NCBI RefSeq assembly: GCF_003350475.1
Contig: NZ_QQAV01000001.1
Coordinates: forward strand, 186,001 to 250,000
Origin: Pseudacidovorax intermedius
GTDB taxonomy: Bacteria > Pseudomonadota > Gammaproteobacteria > Burkholderiales > Burkholderiaceae_C
Direction: 5' to 3'
Length of the DNA: 64,000 nt
The position numbers were made by a program, and so were the translations under genes. This document shows positions 1-64,000 of the stretch, piece after piece. Under the pieces are notes generated by a model. The model had not been told where the DNA came from and did not search any database. It saw nothing but the letters and a program-made list of their open reading frames with translations. The first letter of the stretch is position 1, and each line of letters begins with the position of its first letter.

Positions 1-771
1 GTCGATCTTCTGCCGCAGCGTCATGCGCTGGGCGCCGATCTGGTTGTTGCCGTGCTGGCGATAGTCCATCAACGGTTCGGCCAGCAGGTCGATGCGGCCG
101 ATGGCGGCGCCCACGGTGGCCAGCCATTCGTCGTGCACCCACAGCGGCGAGATGGGCAAGGCAGTGTCGAGCAGCGTCCGGCGCAGCATGGTGGTGGCGC
201 CGGTCACCAGGTTGCGGTGCATCAGGGCCGCGAAGGCCCGGCCGGCTGCGATGTCGGCCAGTTCGCCCGGGCGGGTCTCCAGCGCCTGCAGCAGGGTCTG
301 GCCCAGGGGCTTGAGCTCGCCATCCACCAGCCGCGCGTCGGAATGCAGCAGCAGCAGCTCGGGCCGGCGCTCGAACTCGGCCACCATGCGTCGCAGCCGC
401 CCTGCGTGCCACACGTCGTCCTGGTCGCACAGGGCGATCAGCTCGCCGCGGCATGCCCGGATGGCCTGCTCGAAATTGCGGGTGACGCCCAGCGGCGGGC
501 GATTGCGCATGACGGTGAGCGGGATGCGCGTGGCAAGTCCATGTTCGGCCAAGGTGCGCTCGACCACGGCGACGCTGTCGTCGGACGAGTCGTCGTCGGA
601 GAGCACGATCTCGCGCGGCAGCAGGTCCTGCGTGCAGATGCTGGCCACCTGCGCGGGCAGGTAGCGCGCGCCATTGCGGGTGCACAGGGCCACGGAGACA
701 TCGGCCTGCGCGACAGATGCCGCGGGCCACGCCGGAGCGGCGGTTGACGGAATCGGCACGGCCTCGGTCAT
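1..771 (-). CDS. GT2 family glycosyltransferase (3' end outside window)
   Basis: The reading frame starts with ATG at 771 and stays open for 257 codons to the window edge, so the C-terminus is missing. A GT-A type glycosyltransferase family 2 fold is indicated by the N-terminal strand VSVALCTRNG (residues 25-34), the acidic SDDDSSDDS stretch near 58-66 and the nucleotide-sugar/metal motif DQDDVW at 116-121. Its ATG overlaps the stop of the upstream glycosyltransferase by 4 nt (ATGA), so the two are probably translationally coupled. The role is transfer of a sugar from a nucleotide donor during synthesis of the polysaccharide encoded here, at the inner face of the cytoplasmic membrane. Donor and acceptor cannot be read from the sequence. 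Confidence 0.85.
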   Translation of the reverse strand, partial: MTEAVPIPSTAAPAWPAASVAQADVSVALCTRNGARYLPAQVASICTQDLLPREIVLSDDDSSDDSVAVVERTLAEHGLATRIPLTVMRNRPPLGVTRNFEQAIRACRGELIALCDQDDVWHAGRLRRMVAEFERRPELLLLHSDARLVDGELKPLGQTLLQALETRPGELADIAAGRAFAALMHRNLVTGATTMLRRTLLDTALPISPLWVHDEWLATVGAAIGRIDLLAEPLMDYRQHGNNQIGAQRMTLRQKID

Positions 772-2624
772 GCGTCCGTGCGGCGCGGCGGCCACGCGAG
801 GCTGAAGTCCTCGAGCAGCAGCGTGAGGTTCGGGCTGTAGGCCGGGTCATGGTCGATCAGCGCACCCCAGCGCTGCTGCATGAAGGCCAACTCGCGCTCG
901 AAGCGCTCGCGCTTCTCCGGCGCCACGTCTTCGCCCCGGGTGGCCGATTCGTGGTGCAGCAGCTCGGCATAGGGCGTCCACACATTGCGGTAGCCCGCCT
1001 CGCGCAGCCGCAGGCAGAAGTCCACGTCGTTGAAGGCCACGGTGAGGTTCACCTCGTCCAGCCCCCCCACCTGCTCGTACAGCGACTTGCGCACCACCAG
1101 GCAGGCCGCCGTCACGGCGCTGAAGGACTGGACCAGCGCGGCCCGCCCCGCGTAGCCGTTCAGGCCGCGCGGCAGCGCCTTGTGCGCATGCACAGCGCAG
1201 CCGCCTGGCCCCAGGATCACGCCGCCATGCTGCAGCGTCATGTCGGGGTACCACAGCCGCGCGCCCACGGCGCCCACGCCGGGCTGCATCGCCAGGCTCA
1301 CCATCTCGGACAGCCAGCCGGGCGACATCACCTCGATGTCGTTGTTGACCAGCGCCACCAGCTCGCCGCGCGCCAGCGCCACCGCCTGGTTATTCAGCGC
1401 CGAATAGTTGAAGGGCCGGTCGTCGCGCAGCACGCGGATATTGGGCTGCTGCGCCAGCCGCTCGAAGTACGCCAGCGCGGCCGGATCGTCCGAGCCGTTG
1501 TCCACCAGGATGATTTCCCAGTTCGGGTACTCGGTGCGCTTCTGGATCGACTCGATGCACTGGCGCACCAGTGCGAGCGCATTGCGCGTGGGGATGATCA
1601 GCGTCACCAGCGGCGGCGGGCTGGGCAGCGCATAGCGCACGCGGTAGCCGTAACCGAGGTACTCGGCCTTGGCCTGGATACCCAGGCGCTGGAAGTGCTC
1701 GTCCAGCGCCCGCTCGCCGGCCACGGCCGCATAGGGCTTGGCATCCATGGACTTGGCCGTGCTCTGCACATGGATGCGCCAGTGGTAGAGCACCCGCGGG
1801 ATGTGCACGATCTGCGAGGGCGCGATGCGCTCGACGCAGCGCAGCACCAGGTCCCAGTCCTGCGAGCCTTCCAGGCCCTGGCGGAAGCCGCCCACCTCGC
1901 GCACCAGCGCCGTACGCAGCACGCCCAGGTGGCTGAACATGTTGTGCGAACGGAAGAGGTCGAGGTTCCAATCGGGCTTGAAGTACGGGTCGGAGCGCTG
2001 GCCCTGGTCGTCGACCTTGTCCTCGTCCGAGTAGACGAGCTGCGCATCGGGATGGTCGCGCACGCATTCGGCCACGCGCAGCAGGGCGTCCTCGGGCAGC
2101 AGGTCGTCGTGGTCCATCAGGGCGATCCATTCGCCCTGCACCAGATCGAGTGCGCTGTTGGAGGCCGCGGAGATATGGCCGTTCTTCGGACGGAAGACGA
2201 CCTGGATGCGCGGGTCCTCGGCCTGGCAGGCCTCAAGCACCTGGCGCACCTCGGGCGCGGGCGAGGCGTCGTCGGCGATGCACAGCTGCCAGCGGCCGTA
2301 GAGCTGGGCCTGCACCGAGGCGATGGCGGCACGCAGGAACTGCGGATCGGGGTTGTAGCAGGGCATCAACACCGAGATCAGCGGGCCATCGGCCAGCGCT
2401 GCGGCGCGGGCGCGCAGGGCCTCGCGCTGCTGCGGCGTGATCGTGTCGTGCTCGCGAACCCAGCGGCCATAGTCGTTGCCGGGCCGCAGCTTGCGGCGGA
2501 ACTCCCAGTCCACCCCCCGCCAGCCCGCCTTGCGCCAGACACGCCAGGCCTGCGGCAGCCGGGTGGCGAGCCGGGGCCCCTGCGTCACGGCCAGGCGGGC
2601 GAGCCGCCACCATCGATTCGTCAA
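768..2624 (-). CDS. tandem-domain GT2 glycosyltransferase
   Basis: A 618-residue protein with two GT2 catalytic domains. Domain 1 covers roughly 82-260 (LISVLMPCYNPD, then DHDD at 171-174). Domain 2 covers roughly 338-570 (LVTLIIPTRN, then LVNNDIEV). About 80 N-terminal residues are basic and may attach to the membrane surface. Dual-GT2 proteins of this shape are common in rhamnan and O-antigen clusters, where each domain can add a different sugar or linkage. The gene lies 31 nt downstream of the acyltransferase gene and overlaps the next glycosyltransferase by 4 nt, so the three form one leftward unit. Specificity is unknown. Confidence 0.9.
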   Translation of the reverse strand: MTNRWWRLARLAVTQGPRLATRLPQAWRVWRKAGWRGVDWEFRRKLRPGNDYGRWVREHDTITPQQREALRARAAALADGPLISVLMPCYNPDPQFLRAAIASVQAQLYGRWQLCIADDASPAPEVRQVLEACQAEDPRIQVVFRPKNGHISAASNSALDLVQGEWIALMDHDDLLPEDALLRVAECVRDHPDAQLVYSDEDKVDDQGQRSDPYFKPDWNLDLFRSHNMFSHLGVLRTALVREVGGFRQGLEGSQDWDLVLRCVERIAPSQIVHIPRVLYHWRIHVQSTAKSMDAKPYAAVAGERALDEHFQRLGIQAKAEYLGYGYRVRYALPSPPPLVTLIIPTRNALALVRQCIESIQKRTEYPNWEIILVDNGSDDPAALAYFERLAQQPNIRVLRDDRPFNYSALNNQAVALARGELVALVNNDIEVMSPGWLSEMVSLAMQPGVGAVGARLWYPDMTLQHGGVILGPGGCAVHAHKALPRGLNGYAGRAALVQSFSAVTAACLVVRKSLYEQVGGLDEVNLTVAFNDVDFCLRLREAGYRNVWTPYAELLHHESATRGEDVAPEKRERFERELAFMQQRWGALIDHDPAYSPNLTLLLEDFSLAWPPRRTDA

Positions 2625-2655
2625 TTCAGGCTCCTGAAGGCGTCATACCAGGGGT

Positions 2656-4677
2656 TCACCGGCTGGCCGGCGCCAGCAGCGCCGTGTCGAGGAAGGTCGC
2701 TGCTTCGCGCACATAGGCGGCGCGCAGGTGCGTCGCGTCCTTGTAGACCGGATCGCCCTGCCCGTCCGCGCGCACGCATTGGCCGTCGGGACGGCACAGG
2801 CCGGCCATCGGATCCAGCGGGATCGCGCCGTTGGCCAGTGCCAGTTGCCGCAGCCGCTCGTGCAACGCGGCTTGCGAGGGCGGCAAGGGAGCCATGGGCG
2901 TGACGGGCGCGGCGGTCATCCGCTCCAGGCGGTTGCCGGTGAGGCGGCTGCGCGGCTCGAAGTCGGCGCCCACGGGGATGTTGAGCAGCAGGTAGGGCGT
3001 CTTGCCCATCGCCCGGATCTCGGCCAGCAGGCGGCCGAGCGCGGCGATGGACTGGTCCACGCCGTCGCCGCCTCGCAGCATATGACGCTGGCCCTGGGTG
3101 TCGCGGTAGTAGTAATGGTCGGGCGGCGGCGGGGCACTGGCGGCCGGCGGCGACTGGTCCACGTCGAAGTAGCAGCCCCAGCAGCCGCCGATCACCACCG
3201 CCTTGACGGCGGGCGTTCGGACCAGGTCCAGTGCGGCGGACAGCCGCTCGCCACAGATCGGATCGCGGTCCTCGATCAGGTTGGGAATCGGCGGGCAGGC
3301 GCCCCTCGTCGCGAAGAGCAGGGTCGACACTTCATCGGGTTTGCGCTCGGCCAGCGCCAGGGCACGGGCACGGTACTGCTCCACATGGCTGTCGCCGATC
3401 AGCAGCACCTCGCGCTCGCCGCCGTCGATACGCTCGAAGCCCTGGCCTTCGAAGGTGAAAGGCTTGAGCGCCTCCGGGTACACCCAGTCGGCACTGGCAT
3501 TCATGATGGCCTGGATGCTCGGATCGTCGTTGCGCGGCAGCAGCCAACGCAGTTGCGCCGCCGCGCCCACCAGCGCGAGCACCACCATGGCTCCGGCCAG
3601 GCCCGCGACCACGCCGCGCCCACCCCGCCGCAACGGACGCTCCACGAAGCGAAAGGTCAGCCAGGCCAGCAGCACCGACGCGCCCAGGGCACCGAAGCGC
3701 AGCACCCGCGGCGGATCGAGAAAGCCTTCCTGAAGCACACGCGCATAGGCCAGCAGCGGCCAGTGCCACAGGTACAGCGGATAGCTGATCAAGCCGAACC
3801 AGACGAAGAGTCGCGAACCCAGCAGCCGCCGGTTGAACCAGGCCTGCGGTCCGGCCGCGATGCACAGGCAGGCGCCCAGCACCGGCAGCACGGCCCAGAA
3901 GCCCGGGAAGGCCTTGTACCGGTCGAGCAGGCCCAGGGCCGCCACAATGCAGGCGAGCCCGGCCGCCCCCATGAGCTGGTGCCCGGGCAGCGGCGCGGCG
4001 CCGGGGCCCCGGCGCCAGGCGACCCAGGCCAGCATCGCGCCCGCGCCCAGCTCCCACACGCGCGTGAACGGCATGTAGAAGGCGGCATCCGGATGGCGCA
4101 CCACCAGCCCGACGTTGAGCAGGAAGGACAGGCCCACCGCCACGCCCATCCACCGCAGCAGGTGCTGGCGCTTCCAGGCCAGCGTCAGCAGCAGCGGCCA
4201 GAAGATGTAGAACTGCTCCTCCACCGCCAGCGACCACAGGTGCAGCAGCGGCTTGGTCTCGACCACGGTGTCGAAGTAGCCGGCCTCGCCCCACAGAACC
4301 AGGTTGGCCACGAAGCCCGCGCTGGCCAGCACGTGCTTGCCCAGTTGTCGAAACTCGTCCGCCAGCAGCACCCACCAGCCAAAGGCCAGCGTGGCGATCA
4401 GCACCAGAACCAGGCCCGGGAAGATGCGGCGGATGCGCCGGGCATAGAACTCGGCATAGCTGAACCCGCCGCCGGCCAGGCTGCCGAACATGATGGTGGA
4501 GATCAGGAAGCCCGAGATGACGAAGAAGATGTCCACGCCCACGAAACCGCCGGGCAGCCAGCGCGGCGAGGCATGGAAGATGATGACCGACAGCACCGCG
4601 ATCGCGCGCAGTCCGTCGATGTCGGGTCGGTAGGCCGGGTGGGAGAGTGAAGGCGGGGTCGCGGGGCTGGGCGGCAT
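2656..4677 (-). CDS. membrane acyltransferase with C-terminal SGNH domain (OafA/YrhL type)
   Basis: About 673 residues. The N-terminal half is an acyltransferase-3 integral membrane domain with ten or so hydrophobic segments and the signatures RPDIDGLRAIAV, FHASP and FFVISGFLI. The C-terminal part (about 420-660) is a periplasmic SGNH hydrolase-like domain with LIGDSH and the catalytic DATH pair. Proteins with this layout O-acetylate sugars of O-antigen or other exported glycans, passing an acyl group across the membrane to the SGNH domain. I chose ATG at 4677; a GTG at 4707 would add ten residues. It is the first gene of a leftward unit with the two GT2 genes and is divergent from the ABC exporter, so it probably decorates the same glycan. 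Confidence 0.88.
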   Translation of the reverse strand: MPPSPATPPSLSHPAYRPDIDGLRAIAVLSVIIFHASPRWLPGGFVGVDIFFVISGFLISTIMFGSLAGGGFSYAEFYARRIRRIFPGLVLVLIATLAFGWWVLLADEFRQLGKHVLASAGFVANLVLWGEAGYFDTVVETKPLLHLWSLAVEEQFYIFWPLLLTLAWKRQHLLRWMGVAVGLSFLLNVGLVVRHPDAAFYMPFTRVWELGAGAMLAWVAWRRGPGAAPLPGHQLMGAAGLACIVAALGLLDRYKAFPGFWAVLPVLGACLCIAAGPQAWFNRRLLGSRLFVWFGLISYPLYLWHWPLLAYARVLQEGFLDPPRVLRFGALGASVLLAWLTFRFVERPLRRGGRGVVAGLAGAMVVLALVGAAAQLRWLLPRNDDPSIQAIMNASADWVYPEALKPFTFEGQGFERIDGGEREVLLIGDSHVEQYRARALALAERKPDEVSTLLFATRGACPPIPNLIEDRDPICGERLSAALDLVRTPAVKAVVIGGCWGCYFDVDQSPPAASAPPPPDHYYYRDTQGQRHMLRGGDGVDQSIAALGRLLAEIRAMGKTPYLLLNIPVGADFEPRSRLTGNRLERMTAAPVTPMAPLPPSQAALHERLRQLALANGAIPLDPMAGLCRPDGQCVRADGQGDPVYKDATHLRAAYVREAATFLDTALLAPASR

Positions 4678-4831
4678 GCGGTGCGGCCGGGTGGCGCTTG
4701 GCCACACTGTGCTGAACAGGACCGCGGATTATCCATGCCCGTCCGACGCCCCTGCGGCGCGGACTGCCCGGAAAACCCACCGGGAAAAGCCCCCGGATAG
4801 AATCCCGCGCTTCCCTTCAGGCCCCCAACGC

Positions 4832-5638
4832 ATGACAACCACCGTCCACTCCAACCTGCACAGAAGCGCGTGGAAGGACTGGTGGGAAGGCACCCGCCGC
4901 ATCGACATCTGGTGGACCCTGGCCTGGTTCGACATCGTGCTGCGCTACCGCCGCTCGACGCTCGGGCCGCTGTGGCTGACCCTGAGCATGGGCGCCATGA
5001 TCGGCGGCATGGGGCCGCTGTACGCGTCGCTGTTCGGCACCGAGCTGTCGAAGTTCTTCCCGCACCTGGCGCTGGGCATCATCTTCTGGACCTTCTTCTC
5101 GGTGACGGTGATCGACTCGGGCGACGCCTTCATCAATGCGCAGAACTACCTCAAGCAGGGCTACTTCCCGGTGAGCATGTTCGTCTGGCGCACCCAGGCG
5201 CGCAGCGTCATCCAGTTTGCCCACCACATCATCCTGTTCGTGCCGGTGGCCCTGTGGACGGGCATCTCGCTGTCATGGCCGGCGCTGATGGTCATTCCGG
5301 CCTTCGCCCTGCTCATCGTCAATGCCCACTGCATCGGCATCGGCCTGGGCATCCTGTGCACGCGCTTCCGGGACGTGGCCCAGATCATCGCCAGCGTCAT
5401 GCAGATGCTCATGTTCCTCACGCCCGTGTTCTGGCTGCCCGAGAACCTGCCCGACCGGGCCAAGTACATGCTGTGGAACCCCCTGGCGCAGATGCTGGAT
5501 CTGCTGCGCACGCCGCTGATGGGCGGCGTCGCGCACTGGCACAACTGGGCGGGCATGGCCATCTGGACGGTGATCAACATCACCGTGGCCTGCATCCTCT
5601 TCGCGCGCTATCGCCGCCGCATCGTCTTCTGGCTCTGA
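4832..5638 (+). CDS. wzm: polysaccharide ABC exporter, permease subunit (Wzm-like)
   Basis: A 268-residue ABC-2 type permease with six predicted membrane segments. The N-terminal amphipathic stretch and LRYRRSTLGPLWL are typical of O-antigen, capsule and teichoic-acid exporters. ATG at 4832 is preferred over upstream in-frame codons because homologues start a little before the KDWWEG region. A TAGAAT hexamer at 4798-4803 could be the -10 element, but I found no convincing -35. It lies 7 nt upstream of the ATPase gene and forms the export channel with it. The substrate is presumably the undecaprenyl-linked glycan made by the flanking genes. Confidence 0.9.
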   Translation: MTTTVHSNLHRSAWKDWWEGTRRIDIWWTLAWFDIVLRYRRSTLGPLWLTLSMGAMIGGMGPLYASLFGTELSKFFPHLALGIIFWTFFSVTVIDSGDAFINAQNYLKQGYFPVSMFVWRTQARSVIQFAHHIILFVPVALWTGISLSWPALMVIPAFALLIVNAHCIGIGLGILCTRFRDVAQIIASVMQMLMFLTPVFWLPENLPDRAKYMLWNPLAQMLDLLRTPLMGGVAHWHNWAGMAIWTVINITVACILFARYRRRIVFWL

Positions 5639-5645
5639 GTCGCCC

Positions 5646-6377
5646 ATGACCTCCCTTTCGCTCAAGAACGTCAGCCTGGGCTTTCCGATCTACGGCGCCA
5701 GCGCCACCTCGTTCAAGAAGACGCTGGCCGCCTCGGTCACCGGTGGCCGCGTGGGCAAGGAAACCGGCGTGACGGTGGTGCAGGCGCTGTCGGACATCGA
5801 CCTCGAGCTCAAGGCCGGCGACCGCCTGGGCATCCTGGGCCACAACGGCGCCGGCAAGTCCACCCTGCTGCGCCTGCTGGCCGGCGTCTACGAGCCCACC
5901 TCGGGCGAGTTCGCCCGCATCGGCAGCGTGGCCAGTCTGATCGACCCGTCGATGGGCATCGAACGCGATGCGAGCGGCGTCGAGAACATCATGCTGCGCG
6001 GCCTCTCGATGGGCCTCAAGCGCCGCCAGATCGAGGCCATGACGCCCGAGATCTGCGAGTTCAGCGGCCTGGGCGAATACGTGAACATGCCCGTGCGCAC
6101 CTATTCCACCGGCATGGTGATGCGCCTGGCCTTCGCCATCTGCACCAGCATGACGGCGGACATCCTGCTGATGGACGAATGGCTCTCGGTCGGCGACGCC
6201 GACTTCCAGGCCAAGGCCGAGCAGCGCATGACCGAGATGGTGGCCAAGTCGGGCATCCTGGTGCTGGCCTCGCATTCGCCGAAGTTGCTGCTGAAGGAAT
6301 GCAACCGGTTCATCCGGCTGGAGCACGGGCGGGTGGTGAGCACCGAGCCGCCGCAGCTGTCTGCACTCGATAGCTAG
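5646..6377 (+). CDS. wzt: polysaccharide ABC exporter, ATP-binding subunit (Wzt-like, short form)
   Basis: A 243-residue ABC ATPase: Walker A GHNGAGKST near 67-75, signature YSTGMVMRLAFA, Walker B ILLMDE and a switch histidine in ASHS. It energises export through the adjacent permease. The protein ends soon after the nucleotide-binding domain. It lacks the roughly 150-residue C-terminal carbohydrate-binding domain by which some Wzt proteins recognise the chain terminus, so it resembles the KpsT/RfbE-like short class. Its stop codon overlaps the stop of the convergent downstream gene by 4 nt. GC content is about 68% in a line I counted, in line with the window and unlike the next gene. Confidence 0.9.
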   Translation: MTSLSLKNVSLGFPIYGASATSFKKTLAASVTGGRVGKETGVTVVQALSDIDLELKAGDRLGILGHNGAGKSTLLRLLAGVYEPTSGEFARIGSVASLIDPSMGIERDASGVENIMLRGLSMGLKRRQIEAMTPEICEFSGLGEYVNMPVRTYSTGMVMRLAFAICTSMTADILLMDEWLSVGDADFQAKAEQRMTEMVAKSGILVLASHSPKLLLKECNRFIRLEHGRVVSTEPPQLSALDS

Positions 6378-8425
6378 CGAGTACCTGCTGCCTGGCAATC
6401 TCGCTCATCGGGCAGCATCGTCATCGTCGCCAGAACGTCGCCGGACCGAGGGTCAGCGAACCAAAACTGTGTGCCCACTTTGACCCAAGGCCCTGTCTCT
6501 GCGCCGTCTGCTGCACTGCCCACTTTAAAAAGCTGGAAAGCGGCGGCGTCTTGTTGCTTAACCTTGACCTCGACGTTTGCGCCGGCGGGCAGATCCAGGA
6601 AATCCCAAGTCAGCGTCACGGCCTGAGCCCGGCAACTGCCCACTAAGGGAGGAACCACACGAACCCCGCGTTTCTCTGCAAGGGCATTCGCCTTCGCAAC
6701 CTCGGCCCGAGCCTCTGCTAAGGCCGCGCACCTGTCTCTCGCATCTGCAGGCGTCACCAGCCCCGCGGAAATCACCAGATTTTTCTCGCGATCCAGATAC
6801 TGCTGCACCCGCACCTCTTTCCATCCGAAACGCCGCTGCTGCTCCTCTAAACGTTGTGGCGCGTCCGCGCCAATCAGCGCCACTACAAGATCGCGGCCCG
6901 AGCAAAGCGCCTGCTGGGCTGAATCGTCGATGGAAAGGACATGGTCAACACGTCCCCCCGTCAGCAACTGAAGAGGCATGAACAGTCCCCAGTCAGGAAG
7001 AACGTAGAGCGCGTTGGAGTGCAATCGGGCCGCATCATTCGAAAACTGCATGATCGCCTCCGAGTACAAAAGACGGCCGCCGGTCGCAACCAGCCGCTGC
7101 TGAATCGCAGTCTGGCCGGCGAGGGATATCCCCGCAGAGAGAAGAGCCAGCCCCGCAAACCAAGGCGCAGCACGCGGCGCAAGCTCCGAAATCCCGACGA
7201 CGGTGAATGCAGCAGCCATATAGGCCAGGACAATGAACGGCGCGAAGTGATGGCCGCTCAGGCGCTCCCCGAAACACAATGCCCCTAGCCCAAAGCTCAG
7301 CATGAGGAGCCAAACTCCGCACAACCACATGGAGCCCTTGCCCCGCCAAGTAAGCATCATCGAGCCGATGCCAGTCACTGCAAACATCAATGCCGGCTTC
7401 AGATATTGGCCGAAAAACGGGACATGCTCTCCGAGCATCAGCTGAGCCTGCCATTGGCCGCTGACAACGTCGCGCAGAACGCGGATAAAAAACGATGTCA
7501 CCTCGAAGAACGAATAGCTCGCCTGAAATGCTTTGAGTTCGGCGCTTCGGGCATGCAGGTAGGCAAGCAGGCCGGCCCACCCGCCCTCTTCATGGAGGAT
7601 GAGGCCATAACCGACCAGATAGCCTAACGCGCCAAGAGCCAGCCCCAGAGCCAGCCCGGCGGCAATACAGGGAACACCGGCACCACGGTCAGGAGCACGA
7701 TTGGCGAAGTACTGGAGACCCAGCCACGCAATCATTCCGGGCAGAAAAAACGCGTACACAAAGTAGCCATAGATGGCCAAGCCGCTGAACAGGCCCGTCA
7801 AAAGCGCAGCACTGAAATGCTGCCCCCTCGTACGAGCATCCTTTTCCCGCTGCGCAGACTGCATCGCGAGCAGCGTGAATAGCATCGGCGCCAGAGTGAT
7901 GTAGAGCTGCGTCCGGAAGGCAAAGATGAAAGCCGGATCAATCGCGAGCAACAGTGGCACGGCTATGCTGATCCATGGGCCCCCACCATTTCGTCGCAGG
8001 CATGTCCAAAGCCCCAAGAGGATTGCCACGCCCCAAAGTGCATGCGACGCACGCAGAAGCTCAAGGCTGGAGCCGAAGGCTGCATAGAGCGGCAACAACG
8101 TCCATGCGTGAAGCGTGCCGTGATAGAGAGAAGTTAATACCGGCCAGCGATCCCCGAGGAGATTGCCTGGCAGCACCCATGCCGGAAGACGCCACGGCGC
8201 GTCAGCAAGCATGCGCACCACCAGATAGTCTGGATTGACAGCGTCCATGTACAGGCCCGGCAGCCCCATGTTCCAGGCGACGCCAGCCGCAAAGATGGCA
8301 ATCACGACTGCAATGCCTAACCCAGCCACGCCAAGGCGAAGGAAATTTGGACGACGCCCCCCCTGCCGGTGCTCCTCTTGATCCCTCATCCCACTTTCGC
8401 GACGTCCCGCCCCTGCACTTTTCAT
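6374..8425 (-). CDS. polytopic membrane protein, GT-C-like, unknown function
   Basis: 683 residues. A first membrane segment near 30-50 is followed by a loop GLYMDAVNPDYL, then about ten further hydrophobic segments to residue 460 or so, and a soluble C-terminal region of roughly 200 residues. An acidic first external loop followed by many helices resembles GT-C (PMT/ArnT-like) lipid-linked sugar transferases, but I see no decisive motif, so this is inference. GC is visibly low (53% at 6961-7020 by my count, against about 68% in wzt), which suggests separate acquisition. It sits 2 nt downstream of gmhB as the last gene of the long leftward operon, so it probably acts on the same polysaccharide. 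Confidence 0.75.
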   Translation of the reverse strand: MKSAGAGRRESGMRDQEEHRQGGRRPNFLRLGVAGLGIAVVIAIFAAGVAWNMGLPGLYMDAVNPDYLVVRMLADAPWRLPAWVLPGNLLGDRWPVLTSLYHGTLHAWTLLPLYAAFGSSLELLRASHALWGVAILLGLWTCLRRNGGGPWISIAVPLLLAIDPAFIFAFRTQLYITLAPMLFTLLAMQSAQREKDARTRGQHFSAALLTGLFSGLAIYGYFVYAFFLPGMIAWLGLQYFANRAPDRGAGVPCIAAGLALGLALGALGYLVGYGLILHEEGGWAGLLAYLHARSAELKAFQASYSFFEVTSFFIRVLRDVVSGQWQAQLMLGEHVPFFGQYLKPALMFAVTGIGSMMLTWRGKGSMWLCGVWLLMLSFGLGALCFGERLSGHHFAPFIVLAYMAAAFTVVGISELAPRAAPWFAGLALLSAGISLAGQTAIQQRLVATGGRLLYSEAIMQFSNDAARLHSNALYVLPDWGLFMPLQLLTGGRVDHVLSIDDSAQQALCSGRDLVVALIGADAPQRLEEQQRRFGWKEVRVQQYLDREKNLVISAGLVTPADARDRCAALAEARAEVAKANALAEKRGVRVVPPLVGSCRAQAVTLTWDFLDLPAGANVEVKVKQQDAAAFQLFKVGSAADGAETGPWVKVGTQFWFADPRSGDVLATMTMLPDERDCQAAGTR

Positions 8426-8427
8426 CG

Positions 8428-8997
8428 TTAGCGCACCGACCCGGCCCGACCTCCGGAAGCCGGAGTCAGAGCGTCGATCACCTCCGCCAAGTCAGTGATC
8501 CTCCGCACATTTGTGCTGCGCGGCCCGACTTGTTCGCTCCCGAGCAGCAGCAATGTCCCGACACCCGCCACATCGGCCGCCTGCATGTCTGTCGCCGAGT
8601 CCCCGACCATGACAGAGGATCCAGGATCGATCCCGAGATCACGAATGGCTGCCTGGAACATTCCCGGTGCCGGCTTGCGGCAGTCGCATTGCTGGCGATA
8701 GTCACCCAGGCCATGTTCAGGATGGTGGGGGCAGAAATAGATCGCGTCGATATGCGCGCCACGGGTTTCGAACTGGGCACGCACCCAAGCCATGTAGGTG
8801 TTGAACTGCTGCTCGTCGTAGTAGCCACGTGCAATGCCCGCTTGATTGGTCACAACCACCACGAGCCAGCCGCGACGGTTGGCGGTCGCCACCAAGTCGA
8901 AGATGCCGGCAACGAAGTCTGTGGTCTCGGGCGTGTGCACGTACCCGTGATCGACGTTGATGACACCATCGCGATCAAGAAAGAGAGCAAGCCTCAT
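8428..8997 (-). CDS. gmhB: D-glycero-D-manno-heptose 1,7-bisphosphate 7-phosphatase
   Basis: A 189-residue HAD-IIIA phosphatase of normal family length. Motif I is LFLDRDGVI, motif II is VTNQAGIARG, and motif IV lies in VMVGDSATDMQAA. The zinc-binding loop CPHHP...CDC near 105-125 is typical of GmhB. It removes the 7-phosphate from heptose 1,7-bisphosphate to give heptose 1-phosphate, the substrate of the guanylyltransferase encoded just upstream. Its start overlaps the hddC stop by 4 nt. With hddA, gmhA and hddC it completes the GDP-heptose route, so the alpha-anomer is the likely substrate, although the sequence does not prove the anomeric preference. Confidence 0.92.
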   Translation of the reverse strand: MRLALFLDRDGVINVDHGYVHTPETTDFVAGIFDLVATANRRGWLVVVVTNQAGIARGYYDEQQFNTYMAWVRAQFETRGAHIDAIYFCPHHPEHGLGDYRQQCDCRKPAPGMFQAAIRDLGIDPGSSVMVGDSATDMQAADVAGVGTLLLLGSEQVGPRSTNVRRITDLAEVIDALTPASGGRAGSVR

Positions 8998-9707
8998 GGG
9001 TGCCCAGCCAACGCCGGAATCTTGCTCTGGGCCAGCGCGTAGTCCTCCGGAACGCCAATGTCGATGAAGTCGCTGGCCATCGCGGCCACCTGAAGATGGA
9101 GCCGCGGAAGATGGGCCTCGAAGAAGTCCTGCTCGATGGAAAACTGCCTGGGGAGTTCGGCCCGCTCCAGCACCTGTCTGCGCAGCAGATAAATGCCGGC
9201 ACTTATGACTCCGGGGCCTTGCCGGCCCTTGGCATGAAAGCCCACGATGCGTTGTCGATCATCCAGTTGAAGCGTCCCATACCGACTGGCATCCGGGACG
9301 GGTGCGCCGCAGAGCCATGCATCCGCTTCGGGCGTTCGATCCGCTTCATGCTGCAAACCGACCAAATCTGCAACAGCAAAAGTGTCGCCGTTCAGCACGT
9401 AGAAGCTGTCGACTCCTTTCAACGCGCGCATTGCCTGCAAGACTGCACCGCCGGTCCCGAGAGGTTCGTGCTCGACACTGTAGTGCAGCGCCGCCTCGCC
9501 GAAACGGTCCCCAAAAGCCTTCTCCACCATTTCGGCCTTGTAGCCGGTGCACAGATGGACCTCGCGAACACCCTGCGACTCGAGCGCCCCCAGCAACCAC
9601 CACAAGAAGGGCTTCCCGGCGACTGGCGCCAGAGGTTTAGGCACATCGGAAACCACGCTACGCAGCCGAGTTCCGAAGCCGCCGGCCAGGATAATTGCGG
9701 GCTTCAT
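8994..9707 (-). CDS. hddC: D-glycero-alpha-D-manno-heptose 1-phosphate guanylyltransferase
   Basis: A 237-residue nucleotidyltransferase with the GT-A-like signature IILAGGFGTRL at the N-terminus, a KPLAPVAGKPF segment and YVLNGDTF, where the acidic residue coordinates metal. It joins heptose 1-phosphate to GMP from GTP, giving GDP-heptose. The gene lies between gmhA and gmhB with a kinase (hddA) upstream, which is why I assign HddC rather than a glucose- or mannose-1-phosphate enzyme. ATG at 9707 shares one base with the gmhA stop (TGATG). The frame stays open upstream through gmhA, but that region is gmhA coding sequence read in another frame. Confidence 0.9.
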   Translation of the reverse strand: MKPAIILAGGFGTRLRSVVSDVPKPLAPVAGKPFLWWLLGALESQGVREVHLCTGYKAEMVEKAFGDRFGEAALHYSVEHEPLGTGGAVLQAMRALKGVDSFYVLNGDTFAVADLVGLQHEADRTPEADAWLCGAPVPDASRYGTLQLDDRQRIVGFHAKGRQGPGVISAGIYLLRRQVLERAELPRQFSIEQDFFEAHLPRLHLQVAAMASDFIDIGVPEDYALAQSKIPALAGHP

Positions 9708-10291
9708 CAGCTGGTACGGGGAAAGATCCGGGCCTCCACCAGCCCGCAGATGATGTGGCCCAGCATGGCATGGCCTTCCTGGATGCGCGGCGTCTCGGGC
9801 GACGGCACGGCGATCTCGATGTCGCACAGGTCCGGTTCCACCCAGCCGCGCTCGCCCGTGAAGCCGATCACCGTCAGGCCACCCTGCCGGGCCTGACGCA
9901 TGGCGCGCAGGATGTTGGGCGACTTGCCCGAGGTCGAATAGACCCAGAGCACGTCGCCGCGCACGCCCACCGCCTGCACCTGGCGCTCGAACACCCTCTC
10001 GAAGCCGTAGTCGTTGCCCACGGAGGTCAGGATCGACGTGTCCGTCGTGAGCGCGAAGGCCGGCAGCCCGGGCCGGTCGTACATGAAGCGGCTGACGAAC
10101 TCGCCGGCGATGTGCTGGGCGTCGGCCGCGCTGCCGCCGTTGCCCGCGAGCAGCAGCTTGTTGCCGCGCTGCAAGGCCTGCACGATGACCTCGACGACCT
10201 TCTCGACCCGGCTCAGCAGGGCCGTGTCTTCGCGTACGGCCCGCAGGCAGGCCAGGGTGGCGTCGATCTGCTGTTCGATGATGGATTTCAA
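9707..10291 (-). CDS. gmhA: sedoheptulose 7-phosphate isomerase
   Basis: A 194-residue SIS-domain protein of the usual GmhA length, with NGGSAADAQHIAGEF near 51-65 and YSTSGKSPNI near 117-126. It converts sedoheptulose 7-phosphate to D-glycero-D-manno-heptose 7-phosphate, the first step of ADP- and GDP-heptose synthesis. The start codon is TTG at 10291, supported by a Shine-Dalgarno-like TGGAGA about 6 nt upstream; the TTG overlaps the TGA of hddA. This is the copy belonging to the surface-glycan pathway; a second gmhA for lipopolysaccharide core may exist elsewhere. Confidence 0.92.
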   Translation of the reverse strand: MKSIIEQQIDATLACLRAVREDTALLSRVEKVVEVIVQALQRGNKLLLAGNGGSAADAQHIAGEFVSRFMYDRPGLPAFALTTDTSILTSVGNDYGFERVFERQVQAVGVRGDVLWVYSTSGKSPNILRAMRQARQGGLTVIGFTGERGWVEPDLCDIEIAVPSPETPRIQEGHAMLGHIICGLVEARIFPRTS

Positions 10292-11340
10292 TTCTTTCTC
10301 CAGGAATGAGCGCCACGCTCGGTGAAATTGCAGGTGAAGACCTGGCCATTGAAGCGTTGCAGGCAGCGCATGACTTCAGGACGCCGCGACAGTTCTGCCA
10401 CGAACATCATGAAGCCGCCGCCTCCGGCGCCGGAGACCTTGCCGGCGAGCGCCCCGGCCGCCATGGCCGCGTCATAGACCTCGTCGATGGCCGCATTGCT
10501 GATGCTGCGGGCCAGCTTCTTCTTTTCTTCCCAGCCAGTCCGCATCGACTGGGCGAAGGCCTCGAGGTTGCCGGTGAGCACGGCCTCCTTCATGGCGCGG
10601 GCCTCGGCCTTGACACGATGCATCGCCTCCAGCGGCGCGCTGTCGCGGCGGCGGATGTGGTCCGTCTGCTCCGCGATGATCGCAGCGGATTCGCGCGAAA
10701 CACCGGTGTAGAAGAGCACCACCGAGGACTCCAGCTCCGCCTTGAGTTCGGCCTTCATGCGCAGCGGATTGACGATGACGCGGTCGGCGTAGAACTCCAT
10801 GAAGTTCATGCCGCCGAAGGTGGCCGCGTACTGGTCCTGCTTGCCGCCGGCCATGCCCAAGTCCACGCGCTCGATGTCGTGGGCCAGGCTGGCGATGTCG
10901 TATTCGCCCAGGGGCAGGGACAGGTACTCGCAGAAGGCCTGGAGCAGCGCCACCACCATGGTGGACGAGGAGCCCAGGCCCGAGCCGGGGGGCGCTTCCG
11001 AATGGGTGATGACGTCCACGGCGAGCGGCTGGCCGCCCATGAAGTCGCGCACGACCCGGTTGTAGACGCCAACGTGCAGGTCCAGGCCCTGCTGTCGCTG
11101 GAGCACGGGCTCGGCCACACCCTGCCACACACGTCCGCTGTCGGCCGCCGTCAGGCGGACCGTGCCGTGCTCGGCCGCGCACACCGTGGCATAGGCGTAC
11201 TTGTCGATGGTGACATTGAGCACCTCGCCGCCGTATTGGTCGCAGTAGGGGGAGACATCGGTGCCCCCGCCGCCCAGGCCGAGCCGCAGCGGCGCCCTGG
11301 CGCGGGCCACGACCGTGGAAGAAGGAATGATTGCCTTCAT
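10288..11340 (-). CDS. hddA: D-glycero-alpha-D-manno-heptose 7-phosphate kinase
   Basis: A 350-residue GHMP-family kinase. The N-terminal [15 protein letters not shown] is typical of HddA and fucose kinases. The ATP-binding loop [11 protein letters not shown] is at about 117-127, and motif 3 [10 protein letters not shown] is near the C-terminus. It phosphorylates C1 of heptose 7-phosphate to give the alpha-1,7-bisphosphate. The order hddA-gmhA-hddC-gmhB, all overlapping by 1-4 nt, marks a dedicated GDP-heptose cassette like those of S-layer and Burkholderia capsule loci. The start overlaps the stop of the large glycosyltransferase by 4 nt. Confidence 0.92.
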
Positions 11341-14300
11341 GCAAACGTCTCCTTGATCGCAGAGCGCGTGTAGTCGGTGTAGGGCCGGGCATCGATGTCC
11401 TGCACCAGGACAGCTTCCATCGCCGCGGCCGAGAAATGCGCGGCCACGTAAGCCGGGCCCGCTGCGGCGGACTGCCGCCAGGCGGCGTCGTCCCGCAGCA
11501 GGCGCAGGATCTCGTGCGCCATCTGCTGCGGCTCGTCCGCCACGCTGGCGGCATCGCCGGTGCTGCTCAGGCCCTGCACGCCGACCGAGGTGGTCACCAG
11601 GGGCACGCCGTGGTGCATGGCCTCCACGACCTTGCCCTTGATGCCGGCGCCGAAGCGCAACGGCACCACCGCCAGGCCGACGCGCGCATAGATCGCCTCG
11701 AGCTCAGCGTCGGTGACATAGCCCGTGACTTCGACACGTTCACTCGCCAGCGCCTTCACATCGGGGGAGGGATTTGAGCCGACCAGCATCAGCTGCACGT
11801 CCGGCTCGGCGGCCAGCACCAGCGGAAAAACCTGCGCCATAAACCAGACGGCGGCGTCCACGTTGGGACGGTGCGCAAAGCCGGCCACGAAGAGCAGCCG
11901 CCGCCGCTCGCGCCCTTCCAGGGGCGCCGTCGGGCGGGGCTCGAAACAGTACGGCGGCAGGGTGCGGGCCATGCCCACGCCCGGATGGGACTGGACCGCC
12001 GCCGTCTCGGTGGGCGAGGGATAGTAGATCGTACTCACCTGCAGCCAGATGCTCAGCTCCAGCTGCCGCATGCGCTCGGCCGCCTCGGCGGCCGTGGCAT
12101 CCCCGCTCAGCCGCGCGCTCGCGAGCTCACGCTCGTAGTGCAGGTCGTGGCCGTAGTAGAGCCGCTTCGCCGGGCTGTATGCACACAGCGCCGGCAGGAA
12201 GGCCGCGGCGACATCCGGCCGGCTGATCAGGACATAGTCCAGGTCCCGGCCCATCTCGCGGATCCAGGCCTCGAAGCCCTGGTGATAGCGGGCACCGTAG
12301 ATGACCTCCACGCCCCGTTGCTGCAACTGGGGCCCGTACACCGGATCGGGCTGCAGGTTGTGGGGCCAGAACTTCACGCGCAGCCCCATGGACAACAGGA
12401 CGTCGATGAAGGCGTTCATCGAGCGCGACCCCGCATCCCGGTCCGGCTGCGGGATGTAGTGGTCGATGATGAGGATCGTCTTGCACAGATTGGCGCGGTC
12501 CTGCGCCAGCAGGGCATGCTCGCCGTTGGCGAAATGCTCGCGCTCCAGCACCTGCGCCCATCGCTGGAGGAACTTGCGCTGATTGGCCACCTGGTAGGCC
12601 TTGACCCCCGAGCCGGTGTCGGTGCCGTGGGACAGCCCCTCGTGATGGATGACGCGCGACGCGGGTTGGTAGAGGACCTTCAGGCCCCGGGCCCGAATGC
12701 GGAAGGCCAGGTCGGAATCCTCACAGTAGGCCGGCAGGTAGTACTCGTCGAAGCCGCCCAGCTCGTCGAAGAGGGTACGCTCCAGCAGGATGGAGGCGCC
12801 CGAGCAGTAGTCGACCTCCTTGACGTAGTTGTAGCGGCTGTTATCCGGGTCATCCAGCCGGCCGAGGTTCCAGGCGCTGCCGTCGCGCCAGAGGATGCCG
12901 CCGGCCTCCTGCAGGCGGCCGTCTGGATAGAGCAGCTTGGAGCCCACCATGCCGCACTTCGGGTCGCGCTCGAAGAGTTCGAGCATGGTGTCGATCCAGC
13001 CCGCCTCGACCTCGGTGTCGTTGTTGAGGAAGCAGATGTACCGGCCCCGGGCCATCTTCGCCGCCGCGTTGCAGGAGCGCAGGAAGCCGAGGTTCTGCGG
13101 ATGGACGTGGAACCTCAGGCCCGGCACCTGCGCGAGCTTCAGGATGTCCTGATCGCCGGAAGCGTCCTCGACCACGAGGACCTCGATGGGCGCCTTGGGC
13201 AGGTGCTTCGCGATGGAGGCCACGCAGGCCAGCGTCATCTCGAGGTTGCCGTAGGCCGGGATGACGACCGAGACCTGTGGCTCGGACGGCGGATCAAAGC
13301 GCAATGTCGCCAACAACTCTGGCATGCGTCTTTTGCGTTGCCATGCTTGATACCGCGGGGCACCGGCAAACAGTGGCCCCCCGATGCGAAAGGCGGCGGA
13401 AACCAAGATGCTTTTGACTGACTCGGGCAGCGGCATCGCCTCGTGTGCACGATACGCAACATGCCGCAAGCGCTGCTTGATCACATGGCGGTCTGCTATG
13501 CCTCGCCCGCGAATGACATCAATGATCAGGCGCAAAGGGGCCGTCAAGCGCCAAGATGAAGAGGTGCGAAGCGCCTGAACCTCCGCTGCGAGTACGTCCG
13601 CGCGACCATCCGCGTGACGAACCCGCTGCTCCCAAATCAAGCGCTGCGTCCGCAATTCCAACTCGACCTTGGATAGCTCAGCACGAACCTGTCGTGTTCG
13701 CTCGTCGGCCTCGGCCGCGTGCTTGGCGTGCGCTGCCCTTTCGTTATCCACCCCCGACGCCCACTGCAGGACGGCTTGCTGTCGCTGATATATGTCGAAC
13801 GACGGCTCGAAAAAGGCTGACGCTTCAGGACGCGGCACTTGACTGGAGCCGGACTGCGCGCAAATCGCCACGAAATACAGGGGCTCGATCCCGGAGGCCG
13901 TGCGATCCAACGCATCGCTGCCGCTCAGCGACAAGGCCTTGTAAACCGCACCGGCCTCAGATGCGTCCTGCGGGAGCAATGCCGACAAGGTCAGAAAGCG
14001 CTGGCCCATGTAGGAGACGCTGGAGAACTGCGTCCTCAGCAGCGCATCGAACTCGTCGAAGTACAGTTCCTTGACGTGATATTCGTTGACGTAGTTGCGG
14101 TCGTCCGAGTAGGTCTTCTTGTTTGGGGACGAAATGATGAGCACGCCGTCCGGCTTCAGAACACGCCGAATCTCCGCGATCATTTCCCTCTGCGTCGAAA
14201 GATGCTCAATGGTCTCGAACGAGACGACCATGTCGAAGTGGCTGCTCTCGAACGGAATGGCGTCGGCACTGCCTTGCCGGAATTTCAGGTTCGGGATATC

Positions 14301-14528
14301 CGCGTACGCCACATGCGCGTGCGCCACGGCATCCTCCGAAACATCGACCCCCGTGACGGAACGCGCGTGCGCGGCGAGCAGTGCCGATCCGTACCCCTCG
14401 CCGCATGCGATATCCAATACTGCCCTGCCTGCGGCGTATTGCGCTGCCCATGCGTAGCGATGCATGTGCTCGTACCGCAATTCGCCCCCTTCGGTGGGCA
14501 TGTACCGCTCCCCTGTGAATTCCATCAT
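11337..14528 (-). CDS. three-domain methyltransferase-GT2-GT4 protein
   Basis: About 1063 residues. Residues 10-170 form a class I SAM methyltransferase (motif DIACGEGYG near 39-47). Residues 250-330 are rich in E, R, A and Q and look coiled-coil. Residues 427-650 are a GT2 domain (SVVIPAYGN, then [12 protein letters not shown]). Residues 693-1063 are a GT4-like domain ([12 protein letters not shown], then [14 protein letters not shown]). It probably extends the glycan and may methylate its end; chain-end methylation is known from O-antigen terminators such as WbdD, but applying it here is inference. I prefer ATG at 14528, with AAGAG upstream, over GTG at 14561. GC is about 54% at 14101-14220 but 70% at 12601-12660; the change falls near 13,310, in the linker before the GT2 domain. 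Confidence 0.87.
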
Positions 14529-14621
14529 CGCGCTCTTCTGCTTGGTCTGATTTGACTGCACCGCTTCGACGCGCAGCAGGCATCGGGCCGCGCTTCGGCT
14601 CTGGCAAAAAGGCTGGAGTCG

Positions 14622-15170
14622 TCAGCCAAAGACATCCGCCTGAGCCAAGTGCAAAGCTGCCGCATCCTTGGCAGACACCTTCGGTTCGCCCCCGAAGTCC
14701 GGCCATTCGATCCCGATGTCCGGATCGCTCCACAGGATGCTGCGCTCGTGCGCCGGCGCGTAGTAGTCGCTGGCCTTGTACAGGAAGTCCGCGCTGTCGC
14801 TGGTCACCACGAAGCCGTGCGCAAAGCCGGCCGGGATCCACAGTTGCCGGTGGTTGCTCTCGCTCAGCTCCACGCCCACCCACTGCCCGAAGGTCGGCGA
14901 GCTCTTGCGGATGTCCACCGCCACGTCGAACACCGCGCCGCGCGTCACGCGCACCAGCTTGCCCTGGGCCTGCTGCAACTGGTAGTGCAGCCCGCGCAGC
15001 ACGCCCTTGGTCGAACGCGAATGGTTGTCCTGCACGAACTCGATGTGGCGGCCCACCGCTTCGTCGAACACGCGCTGGTTGAAGCTCTCCATGAAGAAGC
15101 CGCGCTCGTCGCCGAAGACCTTCGGCTCCAGGATCAGCACGCCGTCCAGCTTGGTCTGCGTGACATTCAT
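14622..15170 (-). CDS. rfbC: dTDP-4-dehydrorhamnose 3,5-epimerase
   Basis: A 182-residue cupin-type epimerase of standard length. Landmarks are GLHYQLQ near 60-66 (catalytic His), the FDVAVDIR strand, and [10 protein letters not shown] near 118-127. It epimerises C3 and C5 of dTDP-4-dehydro-6-deoxyglucose before RfbD reduction. The start overlaps the rfbA stop by 4 nt. A 93-nt gap separates it from the large glycosyltransferase downstream; I see no terminator there, so transcription probably continues. Confidence 0.95.
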
Positions 15171-16057
15171 CCCCGGTACTCCTCGCGCAGCAGGCGCAGC
15201 AGGTACTGGCCGTAGCCGTTCTTCTTGAGCGGTGCGGCCAGCTTCTCGACCTGGGCCGCGTCGATGAAGCCCGCCCGCCAGGCGATCTCCTCGGGGCAGG
15301 CGATCTTCAGGCCCTGGCGCTGCTCCAGCGTGGCGATGAACTGGCCGGCCTCCAGCAGGCTTTCATGCGTGCCGGTGTCCAGCCATGCATAGCCGCGCTT
15401 CATGATCTGCACGTTCAGGCTGCCCTGCTCCAGATAGGCCTGGTTGACGGCCGTGATCTCCAGCTCGCCGCGCGCGCTGGGCTTGACGGCCTTGGCGATG
15501 TCCACGACCTGCTGGTCGTAGAAGTACAGGCCGGTGACGGCGTAGCTGCTCTTGGGCTGGGCGGGCTTCTCTTCGATGCTCACCGCGCGGCCGGCCTTGT
15601 CGAACTCCACGACGCCGTAGCGCTCGGGGTCGTGCACGTGGTAGGCGAAGACGGTCGCGCCGCTGGGTTGCGCATCGGCCGCGCCCAGCAGCTGCTGCAG
15701 GTCGTGGCCGTAGAAGATGTTGTCGCCCAGCACCAGCGCGCTGGGGGCGCCGGCCAGGAACTGCTCGCCGATGATGAAGGCCTGGGCCAGCCCGTCCGGG
15801 CTGGGCTGCACGGCGTACTGCAGGTTCATGCCCCACTGGCTGCCGTCGCCCAGCAGTTGCTGGAAGCGCGGCGTGTCCTGCGGCGTGCTGATGATGAGCA
15901 CGTCGCGCATGCCGCCGAGCATCAGCGTGCTCAGCGGGTAATACACCATCGGCTTGTCGTAGACCGGCAGCAGTTGCTTGCTGATGGCCAGCGTGGCCGG
16001 GTGCAGGCGCGTGCCGGAGCCTCCGGCGAGGATGATGCCTTTTCTGTTCTGGGTCAT
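15167..16057 (-). CDS. rfbA: glucose-1-phosphate thymidylyltransferase
   Basis: 296 residues, the usual RmlA/RfbA length. The N-terminal signature [16 protein letters not shown] binds dTTP, followed by KPMVYYPLS and [10 protein letters not shown]. It makes dTDP-glucose from glucose 1-phosphate, the first committed step to dTDP-L-rhamnose, and is normally feedback-inhibited by the end product. ATG at 16057 is chosen because AGGAAG lies about 6 nt upstream and homologues begin just before the RKGIIL strand. A 75-nt spacer separates it from rfbD. Confidence 0.95.
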
Positions 16058-16132
16058 CGTTGGCTTCCTGGAAAGAGGGACGGACGGTCGATCCGCGCAG
16101 GTGGCTGCGATGGATGGGTGTTGGGCCAACCG

Positions 16133-17023
16133 TCAGAGTGTTTCTGCCAGCATCCGGGCCACGCCCGTCTGCCAGTGCGGCAGTTCGATGCCGAAGGTGT
16201 TGCGGATGCGGGAGGTGTCCAGCCGCGAGTTGTGGGGACGCCTGGCGGGCGTGGGGAAGGCGCTGGTGGGCACCGCCTCCACGGCATCGGGCGTGGTCTT
16301 GAGCTCGACGCCACGGCGCAGCGCCTCCTCGACCACGAAGCGCGCATAGCCGTTCCAGGTGGTCGTGCCGCCGGCCACCAGGTGGTACAGGCCCGCCTTG
16401 GCCGGATCGCGCAGCGTCTCGCGGATGGCCAGGGCCGTGACGTCGGCCAGCAGCTCGGCGCCGGTGGGGGCGCCCCACTGGTCGTCGATGACGGTCAGGC
16501 GCTCGCGCTCCTTGGCCAGGCGCAGCATGGTCTTGGGGAAGTTGCCGCCACGCGCGGCATAGACCCAGCTGGTGCGAAAGATGAGGTGCCTGGCGCAGTG
16601 GGCGGCCACGAGCTGCTCGCCTTCGAGCTTGGTGGCGCCGTACACCGACAGCGGGCCGGTGGCGTCGTCCTCGCGCCAGGGCGTCTCGCCACTGCCGTCG
16701 AAGACATAGTCGGTGGAGTAATGGACCATCAGCGCGCCGATCCTCTGCGCCGCCTGGGCCACGACGCCGGGAGCGGTGGCGTTGAGGGCGCGGGCGAAGT
16801 CGGGTTCGCTCTCGGCCTTGTCCACGGCCGTGTGGGCCGCGGCATTGACGATGACGTCGGGGCGCACGGCCTCCACCGTGGCGGCCAGCGCCTCGGGGCG
16901 GCTGAAGTCGCCGTGCAGCTCGGTGCTGTCGAAGTCCAGCGCGACCAGCTCGCCCAGCGGCGCCAGGCTGCGCTGCAGCTCCCAGCCGACCTGTCCGCCC
17001 TTGCCGAAGAGCAGGACCTTCAT
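16133..17023 (-). CDS. rfbD: dTDP-4-dehydrorhamnose reductase
   Basis: A 296-residue extended short-chain dehydrogenase. The nucleotide-binding start is [21 protein letters not shown] lies near 105, and the catalytic YGATK near 129-133. It reduces dTDP-4-dehydro-L-rhamnose to dTDP-L-rhamnose with NAD(P)H. Its ATG overlaps the rfbB stop by 4 nt, giving the order rfbB-D-A-C common in Burkholderiales polysaccharide loci. Confidence 0.95.
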
Positions 17024-18096
17024 GCCGCCGCCTTCGGCTGCTCTCCGTACTGCTTGGCCACCCAGTCGCGGTAGCCGCCGCTTTGCACGTTGCGCACCCA
17101 CTCCTGGTTGGCCAGGTACCACTCCACCGTCTTGCGGATGCCGGTGTCGAAGGTCTCGGCCGGCTTCCAGCCCAGCTCGCGCTCCAGCTTGCGTGCGTCG
17201 ATGGCGTAGCGGCGGTCGTGGCCGGGGCGGTCGGTGACGTAGGTGATCTGCTCGGCGTAGGCCTTGCCGTCGGCGCGGGGCTGCAGTTCGTCGAGCAGCG
17301 CGCACACGGTCTTGACGATCTCGATGTTGGGCTTCTCGTTCCAGCCGCCCACGTTGTAGGTCTCGCCCAGCTGGCCGGCCTCCAGCACGCGGCGGATGGC
17401 GCTGCAGTGGTCCTTCACGTAGAGCCAGTCGCGCACCTGCATGCCGTCGCCGTAGACCGGTAGCGGCTTGCCGGCCAGGGCGTTGACGATCATGAGCGGG
17501 ATCAGCTTCTCGGGGAAGTGGAAGGGCCCGTAGTTGTTGGAGCAGTTGGTGGTGAGCACCGGCAGGCCGTAGGTGTGGTGCCAGGCGCGCACCAGATGGT
17601 CGCTGGCGGCCTTGCTGGCCGAGTACGGGCTGTTGGGCTCGTACTTGTTCTCTTCGGTGAAGGCCGGGTCGGTGGGCGAGAGGGTGCCGTAGACCTCGTC
17701 GGTGGAGACGTGCAGGAAGCGGAAGGCCGCCTTGCGCTCGGCCGGCAGCTGGCTCCAGTAGCCGCGCACGGCTTCGAGCAGGCGGAAGGTGCCCAGCACG
17801 TTGGTCTGGATGAAGTCCTCGGGGCCGTGGATGGAGCGGTCCACATGCGACTCGGCGGCGAAGTTGACGACGGCGCGGGGCTGGTGCTGGGCCAGCAGGC
17901 GCTCGATGAGGGCGCTGTCGCCGATGTCGCCCTGCACGAAGACGTGGCGCTTGTCGCCATCGAGCGAGGCCAGGGTCTGGAGGTTGCCTGCGTAGGTCAG
18001 CTTGTCGAGGTTGACGACCGGCTCGTCGGCGCCAGCCAGCCAGTCGAGCACAAAGTTGGCGCCGATGAAGCCGGCGCCGCCTGTCACAAGGATCAT
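17020..18096 (-). CDS. rfbB: dTDP-glucose 4,6-dehydratase
   Basis: 358 residues, normal for RmlB/RfbB. The NAD-binding glycine motif [10 protein letters not shown] is at the N-terminus, HVSTDEVYG near 125-133 carries catalytic Thr-Asp-Glu, and [10 protein letters not shown] holds the Tyr and Lys. It converts dTDP-glucose to dTDP-4-dehydro-6-deoxyglucose. ATG at 18096 is the first codon before the Rossmann strand; the longer open frame upstream has no family similarity. It is the first gene of the long leftward operon ending at 6374, so the promoter should lie in 18097-18332, shared with the divergent TetR gene. Confidence 0.95.
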
Positions 18097-18219
18097 GTAT
18101 CTCTCGCAGGAATCGTTGGAATCGGGCACCGGGGGGGCAGTGCGCCGCGGGGGGCGATTATCCACGGGGTCCTTGGATGACCCTCTACCAAACGCTACAG
18201 AACGCATGCAAGACCGATG

Positions 18220-18232
18220 CACTGTGACAGTG
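18220..18232. promoter_or_regulatory. 13-bp palindrome in the rfbB/tetR divergent region
   Basis: CACTGTGACAGTG is a perfect inverted repeat (6-bp arms, 1-bp centre). It directly abuts a TTGACA hexamer that reads toward rfbB (TGTCAA at 18233-18238 on the plus strand). A protein bound here would cover the spacer of any promoter using that -35. I could not find a good -10 at 17 bp. An operator for the adjacent TetR-type regulator is a guess. Confidence 0.35.
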
Positions 18233-18332
18233 TGTCAACGGCAGCGCGCAATGCCGCAGTGCAGCATGGTCGCCCCTGACACATGGGGTAGAGTGAACCA
18301 GCACAGAACACAAGAGACAACGGAGGCTGCCC

Positions 18333-19007
18333 ATGACAAGGAAAGCGCCGCGCCGCACCGCCCAGCGCATCCAGGAAACCGCCCTGGCGCTGTTCAACCG
18401 CTTTGGCGAACCGAACGTCTCCACCACGCTCCTGGCCACGGAGCTGCGCATCAGCCCGGGCAACCTTTACTACCACTTTCCGGCCAAAGAAGTGCTCATC
18501 AACCGCCTGCATGAGGACTTCGAGGCTGGCCTCGACGCCTTGCTCGCCCAGGCCGCCGACGTGCGCGACCTGGCGGGCGCTTGGCGTTTCGTGCGCGAAC
18601 TCTTCGAGCTGATGGGCCGTTACCGCTTCCTCTACCGGGACATGAACGACCTGCTCAGCAATAACCATCACCTGGAGACCCGACTGCGCGAGGCCCTCGC
18701 CCGCAAGGAGACGGCCATGCAGGCCATGCTCGCGGGCCTGGGCGGTGCGGGACTGTTGCGGCTGGAAGCCTCCGAGCGCGAATCCTTGGCGCGCAGCATG
18801 GTGGTGCTGGCGACCTACTGGCTCAATTACGAGTTCGTGTGCAATCCTCGCGAGGCGCTGGAGCCCTCGGCCATCTGCGACGCCATGCTGCGCGGCACCC
18901 GCCACACCCTGCAACTGGTCGTGCCGTACCTGGGTGCTGGCCAGCGTGCCGAGCTGGTCCGGCTGGCGAGTGCGCCGGCGCCCGAGGAAGACGCCCTGTC
19001 CACCTGA
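18333..19007 (+). CDS. TetR/AcrR family transcriptional regulator
   Basis: 224 residues with an N-terminal TetR helix-turn-helix at about 12-58 (IQETALALFNRFG, then ISPGNLYYHF). The ligand-binding C-terminal domain ends in a low-complexity PAPEEDALS tail. YYHFPAKEVL is the usual recognition-helix and linker pattern. Effector and targets are unknown. It is divergent from rfbB and 14 nt upstream of a TPR-like gene read the same way, so those are possible targets. The family normally represses until a small ligand binds. Confidence 0.9.
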   Translation: MTRKAPRRTAQRIQETALALFNRFGEPNVSTTLLATELRISPGNLYYHFPAKEVLINRLHEDFEAGLDALLAQAADVRDLAGAWRFVRELFELMGRYRFLYRDMNDLLSNNHHLETRLREALARKETAMQAMLAGLGGAGLLRLEASERESLARSMVVLATYWLNYEFVCNPREALEPSAICDAMLRGTRHTLQLVVPYLGAGQRAELVRLASAPAPEEDALST

Positions 19008-19021
19008 GAAAGCCCTTCGCC

Positions 19022-19828
19022 ATGCCGCCTGTCCTGTGCACACCCCCGCCGCCCGATAACTGGGCCGCCGCTGACTGCCTGGGCCGCTTTCCCTTCGATG
19101 AGGCGCGGGTTCTGGCACAGTGGAAAGCATTGCATGTCGGCCAGCCTCTCCCGCCACCAACCAGCCCGGCGCTTGCAGGCGCGTGGGCGCTGTACCACGC
19201 CGGCGATTTCGCGGCGTCGGTCCAGGCCGGGCAGCGGATCGGCGGGCGTGAGGGAGCCGCGGTGGCCGACCAGGCCACCGCCATCTATGCCAACTATGTG
19301 GAGCCCGACGAGGAGCGGCGGCTGGCGTTGCTGCGCCAAGTGGGTGAGCGCGCCCTGGTGCGGCACGAGGCGAACCCGGACGACGTTCAGGCCCTGTACT
19401 GGCACGCCTATGCGCTGGGACGCCATGCGCAGGCGGTGAGCGTCGCGCGCGCCCTGGCTCAGGGGCTGGGCGGACGCCTCAAGGACACGCTGGAGCGGAT
19501 CATCACGCTGCAACCCGACCATGCCGACGCGCACTTTGCGCTCGGCGCCTTCCACGCCGAGGTGATCGACAAGGTGGGCGAACTCGTGGCCCGGATGACC
19601 TACGGCGTGCGACCCGAACGGGCGATCGAACTCTTCGAGCAGGGGCTGGCACTGCATCCCTCCTCGGCCACCGGTCGCGTCGAGTACGCCCGCGCGCTGG
19701 TGGCACTGCGGGGCGATCCCGCGCTCGCCCAGGTGCAGCAGCTGTACGAAGACGCAGCCGCCATCGAGCCCATCGATGCGCGGCAGTTTCTGGACCGGGA
19801 GGTGGCGCTGGCCTGCATGGCGGATTGA
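19022..19828 (+). CDS. tetratricopeptide-repeat-like protein
   Basis: 268 residues, rich in Ala and Leu, with helix pairs typical of TPR solenoids, for example NPDDVQALYWHAYALGR, QPDHADAHFALGAFHAEV and RAIELFEQGLALHPSSATG. No signal peptide or catalytic motif is evident, so it is probably a cytosolic scaffold; partners are unknown. ATG at 19022 sits 14 nt after the tetR stop, and the two genes are likely co-transcribed. A terminator-like hairpin follows 23 nt after the stop. Confidence 0.8.
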   Translation: MPPVLCTPPPPDNWAAADCLGRFPFDEARVLAQWKALHVGQPLPPPTSPALAGAWALYHAGDFAASVQAGQRIGGREGAAVADQATAIYANYVEPDEERRLALLRQVGERALVRHEANPDDVQALYWHAYALGRHAQAVSVARALAQGLGGRLKDTLERIITLQPDHADAHFALGAFHAEVIDKVGELVARMTYGVRPERAIELFEQGLALHPSSATGRVEYARALVALRGDPALAQVQQLYEDAAAIEPIDARQFLDREVALACMAD

Positions 19829-19851
19829 TGTTGGCCAGAGCCGGCGCAAAC

Positions 19852-19876
19852 AAAAAGCGCACAATCGTGCTTTTTT
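19852..19876. terminator. hairpin with T tract between the TPR-like gene and the acyl-CoA-binding gene
   Basis: AAAAAGCGC (19852-19860) pairs with GTGCTTTTT (19867-19875) around the loop ACAATC, with one G-T wobble, and six T residues form the 3' side. A-rich and T-rich flanks make it usable in both directions. It ends only 15 nt before the ATG of the next gene. Confidence 0.6.
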
Positions 19877-19890
19877 CGCAAACCCCCGCC

Positions 19891-20151
19891 ATGTCCGACC
19901 TCCAAGCCCGTTTCGAAGCCGCCGAAGCCCGGTCCAAGTTGCTGCCTTCGCGCCCCGACAACCCCACCCTGCTGAAGATCTACGGCCTCTACAAGCAGGC
20001 CACCGTCGGCGACAACACCGAGAAGAAGCCCAGCTTCAGCGACATCGTCGCGCGCGCCAAGTGGGACGCCTGGAACTCGCACAAAGGCGTCTCCGCCGAT
20101 GAGGCGAAGCAGAAGTACATCGACCTGATCGACGCCCTGCACGCCGCCTGA
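19891..20151 (+). CDS. acyl-CoA-binding protein
   Basis: An 86-residue four-helix ACBP, the standard size. LLKIYGLYKQATVGD near 32-46 carries the conserved Tyr and Lys that contact the CoA phosphate, and KWDAWNSHKG near 62-71 matches the KxxAW(x)8 signature. It binds medium- and long-chain acyl-CoA esters in the cytosol and buffers their pool. ATG at 19891 precedes the first helix. A strong terminator follows the gene. The hairpin immediately upstream leaves little room for a promoter, so its transcription start may lie within or before that hairpin. Confidence 0.92.
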   Translation: MSDLQARFEAAEARSKLLPSRPDNPTLLKIYGLYKQATVGDNTEKKPSFSDIVARAKWDAWNSHKGVSADEAKQKYIDLIDALHAA

Positions 20152-20171
20152 ACAGGTCGGCCCATGACCAG

Positions 20172-20194
20172 GCCGCTCCCCGGAGCGGCTTTTT
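20172..20194 (+). terminator. intrinsic terminator after the acyl-CoA-binding gene
   Basis: GCCGCTC (20172-20178), loop CCCG, GAGCGGC (20183-20189), then TTTTT (20190-20194). A perfect 7-bp GC stem with a U tract, placed 20 nt after the stop codon and before the convergent aminopeptidase gene. Confidence 0.85.
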
Positions 20195-20215
20195 GTTGCC
20201 CGGTCGACGGGCCGT

Positions 20216-21376
20216 TCAGGGGGCGGGGGCCGAATCCAGGGCCGCCACCCTGGCCTCGTGTGTCGGCAGCCGCCCGATGCGCTCGACCTCGGCATGGAAG
20301 CGCGACCAGTCCCCGTTGCAGCGTGCGAACAGCCGCTCGAACTGCGGCACCAGCTGGTCGTAGGCCGCCTGGGCCCCGAAGGTGGCATTGTTGGCCCGGG
20401 CCACCCAGGCGTCGTAGGCGCCCTGGCGGCCGTCGGCCGGCCATCCGGCCCGCAGTTGGGCGTAGTGCTCGCGGAACTCGCGCATCGCGGCCTGCTTCAT
20501 CGCCTCGACCTGCGCCCAGTCCCCCGCCTTGGCGGCCGGCGAGCCATAGGCCCGTGCCAGCGCCTCGCGGGTGGAGAGCATCAGCACCTGCATCTGGCGG
20601 CGGCGCTGGTCGAAACGGGCATAGGCCTCGCGGGCCGGCGCGTCCGCCTCGTCGCGCAGCCACTGGGCGCTGCCCAGGCGCTCGACCGCCGTGGCGTAGG
20701 ACTCGTTGAACACCGTATCGCCCGAGACATAGAAGCGCTGGTGCGCCAATTCGTGGAAGACGATACGTGCCAGCTCGCCGTCCGGATAGCCGATGAAGGT
20801 CGACAGCAGCGGATCGCCGCCCAGCCAGTTGAGCCAGCCCAGCGTCGAATAGGCGGGCACCGGGTAGACGGCGGCCTCCAGGCCCTCGGCCCGCTGGCGC
20901 GCCGCCTCCGCCTGGGCCTCGGCCTCGTCGTAGTAGCCGCGGTAGCCCACGCAGCCGGCCACCGGGTAGCACCAGGTCTTGAGCTGCAGCGAATAGGCGG
21001 GGGCCGCCACCACGTTCCAGACGGCGGCGGCGCGGTGCAGGTCGGCGTAGGCCGTGTAGCTGCGGTTGTCGGGCAGCGCCAGCCGGTCGCTGGCGTAGCG
21101 TCGGATGTGCTGGGCCAGCGTGAGCTTGCGGCGCAGGCCTTCGGACAGCGTGGCGTCCTGCAATACCTCGGGCACGGGGCGCGCCGCATGCAGGATGGCC
21201 AGGTGGCCCCCCACCGATTGCGCGTAGTAGCCCAGCGGCCCGCAGCCGGCGAGCAGCAGCGCCGCCATGGCCCCGCCGGTGGCCAACACCAGGCGCCGCC
21301 GCCTCGGCCGCGCCGGCGTCCCTGCAACATCGCCCGGGGTGCGCACGCCATCCGGGCCGGCGGCGGGCCCGCTCAC
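20216..21376 (-). CDS. predicted lipoprotein aminopeptidase (PF10023-type)
   Basis: About 386 residues. An N-terminal Arg-rich stretch precedes a lipoprotein signal ending in the lipobox LLAGC near 45, so it is probably anchored to a membrane. A zinc-peptidase motif HELAHQRFYV near the middle is followed by FNESYATAVE, whose Glu could be the third ligand; this pattern belongs to the PF10023 putative aminopeptidase family. The start is taken as GTG at 21376, overlapping the stop of the oxidoreductase by 4 nt (GTGA). An ATG just before the hydrophobic core would place the lipobox nearer the terminus, so the exact start is uncertain. Substrate unknown. Confidence 0.8.
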   Translation of the reverse strand: MSGPAAGPDGVRTPGDVAGTPARPRRRRLVLATGGAMAALLLAGCGPLGYYAQSVGGHLAILHAARPVPEVLQDATLSEGLRRKLTLAQHIRRYASDRLALPDNRSYTAYADLHRAAAVWNVVAAPAYSLQLKTWCYPVAGCVGYRGYYDEAEAQAEAARQRAEGLEAAVYPVPAYSTLGWLNWLGGDPLLSTFIGYPDGELARIVFHELAHQRFYVSGDTVFNESYATAVERLGSAQWLRDEADAPAREAYARFDQRRRQMQVLMLSTREALARAYGSPAAKAGDWAQVEAMKQAAMREFREHYAQLRAGWPADGRQGAYDAWVARANNATFGAQAAYDQLVPQFERLFARCNGDWSRFHAEVERIGRLPTHEARVAALDSAPAP

Positions 21377-23445
21377 GCCGCCACGGCCTCCACCTGCACC
21401 AGGCAGTCGTAGAAGGTGGGCCCGCGGCCCAGGTCGGTCAGGCGCTGGCTGGTCAGCTCGTTGACGTTGGTGCCGTCCACACCCAGCTTGCGCCACCAGA
21501 TGCCCAGGCCGTTGACCACGCCGGGCCGGGCGCGGCGCGAGACCTCGGCGCGGCAGCGGTGCTCGCCGCGCGCGTTGAACACCCGCACCATGGCGCCGTC
21601 GGCGATGCCGCGCGCCGCCGCGTCGTCGGCATGGATCTCCACCAGCGGCTCGCCTTCCATGGACCGCAGGCTGGTCACGTTCACGAACGTCGAGTTGAGG
21701 AAGTTGCGCGCCGGCGGCGAGATCATGGCCAGCGGATAGACGGCCGAGCTGCCCGCGGGCTCGTAGTTGGGCAGGTGGTCCGGCAGCCCGTCCAGGCCCT
21801 GCGCGGCCAGCCGGGCGCTGAAGAACTCGCACTTGCCCGAGGGCGTGGGAAAGCCGCCCTCGGCAAAGGGCGCCTCGGGCAGCGGCAGGGTGGCGAAACC
21901 GTCGCGCTCCAGCGCGGCCCAGTCGATGGCCTCGGGGCGGAAGGCCTGGCGGCAAAGCGTCTCGTCGTCGTCGGCGAAGCAGGGCTCGGTGAAGCCCATG
22001 CGCCGCGCCAGTTCGCGGAACACCCAGGCATTGCTGCGCGCCTGGCCGCGCGGCGCCACGGCCGGGCGGTTGAGCATCACGTCGGTGTGGCCGTAGCTGA
22101 AGTGGATGTCCCAGTGCTCCAGCTGCGTGGTGGCGGGCAGCAGGTAGTCGGCGTAATCGGCGGTGTCGGTCTGGAACTGCTCCAGCACCACGGTGAACAG
22201 GTCCTCGCGTGCGAAGCCGGCGGCCACCTTGGCCGATTCGGGGGCCACCGCCACCGGGTTGCTGTTGTAGACCACCACGGCCTTCACCGCGGGGCCGCCG
22301 GCCAGGACCGTGGCGCCGCCGGTCAGCACGTCGCCGATGCTGCTCATGTTGAGCGTGCGCGGCTGGCGACCCGCGAGCAGGTCGGGCCGGTGCAGCGTGG
22401 CGCGGTCTGCCGGAAACTGGCCCGAGGCGCTGAGCAACAGGCCGCCTGCCCGATGCCGCCAGGCGCCCACCAGCGCCGGCAGGCAGGCCACGGCGCGCGC
22501 CGCATTGCCGCCGCCGCGCACGCGCTGCATGCCGTAGTTGAGGCGGATGGCCGCAGGCTTCGTGGTGCCGTAATCGCGCGCCAGGGCCTCGATCTGCGCG
22601 GCAGGCACGCCGCACACGGCGGCGGCGCGGGCGGGCGGCCATTGCAGGGCGCGCTCGCGCAGCTGTTCCCAGCCCAGCGTGTGACGGGCGATGTAGTCGT
22701 GGTCCAGCCAGTCGTGCACGATCAACTCGTGCATCAGCGCCAGGGCCAGGGCGCCGTCGGTGCCCGGCAGCAGGGCGATGTGCTCGTCGCACTTGTCGGC
22801 CGTCTCGGTGCGGCGCGGATCGATGCACACCAGCCGCGCGCCGGCCCGCTTGGCGGCCTGGGCATGACGCCAGAAATGCAGGTTGCTGGCGATGGCGTTG
22901 CTGCCCCAGATCAAGATCAGCTTCGACTCGGCGAAGTGCTCGATGCGCATGCCCACCTTGCCGCCCAGCGTGTAGCCCAGCGCTTCGCCACCGGCGGTGG
23001 AACAGATGGTGCGGTCCAGCAGCGAGGCGCCCAGCTTGTGGAAGAAGCGCCGGTCCATCGATTCGCCCTGCACCAGGCCCATGGTGCCGGCGTAGCTGTA
23101 GGGGAGGATGGCCTGCGGCTCATCGGCGGCGATGGTCTTCAGGCGGGCGGCGATGTGGTCCAGCGCCTCGTCCCAGCTCACCGGCTCGAAGCGGCCCTCG
23201 CCCTTGCGGCCGACGCGGCGCAGCGGCTGGGTCAGCCGCTCGGGATGCGCATTGCGCTCCAGGTAGCGCGACACCTTGGTGCACAGCACGCCGCCGGTGT
23301 GGCGGTGCGCCGGGTTGCCCTGCAGCTTGATGGCGACGCCGTCCTGCACCGTCGTGACCAGGCCGCAGGTGTCGGGGCAGTCGTGCGGGCAGGCGCCGAG
23401 GACGGTGTGCGTGTCGGGGGTGGGCATGGCGGCAGTCATGGTCAT
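21373..23445 (-). CDS. molybdopterin-dependent oxidoreductase (formate dehydrogenase/DMSO reductase superfamily)
   Basis: About 690 residues. The N-terminal 4Fe-4S motif CPHDCPDTC with a later GGVLC Cys is followed by the molybdopterin domains (ILIWGSNAIASNLHFW, then CIDPRRTETADKCDEH) and a C-terminal dinucleotide-binding domain (PARNFLNSTF, then VVNGLGIWW). It should carry a bis-MGD cofactor. The physiological substrate is unknown, and no electron-transfer subunit is adjacent. There is no convincing Tat signal, so a cytosolic location is likely. ATG at 23445 is one of several possible starts (GTG 23505, ATG 23427); I saw no clear ribosome-binding site for any. The stop overlaps the aminopeptidase start. 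Confidence 0.85.
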   Translation of the reverse strand: MTMTAAMPTPDTHTVLGACPHDCPDTCGLVTTVQDGVAIKLQGNPAHRHTGGVLCTKVSRYLERNAHPERLTQPLRRVGRKGEGRFEPVSWDEALDHIAARLKTIAADEPQAILPYSYAGTMGLVQGESMDRRFFHKLGASLLDRTICSTAGGEALGYTLGGKVGMRIEHFAESKLILIWGSNAIASNLHFWRHAQAAKRAGARLVCIDPRRTETADKCDEHIALLPGTDGALALALMHELIVHDWLDHDYIARHTLGWEQLRERALQWPPARAAAVCGVPAAQIEALARDYGTTKPAAIRLNYGMQRVRGGGNAARAVACLPALVGAWRHRAGGLLLSASGQFPADRATLHRPDLLAGRQPRTLNMSSIGDVLTGGATVLAGGPAVKAVVVYNSNPVAVAPESAKVAAGFAREDLFTVVLEQFQTDTADYADYLLPATTQLEHWDIHFSYGHTDVMLNRPAVAPRGQARSNAWVFRELARRMGFTEPCFADDDETLCRQAFRPEAIDWAALERDGFATLPLPEAPFAEGGFPTPSGKCEFFSARLAAQGLDGLPDHLPNYEPAGSSAVYPLAMISPPARNFLNSTFVNVTSLRSMEGEPLVEIHADDAAARGIADGAMVRVFNARGEHRCRAEVSRRARPGVVNGLGIWWRKLGVDGTNVNELTSQRLTDLGRGPTFYDCLVQVEAVAA

Positions 23446-23523
23446 CGCGGAGGCGTCGGTGGCGCGGGGCACGTGGAAGGGCGAGTCTAGGAGTGCGTGG
23501 CGCACCGCGCCATCGCGTTTTGT

Positions 23524-24777
23524 TCATCTCAGCATCAAGGTCAGCGCATGAATGGCCACGCCGACCAGCCCGCCCACCACCGTGCCGTTGATGCGGATGA
23601 ACTGCAGGTCGCGGCCCACGTGCTGCTCCAGTTCGGCCACGAGCTCGTCGGTGTCCCAGGCCGCCACGCGCTCTTCAATGTAGCGGCGGATGTCCTCGCG
23701 CCAGCGTTCGATGACGGCGGGTGCCGCCTGTTCCAGTTGTTCGTTGAGCCAGGCGCGCATGGCGGCATCGGACGCTAGCCGCTCGCCCAGCGAAGCCGCC
23801 AGGCGGGCGATGCGCTGGCCGATGGCCGAATCGGGCCGCGCGAGGTCGGCCTGCAGCCAGTCGCGCAGCTGCTGCCACAGGCCGTCGAGGTAGTTCCGCA
23901 GGCCATCGTGGGCCAGCAACTCGTCGCGCAGCCGTTCGCCGCGGGCGACGAAGGCCGGGTCCTGCTGCAGGCGCTGGACGAAGCCTTGCATGTAGGTGTC
24001 GAAGCGCTGGCGCAGCGGATGGGCCGGGTCGGCCGCCGTCTCGCCCAGCGCCCGCGCAATGCTGGCCACCAGCTTGCGCGTGGCCAGGCGCGCCGCGACC
24101 TGGTCCAGGCCGACGTAGCGCAGGGCCTTGACCTCCTGCGCGATGGATTCGGTGAGCTGGTCCTGCAGCGCCTCGTCGTCGAGCCACTGCGCGGCATGGC
24201 CGAGTACCGCGTCGAGCATGGCCTGGTGGCGGCCTTCGGCCGTCAGTGTCTCCAGCACCTGGCCGGCGGTGCGCGAGAAGTCCAGCTGCCGCAGGCCCGC
24301 CGCCGCGGCGCGGCCGAGGAAGTCGCGCAACCGCTGGTCGTCGACGGCCTCCATCACCTGGCCGGCAGCTGCCACGCCGAGGCGGCCCAGCCGTTCGGCC
24401 TGCGCGGGGCGCGACAGCCACGCCGCGAGACGCCCAGCCGCATCGAAGGCGCGCAGCTTGGCCAGCACCTGCGCCGTGCCCAGGAAGTTGTCGCAGAAGA
24501 AGCGCGCCAGGTTGGCGCCCAGCCGCGCCTTGCTGCGCGGCAGGATGGCCGTGTGCGGAATCGGCAGACCCAGCGGATGGCGGAACAGCGCCACCACCGC
24601 GAACCAGTCGGCGATGGCGCCCACCATGGCCGCCTCGGCGAAGGCCGCCAGCCAGCCCCAGCCGGCGTGGCCGCCGCGCCCTTCCTGCCAGGTGGCCAGC
24701 GCATACAGCAGCGCGGCGCCGACCAGCAGCGCCAGCGCCATCCGCTTCATCGGGCCGGGGCCCGTCGCCGCCGCCAT
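23524..24777 (-). CDS. DUF445 family membrane protein
   Basis: About 417 residues. A first membrane helix (ALALLVGAALLYALATW) is followed by the conserved EAAMVGAIADWFAVVALFRHP block of DUF445. A long, mostly helical, charged middle follows, and a C-terminal hydrophobic hairpin (VVGGLVGVAIHALTLML) closes the protein. This matches YjiN-like inner-membrane proteins whose function is not known. ATG at 24777 is used; an internal ATG at 24750 is possible. It lies 11 nt downstream of argE on the same strand, so the two may be co-transcribed. Confidence 0.88.
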   Translation of the reverse strand: MAAATGPGPMKRMALALLVGAALLYALATWQEGRGGHAGWGWLAAFAEAAMVGAIADWFAVVALFRHPLGLPIPHTAILPRSKARLGANLARFFCDNFLGTAQVLAKLRAFDAAGRLAAWLSRPAQAERLGRLGVAAAGQVMEAVDDQRLRDFLGRAAAAGLRQLDFSRTAGQVLETLTAEGRHQAMLDAVLGHAAQWLDDEALQDQLTESIAQEVKALRYVGLDQVAARLATRKLVASIARALGETAADPAHPLRQRFDTYMQGFVQRLQQDPAFVARGERLRDELLAHDGLRNYLDGLWQQLRDWLQADLARPDSAIGQRIARLAASLGERLASDAAMRAWLNEQLEQAAPAVIERWREDIRRYIEERVAAWDTDELVAELEQHVGRDLQFIRINGTVVGGLVGVAIHALTLMLR

Positions 24778-24788
24778 GGAAAAAGGCG

Positions 24789-25970
24789 TCAGCCGATCTC
24801 GGCGCTGTCGGCCAGGCCGTGCATGAAGGCCTCGCAGCGCGCCAACTGCGCGAGCGTCACGTACTCGTCGGGTTGGTGCGCCTGCTGGATGCTGCCGGGG
24901 CCGCACACCACGGTGGGAATGCCCGCGTTCTTGAACAGACCCGCCTCGGTGCCGAAGGCGACCAGCGTGGTGCCCGCTTCGCCGGCCAGACGCTGCGCCA
25001 GACGGGTGACCGGGTCATCCCGTCCGCCGAGGAAGGACGGGATCTCGCAGATGGTCTCGAAGCGGAAGCCCGCATCGGGCGCCACGCGCTGCATGCCGGG
25101 CTCCAGGCCGCGCGCATAGTCGACCACCTGCTGCTGCATGGCGCGTGCATCGGCCGTGGGCAGGTCGCGGAATTCATAGCGGAACTCGGCGTCGCGCGGC
25201 ACCACGTTGTCGGCGATGCCGCCGTGGAACTGGCCCACGCTGGCGGTGGAAAAGGGCACGTCGAAGCCGTCGTAGCGCGGCTCCTCACGCTCGAAGGCTT
25301 CGGCCATGTCGCGCACCTTGCCTACCACCCGCGCCGCCATCTCGATGGCATTGACAGAATGCGGCGTGAGGGAGGAATGCGCCTCCTTGCCGCGCACGCA
25401 GCAGCGGTAGCGCCACACGCCCTTGTGCGCGATGGCAGGCACCATGGACGTGGGCTCGCCCACGATGCAGGCAAGAGGCCTGACGCCAGCGTCGCGCATG
25501 TCGGCGATGAGTTCGCGCACGCCAAAGCAGCCGATCTCCTCCTCGTAGCTGAAGGCGAAGTGCACCGCGAAGGGCGCGTTGCCGGCCAGGATGCGCTCGG
25601 CATTGGCCAATGCGATGGCGATGAAGCTCTTCATGTCGGCCGAACCGCGGCCGAAGAGCGACAGCCCCTCGGGACCGTCTTGCACGATGGCGGAGAGCGG
25701 ATCGACCGTCCAGGCCTGGCCCTCCCACGGCACGGTGTCGGTGTGGCCCGAGACGATCACGCCGGCCGGCTTGCCCTCGCCCAGCGTGGCGAACAGGTTG
25801 GCCTTGGTGCGTTCGGCGTTCCAGGTCAGCCGGCTCTTCACGCCCAGGCTGGCCAGGTGATCGCGCGCGAACCCGATCAGTTCGAGGTTGCTGCGGTCGC
25901 TGATGGTGTTCATGCGCACCAGCGCCTGGGCGAAGGCCAGCGCGCGGTCGGAAAGCGGGAGTTGGCTCAT
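24789..25970 (-). CDS. argE: acetylornithine deacetylase
   Basis: 393 residues, the ArgE length, in the M20A metallopeptidase family. Zinc-site motifs are SGHTDTVPW, GRGSADMKS and FSYEEEIGCFG (catalytic Glu pair), with GEPTSM downstream and a dimerisation domain inserted in the middle. It hydrolyses N-acetylornithine to ornithine and acetate in arginine synthesis. Related M20 enzymes (succinyl-diaminopimelate desuccinylase) share these motifs; overall length and the GEPTSM block favour ArgE. It is divergent from a second M20 enzyme across a 153-nt region. Confidence 0.88.
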   Translation of the reverse strand: MSQLPLSDRALAFAQALVRMNTISDRSNLELIGFARDHLASLGVKSRLTWNAERTKANLFATLGEGKPAGVIVSGHTDTVPWEGQAWTVDPLSAIVQDGPEGLSLFGRGSADMKSFIAIALANAERILAGNAPFAVHFAFSYEEEIGCFGVRELIADMRDAGVRPLACIVGEPTSMVPAIAHKGVWRYRCCVRGKEAHSSLTPHSVNAIEMAARVVGKVRDMAEAFEREEPRYDGFDVPFSTASVGQFHGGIADNVVPRDAEFRYEFRDLPTADARAMQQQVVDYARGLEPGMQRVAPDAGFRFETICEIPSFLGGRDDPVTRLAQRLAGEAGTTLVAFGTEAGLFKNAGIPTVVCGPGSIQQAHQPDEYVTLAQLARCEAFMHGLADSAEIG

Positions 25971-26123
25971 GGGGCCGGATTGTGGCCGCGCCGCCTTGTC
26001 CCCATCCCGCCCTGCGGCAAGGCCGGACGGCGGGCTTGCCCCTGCCGCGGGCATCCGTATTGCTTGCACCGGCATCCCGGGCGTGTCAGCCTGCGCCGGC
26101 CCGCCCCCACTAGACTGCCTTCC

Positions 26124-27329
26124 ATGAAGCTCATCGACTCGATCGTCACCCAGGCGGCCGGGATCGCCGCCATCCGCCGCGACCTGCATGCCCATCCCGA
26201 ACTGGCCTACGAGGAAGTGCGCACCGCCGATGTCGTGGCGGCCCGCCTCACCGAATGGGGCATTCCCATCCACCGCGGGCTGGGCACCACCGGCGTGGTC
26301 GGCATCGTCAAGAACGGCAGCAGCGACCGCGCCGTGGGCCTGCGCGCCGACATGGACGCCCTGCCCATCAACGAACTGAACACCTTCGACCACGCCAGCA
26401 AGCATGCCAACAAGATGCACGCCTGCGGTCACGACGGCCACACCGCCATGCTGCTGGCCGCGGCCCAGCATCTGGCGAAGAACCGCAACTTCGACGGCAC
26501 GGTCTACCTGATCTTCCAGCCGGCGGAAGAAGGCGGCGGCGGCGCCAAGCGCATGATCGACGACGGCCTGTTCGAGAAATTCCCGATGGAGGCCGTGTTC
26601 GGCATGCACAACTGGCCCGGCATGGCGGCCGGCCAGTTCGCCGTCAGCCCCGGGCCGGTCATGGCCTCGGGCAACAAGTTCTACGTCACCGTGCGCGGCA
26701 AGGGCGGACATGCCGCCCTGCCCCACACCACGGTGGACCCAGTCCCCATCGCCTGCGAGATGGTGCAGGCCTTCCAGACCATCCTGACGCGCAAGATGAA
26801 GCCGCTGGATTCGGCCGTCATCTCGGTCACCACGGTGCATGCGGGCGACACCAACAACGTCATCCCCAACGACTGCGAGCTGACCGGCACGGTGCGCACC
26901 TTCTCGGTGGAGGTGCTGGACATGATCGAGGCGCGCATGCGCAAGATCGCCGAGCACATCTGCGCCGCGCACGATGCCGAGTGCGACTTCGAGTTCGTTC
27001 GGTACTACCCGCCCACCATCAACACCGCGCCCGAGGCCGACTTCGCCAGGCAAGTGATGGCCGGCGTGGTGGGCGAGGCCAACGTGCTGCGTCAGGAGCC
27101 GGCCATGACCTCCGAGGACTTCGCCTTCATGCTGCAGGCCAAGCCCGGTGCGTACGCCTTCATCGGCAACGGCGATGGCAGCCACCGCCCTCATCTGCAT
27201 GGCGAGGGGCCCTGCGTGCTGCACAACGCCAGCTACGACTTCAACGACGATCTGATCCCGCTGGGCGCCAGCGTGTGGGTGAAGCTGGCCGAGGAGTTCC
27301 TGGCCCAGCCCGCGCCGGCGCAGAAGTGA
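26124..27329 (+). CDS. M20 family amidohydrolase (hippurate hydrolase-like)
   Basis: 401 residues of the M20D type: RRDLHAHPELAYEE, GLRADMDALPI, HACGHDGHTAML (metal Cys and His), PAEEGGGGAK and GMHNWPG. These enzymes remove acyl groups from N-acyl amino acids or amino-acid conjugates; the exact substrate is not predictable. A TAGACT sequence at 26111-26116 lies only 7 nt before the ATG; if it is a -10 box the mRNA would be nearly leaderless. The stop shares one base with the next start (TGATG), so it is coupled to the DUF2817 peptidase and may act on the same substrate. Confidence 0.88.
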   Translation: MKLIDSIVTQAAGIAAIRRDLHAHPELAYEEVRTADVVAARLTEWGIPIHRGLGTTGVVGIVKNGSSDRAVGLRADMDALPINELNTFDHASKHANKMHACGHDGHTAMLLAAAQHLAKNRNFDGTVYLIFQPAEEGGGGAKRMIDDGLFEKFPMEAVFGMHNWPGMAAGQFAVSPGPVMASGNKFYVTVRGKGGHAALPHTTVDPVPIACEMVQAFQTILTRKMKPLDSAVISVTTVHAGDTNNVIPNDCELTGTVRTFSVEVLDMIEARMRKIAEHICAAHDAECDFEFVRYYPPTINTAPEADFARQVMAGVVGEANVLRQEPAMTSEDFAFMLQAKPGAYAFIGNGDGSHRPHLHGEGPCVLHNASYDFNDDLIPLGASVWVKLAEEFLAQPAPAQK

Positions 27330-28423
27330 TGGACGCCGCGCAGGCCTTCTCGCCCAGCTATGCGCTGGCGCGGCAGAAATTCCTGGCGGCCTGCGTGGCG
27401 GCCGGCATCCCGGTCGAGACCCATCCTCTGCCCCTGCCCGGCGCCGACGGAGAGGCGTTGGCCATGGACGTGGCGCGCGATGGGCCGGCCGATGCCGAGC
27501 GGGTGCTGATCGTGACCAGCGCCTGCCATGGCGTGGAAGGCCACTGCGGCAGCGGCGTGCAGGTGCACGCGCTGCACGACGCAGCCTGGCGCAAGGCGGC
27601 GCGCGAGGCCGGCCTAGCCGTGGTCTACATCCACGCGCTCAATCCGCATGGCTTCTCGCATGGCCGGCGGGTCACGCAGGAGAACGTGGACCTCAACCGC
27701 AACTTCCAGGATTTCTCGGCGCCGCTGCCCGTCAACAAGCCCTATGCCAAGCTGCACGAACTGCTGCTGCCGCCGCAGTGGCCACCGTCGCCGCGCGACC
27801 AGGAGGCACTGGAGCACTGGATCGCCAAGCATGGCATGGGCGAGTTCCAGACTGCGGTCACGCAGGGCCAGTACGCCTTCGCCGGTGGCATGTTCTTCGG
27901 CGGAAAGGCGCCCACCTGGAGCCAGCGCACGCTGCGGCAGGTGCTGCGCCAACATGCCGGCCGCGCCAGGCGCCTGGCGTGGATCGACCTGCACACCGGG
28001 CTGGGACCGAGCGGCCTGGGCGAGCGCATCTTCGCGGGCCGCAATGACCCCGCCGCCTACGCCCGCGCCAGCGCCTGGTGGGGTGGGGACGGCGCGACGC
28101 CGGTCACCTCCATCTACGACGGCAGCTCGGCCTCGGCGCTGCTCACCGGCTTGATGTGGAACTCGGTCTACGAGGAATGCCCGCAGTCCGAGTTCACCGG
28201 CATCGCCATGGAATACGGCACCGAGCCGCTGATGGAAGTGCTCACGGCCATGCGCGGGGACCACTGGCTGCACCTGCACCCCGAGGCTGCCCCGGAACTG
28301 GCGCAGGCGATCCGCCAGCGCATGCGGACGGCCTTCTATACCGACACCGATGCGTGGAAGCGGCGCATCGTCGAGCAGGCGCGCGAGGCGCTGTTCCAGG
28401 CGGTCGGCGGCCTGTGCGGCTGA
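27329..28423 (+). CDS. DUF2817 family (M14-like) metallopeptidase
   Basis: 364 residues of the DUF2817 group related to M14 carboxypeptidases. The presumed zinc site is SACHGVEGHCGS (H-x-x-E) and DLHTGLGPSG (His). DLNRNFQDF carries the substrate-binding Asn-Arg, and AMEYGTEP contains the likely catalytic Glu. The expected role is hydrolysis of a C-terminal amide or peptide bond in the cytosol. It is translationally coupled to the M20 hydrolase, pointing to a two-step degradation of an acylated peptide or amino-acid conjugate (inference). Confidence 0.85.
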   Translation: MDAAQAFSPSYALARQKFLAACVAAGIPVETHPLPLPGADGEALAMDVARDGPADAERVLIVTSACHGVEGHCGSGVQVHALHDAAWRKAAREAGLAVVYIHALNPHGFSHGRRVTQENVDLNRNFQDFSAPLPVNKPYAKLHELLLPPQWPPSPRDQEALEHWIAKHGMGEFQTAVTQGQYAFAGGMFFGGKAPTWSQRTLRQVLRQHAGRARRLAWIDLHTGLGPSGLGERIFAGRNDPAAYARASAWWGGDGATPVTSIYDGSSASALLTGLMWNSVYEECPQSEFTGIAMEYGTEPLMEVLTAMRGDHWLHLHPEAAPELAQAIRQRMRTAFYTDTDAWKRRIVEQAREALFQAVGGLCG

Positions 28424-28449
28424 GTTGACCCACCCGTTGGCGGGTCAAC
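28424..28449. other. perfect 8-bp hairpin between convergent genes
   Basis: GTTGACCC (28424-28431) and GGGTCAAC (28442-28449) flank a 10-nt loop immediately after the DUF2817 stop and 44 nt from the stop of convergent coaX. No T tract follows on either strand, so it is not a classical terminator; it may protect mRNA 3' ends. Confidence 0.5.
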
Positions 28450-28492
28450 GCCCGCACGCGTGGAAAACTGTCGGCGACGGGAGGCCGGCGGC

Positions 28493-29287
28493 TCAGCCCG
28501 CGATGCGCGCGGCGCGGTCCCCGGCAATGACCAGCAGGCCGTCCATGATGAGCGACTCCACCAGCTCGAACTCCACCGACATCGACGGCGCCATCTTCCA
28601 GCCCGCACCGCCCGTCATGTAGCAGGCCGGCTCGGCGCCACAGTGGCGGCGCACGTGCTGCACCATGCGCTCGACCGCGCCGGCGATGGCATAGGTGCCG
28701 CCGCTGGTCAGCGCATCGCTGGTGTTGGTCGGAAACTCGCGCACTTCGCCCGTGGGCACATGCAGGCCGGCGGTGCCGGACTCCAGTGCCCGCAGCATGA
28801 TGCCGTGGCCCGGCAGGATCAGGCCACCGAGGAACCGGCCTTCGGCATCGATGGCCTCGACCGTGACCGCGGTGCCCACCATCACGACGACCATCGGCCG
28901 CGGCAGGCCGTCGGCCACCTGCGCCAGCATGCGATGGCGGGCGCCGATCATGGCCACCCAGCGGTCCGCACCCAGACGCGTCGGATGGTCGTAGCCGTTG
29001 ACCATGCCGCACTCGGCCGCGCTCGACACGACCCAGCGTGGCTCGAAGTCGAAGCTCTCCTCCACCTGCTCCTCGGTGCGGCGGCGCACCGCGTCGCCCG
29101 CGACCACGCAGCCGATCATGGCTTCGGGCCGCAGGGGCAGCGAGGCCCAGGGCCCTTCGGACAGGCGGTCGATGTGGTCCAGGAACTCGGCCCCCGAGGC
29201 CAGCGGCACGCTGCCTGGCTGGGCCTGGGCATAGAGCGCCCACTTGAGCCGCGTGTTGCCGATGTCGAGTGCGAGAAGGGAAGGCAT
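28493..29287 (-). CDS. coaX: type III pantothenate kinase
   Basis: 264 residues, typical for CoaX. An N-terminal ASKHA-fold phosphate motif [12 protein letters not shown], the GADRWVAM block near 106 and [10 protein letters not shown] near 137 mark the active site. It phosphorylates pantothenate with ATP in the first step of CoA synthesis; the type III form is insensitive to CoA feedback and needs a monovalent cation. birA, often its neighbour in betaproteobacteria, is not present here. It is divergent from the Bug receptor gene. Confidence 0.92.
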
Positions 29288-29368
29288 GGGGCGGGATTAT
29301 TGCCCCGCCGCCTGACCGCGCCCCGGCTGGCGCCGGATCAGAAGGACCGCACTGCAGCCGTCCTACTA

Positions 29369-29387
29369 GGGAAATCCGGAATTTCCC
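29369..29387. promoter_or_regulatory. 19-bp palindrome upstream of the Bug receptor gene
   Basis: GGGAAAT-CCGGA-ATTTCCC has perfect 7-bp arms around 5 bp. It lies 58 bp before the receptor ATG and 81 bp before coaX, a natural position for an operator of the receptor gene. No regulator gene is adjacent, so the binder is unknown. Confidence 0.45.
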
Positions 29388-29445
29388 GGACAAGTCCGGT
29401 CCCTACCATTCAGGTCCTTTTCACCCTCTGTCGGAGCAGTTTCGA

Positions 29446-30420
29446 ATGAAGAAGACCATCGCCCTGGCCGCCCTTGCCGCCCTCACCTTCGGCGCGCAGG
29501 CTGCCGACTTCCCCGATGGCAAGACCATCACCTTCGTGGTGCCCTTCGCGGCCGGCGGCCCGACCGACAAGGTGGCCCGCGACCTGGCCGAGGCCATGCA
29601 GAAGGCCCTGGGCGCCACCATCGTGGTGGACAACACCGCCGGCGCCGGCAGCACCATCGGCAATGCCAAGGTGGCCCGCGCCAAGAACGACGGCTACACC
29701 CTGCTGGTCACCCACGTCGGCATGGCCACCACGCCGGTGCTCTACCGCAAGCTCAGCTACAACTACGAAACCGACTTCGAGTACCTGGGCATGATCAACG
29801 ACGTGCCCATGACGCTGATCGGCAAGCCCCAGCTCGAAGCCAACAACTTCAAGGAACTGCAGACCTGGATCGCCGCCCACAAGGGCAAGGTCAACCTGGG
29901 CAACGCCGGCATCGGCTCGGCCTCGCACCTGTGCGGCCTGCTGTTCCAGAGCGCGCTCAAGGCCGAGATGACCACCGTGCCCTACAAGGGCACGGCGCCG
30001 GCCATCGCCGACCTGATGGGCGGCCAGATCGACCTGCTGTGCGACCAGACCACCAACACCACCGGGCAGATCGAGGCCAAGAAGGTCAAGGCCTATGGCG
30101 TGACCACGCTCAAGCGCGTGAACACCCCGGCGCTGAAGGACATTCCGACGCTGGACGAGCAGGGCCTGAAGAACTTCCAGGTCACCATCTGGCACGGCCT
30201 GTACGCGCCCAAGGGCACGCCCGCCCCGGTGCTCAAGAAGCTCAACGACGCGCTCAAGACCGCGCTGAAGGACCCGGACTTCATCCGTCGCGAGGAAGCG
30301 CTGGGCGCCGTGGTGGTGAGCGACAAGCGCAGCGACCCGGCCGAGCACAAGAAGTTTGTGCAGTCCGAAGTCGCCCGCTTCGGCCCCGTGATCAAGGAAG
30401 CCGGCGTCTACGCCGACTGA
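29446..30420 (+). CDS. Bug/TctC-family periplasmic substrate-binding protein
   Basis: 324 residues with a cleavable signal peptide (KKTIALAALAALTFGAQA, cut near 20). Family hallmarks are ITFVVPFAAGGPTDKVAR, VVDNTAGAGSTIGNAKVA and YGVTTLKR. Bug proteins bind carboxylates (tricarboxylates, amino acids, aromatic acids) in the periplasm for tripartite tricarboxylate transporters. No TctA/TctB membrane genes are nearby, so this is an orphan receptor, as is usual in Burkholderiales where dozens occur per genome. It has its own upstream palindrome and a strong terminator after it, so it is probably monocistronic. Ligand unknown. Confidence 0.93.
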   Translation: MKKTIALAALAALTFGAQAADFPDGKTITFVVPFAAGGPTDKVARDLAEAMQKALGATIVVDNTAGAGSTIGNAKVARAKNDGYTLLVTHVGMATTPVLYRKLSYNYETDFEYLGMINDVPMTLIGKPQLEANNFKELQTWIAAHKGKVNLGNAGIGSASHLCGLLFQSALKAEMTTVPYKGTAPAIADLMGGQIDLLCDQTTNTTGQIEAKKVKAYGVTTLKRVNTPALKDIPTLDEQGLKNFQVTIWHGLYAPKGTPAPVLKKLNDALKTALKDPDFIRREEALGAVVVSDKRSDPAEHKKFVQSEVARFGPVIKEAGVYAD

Positions 30421-30441
30421 TCACAGGCCCGCACCAACGAC

Positions 30442-30470
30442 AAGGCCCGCCAGCGATGGCGGGCCTTTTT
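30442..30470 (+). terminator. intrinsic terminator after the first Bug receptor gene
   Basis: AAGGCCCGCCA (30442-30452), tetraloop GCGA, TGGCGGGCCTT (30457-30467), then more T to 30470. A perfect 11-bp stem 21 nt after the stop codon. Confidence 0.93.
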
Positions 30471-30509
30471 CGTCATGGCGCATCGACGCTCCGCCGGGCC
30501 GCAGGATGT

Positions 30510-30563
30510 GCCCCCTCCTCCGGAGGGGGTGGCGGAGCGCGAACCGCGCAGCCTGGGGGAGGC
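30510..30563. repeat. Comamonadaceae-type intergenic hairpin repeat
   Basis: CCCCCTCC (30511-30518), loop TCC, GGAGGGGG (30522-30529), followed by GGCGGAGCGCGAACCGCGC and CTGGGGGAGGC. The strand reading CCTCCCCCAGGCTGCGCG...CCCCCTCCGGAGG resembles a repeat I associate with intergenic regions of Variovorax and Acidovorax. It lies just past the stop of the alcohol dehydrogenase and may act as its 3' structure. Confidence 0.55.
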
Positions 30564-30566
30564 TTC

Positions 30567-32648
30567 TTACTTTGGTCTGATGGCGTCAGCGGTGCCCTGG
30601 ATGAAGGCCTTGATCGCCTCCACGTCCTCCATGCTCAGCTTGCCGGTGAAGTCCGGCATGCCCCGCGACATGGCCGGCCCCTTGAAGACGAACTTGTCCA
30701 GGTTCTCGATGTACGGCGCCCCCAGGTAGCCCAGGTTGGGAATGTTGCCGCCCCGGTCCACGCCCGGCACGCCGTGGCAGAAGACGCAGTTGCTCACGTA
30801 CAGCCCCGTACCGGCCTGCACCTTGGCGGGGTCGTACTTCACGCCCTGCAGCAGCTTGTCCATGCGGTACTGCACGAACTCCGGCATCTTGGCGGTGCCG
30901 CCCACCGCGAAGGTGTAGACGGTGCCGGGCCCCTGCCGCTCGCTGGCACGCTGCGCCAGGCCGTACACGCCGCCCCAGCCCACGGCCACCGACACGTACT
31001 GCTTGCCATCGACCATGTAGGTGGACGGGGCCGCCACTACGCCGGTGCCGGTGGGCGTCTCCCACAGCTTCTTGCCATCGCGGGCGTCGTAGGCCACCAG
31101 GCGCCCGTCGGCCGTCCCCTGGAAGACCAGGTTGCCGGCCGTGGTGAGCGTGCCGCCGTTCCACGGCGAGACATGCTCGACACCCCAGGCCTCCTTCTGC
31201 TTGACCGGGTCCCAGGCCACAAGGCGGCCCATGGGCTTGCTCTTGGGCGGCTCGGCATTGGCGAACTTCGCAAGATTCCAGCCCAGGTCCGAGTGGGGAC
31301 GCAGTGGCGCGTTCTCGTTGAACTTCCAGTCCTTGTCGTCCATCAGCGTGATCGGCACATGCTGCGCCGGCAGGTAGACCAGGCCCGTCTTGGGATTGAA
31401 GGACATGGGATGCCAGTTGTGCGCACCGAAGGGGCCCGGGATCGAATCGTTCGGCTTGGTGCCGTCCCGGGCGGCGGCGACCTCGATCGGCCGTCCGTTC
31501 TTGTCGTATCCAGTGGCCCAGTTCACCTCGACGAAGTTCTTGGCCGAGATGAACTTGCCGTTGGTGCGGTCGATGACGAAGAAGAAGCCGTTCTTGGGCG
31601 CATGCAGGATCACCTTGCGCGGCTTGCCGTCCAGCTTGATGTCGGCCAGGATCATCGGCTGTGTGGAGGTGTAGTCCCAGTTGTCGCCCGGCGTCTCCTG
31701 ATAGTGCCACTTGTATTTGCCGGTGTCCGGGTCCAGCGCCACGATGGACGCCAGGTACAGGTTGTCGCCGCCGGCCGGGCTGCGCTTGCTGCGCGCCCAC
31801 GGCGAGCCGTTGCCGGTGCCGATGTACATGGTGTTGAGCTCAGGGTCGAAGGCCATGGTGTCCCACACCGTGCCGCCGCCGCCGCTTTCCCACCACTTGC
31901 CGGCCGGGTCCCAGGTCTTGGCGGCCCGGGCCTGGGCCTCGTCCTCGAACGGCTTGGACGGGTCGCCCGGCACGGTGAACCAGCGCCACTTCTGGTCGCC
32001 GGTCTCGGCGTCGTAGGCAGTGATGTAGCCGCGCACGCCGTACTCGGCGCCCCCGTTGCCGATGATGACCTTGCCCTTGAACACCCGCGGCGCCCCGGTG
32101 ATGGTGTAGCTGCGGGCATGGTCGATGAGCGTGTCCTTCTCCCACAGCTTGTTGCCCGTGGCCGCGTCCAGCGCGATCAGCCGGCCATCGAAGGCACCAA
32201 CGTAGACCTTGCCCTTCCACAGCGCCACGCCGCGGTTGACCACGTCGCAGCAGCCGCGGTAGCCCTTGGCGCGATCGACCTGCGGATCGAAAGTCCACAG
32301 CCGCTGGCCGGTGCGCACGTCGATGGCATGCACCACGCTCCAGGAGGCCGTCACGTACATCACGCCGTCGACCACCAGCGGCGTGGCCTCGACGCCGCGC
32401 GTGGATTCGAGGTTGTACGACCAGACCAGGCCCAGTTGGCCCACGTTGCCGGTGTCGAGCTGGTCGAGCCGGCTGTAGCGGGTCTCGGCGTAGTCCAGGC
32501 CGACGCTGGGCCATTCGGGCGTCTTCTGGGCATTGGCCCGGATGAAGTTGCCGTCGACCTTGGCGGCGGGTGCCGCCTTGGGGGCGGGCGTCTGGGCCTG
32601 GGCCAGGCAGGCCCAGGCGGCCAGTGCCGCGAGCGCAAGAAGCCTCAT
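30567..32648 (-). CDS. PQQ-dependent alcohol dehydrogenase with C-terminal cytochrome c domain
   Basis: 693 residues. Signal peptide 1-18 (cut after AQA). An eight-bladed PQQ propeller spans about 40-590, with tryptophan-docking repeats (for example [10 protein letters not shown]) and the vicinal disulfide GCCD at 132-135 that stacks on PQQ. A cytochrome c domain follows with haem motif CVFCH at 621-625 and a Met ligand in GPAMSRGMP. This is the soluble type II quinohemoprotein layout: periplasmic oxidation of alcohols with electrons passed from PQQ to haem. AAGGAG precedes ATG at 32648. The divergent AcoR-like regulator and a palindrome at 32748-32764 suggest regulation. No pqq synthesis genes are in the window. 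Substrate range is unknown. Confidence 0.93.
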
Positions 32649-32747
32649 CGTGTGTCTCCTTATCGGGTTCTTTGTTGAAGCAAGGCCCATCGAGGATGCC
32701 GCCTCACGGGGGCGGCCTTCACCTTCGGGAATTCCCGGGTGCTGGGC

Positions 32748-32764
32748 TGTTCCATTGCGGAACA
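32748..32764. promoter_or_regulatory. 17-bp palindrome between the alcohol dehydrogenase and regulator genes
   Basis: TGTTCC-ATTGC-GGAACA has perfect 6-bp arms. It is 99 bp upstream of the dehydrogenase ATG and 29 bp upstream of the regulator start. This placement suits an activator site for the dehydrogenase combined with autoregulation of the AcoR-like gene. Binding by that protein is inference. Confidence 0.5.
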
Positions 32765-32793
32765 CAGTCAGCCGCAGCCGAAGGAGATGCCTC

Positions 32794-33996
32794 TTGCTGC
32801 AAGCCCAGGACCCCGGCGCGCACACGCTGCGCCAGCTCTTCGCCACCACCCCGGAGCAGCGCACCGCGCAGGCGCGAGCCCGCTTCTTCGACGAGGGCGA
32901 CCGGCCCTCGGGCCTGGTGGGCGAAGACGTGCTGCAGTCCTGGATGCGCTGCCGCCGCCGGCACGAGGACCCGACCCGCACAATCGCCTTCGACCCGGTC
33001 ACGCCCAGCCGGCTGCATGGCGCGCTGTCGCGCAACCGCGCCCTGCTCGATGCCGCGGGCGCCGAACTCGCGGCGATGGAAGGTGCCCTGTCGGGCACGG
33101 ACTGCCGCGTCATCCTCACCGACCGCGAGGGCGTGCTGCTGCATGTCACGCACCATCCCATGGCGCCGCAGCAGCCCGTGCTGGGCCGCACGGCACGGCT
33201 GGGCGTGAACCTGGCCGAATCGGTGGTGGGCACCACGGCGCCGGGCATCGTGCTGTGCACCGGGCAGGCCAGCACGGTGGAAGGCGGCGAGCATTACTTC
33301 GACACGCTCCACCAGGTGCATTGCGCCGCGGCGCCCATCCGCGGCGTCGACGGCCGCCTGGCTGGCGTACTGGACCTGTCGGTGGAATCGCGCCGCTTCG
33401 GCTTCGATGCCGGCTCGATGGTGGGCCTCTATGCCACGGTCATCGAAAACCGGTTGCTGGCACGCCAGTCCACGGAGCACCTGGTGCTGCGCTTCCAGGC
33501 CAGTCCCGCGTTGCTGGGCACGCCGCTGGAGGCCATGGCCGGCGTGACGCAGGACGGACGCGTGGCCTGGCTGAACACGGCAGCCTCGCGCCTTCTCGGG
33601 CCGCTGCCGCGCGATCCGCTGGCGCGCTCGGCCGTGCGCCTGTTCGGCCGCGACCTGCACGGGCTGCTGCGGCTCGCCGGTGGCGAGGGTGCCAGGCCGT
33701 TGCGCCTCACAAGCGGCCTGGGCGTATGGGTGCAGGTGCGGCTACCCGGCAGCGACGGGCTGAACCTGCGCCATGGCGTGGCCCTGTCAGGTCCCGGCCG
33801 TGCCATGGCGCCGGCGCCCCAACCTGCCGAAGCAGACACCGAGCCCACGCCCGCCACGCTGCGCGGCCTGCAGCAGGACCTGATCGAGCGCACCTTGCAG
33901 GAGAACGGCGGCAACATCGCCCGCGCCGCGCGCCAGCTCGGCGTGTCGCGCGGCACGCTGTACCGACGGCTGCGCCAGCGGCCATCGCCCGGCTGA
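32794..33996 (+). CDS. AcoR-like GAF-Fis regulator without an AAA+ domain
   Basis: 400 residues. The N-terminal region has VLQSWMRCRRR, typical of AcoR/DhaR proteins, followed by a GAF-type sensor (about 60-210; GTDCRVILTDREGVLLHVT, then NLAESVVGTTAPGIVL) and a PAS-like segment. A C-terminal Fis-type helix-turn-helix (LIERTLQENGGNIARAARQL) ends the protein. The central sigma-54 AAA+ ATPase with GAFTGA and Walker motifs is absent, so it cannot activate sigma-54 promoters in the usual way. The start is TTG at 32794, with AAGGAG ending 7 nt upstream; the ATG at 32787 is out of frame. It probably controls the divergent quinohemoprotein gene and perhaps the downstream acoAB-like pair. Confidence 0.85.
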   Translation: MLQAQDPGAHTLRQLFATTPEQRTAQARARFFDEGDRPSGLVGEDVLQSWMRCRRRHEDPTRTIAFDPVTPSRLHGALSRNRALLDAAGAELAAMEGALSGTDCRVILTDREGVLLHVTHHPMAPQQPVLGRTARLGVNLAESVVGTTAPGIVLCTGQASTVEGGEHYFDTLHQVHCAAAPIRGVDGRLAGVLDLSVESRRFGFDAGSMVGLYATVIENRLLARQSTEHLVLRFQASPALLGTPLEAMAGVTQDGRVAWLNTAASRLLGPLPRDPLARSAVRLFGRDLHGLLRLAGGEGARPLRLTSGLGVWVQVRLPGSDGLNLRHGVALSGPGRAMAPAPQPAEADTEPTPATLRGLQQDLIERTLQENGGNIARAARQLGVSRGTLYRRLRQRPSPG

Positions 33997-34156
33997 CGGG
34001 CGTCGCGGCAGCGGACGGCCGGGCGGGCAGGTTCGCGAGCCCTGCGGTCTCACCCCAGCTGTCGCCGCAGCGTCCCCTGCGCGTGGGGCGCGCACGCTAG
34101 CATGCCCCGACCGGCCGCCCGAGCCGGATCAGCAGAAGCAAGAGGAGACAAGCCCC

Positions 34157-35197
34157 GTGACATCCACGACCAGCGGCCCCGTGGCCCTGGCGCTGTATCG
34201 CACCATGCAGCGCATCCGTGCCTTCGAGAACGCGGCCGAAACGGCCAGCCAGGGTGGCGTGAGCGCCTATGGCCAGCAAGCCGGCGGCGCCGCCCGCGTG
34301 CGCGGCCCGCTGCACCTGTCCACCGGCCAGGAAGCCGTACCCGCCGGCGTCTGCGCCCATCTGCGGCCCAGCGACTACCTCACCTCCACCCACCGCGGCC
34401 ACGGCCACACGCTGGCCAAAGGCGCCGACCTGGCGCGGATGATGGCCGAGCTCTTCGGCAAGGCCACCGGCTTCAATGGCGGCAAGGGCGGCTCCATGCA
34501 CATCGCCGATTTCTCGGTGGGCATGCTGGGCGCCAACGGCGTGGTGGCGGCCGGCCTGCCCATCGCGGTGGGCGCGGCGCATGCGCAGAAGCTGCGCAGC
34601 CTGCGGCCCGACGGCAGCGCCAGCGACGACATCACCGTGTGCTTCTTCGGCGACGGCGCGATCAACCGGGGGCCTTTCCTCGAAGCGCTCAACTGGGCGC
34701 AGGTGTACGGCCTGCCGGTGCTCTTCGTCTGCGAGGACAACCGCTGGAGCGCCACCACCGCCAGCGGGCCGATGACGGCCGGCGACGGTGCCTCCGCCCG
34801 CGCATTGGCACTGGGCATTCCCGCGACGCCGGTGGATGGCAACGACGTCTTCGCCGTGCACGAGGCCGCCGGCCGGCTGGTGGCCGAGGTGCGCGCCGGC
34901 CAGGGTCCACGGCTGCTGCATGCCCTCACCTACCGCGTGAAAGGCCACGTGTCGGTGGACGTGGCCACCTACCGCGACCCCGCCGAACTGGCCGCCGCGC
35001 TGGAGACCGATCCCATCGCCCGTGCGCGTGCCCGCCTGCGGGCCGATGGCATCAAAGAGGCGCGGCTCGCACACATCGAACGCGAGGCTCTGGCCGAGGT
35101 TCAGGCGGCCCTCGACGCCGCCGACGCCGCGCCCTGGCCCGAGGCTGCCGCTGCATTCACCGATGTGCAGACCACGGGAGCCGGCCAATGGCGATGA
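34157..35197 (+). CDS. acoA: TPP-dependent dehydrogenase E1 alpha subunit (AcoA/PdhA-like)
   Basis: 346 residues, normal for E1 alpha. STHRGHGHTLAKG, GGKGGSMHIAD and the thiamine diphosphate motif GDGAINRG...CEDN are present. It decarboxylates a 2-oxoacid or cleaves acetoin and hands the acyl or acetyl group to an E2 lipoyl protein. The GTG start at 34157 has AGAGGAG about 10 nt upstream. Its end overlaps the E1 beta start by 10 nt. The AcoR-like regulator upstream favours acetoin, but a branched-chain or pyruvate substrate cannot be excluded. No E2 or E3 gene follows. Confidence 0.88.
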   Translation: MTSTTSGPVALALYRTMQRIRAFENAAETASQGGVSAYGQQAGGAARVRGPLHLSTGQEAVPAGVCAHLRPSDYLTSTHRGHGHTLAKGADLARMMAELFGKATGFNGGKGGSMHIADFSVGMLGANGVVAAGLPIAVGAAHAQKLRSLRPDGSASDDITVCFFGDGAINRGPFLEALNWAQVYGLPVLFVCEDNRWSATTASGPMTAGDGASARALALGIPATPVDGNDVFAVHEAAGRLVAEVRAGQGPRLLHALTYRVKGHVSVDVATYRDPAELAAALETDPIARARARLRADGIKEARLAHIEREALAEVQAALDAADAAPWPEAAAAFTDVQTTGAGQWR

Positions 35198-36189
35198 CGA
35201 CGGACGATTCGACGGCGAACGAGATGCACGACTGGAGCTATGCCCAGGCCGCGTCGCACGCACTGGGCCAGGCGATGGCCGACGATGCACGCGTGGTGGT
35301 GCTCGGCGAAGACGTGGGGCGGGGCGGCATCTTCGGCCAGTACCAGGGCCTGCAGCAGCGCTTCGGCGCGCAGCGCGTGATCGACACGCCAATCAGCGAG
35401 GCTGCCATCATGGGCGCCGGCGTCGGCATGGCGCTGGCGGGTTTGAAGCCGGTGGTCGAAATGCGGGTGGTGGACTTCGCGCTCTGCGGCATGGACGAGC
35501 TGGTCAACCAGGCGGCCAAGAACCGCTTCATGTTCGGCGGCCAGGGCCGCGTGCCGCTGGTGGCGCGCATGCCCGGCGGCATCTGGGATGCGTCCGCGGC
35601 GCAGCACTCGCAGTCCCTCGAGGCCTGGTTCGCGCACCTGCCGGGCGTGGTGGTGGTGAGCCCCTCCACGCCGCAGGACAACCATGCATTGCTGCGCGCG
35701 GCCCTGGATTGCGGCGACCCGGTGGTCTACATCGAGCACAAGACGCTGTGGGGCCAGCGCGGCGCCGTCGATCCGCAATTGGCCGTTCCGCTGGGGCGCG
35801 CGGCGCACCGGCGCCATGGGGACGCCCTCACGATGGTGAGTTGGAGCCGACAGGTCCAGGTGTGCGAAGCCGCCTGCGCCCGCCTCGCGGCCGCAGGCGT
35901 CGCCGTCGACCTGATCGACCTGCGCACGCTCTGGCCCTGGGACCGGGAGACGGTGCTGGACAGTTGTGGCCGCACCGGACGGCTGCTGGTGGTGCACGAG
36001 GCGGTGCAGGCGGCCGGCTTCGGCGCGGAAGTCGCCGCCACGGCGGCCGAGGCGACGGGCTGTCGCATCGCGCGCCTCGGGGCGCCGCGCATCCCAGTGG
36101 GCTATGCGCCTGTGCTGGAGGCGCAGTCCCGGGTGGGGGCCGAGGCGATCGAGGCGGCGGCGCTTCTGCTGGTGGGCCGAGTCGCTTGA
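35188..36189 (+). CDS. acoB: TPP-dependent dehydrogenase E1 beta subunit (AcoB/PdhB-like)
   Basis: 333 residues with the transketolase-like pyrimidine-binding domain (VVVLGEDVGRGGIFGQ, then DTPISEAAIMGAGVGMAL) and a C-terminal domain (LIDLRTLWPWD, VVHEAVQAAGFG). It forms the alpha2beta2 E1 component with the preceding gene, to which it is tightly coupled by a 10-nt overlap. Nothing resembling a lipoyl E2 gene follows; the next gene is a small lipoprotein on the other strand. Confidence 0.88.
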   Translation: MAMTTDDSTANEMHDWSYAQAASHALGQAMADDARVVVLGEDVGRGGIFGQYQGLQQRFGAQRVIDTPISEAAIMGAGVGMALAGLKPVVEMRVVDFALCGMDELVNQAAKNRFMFGGQGRVPLVARMPGGIWDASAAQHSQSLEAWFAHLPGVVVVSPSTPQDNHALLRAALDCGDPVVYIEHKTLWGQRGAVDPQLAVPLGRAAHRRHGDALTMVSWSRQVQVCEAACARLAAAGVAVDLIDLRTLWPWDRETVLDSCGRTGRLLVVHEAVQAAGFGAEVAATAAEATGCRIARLGAPRIPVGYAPVLEAQSRVGAEAIEAAALLLVGRVA

Positions 36190-36291
36190 AGCGCTCCTGG
36201 CGCGGTCGTGCGAGCGGGCGGGCGGGTTGCGTGGACTCAGGGCGGACGCACGACGCGCCCGGAAGCAACGGGCCGCGCGATCGCCCGCGGA

Positions 36292-36729
36292 TCAGGCGTC
36301 GGCCTGCGCCATGCACAGGTGCTGCAGCTGCTGCAGATGCGAGCGGAAGGCGACCGCCGCCACCCAGTCCCTGACCTCGAAGGCCGTGCGGGGCGGCTGC
36401 CCCGCCTGTTCGGCCACCAGCACGAGATAGCGCCCGGTGTCGGGGTCGGTGTCGAAACGCACCGAGATCGCCGGCAGCGCCAATGAGGCGGGTTCCGCCG
36501 CGCCCTGCCATTGCAGCCGGCAGTCGGCACTCATCGCCACGCGCATCGGAGAGCCGCCGCCCTCCCCCAGGCGCCGGTTGAGGGCCTGCACATGTTCGGC
36601 GGGCCCCATGGCGTCGAGCGCCATCACATCCTCGGTCGGATAACCGTCCATGCACCCCGCCACCAACAGGCAGGAGGCGGCGGCCAGCAGGCAGGCGGCG
36701 ACTGCGCGAAGGCGGAAGGCAACGGTCAT
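36292..36729 (-). CDS. small hypothetical lipoprotein
   Basis: 145 residues. A clear type II signal ([21 protein letters not shown]) has the lipobox VAGC near 23-26, so the mature protein should be lipid-anchored and face the periplasm. The remainder is about 120 residues with one central Cys (SADCRLQW) and a C-terminal Cys, compatible with a small beta-sandwich. I do not recognise a family. Thanks to its own ATG at 36729 and clear gaps on both sides, it looks monocistronic. The longer open frame upstream carries no family signal. Confidence 0.7.
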
Positions 36730-36996
36730 CGAGCGGGAATTCGGAAGCAAAGTCGCTGCGGCATGGGGCCGGCCGGAAAGGGATGCGGGCGAAAGACCGA
36801 GATTGTGCCGACTCCTGGCGAGCCGACGCGTATTCACGACGCAGGCGAGAGGGGTTTTCACCCATCGAGGCAAGATCTTGCGCAGTTAAAACCAGGTCTT
36901 GACCTTTTCCCGGGACTGCGCCTTCGCATGAAGGCGTGCAGCAGCTGCTCATCCCGCAGGCGGCCCCCGGGCTTCCCCCGTCAGGAGACATTCTTC

Positions 36997-38007
36997 ATGC
37001 ATTCCATTCCGCGTCGGCGCCTCGTGGCCGTGGCCTCCCTCGCTGCAGCGCTGCTTGGCGCCGGCAGCATCGCCCAGGCGCAGGACACGTGGCCCACCAA
37101 GACGGTGCGCATCGTCGTGCCCTTCGCACCGGGCGGCACCACCGACATCCTGGCCCGCGCCGTGGCCCCGGAACTCTCCAAGGCTTTCGGTCAGCAGTTC
37201 ATCGTGGACAACCGCGCCGGCGCGGGCGGCAACGTCGGTGCCGAGATCGTGGCCCGCTCCGCGCCCGATGGCTACACGCTGCTGATGGGCACCGTGGGCA
37301 CCCACGGCATCAACCGCGCGCTGTATCCCAAGCTGCCCTATGACCCGATCAAGGATTTCGTGCCCATCACGCTGGTGGCCTCGGTGCCCAACGTCATGGA
37401 GATGAACGCCGACAAGGCCAGGCAGTACGGCATCCAGAACGTGCAGGACTTCATCCGCTATGCGCGCTCGCATCCGGGGCAACTCAACATGGCCTCGAGC
37501 GGCAGCGGCACCTCCATCCATCTGGCCGGCGAGCTGTTCAAGAGCATGACCGGCACCTTCATGACGCACATCCCGTACAAGGGCTCCGGCCCCGCGCTGC
37601 TCGACATGGTGGCCGGCAATGCCGACGTGATGTTCGACAACCTGCCTTCGTCCATGCAGCAGATCAAGGCCGGCAAGCTCAAGGCGCTGGCTGTGACCAG
37701 CAGCCAGCGCTCGGCCGCCCTGCCCGACGTGCCGACCGTGGAGGAGGCTGGCGGACCCTCGCTCAAAGGCTATGAAGCCAGTTCCTGGTTCGGCCTGCTC
37801 GCGCCGGCGGGCACCTCCCCCGACATCGTCCAGCGCATCCAGCAGGAAGTCGCCAAGTCGCTGGCCACCGCTGCCGTCAAGGAGAAGATGCTGGCCCAGG
37901 GTGCCATCCCTGGCGGCAACACGCCTGCGGCCTTCGCGCAGCACATCGAGCGCGAGCATGTGAAGTGGGCCCAGGTGGTGAAGGCCTCGGGCGCCAAGGT
38001 CGACTGA
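36997..38007 (+). CDS. Bug/TctC-family periplasmic substrate-binding protein
   Basis: 336 residues with signal peptide (cut after SIAQA, near 28). Bug motifs are [35 protein letters not shown] and [17 protein letters not shown] lies 11 nt before ATG 36997. Like the first Bug gene in the window, it has no TctAB partners. It differs from that protein at many positions, so the two are unlikely to be recent duplicates. It may serve import of a carboxylate related to the nearby acoAB-like enzymes, but the ligand is unknown. Confidence 0.92.
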
Positions 38008-38020
38008 TCGCGCCGCCATG

Positions 38021-38048
38021 AAAAAGGCCGCATGCGATGCATGCGGCC
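38021..38048 (-). terminator. intrinsic terminator of the DUF1840 gene, also a 3' hairpin for the Bug gene
   Basis: GGCCGCAT (38026-38033) pairs with ATGCGGCC (38041-38048) around a 7-nt loop. AAAAA at 38021-38025 gives a U tract on the minus strand. It lies between convergent genes and serves chiefly the leftward one. Confidence 0.8.
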
Positions 38049-38079
38049 CGATTTCCTGTGAGTGGGGGATCGAACGGGC

Positions 38080-38409
38080 TCAGGCGCCCCAGACGATGTC
38101 CTTGCCCTCGCCGTGCGACTCCTTGAGCATGTGCAGCAGCGGCGTGACCCGCTGGTGCAGCGACACATGCTCCTGCTCGGCTCGTGCCTCGTGGTCCTCG
38201 ACGGCATGGGCGTCGTGATTGCCGTGGCTGGCCATCTTCGCCTCACTGGCGACCGCCGCCTCTAGCGCCGAGATCGCGGCGGGCATCTGGTCCACGGTGA
38301 TGACACCGGGTGCGCCCGGCGTCTTGCCGATGATCTCCAGAAGATGGCGGGCGCTCGGTTCGAGCATCACCACATCGGCCGAAGCCTGGGATTTGAAGCG
38401 GTACAGCAT
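38080..38409 (-). CDS. DUF1840 family protein
   Basis: 109 residues. The start LYRFKSQASADVVMLEPSA, the central GVITVDQMPAAISALEAAV and the C-terminal RVTPLLHMLKESHGEGKDIVW match DUF1840, a small cytosolic family known mainly from betaproteobacteria and without assigned function. The middle is acidic and His-rich (HGNHDAHAVEDHEARAEQEH), which could bind metal. It lies 82 nt downstream of cfa on the same strand, so co-transcription is possible. Confidence 0.88.
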   Translation of the reverse strand: MLYRFKSQASADVVMLEPSARHLLEIIGKTPGAPGVITVDQMPAAISALEAAVASEAKMASHGNHDAHAVEDHEARAEQEHVSLHQRVTPLLHMLKESHGEGKDIVWGA

Positions 38410-38491
38410 GCGGCAACTCCTTTTCGCACTTGTTTGTTGTTGTGACCTGCGCCAGTGGCCGCGGTTCCCGGACTCCGGGTCGGCACGCTGC

Positions 38492-39760
38492 CTACCGCGG
38501 CGCGTACATGTAATCGCGCGAGAAAGGGTATAGCGACTGGGCCCCGCGCATGGCGTGGGACGAAATCTTGCCGTCGGGTCGGGCCGAGAGCATCTGGTGC
38601 AGGGCGATCCATCCCTGCTCGAAGCTCATCGCGCAGCCGGCCAGGTAGAGGCGATAGGCGCGCAGGATGCGCGCACCCCGCTCGGCGCCGGCGGTGGTTT
38701 CGAGCACCTCCCGCGCCTTGTCGAGCTGGGCTTCGAGCGCATCGGACCAAGCCCAGAGCGTGCGGGCGTAATGCGGCCGCAGATTCTCGGTGTCGACCAT
38801 CTCCAGGCCCGCATGCGCGGTCTCGCGCAGCACGGTCGTCACGTGCAGCAACTCCCCGCCGGGAAAGATGTACTTCTCGATGAAGTCCCCCATGCCTGCG
38901 CCCAACTGGCGATAGTCGAGCTGGCCCGAGGTGATGCCGTGCTGCAGCGTCAGGCCGCCGGGCGCGAGCAGCTTGTGCACATCCTGGAAGTAGGTGCCCA
39001 TGTTGGCGCTGCCCACATGCTCGAACATGCCCACCGATGAGATCTTGTCGAAGGGCTGCTCGGCCGCAAGTTCGCGATAGTCCATGAGGCGGACGCGCAC
39101 GCGGTTCTCCAGGCCCCGCTGCGCGATCAGTTTCTCCACATGCGCGTGCTGGTTCTTCGACAGGGTAATGCCGGTGGCATCCACGCCGTAGTGCTCCGCC
39201 GCCCACAGCAGCAGCCCGCCCCAGCCCGAGCCGATGTCGAGGTAGCGCTCGCCCCGCTTCAGACGCAGCTTGCGGCAGATGTGGTCGAGCTTGGCCTCCT
39301 GCGCCTGGGCCAGCGTCATCGCCTCGTCGCGGTAGTACGCGCACGAATACACGCGGCGCGGATCGAGCCAGAGGGCGTAGAAGTCGTCGGAAACGTCGTA
39401 GTGAAACTGGATCTGCTCGGCGTCGCGTCGCAGCGTGTGCGAGCCACGGGACTTGGCGTTGCGCAGCAGGCGTGTCCACCAGCCGGTGTCGCTTTCCACC
39501 GGGTTGTCCGGCATGAGCGCGGCGGCAGCAGCCATCAGATCGCGCATGGAGCCTTCGATCTCCACGCGACCTTCGACATAGTCCTCGCCCACACTGCCGA
39601 TCTGCCGCGCAGCGAGCTTGGCCAATCCGGTCCAACTCGAGAAACCCAGCCGGACCTTGGCGCCAGGGGTGTCGATGCGATGCCCGTCCGGCAAGCGCAG
39701 CGATACAGGAATCGGGAGAGAAACGAGTTGAGACTCGATCTTCTGAACCAGGCTCTGCAT
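38492..39760 (-). CDS. cfa: cyclopropane-fatty-acyl-phospholipid synthase
   Basis: 422 residues, close to family length. The N-terminal domain (about 1-110) is the non-catalytic sterol-carrier-like region. The C-terminal SAM methyltransferase has YLDIGSGWGGLLLWAAE, the bicarbonate and active-site region with YSCAYYRDEAMTLAQAQ, and FDKISSVGMFEHVG. It adds a methylene from SAM across double bonds of membrane phospholipid acyl chains, usually in stationary phase or acid stress. It sits beyond the terminator of the ribosomal operon, so it should have its own promoter in 39761-39834. Confidence 0.93.
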   Translation of the reverse strand: MQSLVQKIESQLVSLPIPVSLRLPDGHRIDTPGAKVRLGFSSWTGLAKLAARQIGSVGEDYVEGRVEIEGSMRDLMAAAAALMPDNPVESDTGWWTRLLRNAKSRGSHTLRRDAEQIQFHYDVSDDFYALWLDPRRVYSCAYYRDEAMTLAQAQEAKLDHICRKLRLKRGERYLDIGSGWGGLLLWAAEHYGVDATGITLSKNQHAHVEKLIAQRGLENRVRVRLMDYRELAAEQPFDKISSVGMFEHVGSANMGTYFQDVHKLLAPGGLTLQHGITSGQLDYRQLGAGMGDFIEKYIFPGGELLHVTTVLRETAHAGLEMVDTENLRPHYARTLWAWSDALEAQLDKAREVLETTAGAERGARILRAYRLYLAGCAMSFEQGWIALHQMLSARPDGKISSHAMRGAQSLYPFSRDYMYAPR

Positions 39761-39834
39761 GACGAGCCATTGTGCAGAAAGTTTCCGGATTGTGCAGAAG
39801 CTCCTCGGCGGGCAGGCGCAGGCCGAGCGACCAA

Positions 39835-39863
39835 GAAAAAAGGGCCCTCAAAAGAGGGCCCTT
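39835..39863 (-). terminator. terminator of the alpha operon and initiator tRNA gene
   Basis: AAGGGCCCTC (39840-39849), loop AAAA, GAGGGCCCTT (39854-39863): a perfect 10-bp stem. The A run at 39835-39839 is a U tract on the minus strand. It lies 5 nt beyond the tRNA 3' end. Confidence 0.92.
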
Positions 39864-39868
39864 GAATT

Positions 39869-39945
<77 letters not shown>

Positions 39946-39964
39946 TCGAAGAATAGATTATATG

Positions 39965-40363
39965 TCAGTCTTGCGCGGTCTGCACGTCTTTTTCGTCAGA
40001 AATTTCCGGACGATCGACGAGCTCGACCAGCGCCATGGGCGCGTTGTCGCCAACGCGGAAACCCATCTTCAGGATGCGCGTGTAACCACCCGGGCGAGCC
40101 TGGTAGCGCGGGCCCAGTTCGTTGAACAGCTTGACCACGTTGTCGCGGTTGCGCAGGCGGTCGAAGGCCAGGCGCTTGTTGGCGACGGTGGGGTTCTTGG
40201 CCAGCGTGATCAGCGGCTCCACGACGCGGCGCAGTTCCTTCGCCTTGGGCACGGTCGTCTTGATGGCTTCGTGCTCGATCAGCGAGTTGGACATGTTGCG
40301 CAGCATCGCGAGGCGGTGCGAGCTGGTGCGGTTGAGTTTGCGAAGACCGAGGCCGTGACGCAT
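39965..40363 (-). CDS. rplQ: 50S ribosomal protein L17
   Basis: 132 residues; starts [20 protein letters not shown], the standard L17 beginning, and continues with [19 protein letters not shown]. It binds 23S rRNA near the peptide exit tunnel. It is the last protein gene of the alpha operon and follows rpoA by 79 nt. The C-terminal tail (KDVQTAQD) is short and acidic. Confidence 0.97.
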
Positions 40364-40442
40364 GGTGATTTCCTTTTGACTTTAGTTGATCGGAGCAGCC
40401 GGATCAGGTACTGCCCCGTGGAGCGAGAAACCCGAAGGCCTC

Positions 40443-41435
40443 TCAGCGCTTGTCGAGGCCGGCCGGCGGCCAGCTCTCGAGCTTCATGCCAAGGGTCAGG
40501 CCGCGCGAGGCGAGCACTTCCTTGATTTCGTTGAGCGACTTGCGGCCCAGGTTCGGGGTCTTGAGCAGCTCGTTCTCCGTGCGCTGGATCAGGTCGCCGA
40601 TGTAGTAGATGTTCTCGGCCTTCAGGCAGTTGGCCGAACGCACGGTCAGTTCCAGCTCGTCGACGGGGCGCAGCAGGATCGGGTCGAACTGCTGGGCACT
40701 GCGCTGGGCAGGCTGCTCGAACATGCCGGTCAGTTCGCCGCCTTCCAGCTGCGCGAACACGGCCAGTTGCTCGACCAGGATCTTGGCCGAGGCGCGCACG
40801 GCATCTTCGGCCGTGATCGCACCGTTGGTCTCGATCTCGACCAGCAGCTTGTCCAGGTCGGTGCGCTGCTCGACGCGGGCGCTCTCGACGGTGTAGCTCA
40901 CGCGCTTGACGGGCGAGAACGAAGCGTCGAGGACGATGCGGCCGATCGATTTGGTCGGCTCGTCCGCGTAACGGCGCATCGTGCCGGGCACATAGCCGCG
41001 GCCCTTCTCGACCTTGATCTGCATGTCCAGCTTGCCGCCTTGCGACAGGTGGGCGATGACATGCTCGGGGTTGATGATCTCGACGTCGTGCGGCGTCTGG
41101 ATGTCGGCGGCCGTGACCGGGCCTTCGCCTTCCTTGCGCAGGCTCAGCGTAACCTCGTCGCGGTTGTGCAGCTTGAACACCACGCCCTTGAGGTTGAGCA
41201 GGATGTTCACGACGTCTTCCTGAACGCCGTCGATCGACGAGTACTCGTGCAGCACGCCAGCGATCGTCACTTCCGTGGCTGCATACCCCACCATCGACGA
41301 CAGCAGAACGCGGCGCAGCGCGTTGCCGAGCGTGTGGCCATAGCCGCGCTCGAAAGGCTCGAGCGTGACCTTCGCCTTGTTGGCAGCCAGTTGCTCGACC
41401 TGGATGGTCTTGGGTTTCAGCAGGGTGGTTTGCAT
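40443..41435 (-). CDS. rpoA: DNA-directed RNA polymerase subunit alpha
   Basis: 330 residues, normal length. The N-terminal assembly domain (about 1-235) has [20 protein letters not shown], which nucleates alpha2 dimer and beta/beta' assembly. After a linker, the C-terminal domain (about 250-325; [19 protein letters not shown], then [14 protein letters not shown]) contacts UP elements and activators. ATG at 41435. It lies 140 nt downstream of rpsD, with a hairpin in the gap. Confidence 0.98.
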
Positions 41436-41530
41436 GCGGACTTCCTCTCAATACCCCCGGCTCGTTACACCGGTAAGGCTGGTGAAGTGCCCGCCTCGAA
41501 TGCCTTCGAGGGGGTACAAAAACATTCAAG

Positions 41531-41555
41531 GGTGGCGCTGCGCGGCAGCGCCACC
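41531..41555 (-). other. strong hairpin between rpsD and rpoA
   Basis: GGTGGCGCTG (41531-41540) and CAGCGCCACC (41546-41555) form a perfect 10-bp stem with a 5-nt loop. On the minus strand a T5 run follows 8 nt later (CTTGAATGTTTTTG). The distance makes it a weak terminator at best; RNA processing or partial attenuation are alternatives. Confidence 0.55.
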
Positions 41556-41575
41556 GGTCGCCTCTGGGTCTCGCT

Positions 41576-42199
41576 TTAACGCGAGTAGAGTTCGACGATC
41601 AGCGATTCGTTGATGTCGGCGCCGAATTCGTCACGGTCCGGGGCCTTCTTGAAGGTGCCTTCGGCCTTGTCGATGCTCACTTCGACCCAGCCCGGAATGC
41701 CGACCTGCTGGGCCAGCTGCAGCGCCTCGATGATGCGAGCCTGCTTCTTGGACTTCTCGCGAACCGCCACGACGTCACCGGCCTTCACCAGGTAGGACGG
41801 GATGTTGACCGACTGGCCGTTCACCGTGATCGCCTTGTGCGACACCAACTGGCGCGCTTCGGCACGGGTCGAACCGAAGCCCATGCGATAGACGACGTTG
41901 TCCAGACGGCACTCGAGCAGCGACAGCAGGTTGGCGCCGGTGTTGCCCTTGCGGCGATCGGCTTCGGCGAAGTAGCGGCGGAATTGCTTTTCCAGCACGC
42001 CATACATGCGCTTGACCTTCTGCTTCTCGCGCAGTTGCAGACCGAAGTCGGAGGTGCGCTGACCCGAGGTACGGCCGTGCTGGCCGGGCTTGGAGTCGAA
42101 CTTGGCCTTGTCCGCGATGGAGCGGCGAGCGCTCTTCAGGAACAGGTCGGTGCCTTCACGGCGGGAGAGTTTGGCCTTGGGGCCGAGGTAACGTGCCAC
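41576..42199 (-). CDS. rpsD: 30S ribosomal protein S4
   Basis: 207 residues; starts [20 protein letters not shown], with the S4 RNA-binding domain at about 97-160 ([20 protein letters not shown]). It is a primary 16S rRNA binder, and in enterobacteria it also represses the alpha operon. It lacks the N-terminal zinc Cys cluster. The start codon is GTG at 42199 with AAGGAAA upstream. A 143-nt gap with a terminator-like hairpin separates it from rpsK. Confidence 0.98.
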
Positions 42200-42295
42200 G
42201 GTATTTTCCTTGTGGTTTCTGCCGCGGGCATTGCTGCCGCGGGAGCCATCAGTCGTTTCGGTCGATGGCGGTGGGCTTGTGAAAAGCGAGAACGC

Positions 42296-42329
42296 AAAAA
42301 CGCGCAGACCGCCCGGAGGCGGACTGCGC
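42296..42329 (-). terminator. terminator-like hairpin inside the alpha operon, before rpsD
   Basis: GCGCAGACCGCC (42302-42313), loop CGGA, GGCGGACTGCGC (42318-42329): 11 of 12 pairs. AAAAA at 42296-42300 gives a U tract on the minus strand one base beyond the stem. It lies 14 nt after the rpsK stop and should reduce transcription into rpsD-rpoA-rplQ. Confidence 0.65.
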
Positions 42330-42342
42330 AGGCGGCCTCACC

Positions 42343-42747
42343 TCAGATGCGACGACGCTTCTGGGGACGGCAGCCGTTGTGGGGCACCGGGGTCACGTCG
42401 GAGATCGACGTGATGCGGATACCCAGCGCAGCCAGTGCGCGCACCGAGGATTCGCGACCCGGGCCGGGGCCCTTGATCTCGACGTCCAGGTTCTTGATGC
42501 CTTGCTCGACAGCGGCGCGGCCGGCAACTTCGGAAGCCACCTGGGCAGCGAAGGGCGTCGATTTGCGCGAACCCTTGAAGCCTTGGCCACCCGAGGAAGC
42601 CCAGGACAGTGCGTTGCCCTGGCGGTCGGTGATGGTGATGATCGTGTTGTTGAACGACGCATGCACGTGCGCAATGCCGTCCGCCACATTCTTGCGGACC
42701 TTCTTGCGCACACGCTGTGCGGCGTTGTTGGCAGGAGCTTTAGCCAT
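42343..42747 (-). CDS. rpsK: 30S ribosomal protein S11
   Basis: 134 residues. [22 protein letters not shown], split by domain, and the C-terminal [18 protein letters not shown] tail are characteristic. It forms part of the small-subunit platform next to the E site. It follows rpsM by 12 nt. The Asn-Gly in PHNGC is the site that is isomerised to isoaspartate in E. coli S11. Confidence 0.98.
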
Positions 42748-42759
42748 GCTGTTCTCTCT

Positions 42760-43125
42760 TTACTTCTTCAGGGCCTGGGCAGCCTTGCGCGGACCCTTGC
42801 GGGTACGGGCGTTGGTGCGCGTGCGCTGACCACGCATCGGCAGACCGCGACGATGGCGGAAGCCGCGGTAGCAGCCGATGTCCATCAGGCGCTTGATGTT
42901 CATCGTGGTTTCACGACGCAGGTCACCCTCGATCGTGAATTGGGCGATCTGGTCGCGGATCTTTTCGAGATCGGCGTCCGTCAGGTCCTTGATCTTCTTG
43001 GCGTAGTCGATGCCGCAGGCTTCGCAGATCTTGCGAGCGCGGGTACGGCCGATGCCGAAGATTGCCGTCAGGCCGATCTCGGCGTGCTTGTGCGGCGGGA
43101 TGTTGATGCCAGCAATACGTGCCAT
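42760..43125 (-). CDS. rpsM: 30S ribosomal protein S13
   Basis: 121 residues: [20 protein letters not shown] at the start, the helix-two-turn-helix region [18 protein letters not shown], and a basic C-terminal tail [16 protein letters not shown] that reaches the P-site tRNA. It lies 23 nt downstream of rpmJ. In E. coli the S4 repression site lies at the rpsM start; I did not identify an equivalent pseudoknot here. Confidence 0.98.
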
Positions 43126-43148
43126 GTGCGTCCTCTAGAACTCTCGAA

Positions 43149-43262
43149 TCAACCCTGGCGCTGCTTGTGGCGCGGGTCGGTGCAGATCACGCGCACCACA
43201 CCCTTGCGGCGGATGACCTTGCAATTGCGGCAGATGGGCTTGACCGATGCCGAAACTCTCAT
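43149..43262 (-). CDS. rpmJ: 50S ribosomal protein L36 (zinc form)
   Basis: 37 residues. [20 protein letters not shown] with a later His (PRHKQ) gives the C-x2-C-x12-C-x4-H zinc ribbon of the C-plus paralogue. GGAGA lies just before ATG 43262. secY is 98 nt upstream; infA, which sits between these two genes in many betaproteobacteria, is not present in that gap. Confidence 0.97.
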
Positions 43263-43360
43263 TTCATTTCTCCTAACTCTTACTGTGGCGACCCTAGGAC
43301 GCCCGAAACACGATGTGCGTGCCCGGCTCGTCGCGGCAGGGCGTTCACTCGACCTTGCGT

Positions 43361-44680
43361 TCAACCACCCAACGTCGTCTTGAAGTTGGCCTTCTTGAGC
43401 AGCGATTCGTACTGCTGCGACATCAGGTAGTTCTGCACCTGGGCCATAAAGTCCATCGTCACGACCACCAGGATCAGCAACGAGGTGCCGCCGAAATAGA
43501 ACGGCACGTTGTACTTCAGGATCAGGAACTCCGGCAGCAGGCAGACGAAGGTGATGTACACCGCGCCCGCCAGCGTCAGACGCAGCAGGATCTTGTCGAT
43601 GTAGCGGGCGGTCTGGTCACCAGGACGGATCCCGGGGATGAACGCACCGCTCTTCTTCAGGTTGTCGGCGGTCTCGCGGCTGTTGAACACGAGGGCCGTG
43701 TAGAAGAAGCAGAAGAACACGATCGCTGCTGCGTACAGCAGCGTGTAGATCGGCTGCCCCGGGGCCAGCGCCGAAGCGATGTCCTTGAGCCAGCGCATGC
43801 TGTCGCCAGTGCTGAACCAGCCCACCACCGTCGCAGGCAGCAGGATGATGGACGAGGCGAAGATCGGGGGGATCACGCCAGCCATGTTCAGCTTCAGCGG
43901 CAGGTGCGAAGCCTGTCCACCGTAGACCTTGTTGCCCACCTGACGGCGCGCATAGTTCACCAGGATCTTGCGCTGTCCGCGTTCGACGAACACCACGAAG
44001 TAGGTGACCAGCACGACCAACGCCACGATGAACAGGGCCACGATCACGCTCATGGCGCCGGTGCGCACCAGCTCCAGCAACCCGCCGATGGCGTTGGGTA
44101 AGCCCGCGGCGATACCGGCGAAGATGATGATGGAGATGCCGTTGCCCAGGCCGCGCTCGGTGATCTGCTCGCCCAGCCACATGAGGAACATGGAACCCGC
44201 CGTCAGGCTCACCATCGCGGTGAACCGGAAGCCGAAACCAGGTGCCACCACCAGGCCGGGAGAAGCCTCCAGCGCCACAGCGATGCTGAAAGACTGGAAA
44301 AGAGCCAGACCCAGCGCGCCATAGCGGGTGTACTGCGTGATCTTGCGGCGACCGGCCTCGCCTTCCTTCTTCAATTGCTCGAAGGAGGGAAGGACATAGG
44401 TCATCAGCTGCATGATGATCGATGCCGAGATATACGGCATGATCCCCAGCGCGAAGACCGTGAAGCGCGACAGCGCACCACCCGAGAACATGTTGAACAG
44501 GCTCAGGATGCCGCCCTGCTGACCCTGGAACAGCTGAGCCAGCTGGTCCGGGTTGATGCCGGGAACAGGGATGTGCGCGCCGATGCGGTACACCACGAGG
44601 GCGAGCAGCAGAAAAACCAGCCGACGACGCAGGTCGCCGAACTTGCCGGTCTTCGCGAGCGTTGCCGCGTTGGTTGCCAC
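43361..44680 (-). CDS. secY: preprotein translocase subunit SecY
   Basis: 439 residues with ten membrane helices. [20 protein letters not shown] at the start, the [20 protein letters not shown] loop and plug region, and cytoplasmic loops such as [18 protein letters not shown] are standard. It forms the lateral-gated protein channel with SecE and SecG. The start codon is GTG at 44680. It follows rplO by 26 nt, the usual spc order. Confidence 0.98.
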
Positions 44681-44706
44681 TGTGCTGCCTTGCTTTCGCG
44701 TCAGGT

Positions 44707-45138
44707 TCAGGCGACGGAGCCGCCGGCGGCCTCGATGGCAGCCTTGGCACCCGCGGTCGCGCCGACGCCCGTCAGCTTGACAGCCTTCGTCAGTTCACCA
44801 GCCTTGATGACCTTCACCACCTTGGCGAGCTGGCCCACCAGGCCCGCTTGCTTCAGTGCCAGGACGTCGACTTCGGCCAGACCCAGTTGCTCCAGCGCCG
44901 TCAGGGTGACCTCGGCGTTGAACTTCAGCGAAGCCGACTTGAAGCCACGCTTGGGCAGGCGGCGCTGCAGCGGCATCTGACCGCCTTCGAAACCGACCTT
45001 GTGGAAGCCGCCGGCACGCGACTTCTGACCCTTGTGGCCGCGACCTGCGGTCTTGCCCAGGCCAGAGCCGATGCCACGGCCCACGCGGCGCTTGGCGTGC
45101 TTCGCGCCCGCTGCGGGCTTGATGCTGTTGAGTTCCAT
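44707..45138 (-). CDS. rplO: 50S ribosomal protein L15
   Basis: 143 residues: [20 protein letters not shown], then a Gly-rich basic extension [20 protein letters not shown] that threads into the 50S subunit, and a globular C-terminal part. It follows rpmD by one base. It belongs to late 50S assembly. Confidence 0.98.
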
Positions 45139-45139
45139 G

Positions 45140-45325
45140 TCAGAGCACCTTCACCAGGTAGGCGATCTTGTTGATCATGCCGCGCACGGCGGGCGTGTCC
45201 TGCAGCTCGCTCACGCTGTTGAGCTTGCGCAGGCCCAGGCCACGCACGGTGGCGCGGTGCGACTGCTTCGTGCCGATCGGGCTGCGAACCAGTTGGACCT
45301 TCACGGTCTGTTGTTGCGTCGTCAT
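45140..45325 (-). CDS. rpmD: 50S ribosomal protein L30
   Basis: 61 residues; [20 protein letters not shown] and [16 protein letters not shown] are the family pattern. It is a small beta-alpha-beta protein on the 50S surface. One base separates it from rplO and 14 from rpsE. Confidence 0.97.
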
Positions 45326-45339
45326 TGCGTCTCTCCTGC

Positions 45340-45858
45340 TCAGGCGAAGATCTCTTCGACCGTCAGGCCGCGCTTGGCAGCGACTTCCGAGGCGGTGGTC
45401 GAGTTCTTCAGCGCGTCGAGCGTGGCGCGAACCATGTTGTAGGGGTTCGACGAGCCATGGCTCTTGGCCACGACGTCGGTGATGCCCATGACTTCGAACA
45501 CGGCGCGCATCGGGCCGCCGGCGATGATGCCGGTACCCTTGGGAGCCGGGGACATCATCACGGTGGAGGCGCCATGGTGGCCGGTCACTTCATGGTGCAG
45601 GGTGCCATTCTTGATCGACACCTTCATGAGGTTGCGGCGGGCTTCTTCCATCGCCTTCTGCACGGCGGCGGGCACTTCCTTCGACTTGCCCTTGCCCATG
45701 CCGACGCGACCGTCGCCGTCACCCACCACGGTGAGTGCCGCGAAACCCAGGATACGACCACCCTTCACCACCTTGGTGACGCGGTTGATCGCGATCATCT
45801 TCTCGCGCAGACCGTCCTCGGGACCTTCGTTCTGCGTTCTTGCCTGAATCTTTGCCAT
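45340..45858 (-). CDS. rpsE: 30S ribosomal protein S5
   Basis: 172 residues. It has the N-terminal double-stranded RNA-binding fold (about 18-80, [20 protein letters not shown]) and a C-terminal domain with [20 protein letters not shown]. It supports accuracy and mRNA helicase function at the mRNA entry site. [21 protein letters not shown] is the spectinomycin-contact loop region and looks wild-type. Confidence 0.98.
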
Positions 45859-45884
45859 CTTGAATTCCTGTTCTGCGCGGGCGC

Positions 45885-46250
45885 TTAGAACTGCAGGCCG
45901 GCCTCGCGGGCGGCTTCGGCGAGAGCCTTGACACGGCCGTGGTAGGCGAAGCCTGCACGGTCGAAGGCCACCTTCTCGACGCCGGCGGCCTTGGCCTTCT
46001 CGGCGATGCGCTTGCCGATGATGGTGGCGGCGGCGGCATTGCCACCCTTGCCAGCACCACCCAGCGAGGCGCGCACTTCGGCTTCGGCCGTGGAGGCCGT
46101 GGCCAGCACCTTGGCGCCGTCGCCGGAGATGACGGTGGCGTAGATGTGCAGGTTGGTGCGGTTCACCATCAGACGCGCGACGCCTTGCGTGGCAATGCGG
46201 ATGCGGGTCTGACGGGCGCGGCGCAGGCGCTGTTCCTTTTTGGTCAACAT
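45885..46250 (-). CDS. rplR: 50S ribosomal protein L18
   Basis: 121 residues from the second of two adjacent ATG codons; AAGAGG lies 7 nt before it and only 4 nt before the first, so 46250 is preferred over 46253. [18 protein letters not shown] and [20 protein letters not shown] are typical. It brings 5S rRNA to the 50S subunit with L5. Confidence 0.97.
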
Positions 46251-46261
46251 CATGCGGCCTC

Positions 46262-46795
46262 TTATTTCTTCTTCGTTTCCTTGATCACGATCTTCTCGTC
46301 CGCATAGCGGATGCCCTTGCCCTTGTAGGGCTCGGGAGAGCGGACCGCGCGGATCTCGGCAGCCACCTGGCCGACGCGTTGGCGGTCGGCACCCTTGATC
46401 ACGATTTCCGTGGGGGTGGGGGTGGCGACGGTGATGCCGGCAGGCATCTCGATGTTGACCGGGTGCGAGTAGCCCACGGCCAGGTTCAGCTTGGTGCCCT
46501 GGGCAGCGGCCTTGTAGCCCACGCCCACCAGCGTCAGCTTCTTCTCGAAGCCCTTGCTCACACCCAGCACCATGTTGTTGACCAGCTGGCGCACCGTGCC
46601 GCTCATCGCGTTCGATTCACGCGACTCGTCGGCGGGCACGAAGGTCAGCTTGCCATCATCGGCCGACACCTTCACCAGCGCGTTGGCCGGGATGGACAGT
46701 TGGCCGCCAGCGCCCTTGACGCTGATCTGGTCGCCCTTGATCTGCACGTCCACGCCTGCGGGGACGGTGATCGGCATTTTTCCGACTCGGGACAT
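46262..46795 (-). CDS. rplF: 50S ribosomal protein L6
   Basis: 177 residues, two repeated RNA-binding folds: the N-terminal starts [20 protein letters not shown], and the C-terminal carries the conserved [13 protein letters not shown] loop that contacts the sarcin-ricin region. The C-terminus is basic (VIKETKKK). Confidence 0.98.
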
Positions 46796-46812
46796 TGTTC
46801 AGTTCCTCCGTC

Positions 46813-47208
46813 TTAGGCCACGTAGCACAGCACTTCGCCGCCGACGCCGTTTGCACGGGCCTTGCGGTCGGTCATCACGCCTTGCGGCGTGGTGACGATG
46901 GCCACGCCCAGACCGTTCTGGACCTTGGGAATCGCGCCGGCACCCTTGTAGACGCGCAGGCCGGGGCGGCTCACGCGCTCGATGCGCTCGATCACCGGGC
47001 GGCCGGCATAGTACTTCAGCGAAATCTCGAGGTTCGTCTTGCCGTCTTCCGTCTTGACCTGGAAGCCGTCGATGTAGCCCTCGTCCTTCAGCACCTGCGC
47101 GATCGCGATCTTCACCTTGGAAGACGGGACCGACACGGTGGGCTTCGCGACCATCTGCGCATTGCGAATGCGCGTCAGCAGGTCGGCGATGGGATCACTC
47201 ATGCTCAT
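46813..47208 (-). CDS. rpsH: 30S ribosomal protein S8
   Basis: 131 residues: [20 protein letters not shown] at the start and [19 protein letters not shown] near the 16S rRNA-binding C-terminal domain. It nucleates the 30S platform and, in E. coli, represses the spc operon by binding near rplE; I did not find a clear S8-site mimic here. It lies 17 nt upstream of rplF. Confidence 0.98.
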
Positions 47209-47228
47209 GTTTCTTGCTCCTGCCTGGC

Positions 47229-47534
47229 TTACCAGCTGGCCTTGGTGACGCCGGGGATCTCGCCGTCGAAGGCGAGTTCGCGGACCTTGGCACGGGCCAG
47301 ACCGAACTGGCGGAAGGTGCCGCGGGGGCGGCCAGTGATTTCGCAGCGGTTGCGCTGGCGGGTGGGGTTCGCGTTGCGCGGCAGCTTCTGCAGCGCCAGG
47401 CGGGCGGCGGCGCGCTCTTCGTCGCTCTTCTTCGCGTCGTTGGCGGTCGCCTTCAGTTCGTCGTACTTCTTGGCGTACTTGGCGGCCAGCTTGTCGCGCT
47501 TCAGTTCGCGCTGGATCAAAGCAACTTTTGCCAC
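47229..47534 (-). CDS. rpsN: 30S ribosomal protein S14 (zinc-free form)
   Basis: 101 residues, the long C-minus paralogue lacking CxxC motifs. [20 protein letters not shown] and GRARV-like [17 protein letters not shown] at the C-terminus are conserved. The start codon is GTG at 47534. It follows rplE by 10 nt. Confidence 0.97.
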
Positions 47535-47544
47535 AGGGTCACCT

Positions 47545-48084
47545 TTAGTTCTTGAAGGGGAAGCGGAAGCCCTGCAGCAGCGCCTTGGCTTCTTCGTCGG
47601 ACTTGGCGGTCGTCGTGATGCTGATGTTCAGACCACGCAGTGCATCCACCTTGTCGTACTCGATCTCGGGGAAGATGATCTGCTCTTTGACGCCAATGTT
47701 GTAGTTGCCGCGGCCGTCGAAGGCCCGGCCGGAGATACCGCGGAAGTCACGCACGCGGGGCAGGGCCACGGTGACGAAACGATCCAGGAACTCGTACATC
47801 TTCACGCCGCGCAGGGTGACCATGCAGCCGATGGCCTGGCCTTCGCGGATCTTGAAGCCGGCGATGGCCTTCTTGGCCTTGGTCACGACGGGCTTCTGGC
47901 CGGCGATCTTGGTCAGATCGGCAACGGCGTGGTCCATGACCTTCTTGTCCGCCACGGCTTCGCTCACGCCCATGTTCAGCGTGATCTTGGTCAGGCGGGG
48001 GACCTGCATCGGCGACTTGTAGCCGAACTTCTCGGTCAGTTCTTTCGCGATCTTTTCGCGGTAGTGTTGTTGCAGACGGGCCAT
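47545..48084 (-). CDS. rplE: 50S ribosomal protein L5
   Basis: 179 residues: [20 protein letters not shown], then [19 protein letters not shown], and [19 protein letters not shown] near the C-terminus. It binds 5S rRNA and contacts the P-site tRNA. It follows rplX by 8 nt. Confidence 0.98.
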
Positions 48085-48092
48085 GGTGTACC

Positions 48093-48410
48093 TCAGGCAG
48101 CCTTGATTTCTTCGCCGCTGGACTTGAAGACGCGCACGCGCTTGCCGTCCACCAGCTTGATGCCGACGCGATCGGCCTTGCCGGTCGCGGCATTGAAGAT
48201 GGCCACGTTGGATTGATGGATGGGCATGGCCTTCTCGACGATGCCGCCGGTCGTGCCCTTCATGGGGTTCGGCTTGGCGTGCTTCTTGACGAGGTTCACG
48301 CCCTCGACGACCACGTGCTCTTCACCGGCGCGCAGGCTGACGGTGCCTTGCTTGCCCTTGTCGCGGCCGGCGATCACGATGATCTTGTCGCCCTTGCGAA
48401 TCTTGTTCAT
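48093..48410 (-). CDS. rplX: 50S ribosomal protein L24
   Basis: 105 residues with the KOW motif at the N-terminus ([18 protein letters not shown]) and [13 protein letters not shown]. It initiates 50S assembly at the 5' end of 23S rRNA. It lies 13 nt after rplN. Confidence 0.98.
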
Positions 48411-48423
48411 GGCGTTGTCCTTC

Positions 48424-48792
48424 TTACAGAACTTCGGGGGCCAGCGAGACGATCTTCATGAACTTCTCGGTACGCAGCTCGCGCGTCACGGGTCCGAAGA
48501 TGCGGGTGCCGATCGGCTCCAGCTTGGCATTGAGCAGGACGGCGGCGTTGCCGTCGAACTTGACGAGCGAACCGTCGCCACGACGGATGCCCTTGGCGGT
48601 GCGCACCACGACGGCGTTGTAGATCTCGCCCTTCTTGACGCGACCACGCGGCGCAGCTTCCTTGACGCTCACCTTGATGACGTCGCCGACGCTGGCGTAG
48701 CGGCGCTTGGAGCCGCCGAGCACCTTGATGCACAGGACGGACTTCGCGCCCGTGTTGTCGGCCACTTCGAGCCGGGATTCAGTCTGGATCAT
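48424..48792 (-). CDS. rplN: 50S ribosomal protein L14
   Basis: 122 residues: [20 protein letters not shown] at the start, then [17 protein letters not shown] and FGPVTRELR. It lies at the subunit interface. It is the first gene of this block; no rpsQ or other S10-operon gene precedes it. The leader is long (about 175 nt from the predicted promoter). ATG 48792 is chosen over the upstream in-frame extension because L14 proteins begin MIQ. Confidence 0.98.
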
Positions 48793-48973
48793 TGCTAGTA
48801 GTTCCCAACTTGTACCGTTGAGGCCAGACGCCCGGCAGTGCACCGGCGCGAAAAGCCTGTTCGGTCAGTCTTGGGCCCGTCGTCGGCGCACACAAAAAAG
48901 CCGAAAGGCGCTTCTGCTGGTTGCACGCGTCCGTCTGGGCGGAAAGAGTTCGCTTTTTAGGGCGAAGCCGGCT

Positions 48974-49002
48974 ATTGTGCGTTGCAGGCGGATTGCTGTC
49001 AA
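48974..49002 (-). promoter_or_regulatory. sigma-70 promoter of the spc operon
   Basis: On the minus strand TTGACA (49002-48997), a 17-bp spacer and CACAAT (48979-48974). The perfect -35 and good spacing, 182 nt upstream of rplN, make this the clearest promoter in the window. Transcription should begin near 48967 and give a leader of roughly 175 nt. Confidence 0.88.
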
Positions 49003-49042
49003 GCGCCTGGTTTGGCGCCGTCGCTACACCCGTGTTGCGGGA

Positions 49043-49936
49043 TCACGGGCGAAGGGCGTAGCCGGCGACGATGCCGGCGAAGACGGCGAAGCCCAGCCAA
49101 TGGTTGTGGCGGAAGGCCCGGAAACATCCCTCCCGGGTGCGGTCGCGGATCAGTCGCCAATGCCAGAACGCCTGACCCAGCGCCGCTGCCATCCCCAGCG
49201 CGAACGCTCCGCCCAGCCCGGCGCGCAGGCCCAGCACGCCCCAGATCGCCAGGAACAGTGCGTAGGAAGCCATCACCGCCGCCACATCGAAGCGGCCGAA
49301 GGTGATCGCGGAAGTCTTGATGCCGATGCGCAGATCGTCGTCACGGTCGACCATCGCGTACTCGGTGTCGTAGGCCAGGACCCAGCCCAGGTTGCCCAGC
49401 AGAAGCCAGGCAGCCATCGCCGGCACTGCGCCGTCGCGCACCGCGCTGAAGGCCATCGGAATGCCGACACTGAAAGCCACGCCGAGCACTGCCTGCGGCA
49501 GCGAGACGAAACGCTTGGCGAAGGGATAGGCCAGGGTGATGGCCAGCGCGCCAAAGGACCAGGCCACCGTCGGCCCGTTGGTCGTCAGCACCAGGGCGAA
49601 GGCGACCAGCGCCAGGGCAGCGCCAAGGGCCAGCGCCTCCTTGACCGACACGGCGCCGCTGGTGACGGGCCGCTTCGCGGTGCGCTTGACGTGGCGGTCG
49701 AAGTCGCGGTCGGCGACGTCATTGACGCAGCAGCCGGCGCTGCGCATGAGGATCGTGCCGAGCACGAAGACGGCCAGGAGGTGCCAACCCGGGAAACCGT
49801 CTGCGGCGAACCACAGCGCGCCCAGCGTCGGCCAGAGCAGCAGAAGCCAGCCCGCGGGCCGGTCCCAGCGGATCAGGTCCAGATAAAGAGAAAGCCGCCC
49901 GCGGCGGGCGGGCGGCTGGGTGGCACTGGCGCTCAC
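49043..49936 (-). CDS. ubiA: 4-hydroxybenzoate octaprenyltransferase
   Basis: 297 residues, polytopic (about eight helices). The two prenyl-diphosphate/Mg2+ motifs are NDVADRDFD near 73-81 and [13 protein letters not shown] near 190. It attaches the polyprenyl tail to 4-hydroxybenzoate in ubiquinone synthesis at the inner membrane. The GTG start at 49936 overlaps the dps stop by 4 nt (GTGA), so it is coupled to a stress gene, an unusual partner that could link quinone supply with oxidative stress (inference). ubiC is not adjacent. Confidence 0.93.
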
Positions 49937-50538
49937 TCTTCCAGGAGCGAACGCAGCATCCAGGCGGTCTGGTCGTGCACGGTGCAGCGTGCCGTGAGCA
50001 TGTCGGCGGTCGGATCGTCGCCCGCCTCTTCGGCCACCGGGATGAATTCGCGCGCGATGCGCGACACCGTCTCGTGGCCCTTGACCAGGATGCGCACCAT
50101 CTCCATGGCCCGCGGCGGCTGCAGCGGCACGTCGGGCACGGTGGCGATCTTGCTGAACTCGGCATACGAGCCCGGCGCATAGTGGCCCAGGGCGCGGATG
50201 CGCTCGGCGATCACGTCGGTGGCGTTCCACAACTCGGTGTACTGCGCCATGAACATGGCGTGCAGCGAGTTGAAATGCGGCCCGGTCACATTCCAGTGGA
50301 AGTTGTGGGTCGTGAGGTAGAGCGTGTACGTGTCGGCGAGCACGCGCGAGAGGCCTTCGGCAATGGCGGCGCGGTCCTGGCGATCGATGCCGATGTTGAT
50401 GATGGGCGCGTTGCGGCTACCGGACTCCGGCGCCACGCGGTCACCGCCCTTGTCGGGCACGGCACCGGCAGATGCCGCGGGCGCAGCAGCCACGATGGGG
50501 TTCTTGTCCTTCTTGGGCGACTTGGGGATCTTGGCCAT
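49933..50538 (-). CDS. dps: Dps-family DNA-protecting ferritin
   Basis: 201 residues. A Lys/Pro/Ala-rich N-terminal tail of about 50 residues ([13 protein letters not shown]) probably binds DNA. The Dps four-helix domain follows with the ferroxidase residues in [16 protein letters not shown] and [15 protein letters not shown]. Twelve-mers oxidise Fe2+ with H2O2 and coat DNA. ATG 50538 has AAGGAA upstream. It lies downstream of oxyR with its own predicted promoter at 50605-50634 and an OxyR-like CTAT-N7-ATAG at 50646-50660. It overlaps ubiA by 4 nt. Confidence 0.92.
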
Positions 50539-50604
50539 GCTGGTTTCCTTTGGAGGGAGGTCGGGAACGGGGTGCACCCCGCAGAGCGGGGCGGCGAGGC
50601 CTCT

Positions 50605-50634
50605 ACCTTAGGCGCCGGGGCCTGCCGGAGGCAA
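50605..50634 (-). promoter_or_regulatory. predicted dps promoter
   Basis: On the minus strand TTGCCT (50634-50629), an 18-bp spacer and TAAGGT (50610-50605). The -10 is imperfect, as expected for an activator-dependent promoter. An OxyR-like element ends 12 bp upstream of the -35. Confidence 0.5.
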
Positions 50635-50645
50635 CACCCCGCACT

Positions 50646-50660
50646 CTATCGAAGACATAG
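50646..50660. promoter_or_regulatory. candidate OxyR-binding core upstream of dps
   Basis: CTAT-CGAAGAC-ATAG matches the central CTAT-N7-ATAG of the tandem OxyR consensus, and the outer right quarter is CGAT against CTAT. The outer left quarter does not match. The position just upstream of the -35 is right for OxyR activation, and oxyR is the adjacent gene. Confidence 0.5.
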
Positions 50661-50687
50661 CCGGCCGCGATGCAGGCCAGCACCGCG

Positions 50688-51653
50688 TCAGGACAAACGT
50701 TTGACGCCCGGCAACTCGCAGGCATAGATCGCGTTGCGCAGGGCCGCGATCGCTTCGTAGCGGGTGAAACTGCGCCGCCACGCCAGCACCACGCGGCGGG
50801 ACGGCGGGGCACCGCCTTCGCCATCGCGCACGGGCACATAGCGCACGATGGGCTCCAGATCCTTGCGCGCCTTGCTGCGGGGCTTGAGCGCCTCGGGCGG
50901 CACCGACAGCCGCGGCACCAATGTGACGCCCATGCCTGCGGCCACCATGTGCTTGATGGTCTCCAGCGAGGAGCCTTCGAAGCTCTTGCGGATGCCCTCG
51001 GCGTTGCTGGAGAAGCGGGCGAACTCCGGGCAGACCTCCAGCACATGGTCGCGGAAGCAGTGGCCAGTGCCCAGCAGCAGCATGGTCTCGTTCTTGAGCT
51101 CGTCGGAGCTGACCCATTCGCGGCTGGCCAGCGGGTGCTGGGCCGGCACGGCCGCGAGGAAGGGCTCGTCGTAGAGCTGGGCCATGGCCAGACCGGAATC
51201 CGGAAAGGGCTCGGCCATGATGGCGCAGTCGATCTCGCCGGCGCGCAGCATCTCCAGCAGCTTGGCGGTGAAGTTTTCCTGCAGCATCAGCGGCATCTGC
51301 GGCGTGCGCGCGATGTTCTGGCGCACCAGGTCGGGCAGCAGGTAGGGGCCGATGGTGTAGATGACGCCCAGGTTCAGCGGGCCGGCCAGCGGGTCCTTGC
51401 CGCGCTTGGCGATTTCCTTGATGGTGGCGGCCTGGTCGAGCACCGACTGGGCCTGCTGCACGATCTGCTCGCCCAGCGGCGTGACCGTCACCTCGCCGGC
51501 GCTGCGCTCGAAGAGCTTCACCTCGAGCTCGTCTTCCAGCTTCTTGATCGCCACCGACAGGGTGGGCTGGGAGACGTAGCAGGCCTCGGCCGCCTTGCCG
51601 AAATGCCGCTCGCGCGCCACCGCGACGATGTATTTGAGTTCGGTCAGGGTCAT
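50688..51653 (-). CDS. oxyR: hydrogen-peroxide-sensing LysR-type regulator OxyR
   Basis: 321 residues. The N-terminal LysR helix-turn-helix is TLTELKYIVAVARERHFGKA with CYVSQPTLSVAIKKLE. The C-terminal sensor domain contains GHCFRDHVLEVC: two cysteines nine residues apart, the spacing of the redox pair Cys199-Cys208 of E. coli OxyR, so disulfide switching by peroxide is expected. ATG 51653 is used; a TTG at 51665 would add four residues. It sits 61 nt downstream of recG, a pairing common in betaproteobacteria, and upstream of dps, a classical OxyR target. Confidence 0.93.
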   Translation of the reverse strand: MTLTELKYIVAVARERHFGKAAEACYVSQPTLSVAIKKLEDELEVKLFERSAGEVTVTPLGEQIVQQAQSVLDQAATIKEIAKRGKDPLAGPLNLGVIYTIGPYLLPDLVRQNIARTPQMPLMLQENFTAKLLEMLRAGEIDCAIMAEPFPDSGLAMAQLYDEPFLAAVPAQHPLASREWVSSDELKNETMLLLGTGHCFRDHVLEVCPEFARFSSNAEGIRKSFEGSSLETIKHMVAAGMGVTLVPRLSVPPEALKPRSKARKDLEPIVRYVPVRDGEGGAPPSRRVVLAWRRSFTRYEAIAALRNAIYACELPGVKRLS

Positions 51654-51714
51654 AGCTTGCGTCAATTATGCGCGTCGGTCCCGGGCGGGCGAAGCCCTGC
51701 CGGCGGGCAGCCCT

Positions 51715-53841
51715 TCAGGCCTTCAGGAACTCCGCCCTCGTCCCCAGCCACCGGTCCACATGCCGGTGGGCCTGGTCCGGATGGCGGTCCAGCAATTGCG
51801 GCGCCAGCTCGCGCGCCCACTCGAGCAGGCGCTGGTCCGTGCCCAGGTCGGCAAAGCGCAGCAACGGCGCGCCGGACTGGCGTGCACCCAGGAATTCGCC
51901 GGGGCCGCGGATCTCCAGGTCGCGCCGCGCGATCTCGAAGCCGTCGGCCGTTTCGACCATTGCCGTCAGCCGGGCTTTGGCGGCCTGCCCCACGCGGCCG
52001 CTGTCGCCCGGCGCATAGAGCAGCACGCAGGCCGAGGCCGCCGCGCCGCGGCCCACCCGGCCGCGCAGCTGGTGCAGCTGCGAGAGGCCGAAGCGCTCCG
52101 AATGCTCGATCACCATCAGCGAGGCGTTGGGCACGTCCACGCCCACCTCGATGACGGTGGTGCTGACCAGCACTTGCAGCGTGCCGGCGCTGAAGTCGGC
52201 CATCACGGCCTGCTTCTCGGCGGTGGGCATGCGCGAATGCAGCAGGCCGACGCGCACCGTCTCGCCCAGGGCGTCGGCCAGTTCGTCGCGGGTGGCGGTG
52301 GCATTGCGCAGGTCCACCGCCTCGCTTTCCTCGATCAGCGGGCAGACCCAGTAGACCTGCCGGCCCTGCTGGATCTGGCCGTGGATGCGGGCGATGACCT
52401 CGTCGCGCCGGTGCTCGGCCAGCAGCTTGGTGACGACCGGCGTGCGGCCCGGCGGCAGCTCGTCGAGCGTGGAGACGTCCAGGTCGGCGTAGTAGCTCAT
52501 GGCCAGGGTGCGCGGGATGGGCGTGGCGCTCATCATCAGCAGGTGGGGCTCCAGCGCCTGCATGCCGTCGCTGCCTTCCGACGCCTTGCCGCGCAGCGCC
52601 AGCCGCTGGGCCACGCCGAAGCGGTGCTGCTCGTCCACGATGGCCAGCGCCAGCCGCTGGAAGCGCACCTTCTCCGAGATGACCGCATGTGTGCCCACCA
52701 CCAGCGCCGCCTCGCCGCTTTCGACCGCGGCCGCCATGGCGTCGCGCTCGCGCTTCTTCTGGCTGCCGGTGAGCCAGGCCACGCGCCGGCCCTGGGCAGC
52801 CAGCAGCGGGTCGAGCCAGCCGACCAGCTTGCCGAAATGCTGCGAGGCCAGGATCTCGGTGGGCGCCATCAGCGCGCACTGGAAGCCGGCGTCGATGCAG
52901 CGGGCCGCGGCCAGTGCCGCCACCAGCGTCTTGCCCGAGCCCACGTCGCCCTGCAGCAGCCGGTGCATGGGCTGGCGATGGGCCAGGTCGGCGGCGATCT
53001 CGCGGTCGGCACGCGCCTGCGCGCCGGTGGGCGAGAAGGGCAGCGCCGCCAGCAAGCGGGCATGCAGGCTGCCGTCGCCGGTGCCCGCGCGAAGCACGGG
53101 CGCGCGCTGGGCCTCGCGGGCGCGGCGGGCCTCCAGCTGCGACAGCTGCTGGGCCAGCAACTCGTCCGCCTTCAGGCGCTGCCAGGCGGGATGGCTGCGA
53201 TCCTCCAGGGCGGCCAGGGCCACGTCGGGCGTGGGGTGGTGCAGAAATTCGAGGGCGGCGCGCAGCGTCCAGGCGTTGGGAGGCAGCAGCTCGGCGGGAA
53301 TCAGTTCCTCCAGCGGCGCCCGCGCCAGGCCGGCCTGCACGGCGCGGCGCAGCACGGGCTGCGCCAGGCCCGCGGTCGTCGCATAGACGGGCGTCAGCGC
53401 CAGCGGCAGCGCCGTGCCGGCCGCCTTGATGACCGGGTGCAGCATGGTCCGGCCCACGAAACCGCCACGCACCTCGCCACGCGCCCGCACCCGGCTGCCG
53501 GGCGCCAGCTGCTTCTGCTGCGAAGGGTAGAAATTGAAGAAGCGCAGCTGGCAGGTGTCGCTGCCGTCGTCCAGCGTGGCGATGAGCTGGCGGCGCGGGC
53601 GGAAGACGATTTCGCTGTCCACGATCGTGCCCTCGACCTGCGCATGCTCGCCATCGCGCACGTGGGCCAGTTGCACGATGCGGGTCTCGTCCTCGTAGCG
53701 CAGCGGCAGGTAGAGGGCGAAGTCGATGTCGCGCACCAGGCCGAGTTTTTTCAGCGCGCGCTGCACCTGGCTTTCGCCGCTGCCGGGCGCGCGGGGCGCG
53801 GCGGGCGCAGGGGCAGGCGAGGCGAGGGGGCGCGCGGACAT
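51715..53841 (-). CDS. recG: ATP-dependent DNA helicase RecG
   Basis: 708 residues. An N-terminal wedge/OB domain (about 30-190, [10 protein letters not shown]) is followed by SF2 helicase motifs: Walker A GDVGSGKT, the [10 protein letters not shown] block, motif [20 protein letters not shown], and motif [11 protein letters not shown]. It reverses stalled forks and resolves branched DNA. ATG 53841 is chosen; the frame upstream has no helicase similarity. It is divergent from queA across 116 nt. Confidence 0.95.
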
Positions 53842-53957
53842 GGGACAATTCTGCCTCCCCGCCCTCCTCCGCCCCGCGCGGCAGGCCCGCATCCTTCGCC
53901 GGCCTCATCGGAGGGCTTCCGCTTCTTTCTTGGAACGGGCCCGTCCGGCCCTCAAGC

Positions 53958-55036
53958 ATGTCCCGCACCGACTTCACGCTCTCGGATTTCGACTTCGCGC
54001 TGCCGCCTGAACTGGTCGCGCAGCAGCCTGCCCCCGAACGCAGCGCCTCGCGCCTGCTCGACGGCACCGGCCCCGGGCTCACCGACCGCATCTTCCGCGA
54101 CCTGCCTTCGCTGCTGCGCGAGGGCGACCTGCTGGTCTTCAACGACACGCAGGTGGTCAAGGCCCGCCTCTTCGGCGAGAAGCCCACCGGCGGCCGGCTG
54201 GAGCTGCTGATCGAGCGCGTGCTGGACGGCCAGGAAGTGGCCGCCCACATGAAGGTCAGCAAGAAGCCCGCCGTCGGCACGGTCCTGCGCATGGACGCCG
54301 CGCCCGGCCAGCCGGCCTTCCGCGCCACGCTGCTGGGCCGCTGGCCCGAGGAAGGCGGCCCGCTGTTCCGCTTCGCGCTGGAGAGCGACGACGGTGCCGC
54401 CCCCTACACGCTGATGGAGCGCCACGGCCACGTGCCCCTGCCGCCCTACATCGAGCGCCAGCAGGCGCAGGAAAGCGCCACCGACGCCGCCGAGGACGCC
54501 CGCCGCTATCAGACCGTCTTCGCCCGCGTGCCCGGCGCCGTGGCGGCCCCCACCGCGGCGCTGCACTTCGACGAGGCACTGCTCGCGCAGCTGGAGGCCC
54601 GCGGCGTGCGCCGCGCCAACGTCACGCTGCACGTGGGCGCGGGCACCTTCCAGCCGGTCAAGACCGAGAACATCGCCGAGCATGTGATGCATGCCGAGCG
54701 CTACGACGTGCCGCCGGCCACGCAGCAGGCGATTGCCGACTGCCGCGCCCGCGGCGGCCGCGTGGTGGCGGTGGGCACGACCACCGTGCGCACCCTCGAA
54801 TCCTGGGCCGCCAGCGGGCAGGCGCAGGGCGACACGCAGATCTTCATCACACCGGGATTCCGCTTCCAACACGTGGACCTGCTCGTCACCAACTTCCACC
54901 TGCCCAAGAGCACGCTGATGATGCTGGTCAGCGCCCTGGCGGGCTACGAGCGCGTGATGTCGCTCTATGCCCACGCCATCCGCGAGCGCTACCGCTTCTT
55001 CAGTTATGGGGACGCGATGCTGCTGGAGCGGGCGGC

Positions 55037-55040
<4 letters not shown>
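53958..55040 (+). CDS. queA: S-adenosylmethionine:tRNA ribosyltransferase-isomerase
   Basis: 360 residues, the normal QueA length. The start [20 protein letters not shown], the central [10 protein letters not shown] and the C-terminal [16 protein letters not shown] match. It transfers and rearranges the ribosyl of SAM onto preQ1-modified tRNA, giving epoxyqueuosine. The stop overlaps the next gene by 4 nt, and tgt (the preceding step in the pathway) lies two genes on. Confidence 0.96.
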
Positions 55041-57525
<2,485 letters not shown>

Positions 57526-57548
57526 GAAGGTCCTCTGCCACAACGACA

Positions 57549-57698
57549 AAGCGGCCTTCGGGCCAATGCCAGTCAGTTAATCCGTTCGCCTTGAGCTTGT
57601 CGAAGGGCTTTGACACGCAGTGCCCTGGCTTCGACAGGCTCAGCCCGAACGGTTCTTGGTGAACTGACTGAGATTGGCCCGAAGGCCGCTTGTCTTTT
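57549..57698. repeat. nested inverted repeat: terminator-like outer arms around a REP-like palindrome
   Basis: Outer arms 57549-57578 and 57662-57691 are inverted copies (28 of 30 positions, beginning AAGCGGCCTTCGGGCCAAT) and are followed by TGTCTTTTTT. Inside lies a second palindrome: CCGTTCGCCTTGAGC...TTGTCGAAG (57582-57605) and GGCTTCGACAGGCTCAGCCC...CGG (57628-57652). The inner core GACAGGCTCAGCCCGAAC is a REP-type sequence widespread in betaproteobacterial genomes. The whole could fold as one long stem after tgt and end transcription. It also separates tgt from the convergent DUF3597 gene. Confidence 0.75.
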
Positions 57699-57715
57699 TT
57701 GGGGACGTGACGCGC

Positions 57716-58123
57716 TCAGCGCATCTCGGGCGGAAGCGTGCCGCCGTTGGCCGCGATGCGGGTCATCACCTGCTTGTGCAGCCAGATGTTCCATTCGGCA
57801 GAGCCCGGTTCTGCGCTGCCCGTGTAGATGAACTCGTTGGCCAGTTCCTTGCGGGCGGCCAGGCTGCTGTCGAGGCCGAGCAGCTTGAGCAGGTCCACGA
57901 TGGAGGTGCGCCAGTTCAGTTGGGCCGCGCCCGGCTTCGCATCGAGGATGGGGGCCACCTCGCCCAGCGGGATGGACGGCGGTGGCGCGGACACGGCAGG
58001 CGCCGCCGCCGGAGCCGGTGCAGCGGTCGCCGACGGTGCGGCGGGCGCGGGGGCCGGGGCGGGCGCAGCCTGTGCGCCGGGGAATATCTTGGAAAGGATG
58101 CTGCTGAAGATGCTCACGGGCAT
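57716..58123 (-). CDS. DUF3597 family protein
   Basis: 135 residues. A short N-terminal helix (SIFSSILSKIF) leads into an Ala/Pro-rich low-complexity linker (about 18-48). The DUF3597 domain follows (LNWRTSIVDLLKLLGLDSSL, ARKELANEF and WNIWLHKQVMTRIAANGG). The family is small, soluble and of unknown function; it resembles LysM-associated or peptidoglycan-related small domains only loosely. It lies 82 nt downstream of the zinc-ribbon gene on the same strand and may belong to its operon. Confidence 0.85.
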   Translation of the reverse strand: MPVSIFSSILSKIFPGAQAAPAPAPAPAAPSATAAPAPAAAPAVSAPPPSIPLGEVAPILDAKPGAAQLNWRTSIVDLLKLLGLDSSLAARKELANEFIYTGSAEPGSAEWNIWLHKQVMTRIAANGGTLPPEMR

Positions 58124-58205
58124 GACTCCTGGGTCGAATGGGGAGGAACAGTCACCGCTCGGCGGCGGGTGCCCGGTTCTAGCACCCGTGCGGGGTGGCC
58201 CTGCG

Positions 58206-59330
58206 TCAGCGGCGGCCGTGTTCGTGATCTTCTGCCGGCTTCTGCGAAGAAATGTTGCTTAATTCTGTATCTGACCCCGGAGTGACGGTCGGCCGGGTCT
58301 CCGCCGCCTTGCCACAGCCGTGGCAGAAGCGCGCGAAGGCGCTCTTGCGGGTGCCGCAGCCCCCGCAGCGGTCGAACAGGCCGATGCCGCAGTGCGGGCA
58401 GAAGTCGATGGCCGCGTTCTTCAGGTCCACCGGCCGCTCGCAGCCCGGGCAGACGCCCTTGGCCAGGCGCGCCAGCGCCACGTCGTAGTCCAGGGCCTGG
58501 CGCCGTGCCGGCTCGGGCCGGGCCTCGGCCGCCTGCTGCCGCGCCAGGTAGCGCTGCAGCGCGGCGATGACCCAACGGCCGGCCAGCAGCGTCAGCACCA
58601 CGCCCACGCCGTAGCGCACATAGCCGCCATAGCTGGGCAGGTAGGGCACCAGCTCCACGAAGAAGGTGAAGAGGGCGAAGAAGACGAAGCCCCAGACGAA
58701 GGGCCACCCGTTGCCCTTGCGGTGCCGCACGAAGAGCCAGCCGGCGACGGCCAGCAGCGGCAGCGTGAGGGCGAGGCGGTAGCCGAAGACGCGCAGTTCC
58801 TGCCGCCGCTCGGCCGCCTGCAGGCGCCCGGCGGCAGCTGCTTCCAGTTCGTCCAGCTGGCGCTGGCTGCGTGCAGCGGCCTGGCGGGCGTCGAGTGCCC
58901 GCTGCTCGTGACGCTCGGCCGCCGACTGGGCCTGCCGCTGGGCGGCACGCAGTTCGTCGAGGGCGCGCGTGCGTTCGATCAGGGCCGGGTCCTGCTCCGG
59001 CCGGGCGGTGGCGCTGCGCGTGGCCAGCCAGTCGCCGAGGCTGGCCTGCGCCGAACGGGTGTTGGCCTGGGCCGTCCGGGCGCGCAGTTGCGCCTGCGCC
59101 AGGGCCTCGTCGGCCTCGGTCTGGGCCTGTTGCGCGCGGGCCAGGGCGTCGCGCTGGGCCTGTGCGGCCGGCCGGTCGATGAAGTCGTCCAGCTGCAACT
59201 GGCGCTCCACCCGCGGCAGGTCGCCCACCACGGTGCCGCCCAGGCCGATCAGGAAGCTGGCGAACACCAGCGACAGCAGCCACAGGCCGCGACGGAACCA
59301 GGCTTCGGACAGGCGGAGGGAGGTCTTCAT
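58206..59330 (-). CDS. membrane protein with coiled coil and C-terminal double zinc ribbon
   Basis: 374 residues. Membrane helix at about 13-35 (GLWLLSLVFASFLIGLGG), a long Ala/Gln/Arg coiled coil (about 50-175), three further helices (about 180-265), then a double zinc ribbon near 290-345 (CPGCERP, FCPHCGIG, CGGCGT, FCHGCGK). The layout places the coiled coil outside and the zinc ribbons in the cytosol, though topology is inferred. I do not recognise a named family. AAAGGAAA precedes ATG 59330. The palindrome GGTATCGCC...GGCGATACC at 59475-59493 lies 145 bp upstream, matching the one by the XRE regulator, so this gene may be under its control. Confidence 0.78.
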   Translation of the reverse strand: MKTSLRLSEAWFRRGLWLLSLVFASFLIGLGGTVVGDLPRVERQLQLDDFIDRPAAQAQRDALARAQQAQTEADEALAQAQLRARTAQANTRSAQASLGDWLATRSATARPEQDPALIERTRALDELRAAQRQAQSAAERHEQRALDARQAAARSQRQLDELEAAAAGRLQAAERRQELRVFGYRLALTLPLLAVAGWLFVRHRKGNGWPFVWGFVFFALFTFFVELVPYLPSYGGYVRYGVGVVLTLLAGRWVIAALQRYLARQQAAEARPEPARRQALDYDVALARLAKGVCPGCERPVDLKNAAIDFCPHCGIGLFDRCGGCGTRKSAFARFCHGCGKAAETRPTVTPGSDTELSNISSQKPAEDHEHGRR

Positions 59331-59474
59331 GCGCGATTTCCTTTCAGGCTCGGCGGCGGGATCGCGACTGGGAAATCCAGTCACCCACCCTCCGCCGGAG
59401 ATCAATCGCATCATGCCCAGGCCTCGGCCCGAGGGCGGCGCCGGCTTGTACGTTGACAAGAATTTGCGGCTTAA

Positions 59475-59493
59475 GGTATCGCCAGGCGATACC
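59475..59493. promoter_or_regulatory. 19-bp palindrome, candidate operator of the zinc-ribbon gene
   Basis: GGTATCGCC-A-GGCGATACC, perfect 9-bp arms. It is identical at 17 of 19 positions to the palindrome at 63127-63145 beside the XRE regulator gene. It lies between the PAP2 stop and the zinc-ribbon start. Confidence 0.7.
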
Positions 59494-59509
59494 GCCGCGA
59501 GGCCATCGC

Positions 59510-60163
59510 TCAGCCGGCCGCCCGCCGCGCCGGCCGCGTGCCGGCATGCAGATCGGCCCGTACGAAGGGGCGTTCGTTGCCGGCCATCCAGGCCGCAATG
59601 CGACCGATCAGCTCGTGCGTCGGCGCGCGCGTGCCGGGCTGAATCACCAGCGCGGGGAGTACCAGCGTGAGCAGCACCGGCAGCAGGCGCAGCCTGGGAT
59701 GCGGCTTGCTCCGCTGGCGCCACAGGAAGACGCCGCTGGCCGACAGCCCGAGCAGGAAGCCCGACACCACCTCCGACACCGAATGCGCGTCCAGGGCCAG
59801 ACGCGAATAGCCGATGGCCATGCCCAGGGCCCAGCCCGCGAAGGCGGCCGCCACGCGCCAGCGATGCGCGAAGCTGGAGACCGCCAGCCACAGCGCCACC
59901 GGCCAGAGGGTGGTCGACAGCGTGGTGTGGCCGCTGAAGCCGGTGAAATCGATGGCCGCGATGCCCAGCCCCCAGCCCATGAAGGCCAGCTTGCCTGCCA
60001 CCACGGTCGCGCCCGCCGTACCCACGCACAGCAGCCACAGCCACATCACCGGCCGGGTCCGCCGTGCCCAGCCCAGCCAGGCGGTGATGGCCAGCGCCAT
60101 CGGCATCATCAGGCTGCTGTCGCCCAGCCAGGTCAGTGCGTGCCAGTTCAGAAAAGCGTTCAT
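59510..60163 (-). CDS. PAP2-family membrane phosphatase
   Basis: 217 residues with about six membrane helices. SGHTTLSTTLWPV matches the PSGH motif, and SRLALDAHSVSEVVSGF supplies the SRxxxxxHxxxD motif with Asp variation (HSVSE). The KxxxxxxRP motif is degenerate, which lowers confidence in activity. The family dephosphorylates phosphatidic acid, undecaprenyl diphosphate or similar lipids. ATG 60163 is preferred over the adjacent TTG; no strong ribosome-binding site is visible. It lies 10 nt after the large fusion gene, pointing to coupled expression and a role in lipid turnover. Confidence 0.82.
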   Translation of the reverse strand: MNAFLNWHALTWLGDSSLMMPMALAITAWLGWARRTRPVMWLWLLCVGTAGATVVAGKLAFMGWGLGIAAIDFTGFSGHTTLSTTLWPVALWLAVSSFAHRWRVAAAFAGWALGMAIGYSRLALDAHSVSEVVSGFLLGLSASGVFLWRQRSKPHPRLRLLPVLLTLVLPALVIQPGTRAPTHELIGRIAAWMAGNERPFVRADLHAGTRPARRAAG

Positions 60164-60173
60164 CAATGAGGAA

Positions 60174-63029
60174 TCAAGACTGCGTCAGCAGGTTGGACAC
60201 CCGCTCGCGCAGCAGTTCGGGCTGCACCGCCGAAGCCGGCAGGGACGTGCCCACGTTCAGGCCGACGCGGCTCCAGAAGCCGCGGCGGAAGGGCCGCACC
60301 ATCGCCACCGGCTCGCCGCCGCGCAGCTCGATACGGCTGAAGTACGAGCCCCACAGGTTCGTCAGCGCCATCGGCACCACCGGCACGGCCAGGTCGTCCT
60401 CCTGCGCGCGGGCCAGGATCTTCATCACGCCGCCCTTGAAGGGCTGCAGCGTGCCGTCGCGCGTGATGCCGCCTTCGGGAAAGATGCCCAGCAGATCGCC
60501 CTCGCGCAGCACCTGGGCCGCCTCGTCGAAGGCGCGCTCGTAGGCGGCCGGGTCTTCCTTCTGCGGCGCGATCGGGATCGCCTTGGCCAGCCGGAACAGC
60601 CAGCCCAGCACCGGCACGCGGAAGATGCGGTGGTCCATCAGGAAGCGGATCGGCCGTGGGCTGGCCGCCATCAGCAGCACGGCGTCGACGAAGCTCACGT
60701 GGTTGCATACCAGCACGGCCGGGCCGTGGTCGGGGATCTGCTCGTCGCCCCGCACCTTGAAGCGGTAGACGAAGCGCGACGCCACCCAGGCGATGAAGCG
60801 CAGCAGGTATTCGGGCACCAGCAAAAAGATGTAGCCCGCCACCACCGCATTGGCGATGCCGGTGAACAGGAAGACCTGCGGAATGCTGAAGCCGGCGCCG
60901 ATCAGCGCCCCGGCGATCACCGCGCTGGCGATCATGAACAGCGCATTGAGGATGTTGTTGGCCGCGATGATCCGCGCGCGGTGCGTGGGCTGGCTGCGCA
61001 GCTGGATCAGCGCATACATCGGCACGCTGTAGAGGCCCGCGAACAGCGAGAGCAGCGCCAGGTCGGCCATCACCCGCCAATGCGCCGGCTGCGCCAGGAA
61101 GGCGCCCAGCCCCATCTCGGCCGAAGGCGGCAGCCCGCGCGAGGCGAAGTACAGGTCGATGGCGAACACGCTCATGCCGATGGCGCCCAGCGGCACCAGG
61201 CCGATCTCCACCTGGCGGCGCGACAGCGTCTCGCACAGCAGCGAGCCCGCGCCGATGCCCACCGAGAACACCACCAACAGCAGCGAGGCGACCTGCGCAT
61301 CGCCGTGCAGCACCTCCTTGGCGAAGCTCGGGAACTGCGACAGGAAGGTGGCGCCGAAGAACCACATCCACGAAATGCCCAGCAGCGAGCGGAACACCAC
61401 CGTGTTGCCATGCGCCAGCCTGAGATTGCGCCAGGTCTCGGACACCGGGTTCCAGTTGACAGCCAGGGTCGGGTCGGTGGCCGGCGCCGCGGGCACGGCC
61501 TGCGCCGTCAGCCGACCGATCACGGCCACTGCCACACAGGCCGCCGCCACGGTGCCGTGGCCGATGCCCGGCAGCGCCACCAGCAGACCGCCCGCCACCT
61601 GGCCCAGCAGGATGGCGACGAAGGTGCCCATTTCCACCATGCCGTTGCCGCCGGTGAGTTCGTGCGCGTCGAGCGCCTGCGGCAGGTAGGCGAACTTGAC
61701 CGGGCCGAACAGCGTGGAATGCAGGCCCATCAGGAAGACGCAGCCCAGCAGCACCGGCACGTTGGCGGCCATGAAGCCCCAGCCGGCCAGCGCCATGATG
61801 GCGATCTCCAGCGTCTTGACCAGCCGGATGATGCGGGCCTTGTCGTACTTGTCGGTGAGCTGCCCCGCAGTGGCCGAGAACAGCAGGAAGGGCAGGATGA
61901 ACAGCGCGCCGATCGCCAGGCCCGCCAGCGAGGGCGGCAGCCACGCCACCTGCAGCTGGTAGGTCACCATCACCGTGAAGGCGAACTTGAACAGGTTGTC
62001 GTTGGCGGCCCCGGCGAACTGCGTCCAGAAGAAGGGCGCGAAGCGGCGCTGGCGCAGCAGGGCGAACTGGTTGGCGTGCGCCGGAGAAGCGGCGGCCGGT
62101 GGGGCGTCGGTGCGCATGGTCTGGTCCTGAAGTCCGGCCCGCGCCCATGGCCGATGGGCACGTGGGGTACCGGCGCCCGCCGCATTCTGCCGCAGCGGTG
62201 CCCGCCCCACGGCGGCCAGCACGGGCAGTGCCGCCAGCGCCGCCGCCAAGTGCTTGAGGCTGTGGCCCGACACGGTCTGCCCGGTGGCCTCGAACAGGGC
62301 GAAGTCATTCATCTCCAGCAGCTTGGCGAGCAGGTAGGCCGCCAGCACGGCACCGACGCGCAGCCCCAGTGCGCCGGGCACCTTGGGGCGGCGCCAGGCC
62401 CAGACGATGAAGCCGATGCCCCCGTACTGCACCACGGCCCAGGGCAGCACGTTGCCGTCCACCTGGGGCCACGCCGCCGACACCGTTCCCAGCAGCAGCG
62501 CACCCCACAGCACGGGCCGCACCGCCGCCAGCGTCAACCGCTCGGCCACGACCAACGCCCAGGCCCCCGCGAAGGCGACCGCCATGCCCAGCCGGTCGCC
62601 CGCCAGCCGGCCGGCATCGGGCGCCCAGTGGTACCACGCAGAGCCGAGCGACGTCAGCAGCAGGCCGGCGAAGAACACCTGCGCCGCACGGCGCGTGGCC
62701 GCCGGCAAAGTTCGCGCTCGCAGTCGCGCCAGGCCCCACAGGCCGGCCAGGGCGAAAGGCAGGTTGCTCAGCACGTCGAAGGCGTTGGGGATGCCCCAGC
62801 GTGGTCGCACGTCGGCGAAGGGCGCGGCCACGGCCGGTGCATGTGCCTGCAGGTGGCCATGCGCATCCAGGGGCAGGCCGAGCGCCGCCAGCAAGGCCGG
62901 CCCGGCCAGCCAGGTGGCGAGCCAGAGCAGCAGCAGGCCGGCCAGCGCCAGCCCGAGGCCGCGTGGCAGAAGGGCGGCCTCGGTGTTGGTAGACGCGGGG
63001 TCGGCAGCGGAGGCGGTGGATGAAGACAT
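60174..63029 (-). CDS. CREST-type hydrolase fused to LplT-like transporter and PlsC-like acyltransferase
   Basis: 951 residues from ATG 63029, open without a stop. About 1-280: a multi-helix CREST (alkaline ceramidase-like) domain with SAWYH at 130-134, Asp 11 residues after the His, and HSLKH at 256-260, the S-x3-H-x10-D...H-x3-H set of ACER3. About 318-735: twelve-helix major-facilitator domain close to LplT (FFWTQFAGAANDNLFKFAF). About 770-945: PlsC-type acyltransferase with NHVSFVD at 776-782 and FPEGGIT near 850. Likely role: cleave a lipid amide or ester, flip the lyso-lipid inward and re-acylate it. An upstream TTG at 63101 would include a signal-like stretch. An internal ATG at 62117, with AGGA upstream, could yield the transporter-acyltransferase alone. 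The fused state needs confirmation. Confidence 0.77.
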   Translation of the reverse strand: MSSSTASAADPASTNTEAALLPRGLGLALAGLLLLWLATWLAGPALLAALGLPLDAHGHLQAHAPAVAAPFADVRPRWGIPNAFDVLSNLPFALAGLWGLARLRARTLPAATRRAAQVFFAGLLLTSLGSAWYHWAPDAGRLAGDRLGMAVAFAGAWALVVAERLTLAAVRPVLWGALLLGTVSAAWPQVDGNVLPWAVVQYGGIGFIVWAWRRPKVPGALGLRVGAVLAAYLLAKLLEMNDFALFEATGQTVSGHSLKHLAAALAALPVLAAVGRAPLRQNAAGAGTPRAHRPWARAGLQDQTMRTDAPPAAASPAHANQFALLRQRRFAPFFWTQFAGAANDNLFKFAFTVMVTYQLQVAWLPPSLAGLAIGALFILPFLLFSATAGQLTDKYDKARIIRLVKTLEIAIMALAGWGFMAANVPVLLGCVFLMGLHSTLFGPVKFAYLPQALDAHELTGGNGMVEMGTFVAILLGQVAGGLLVALPGIGHGTVAAACVAVAVIGRLTAQAVPAAPATDPTLAVNWNPVSETWRNLRLAHGNTVVFRSLLGISWMWFFGATFLSQFPSFAKEVLHGDAQVASLLLVVFSVGIGAGSLLCETLSRRQVEIGLVPLGAIGMSVFAIDLYFASRGLPPSAEMGLGAFLAQPAHWRVMADLALLSLFAGLYSVPMYALIQLRSQPTHRARIIAANNILNALFMIASAVIAGALIGAGFSIPQVFLFTGIANAVVAGYIFLLVPEYLLRFIAWVASRFVYRFKVRGDEQIPDHGPAVLVCNHVSFVDAVLLMAASPRPIRFLMDHRIFRVPVLGWLFRLAKAIPIAPQKEDPAAYERAFDEAAQVLREGDLLGIFPEGGITRDGTLQPFKGGVMKILARAQEDDLAVPVVPMALTNLWGSYFSRIELRGGEPVAMVRPFRRGFWSRVGLNVGTSLPASAVQPELLRERVSNLLTQS

Positions 63030-63126
63030 GGCCAGCAGGAGGACTAGAAGAAGGTGGCGCAGTCTCCCGGCCCACCCTCGCCGCCGAGGCTCGTATTCCA
63101 ATACAGTGGCAGACAAAACCACCTCA

Positions 63127-63145
63127 GGTATCGCCTGCCGATACC
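63127..63145. promoter_or_regulatory. 19-bp palindrome, candidate operator of the XRE regulator and the fusion gene
   Basis: GGTATCG-CCTGC-CGATACC, perfect 7-bp arms. It ends 10 bp before the regulator's GTG and lies about 100 bp upstream of the divergent fusion gene. A protein bound here could block both. Near-copy of the site at 59475-59493. Confidence 0.75.
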
Positions 63146-63155
63146 ATGTTGACCC

Positions 63156-63887
63156 GTGAGCACCACCCAGGACCTCGTCCACGCCATCAAGCGCGAACTC
63201 AAGGCGGCGCAGATGACCTACGCCGATCTGGCCGCGGCCCTCGGTCTGGCCGAATCCAGCGTCAAGCGCATGCTGGCCCGGGGCGACATGCCGCTGGCGC
63301 GCATCGACGCCATCTGCCGCGCCCTGCGCATCGACTTCGCGGACCTGGCGCGGCGCGTCGCCGACAGCCAGCCGCTGCTGCGCGAACTGACGCAGGAGCA
63401 GGAGCAGGCCGTGGTGCGCGACCGCAAGCTGCTGCTGGTGGCCATCAACGTGCTGAGCCAGTGGACGCTGGAGCAGATCGTCGGCACCTATCGGATCACC
63501 GAGGCCGAATGCATCGGCTACCTGGCGCAGCTGGACCGCATCGGCATCATCGAGTTACGGCCGCTCAACCGCTACCGGCTCAAGGTGGCCAAGACCTTCC
63601 GCTGGCGGCCGCACGGGCCGGTGATGCAGTTCTTCCGCGAAGAGGTGGTGCTGGACTATTACGCAGGCGGCTTCGACGGCCCGGCCGAGGGCCTGCTGCT
63701 GGTGCACGGCTCCATCTCGCGGGCACTGGCGCCGGCCTTCCTGGAGCGGCTGCAGCGCGTGGCGCAGGACTTCGCCCAGCAGCACCAGACCGACCAGAAG
63801 CTGCCCGCCGGCGAGCTGGAGGGCTACACCCTGCTGCTGGCGATGCGCGAATGGGAATTCGGCCAGTTCACCCAGCTTCGGCGCTGA
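63156..63887 (+). CDS. XRE-type helix-turn-helix transcriptional regulator
   Basis: 243 residues. The HTH is at about 18-62 (MTYADLAAALGLAESSVKRM, then MPLARIDAICRALRIDFADL), a Cro/CI-type fold. The remaining 180 residues are mixed alpha/beta without a recognised ligand domain (WTLEQIVGTYRITEAE, KTFRWRPHGPVMQFF). The start is GTG at 63156, 10 nt after a palindrome. No Shine-Dalgarno fits there, so the mRNA may be leaderless and the operator may overlap the promoter, as in autoregulated repressors. The same palindrome upstream of the zinc-ribbon gene suggests it controls the whole 58-63 kb cassette. Confidence 0.88.
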   Translation: MSTTQDLVHAIKRELKAAQMTYADLAAALGLAESSVKRMLARGDMPLARIDAICRALRIDFADLARRVADSQPLLRELTQEQEQAVVRDRKLLLVAINVLSQWTLEQIVGTYRITEAECIGYLAQLDRIGIIELRPLNRYRLKVAKTFRWRPHGPVMQFFREEVVLDYYAGGFDGPAEGLLLVHGSISRALAPAFLERLQRVAQDFAQQHQTDQKLPAGELEGYTLLLAMREWEFGQFTQLRR

Positions 63888-63904
63888 CCCCGTTTCGATT
63901 GGGC

Positions 63905-63933
63905 TTGGCCGATCGCAGACCGGCCCCTAGAAT
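63905..63933 (+). promoter_or_regulatory. promoter of the glycine-riboswitch transcript
   Basis: TTGGCC (63905-63910), a 17-bp spacer and TAGAAT (63928-63933). It lies 18 nt after the XRE stop, and the predicted start near 63940 coincides with the first riboswitch bases. Confidence 0.65.
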
Positions 63934-63940
63934 CGCGCCC

Positions 63941-64000
63941 CGCAGGAGAACGCACCGCCCGCCTGCACAAGCCGGGCGGCGCTACCGAAGGCGCAAACTC
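63941..64000 (+). promoter_or_regulatory. glycine riboswitch, first aptamer (cut by window edge)
   Basis: The RNA starts CGCAGGAGAACGC, has a GC-rich hairpin (CCGCCCG...CGGGCGG), then GCGCTACCGAAGGCGCAAACTC. GGAGA near the 5' side and CCGAAGG-(N)GCAA before CUC are the conserved core of the glycine (gcvT-type) aptamer. The remaining part, expected to carry CUCUCAGGC and the second aptamer or ghost aptamer, lies outside. Such elements sit upstream of glycine cleavage genes or glycine transporters and switch expression when glycine is high. Confidence 0.85.

Follow-up and report, generated by a model that had tools for sequence, protein, structure and literature searches.

The window analyzed here, a 64,000-nucleotide stretch of a Pseudacidovorax intermedius contig, contains near its end a gene for a transcriptional regulator and several genes for predicted membrane proteins. 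The regulator, encoded on the forward strand (positions 63156 to 63887), is a 243-aa protein that combines a Cro/C1-type helix-turn-helix (XRE family, HTH_26) with about 170 C-terminal residues that have no Pfam match or PDB counterpart. The divergent gene on the reverse strand (positions 60174 to 63029, the start codon at 63029 being a guess) encodes a fused membrane protein consisting of a ceramidase-like (weakly CREST-like) part, an LplT-like MFS part (from about position 62117), and a PlsC-like acyltransferase. On the same strand lie the genes for a PAP2-superfamily phosphatase (59510 to 60166), a frequent but not constant member of such loci; for a membrane/coiled-coil protein with a C-terminal double zinc ribbon (58206 to 59330), which in relatives is the last gene of a YiaAB-Hyp175-DUF2145 operon; and for a DUF3597 protein (57716 to 58123), which is often next downstream in relatives and whose membership in the regulon discussed below is uncertain.

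These assignments largely agree with those of an earlier note made from the sequence alone, which had named the XRE regulator, the LplT-like and PlsC-like parts, the PAP2 phosphatase, and the double zinc ribbon; its ceramidase assignment is weak. The Pfam Ceramidase model matches the respective part of the window protein with 17.1 bits (E value of 0.0037) and that of a relative with 12.5 bits, both below the cut-off of 32.5, whereas the Acyltransferase and MFS_1 matches are above their cut-offs. The NCBIfam LplT and acyltransferase models also match the fusion, albeit under their equivalog cut-offs. An AMP-binding (acyl-ACP ligase) domain was found in a relative from the same class (locus L289), with no match to it in the fusion protein of the window. 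The fusion is a single open frame here; relatives mostly encode its two parts as separate genes. The idea that the four window genes form a fixed set had to be rejected: the fusion occurs in only 3 of the 12 ceramidase-bearing genomes of the genus, PAP2 and YiaAB come and go, and the gene order differs among genera.

In the regulator, the lambda-repressor-like HTH is recognized by Pfam (PF13443, 44.8 bits against a cut-off of 22, E value of 1.5e-11), and no NCBIfam model matches the protein at an E value of ≤0.01. A profile search of solved structures produced 7 matches up to an E value of 1, the best at 0.0029, all of them within the first 82 positions. The AlphaFold model of the protein reached a pLDDT of 89.0 when built from 55 diverse sequences and a poor 65.8 from 18 close ones. 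Comparison of the XRE model with the PDB by Foldseek ranked HTH proteins first, none of them at an E value of ≤0.001; the first-ranked match, ClgR (E value of 0.026), covers the HTH part only.

Two 19-bp palindromes, identical at 17 of 19 positions as the earlier note had stated, mark this locus. The first, O1 (GGTATCGCCTGCCGATACC, positions 63127 to 63145), lies between the XRE gene and the divergent fusion gene, 10 bp upstream of the XRE start codon; the second, O3 (GGTATCGCCAGGCGATACC, positions 59475 to 59493), is a perfect palindrome located upstream of the zinc-ribbon gene, about 145 bp from its start, and also 16 bp past the PAP2 stop codon, a placement that the earlier note had left out. 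With up to 3 mismatches allowed, the window contains 4 strand-matches, all at these two sites, against a mean of 0.17 and a maximum of 2 in shuffled windows. The genome-wide search proposed in the earlier note found the pattern GGTATCG-N5-CGATACC at exactly 2 places in the 5.98-Mb genome, both at this locus and none at unrelated spots, and still only at these 2 when one mismatch was tolerated; the reversed control pattern did not occur in the genome. A third copy, reported as absent from the window, is indeed absent at up to 3 mismatches, but a degenerate one, O2 (positions 63087 to 63105, 5 of 14 positions mismatched), lies exactly 40 bp upstream of O1. In this strain it would go unrecognized but for the better site that relatives show at the same spacing, and the copy in the window may be non-functional.

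The XRE gene is present in all 15 genomes of the genus, each with O1 at the same position and at most 3 of 14 mismatches. A wider set of named loci, the best 80 of 479 confirmed ones, includes 50 from Variovorax and 12 that repeat genomes of the genus, so these loci are not independent. In this set, the best site within 80 bp upstream of the XRE gene, which in some loci is O2 rather than O1, has at most 3 mismatches in 72 of the 80 loci (60 of 68 when the 12 repeats are excluded), compared with approximately 1% of 1516 control windows. The two sites are exactly 40 bp apart in 64 of these best 80 loci (50 of 50 in Variovorax, 10 of 12 in the genus of the window, and 4 of 18 in others), and no other spacing came out best. 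O2 is thus a good site in Variovorax and most of the genus and is rare elsewhere.

Sampling the family at roughly one genome per genus provided 67 full-length XRE places outside the genus of the window, with 9 partial matches left out. The motif was found with at most 2 of 12 mismatches in 34 of the 44 loci that contain LplT-PlsC in the stretch read, against 0.4% of 1738 control windows; the remaining 10 miss this threshold, 4 of them with 5 to 6 mismatches. Of the loci in which the stretch read lacks LplT-PlsC, three with close XRE orthologues also have 5 to 6 mismatches, and 9 of the 20 more distant ones carry the motif near the XRE gene.

The second palindrome appears to have a different affiliation. 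O3 is found with at most 3 mismatches in 40 of the 54 YiaAB-bearing loci, 91 to 110 bp before the extrapolated YiaAB start, compared with about 1% of 1032 control windows. Whole-genome scans revealed two cases of a second site located away from LplT-PlsC: in Acidovorax sp. Leaf191, it lies 113 bp before the yiaAB operon and 5.5 kb from LplT-PlsC, and in Rhodoferax sp. OV413, 109 bp before the operon and 4.5 kb from LplT-PlsC. By its placement in these genomes, the predicted operator O3 belongs to the yiaAB-DUF2145-zinc-ribbon operon and follows it to a distant place in the latter two. The lineage of the window has lost yiaAB and DUF2145, so that O3 now stands directly upstream of the zinc-ribbon gene. 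Conservation in relatives, on which the earlier note had made its proposal depend, is seen at corresponding positions for both O1 and O3, although several genomes of the genus have a degraded O3 or none: of the 15 genomes, it has at most 1 mismatch in 5, 3 in one, and 4 to 5 in six, and was not found in three (G003, G004, and G006).

Changes in the palindrome can involve both arms. One clade includes 4 loci with TAGC in place of TATC on either side (TAGC/GCTA), and exactly 2 perfect TAGC sites occur in one genome (G114), the first upstream of the XRE gene and the other upstream of YiaAB. However, 4 of the 8 loci of this clade have the change on one arm or in a mixed form, and allowing one mismatch makes the TAGC pattern unspecific, with 20 matches across 10 genomes compared with 75 for the reversed control.

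Homologues of the regulator with 31 to 42% identity were found across the class. Out of 33 places, 3 from the same family and 3 without a locus were left out, leaving 27 class loci (in one of them, L280, the match is confined to a portion of the profile). An exact GTAT-N9-ATAC is present in 16 of these, compared with 9 of 913 control windows. Genes for LplT/PlsC/Aas, PspA/IM30, YiaAB, DUF2145, or a ceramidase-like protein adjoin 17 of the 27, a count that excludes weak matches in L292, L308, and L311 but includes matches by construction, several of the query proteins having come from L288, L289, L304, and L305; the control was 0 of 14 (out of 20 control stretches). PspA/IM30 is encoded beside 6 of the 27 XRE relatives, together with YiaAB or a DUF2157-like protein.

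The earlier note had proposed a single XRE-controlled membrane-lipid regulon. Its main idea is supported by the conservation of regulator and motif, yet neither PAP2 nor the fusion is always present, and the predicted regulon extends beyond the four genes. It is quite probable that the XRE protein, with its uncharacterised C-terminal domain, regulates its own gene and governs a membrane-repair regulon through the conserved sites. A dimer of this protein would bind GGTATCG-N5-CGATACC, or RGTAT-N9-ATACY in its general form. Through O1, which would lie on or adjoin the -10 region a few bases upstream of the start codon, the factor could be expected to repress its own gene. The divergent unit of ceramidase-like, LplT, PlsC, and in some cases PAP2 genes would be controlled from O1, joined in genomes that have it by O2, some four helical turns away; the second unit, yiaAB-hyp-DUF2145-zinc ribbon, would be controlled through O3, in the window for the zinc-ribbon gene only. 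Some membrane signal could reach the C-terminal domain and change binding, so that the genes respond. The putative function of the regulon would be membrane upkeep: lysophospholipids would be returned and re-acylated, and damage to the membrane dealt with.

Repression at all targets is an extrapolation, because only the site over the promoter of the XRE gene itself points to repression. The factor might instead act as lambda CI does, repressing its own gene and activating the promoters of its targets, with O2 (perhaps also O3) at the -35 region of promoters that have a poor -35 box, a possible though rather doubtful arrangement. Judged by eye, a TAAATT box that is conserved in Variovorax on the CREST side places O2 at about -49 to -31, with its centre at about -40, and O1 lies instead over the likely promoter of the XRE gene. 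However, a site over the -35 region is equally compatible with repression, and a consensus scan of window positions 59300 to 63200 found no sigma-70 promoter.

That a different, unlinked factor binds the palindromes, with the XRE gene as a mere neighbour, is improbable. In 10 of the 65 matching family genomes, the XRE protein has several matches (some being fragments of a single gene), and a paralogue might bind the sites there, but the site often stays with the XRE gene when the neighbours change, as in the LplT-PlsC-less family loci and the class homologues counted above. Further, of 55 XRE-less genomes, 20 were searched and 7 with a near-full LplT-PlsC were read (2 with stronger partial matches were left out); none of these 7 has a site with at most 2 mismatches in the 1.5 kb upstream. 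Still less credible is the view of the palindromes as RNA hairpins, i.e., terminators or attenuators. Folded as RNA, both stretches do give hairpins, with -21.1 kcal/mol (z = -2.5) for O3 and, for O1, -10.9 (z = -2.5) on the forward and -12.7 (z = -1.3) on the reverse strand, and O3 does follow the PAP2 stop codon closely. However, both sites lack a T-run, promoter and terminator scans of 59300 to 63200 gave nothing above shuffles and reported neither site as a terminator, O1 precedes a start codon, its arms are not fully complementary in many relatives although the sequence is kept, and the distance from O3 to YiaAB is maintained also in loci that have no adjacent LplT-PlsC or PAP2. Two chance palindromes, a thought prompted by the earlier reader having viewed one window only, can be dismissed given the conservation of O1, O2, and O3 across relatives.

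The predicted XRE regulon resembles several known systems in part. In E. coli, LplT and Aas carry out lysophospholipid recycling. The fusion shares with them the joining of an LplT-like MFS part to a PlsC-like acyltransferase, and its residues 319 to 901 match positions 2 to 575 of the 1140-position model for acyl-[ACP]-phospholipid O-acyltransferase; in contrast to the E. coli system, it lacks an AMP-binding match, is fused to the ceramidase-like part, and has as its neighbour an XRE gene accompanied by conserved sites. Restriction-modification controller proteins and the lambda and 434 repressors autoregulate through paired palindromic sites. C.Esp1396I and these repressors share the HTH fold with the XRE protein (by Foldseek), which differs from them in its extra region of about 170 aa and its predicted chromosomal membrane-gene targets. 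ClgR-PspA-PspM of Actinobacteria is a phage shock protein (PSP) envelope-stress system (PMC11237479); the main text of that paper does not mention YiaA, acyltransferase, MFS, or DUF2145. ClgR likewise has a Cro-like HTH, and PspA/IM30 adjoins some of the class XRE relatives, but the C-terminal part of the window regulator is unmatched by ClgR. No PspA/IM30 (PF04012) match was found in the genome of the window, with 9 of 14 control genomes positive.

Literature searches found no description of such an XRE/membrane-repair system, in line with the earlier note, which knew of none combining these genes under an XRE factor. It is quite conceivable, if short of probable, that this is a class-wide, seemingly undescribed envelope-maintenance regulon, in which an XRE protein with a new C-terminal sensor domain acts through RGTAT-N9-ATACY on its own gene and, depending on the lineage, on those for LplT/PlsC/Aas, PspA/IM30, YiaAB, DUF2145, ceramidase-like, or zinc-ribbon proteins, sensing membrane damage (e.g., lysophospholipid) directly and perhaps replacing PspF-type control where PSP is absent. 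The XRE regulon as proposed gives the YiaAB, DUF2145, ceramidase-like, and zinc-ribbon membrane protein families, whose functions are little known or not known at all, a probable regulator, site, and common regulon, and links them with the repair of lysophospholipids, as well as with PspA in relatives. Places with one mismatch lie away from the locus in 5 of 16 cases in the genus (4 for the reversed control) and in 10 of 23 in 12 other genomes (5 for the reversed control), so a few further targets are possible. Within the genus, the motif is specific enough to indicate genome-wide targets, which makes the proposed membrane-repair signal directly testable.

The 243-aa XRE regulator (63156-63887, plus strand; HTH_26) is encoded divergently from a gene at 60174-63029 that combines a ceramidase-like part, an LplT-like MFS transporter and a PlsC-like acyltransferase in one frame, with no stop codon separating the parts. 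The locus also includes genes for PAP2, DUF3597 and a protein whose C terminus bears a double zinc ribbon. The ceramidase-like assignment comes from a weak match, under the cut-off, and the predicted role of LplT-PlsC in lysophospholipid recycling rests on family similarity, with scores under the equivalog cut-offs. The XRE gene is present in all 15 genomes of the genus. Searches for the ceramidase-like part located it in 12 of them, fused to LplT-PlsC in 3 and separate in 9; it was not found in the other 3, in which LplT-PlsC faces the XRE gene directly.

The two palindromes of the earlier note, O1 (63127-63145, before the XRE gene) and O3 (59475-59493), lie where it placed them and are identical at 17 of 19 positions. 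As it also claimed, the window holds no third copy at ≤3 mismatches (shuffled sequences average 0.17 matches); a degenerate copy, O2 (63087-63105), has 5. The pattern GGTATCG-N5-CGATACC occurs at 2 places in the 5.98-Mb genome, at O1 and O3, also when one mismatch is allowed. Across the genus, the pattern occurs with one mismatch allowed at 16 places, of which 11 belong to the locus; the 5 outside it compare with 4 for the backwards control. The proposal that the XRE protein and these palindromes could control four membrane-lipid genes is supported, with amendments: the locus represents a putative XRE-type membrane-maintenance regulon that is conserved and probably undescribed.

O1 is found in 15 of 15 genus genomes (≤3/14 mismatches), ending 3 to 10 bp ahead of the XRE start. 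Among the best 80 of 479 XRE loci (the named loci), the nearest are from Pseudacidovorax, with XRE proteins up to 98% identical in P. intermedius NS331; 12 of the 80 repeat genomes of the genus set and 50 carry Variovorax in their titles. In 72 of the 80, the best site within 80 bp before XRE, which in some of them is O2, has ≤3 mismatches (genus, 12/12; Variovorax, 47/50; others, 13/18), a level reached by ∼1% of 1516 random windows from the same loci. O2 (≤4 mismatches) is located exactly 40 bp farther upstream than O1 in 64 of the 80 (Variovorax, 50/50; genus, 10/12; others, 4/18); 12 of the remaining loci lack O2 and 4 lack O1. As evidence of conservation, these counts matter less than a sampling of the family at roughly one genome for each genus, with 67 XRE loci outside the window's genus. 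There, a site with ≤2/12 mismatches was found at 34 of the 44 loci whose stretch as read includes LplT-PlsC and at 9 of the 23 whose stretch does not, compared to 0.4% of 1738 control windows.

Read by eye, the right arm of O1 resembles a −10 box in some relatives; in genome G012, TATACC comes 18 bases after GTGACA, and the start codon follows shortly after it. This arrangement suggests autorepression through O1. In Variovorax, a conserved TAAATT box, likewise read by eye, puts O2 at about −40 of the divergent unit, a position that would suit either an activator or a repressor.

In many relatives, LplT-PlsC or PAP2 is followed by yiaAB and the genes for a 175-aa protein, DUF2145 and the zinc-ribbon protein. 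An O3-type site with ≤3 mismatches was found in 40 of the 54 named loci with YiaAB, always 91 to 110 bp before the extrapolated YiaAB start; 11 others have 4 mismatches, at 97 to 100 bp, and the last three have 5, 6 and 7 (of 1032 control windows, ∼1% reach ≤3 and ∼6% reach ≤4). The yiaAB operon lies 5.5 kb from LplT-PlsC in Acidovorax sp. Leaf191 and 4.5 kb in Rhodoferax sp. OV413, with the second site 113 and 109 bp ahead of it, respectively. Since the distance to yiaAB is kept even where the operon lies elsewhere, O3 most plausibly belongs to the yiaAB unit. Its position upstream of the zinc-ribbon gene, described in the earlier note, is correct for this genome and results from the loss of yiaAB to DUF2145 in this Pseudacidovorax lineage. 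Within the genus, O3 has ≤1 mismatch in five genomes, 3 in one and 4 or 5 in six (AGTATCT-type arms); it was not found in the other three of the 15 (G003, G004 and G006). Whole-genome scans of 12 genomes from other loci located 23 places with one mismatch allowed, 13 at the regulon and 10 outside it, versus 5 outside for the backwards control; the surroundings were read for two of the outside places (L283 and L284), and neither contained regulon genes.

A palindrome often precedes XRE paralogues or distant homologues with other neighbours. Four paralogues ∼46 to 50% identical (L193, L194, L196 and L198) have palindromes such as TGTAGCGCCAGGCGCTACC upstream of the XRE start and no LplT-PlsC in the stretch read; they perhaps represent a second regulon. 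In a clade of eight loci (L177-L181, L183, L188 and L189) with XRE proteins 57 to 65% identical, the half-site TATC is changed to TAGC, in both arms in 4 and in one arm or mixed in 4. In genome G114, perfect TAGC sites number exactly two: the first precedes XRE, and the second, 1.3 kb off, is 82 bp ahead of the matched YiaAB start. Such a concerted change at two operators, seen in this one genome, is what a single recognising protein would require. Once a mismatch is allowed, the TAGC pattern loses its specificity (20 places across 10 genomes versus 75 for the backwards control). Seven genomes have LplT-PlsC and lack XRE, and in none of them does the 1.5 kb before LplT-PlsC hold a site at ≤2 mismatches; the best site has 3 mismatches in three of them. 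One of these three, L204, carries AGCATCGTTTGGCGATGCC at −223 from LplT-PlsC, which may be a relic operator.

Around the observed sites, with their spacing, conservation, co-variation and gene content, the proposed mechanism would have the XRE protein bind the operators as a dimer and repress its own gene, its C-terminal domain possibly reading a membrane signal. The predicted structure (pLDDT 89.0, pTM 0.71) consists of an HTH and a C-terminal region of helices and strands. Foldseek gave no match to this model at E ≤ 0.001; its top ranks were HTH proteins (ClgR, C.Esp1396I and C.BclI, with 434 Cro lower). All 18 Pfam matches of the window protein (up to E of 1) are confined to residues 6-70, and 55 XRE members match 87 Pfam families, mainly HTH domains among the 25 listed.

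No published description of this system was found in a search that covered few subscription journals and no regulon databases, so an earlier prediction is possible. The main text of a PSP survey (PMC11237479) does not mention YiaA, acyltransferase, MFS or DUF2145, and a study of 33 proteobacterial regulons (PMC5343134) does not mention Xre or phospholipid. The LplT transporter has a single mention in PMC9561280, where PacT is said to raise it.

A search of 229 genomes from the class with a profile built on 55 XRE proteins found matches at E ≤ 1e-20 in 32, 3 of them from the same family. At 27 of the other loci, XRE is 31 to 42% identical to the window protein. Exact GTAT-N9-ATAC is present within 110 bp before XRE at 16 of the 27, compared to 9 of 913 control windows; when the spacing was set to other values between 3 and 17, 0 to 2 matches resulted. 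RGTAT-N9-ATACY occurs 19 times in 326 kb around class XRE genes versus 0 in 14 control stretches. At least one gene of five types lies within about 7 kb of XRE (less at contig ends) at 17 of the 27 loci (LplT/PlsC/Aas, 10; PspA/IM30, 6; DUF2145, 4; YiaAB, 3; ceramidase-like, 1), and none was found in 14 control stretches of 15 kb picked arbitrarily from these genomes. Four of these loci were themselves sources of query proteins, which makes their matches automatic. Four of the six PspA/IM30 loci encode a DUF2157-like protein (a match under the Pfam cut-off) and two encode YiaAB. The window's own genome has no PspA/IM30 match, and what it carries at this locus is therefore no PSP system, whereas relatives combine PspA with the XRE regulon. 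At L289, L294, L296 and L303, PspA/IM30 and then a DUF2157-like membrane protein are encoded divergently from XRE. At L288, L291, L299 and L309, a small uncharacterised protein (116 aa in L288) is encoded ahead of DUF2145, with a palindrome before it.
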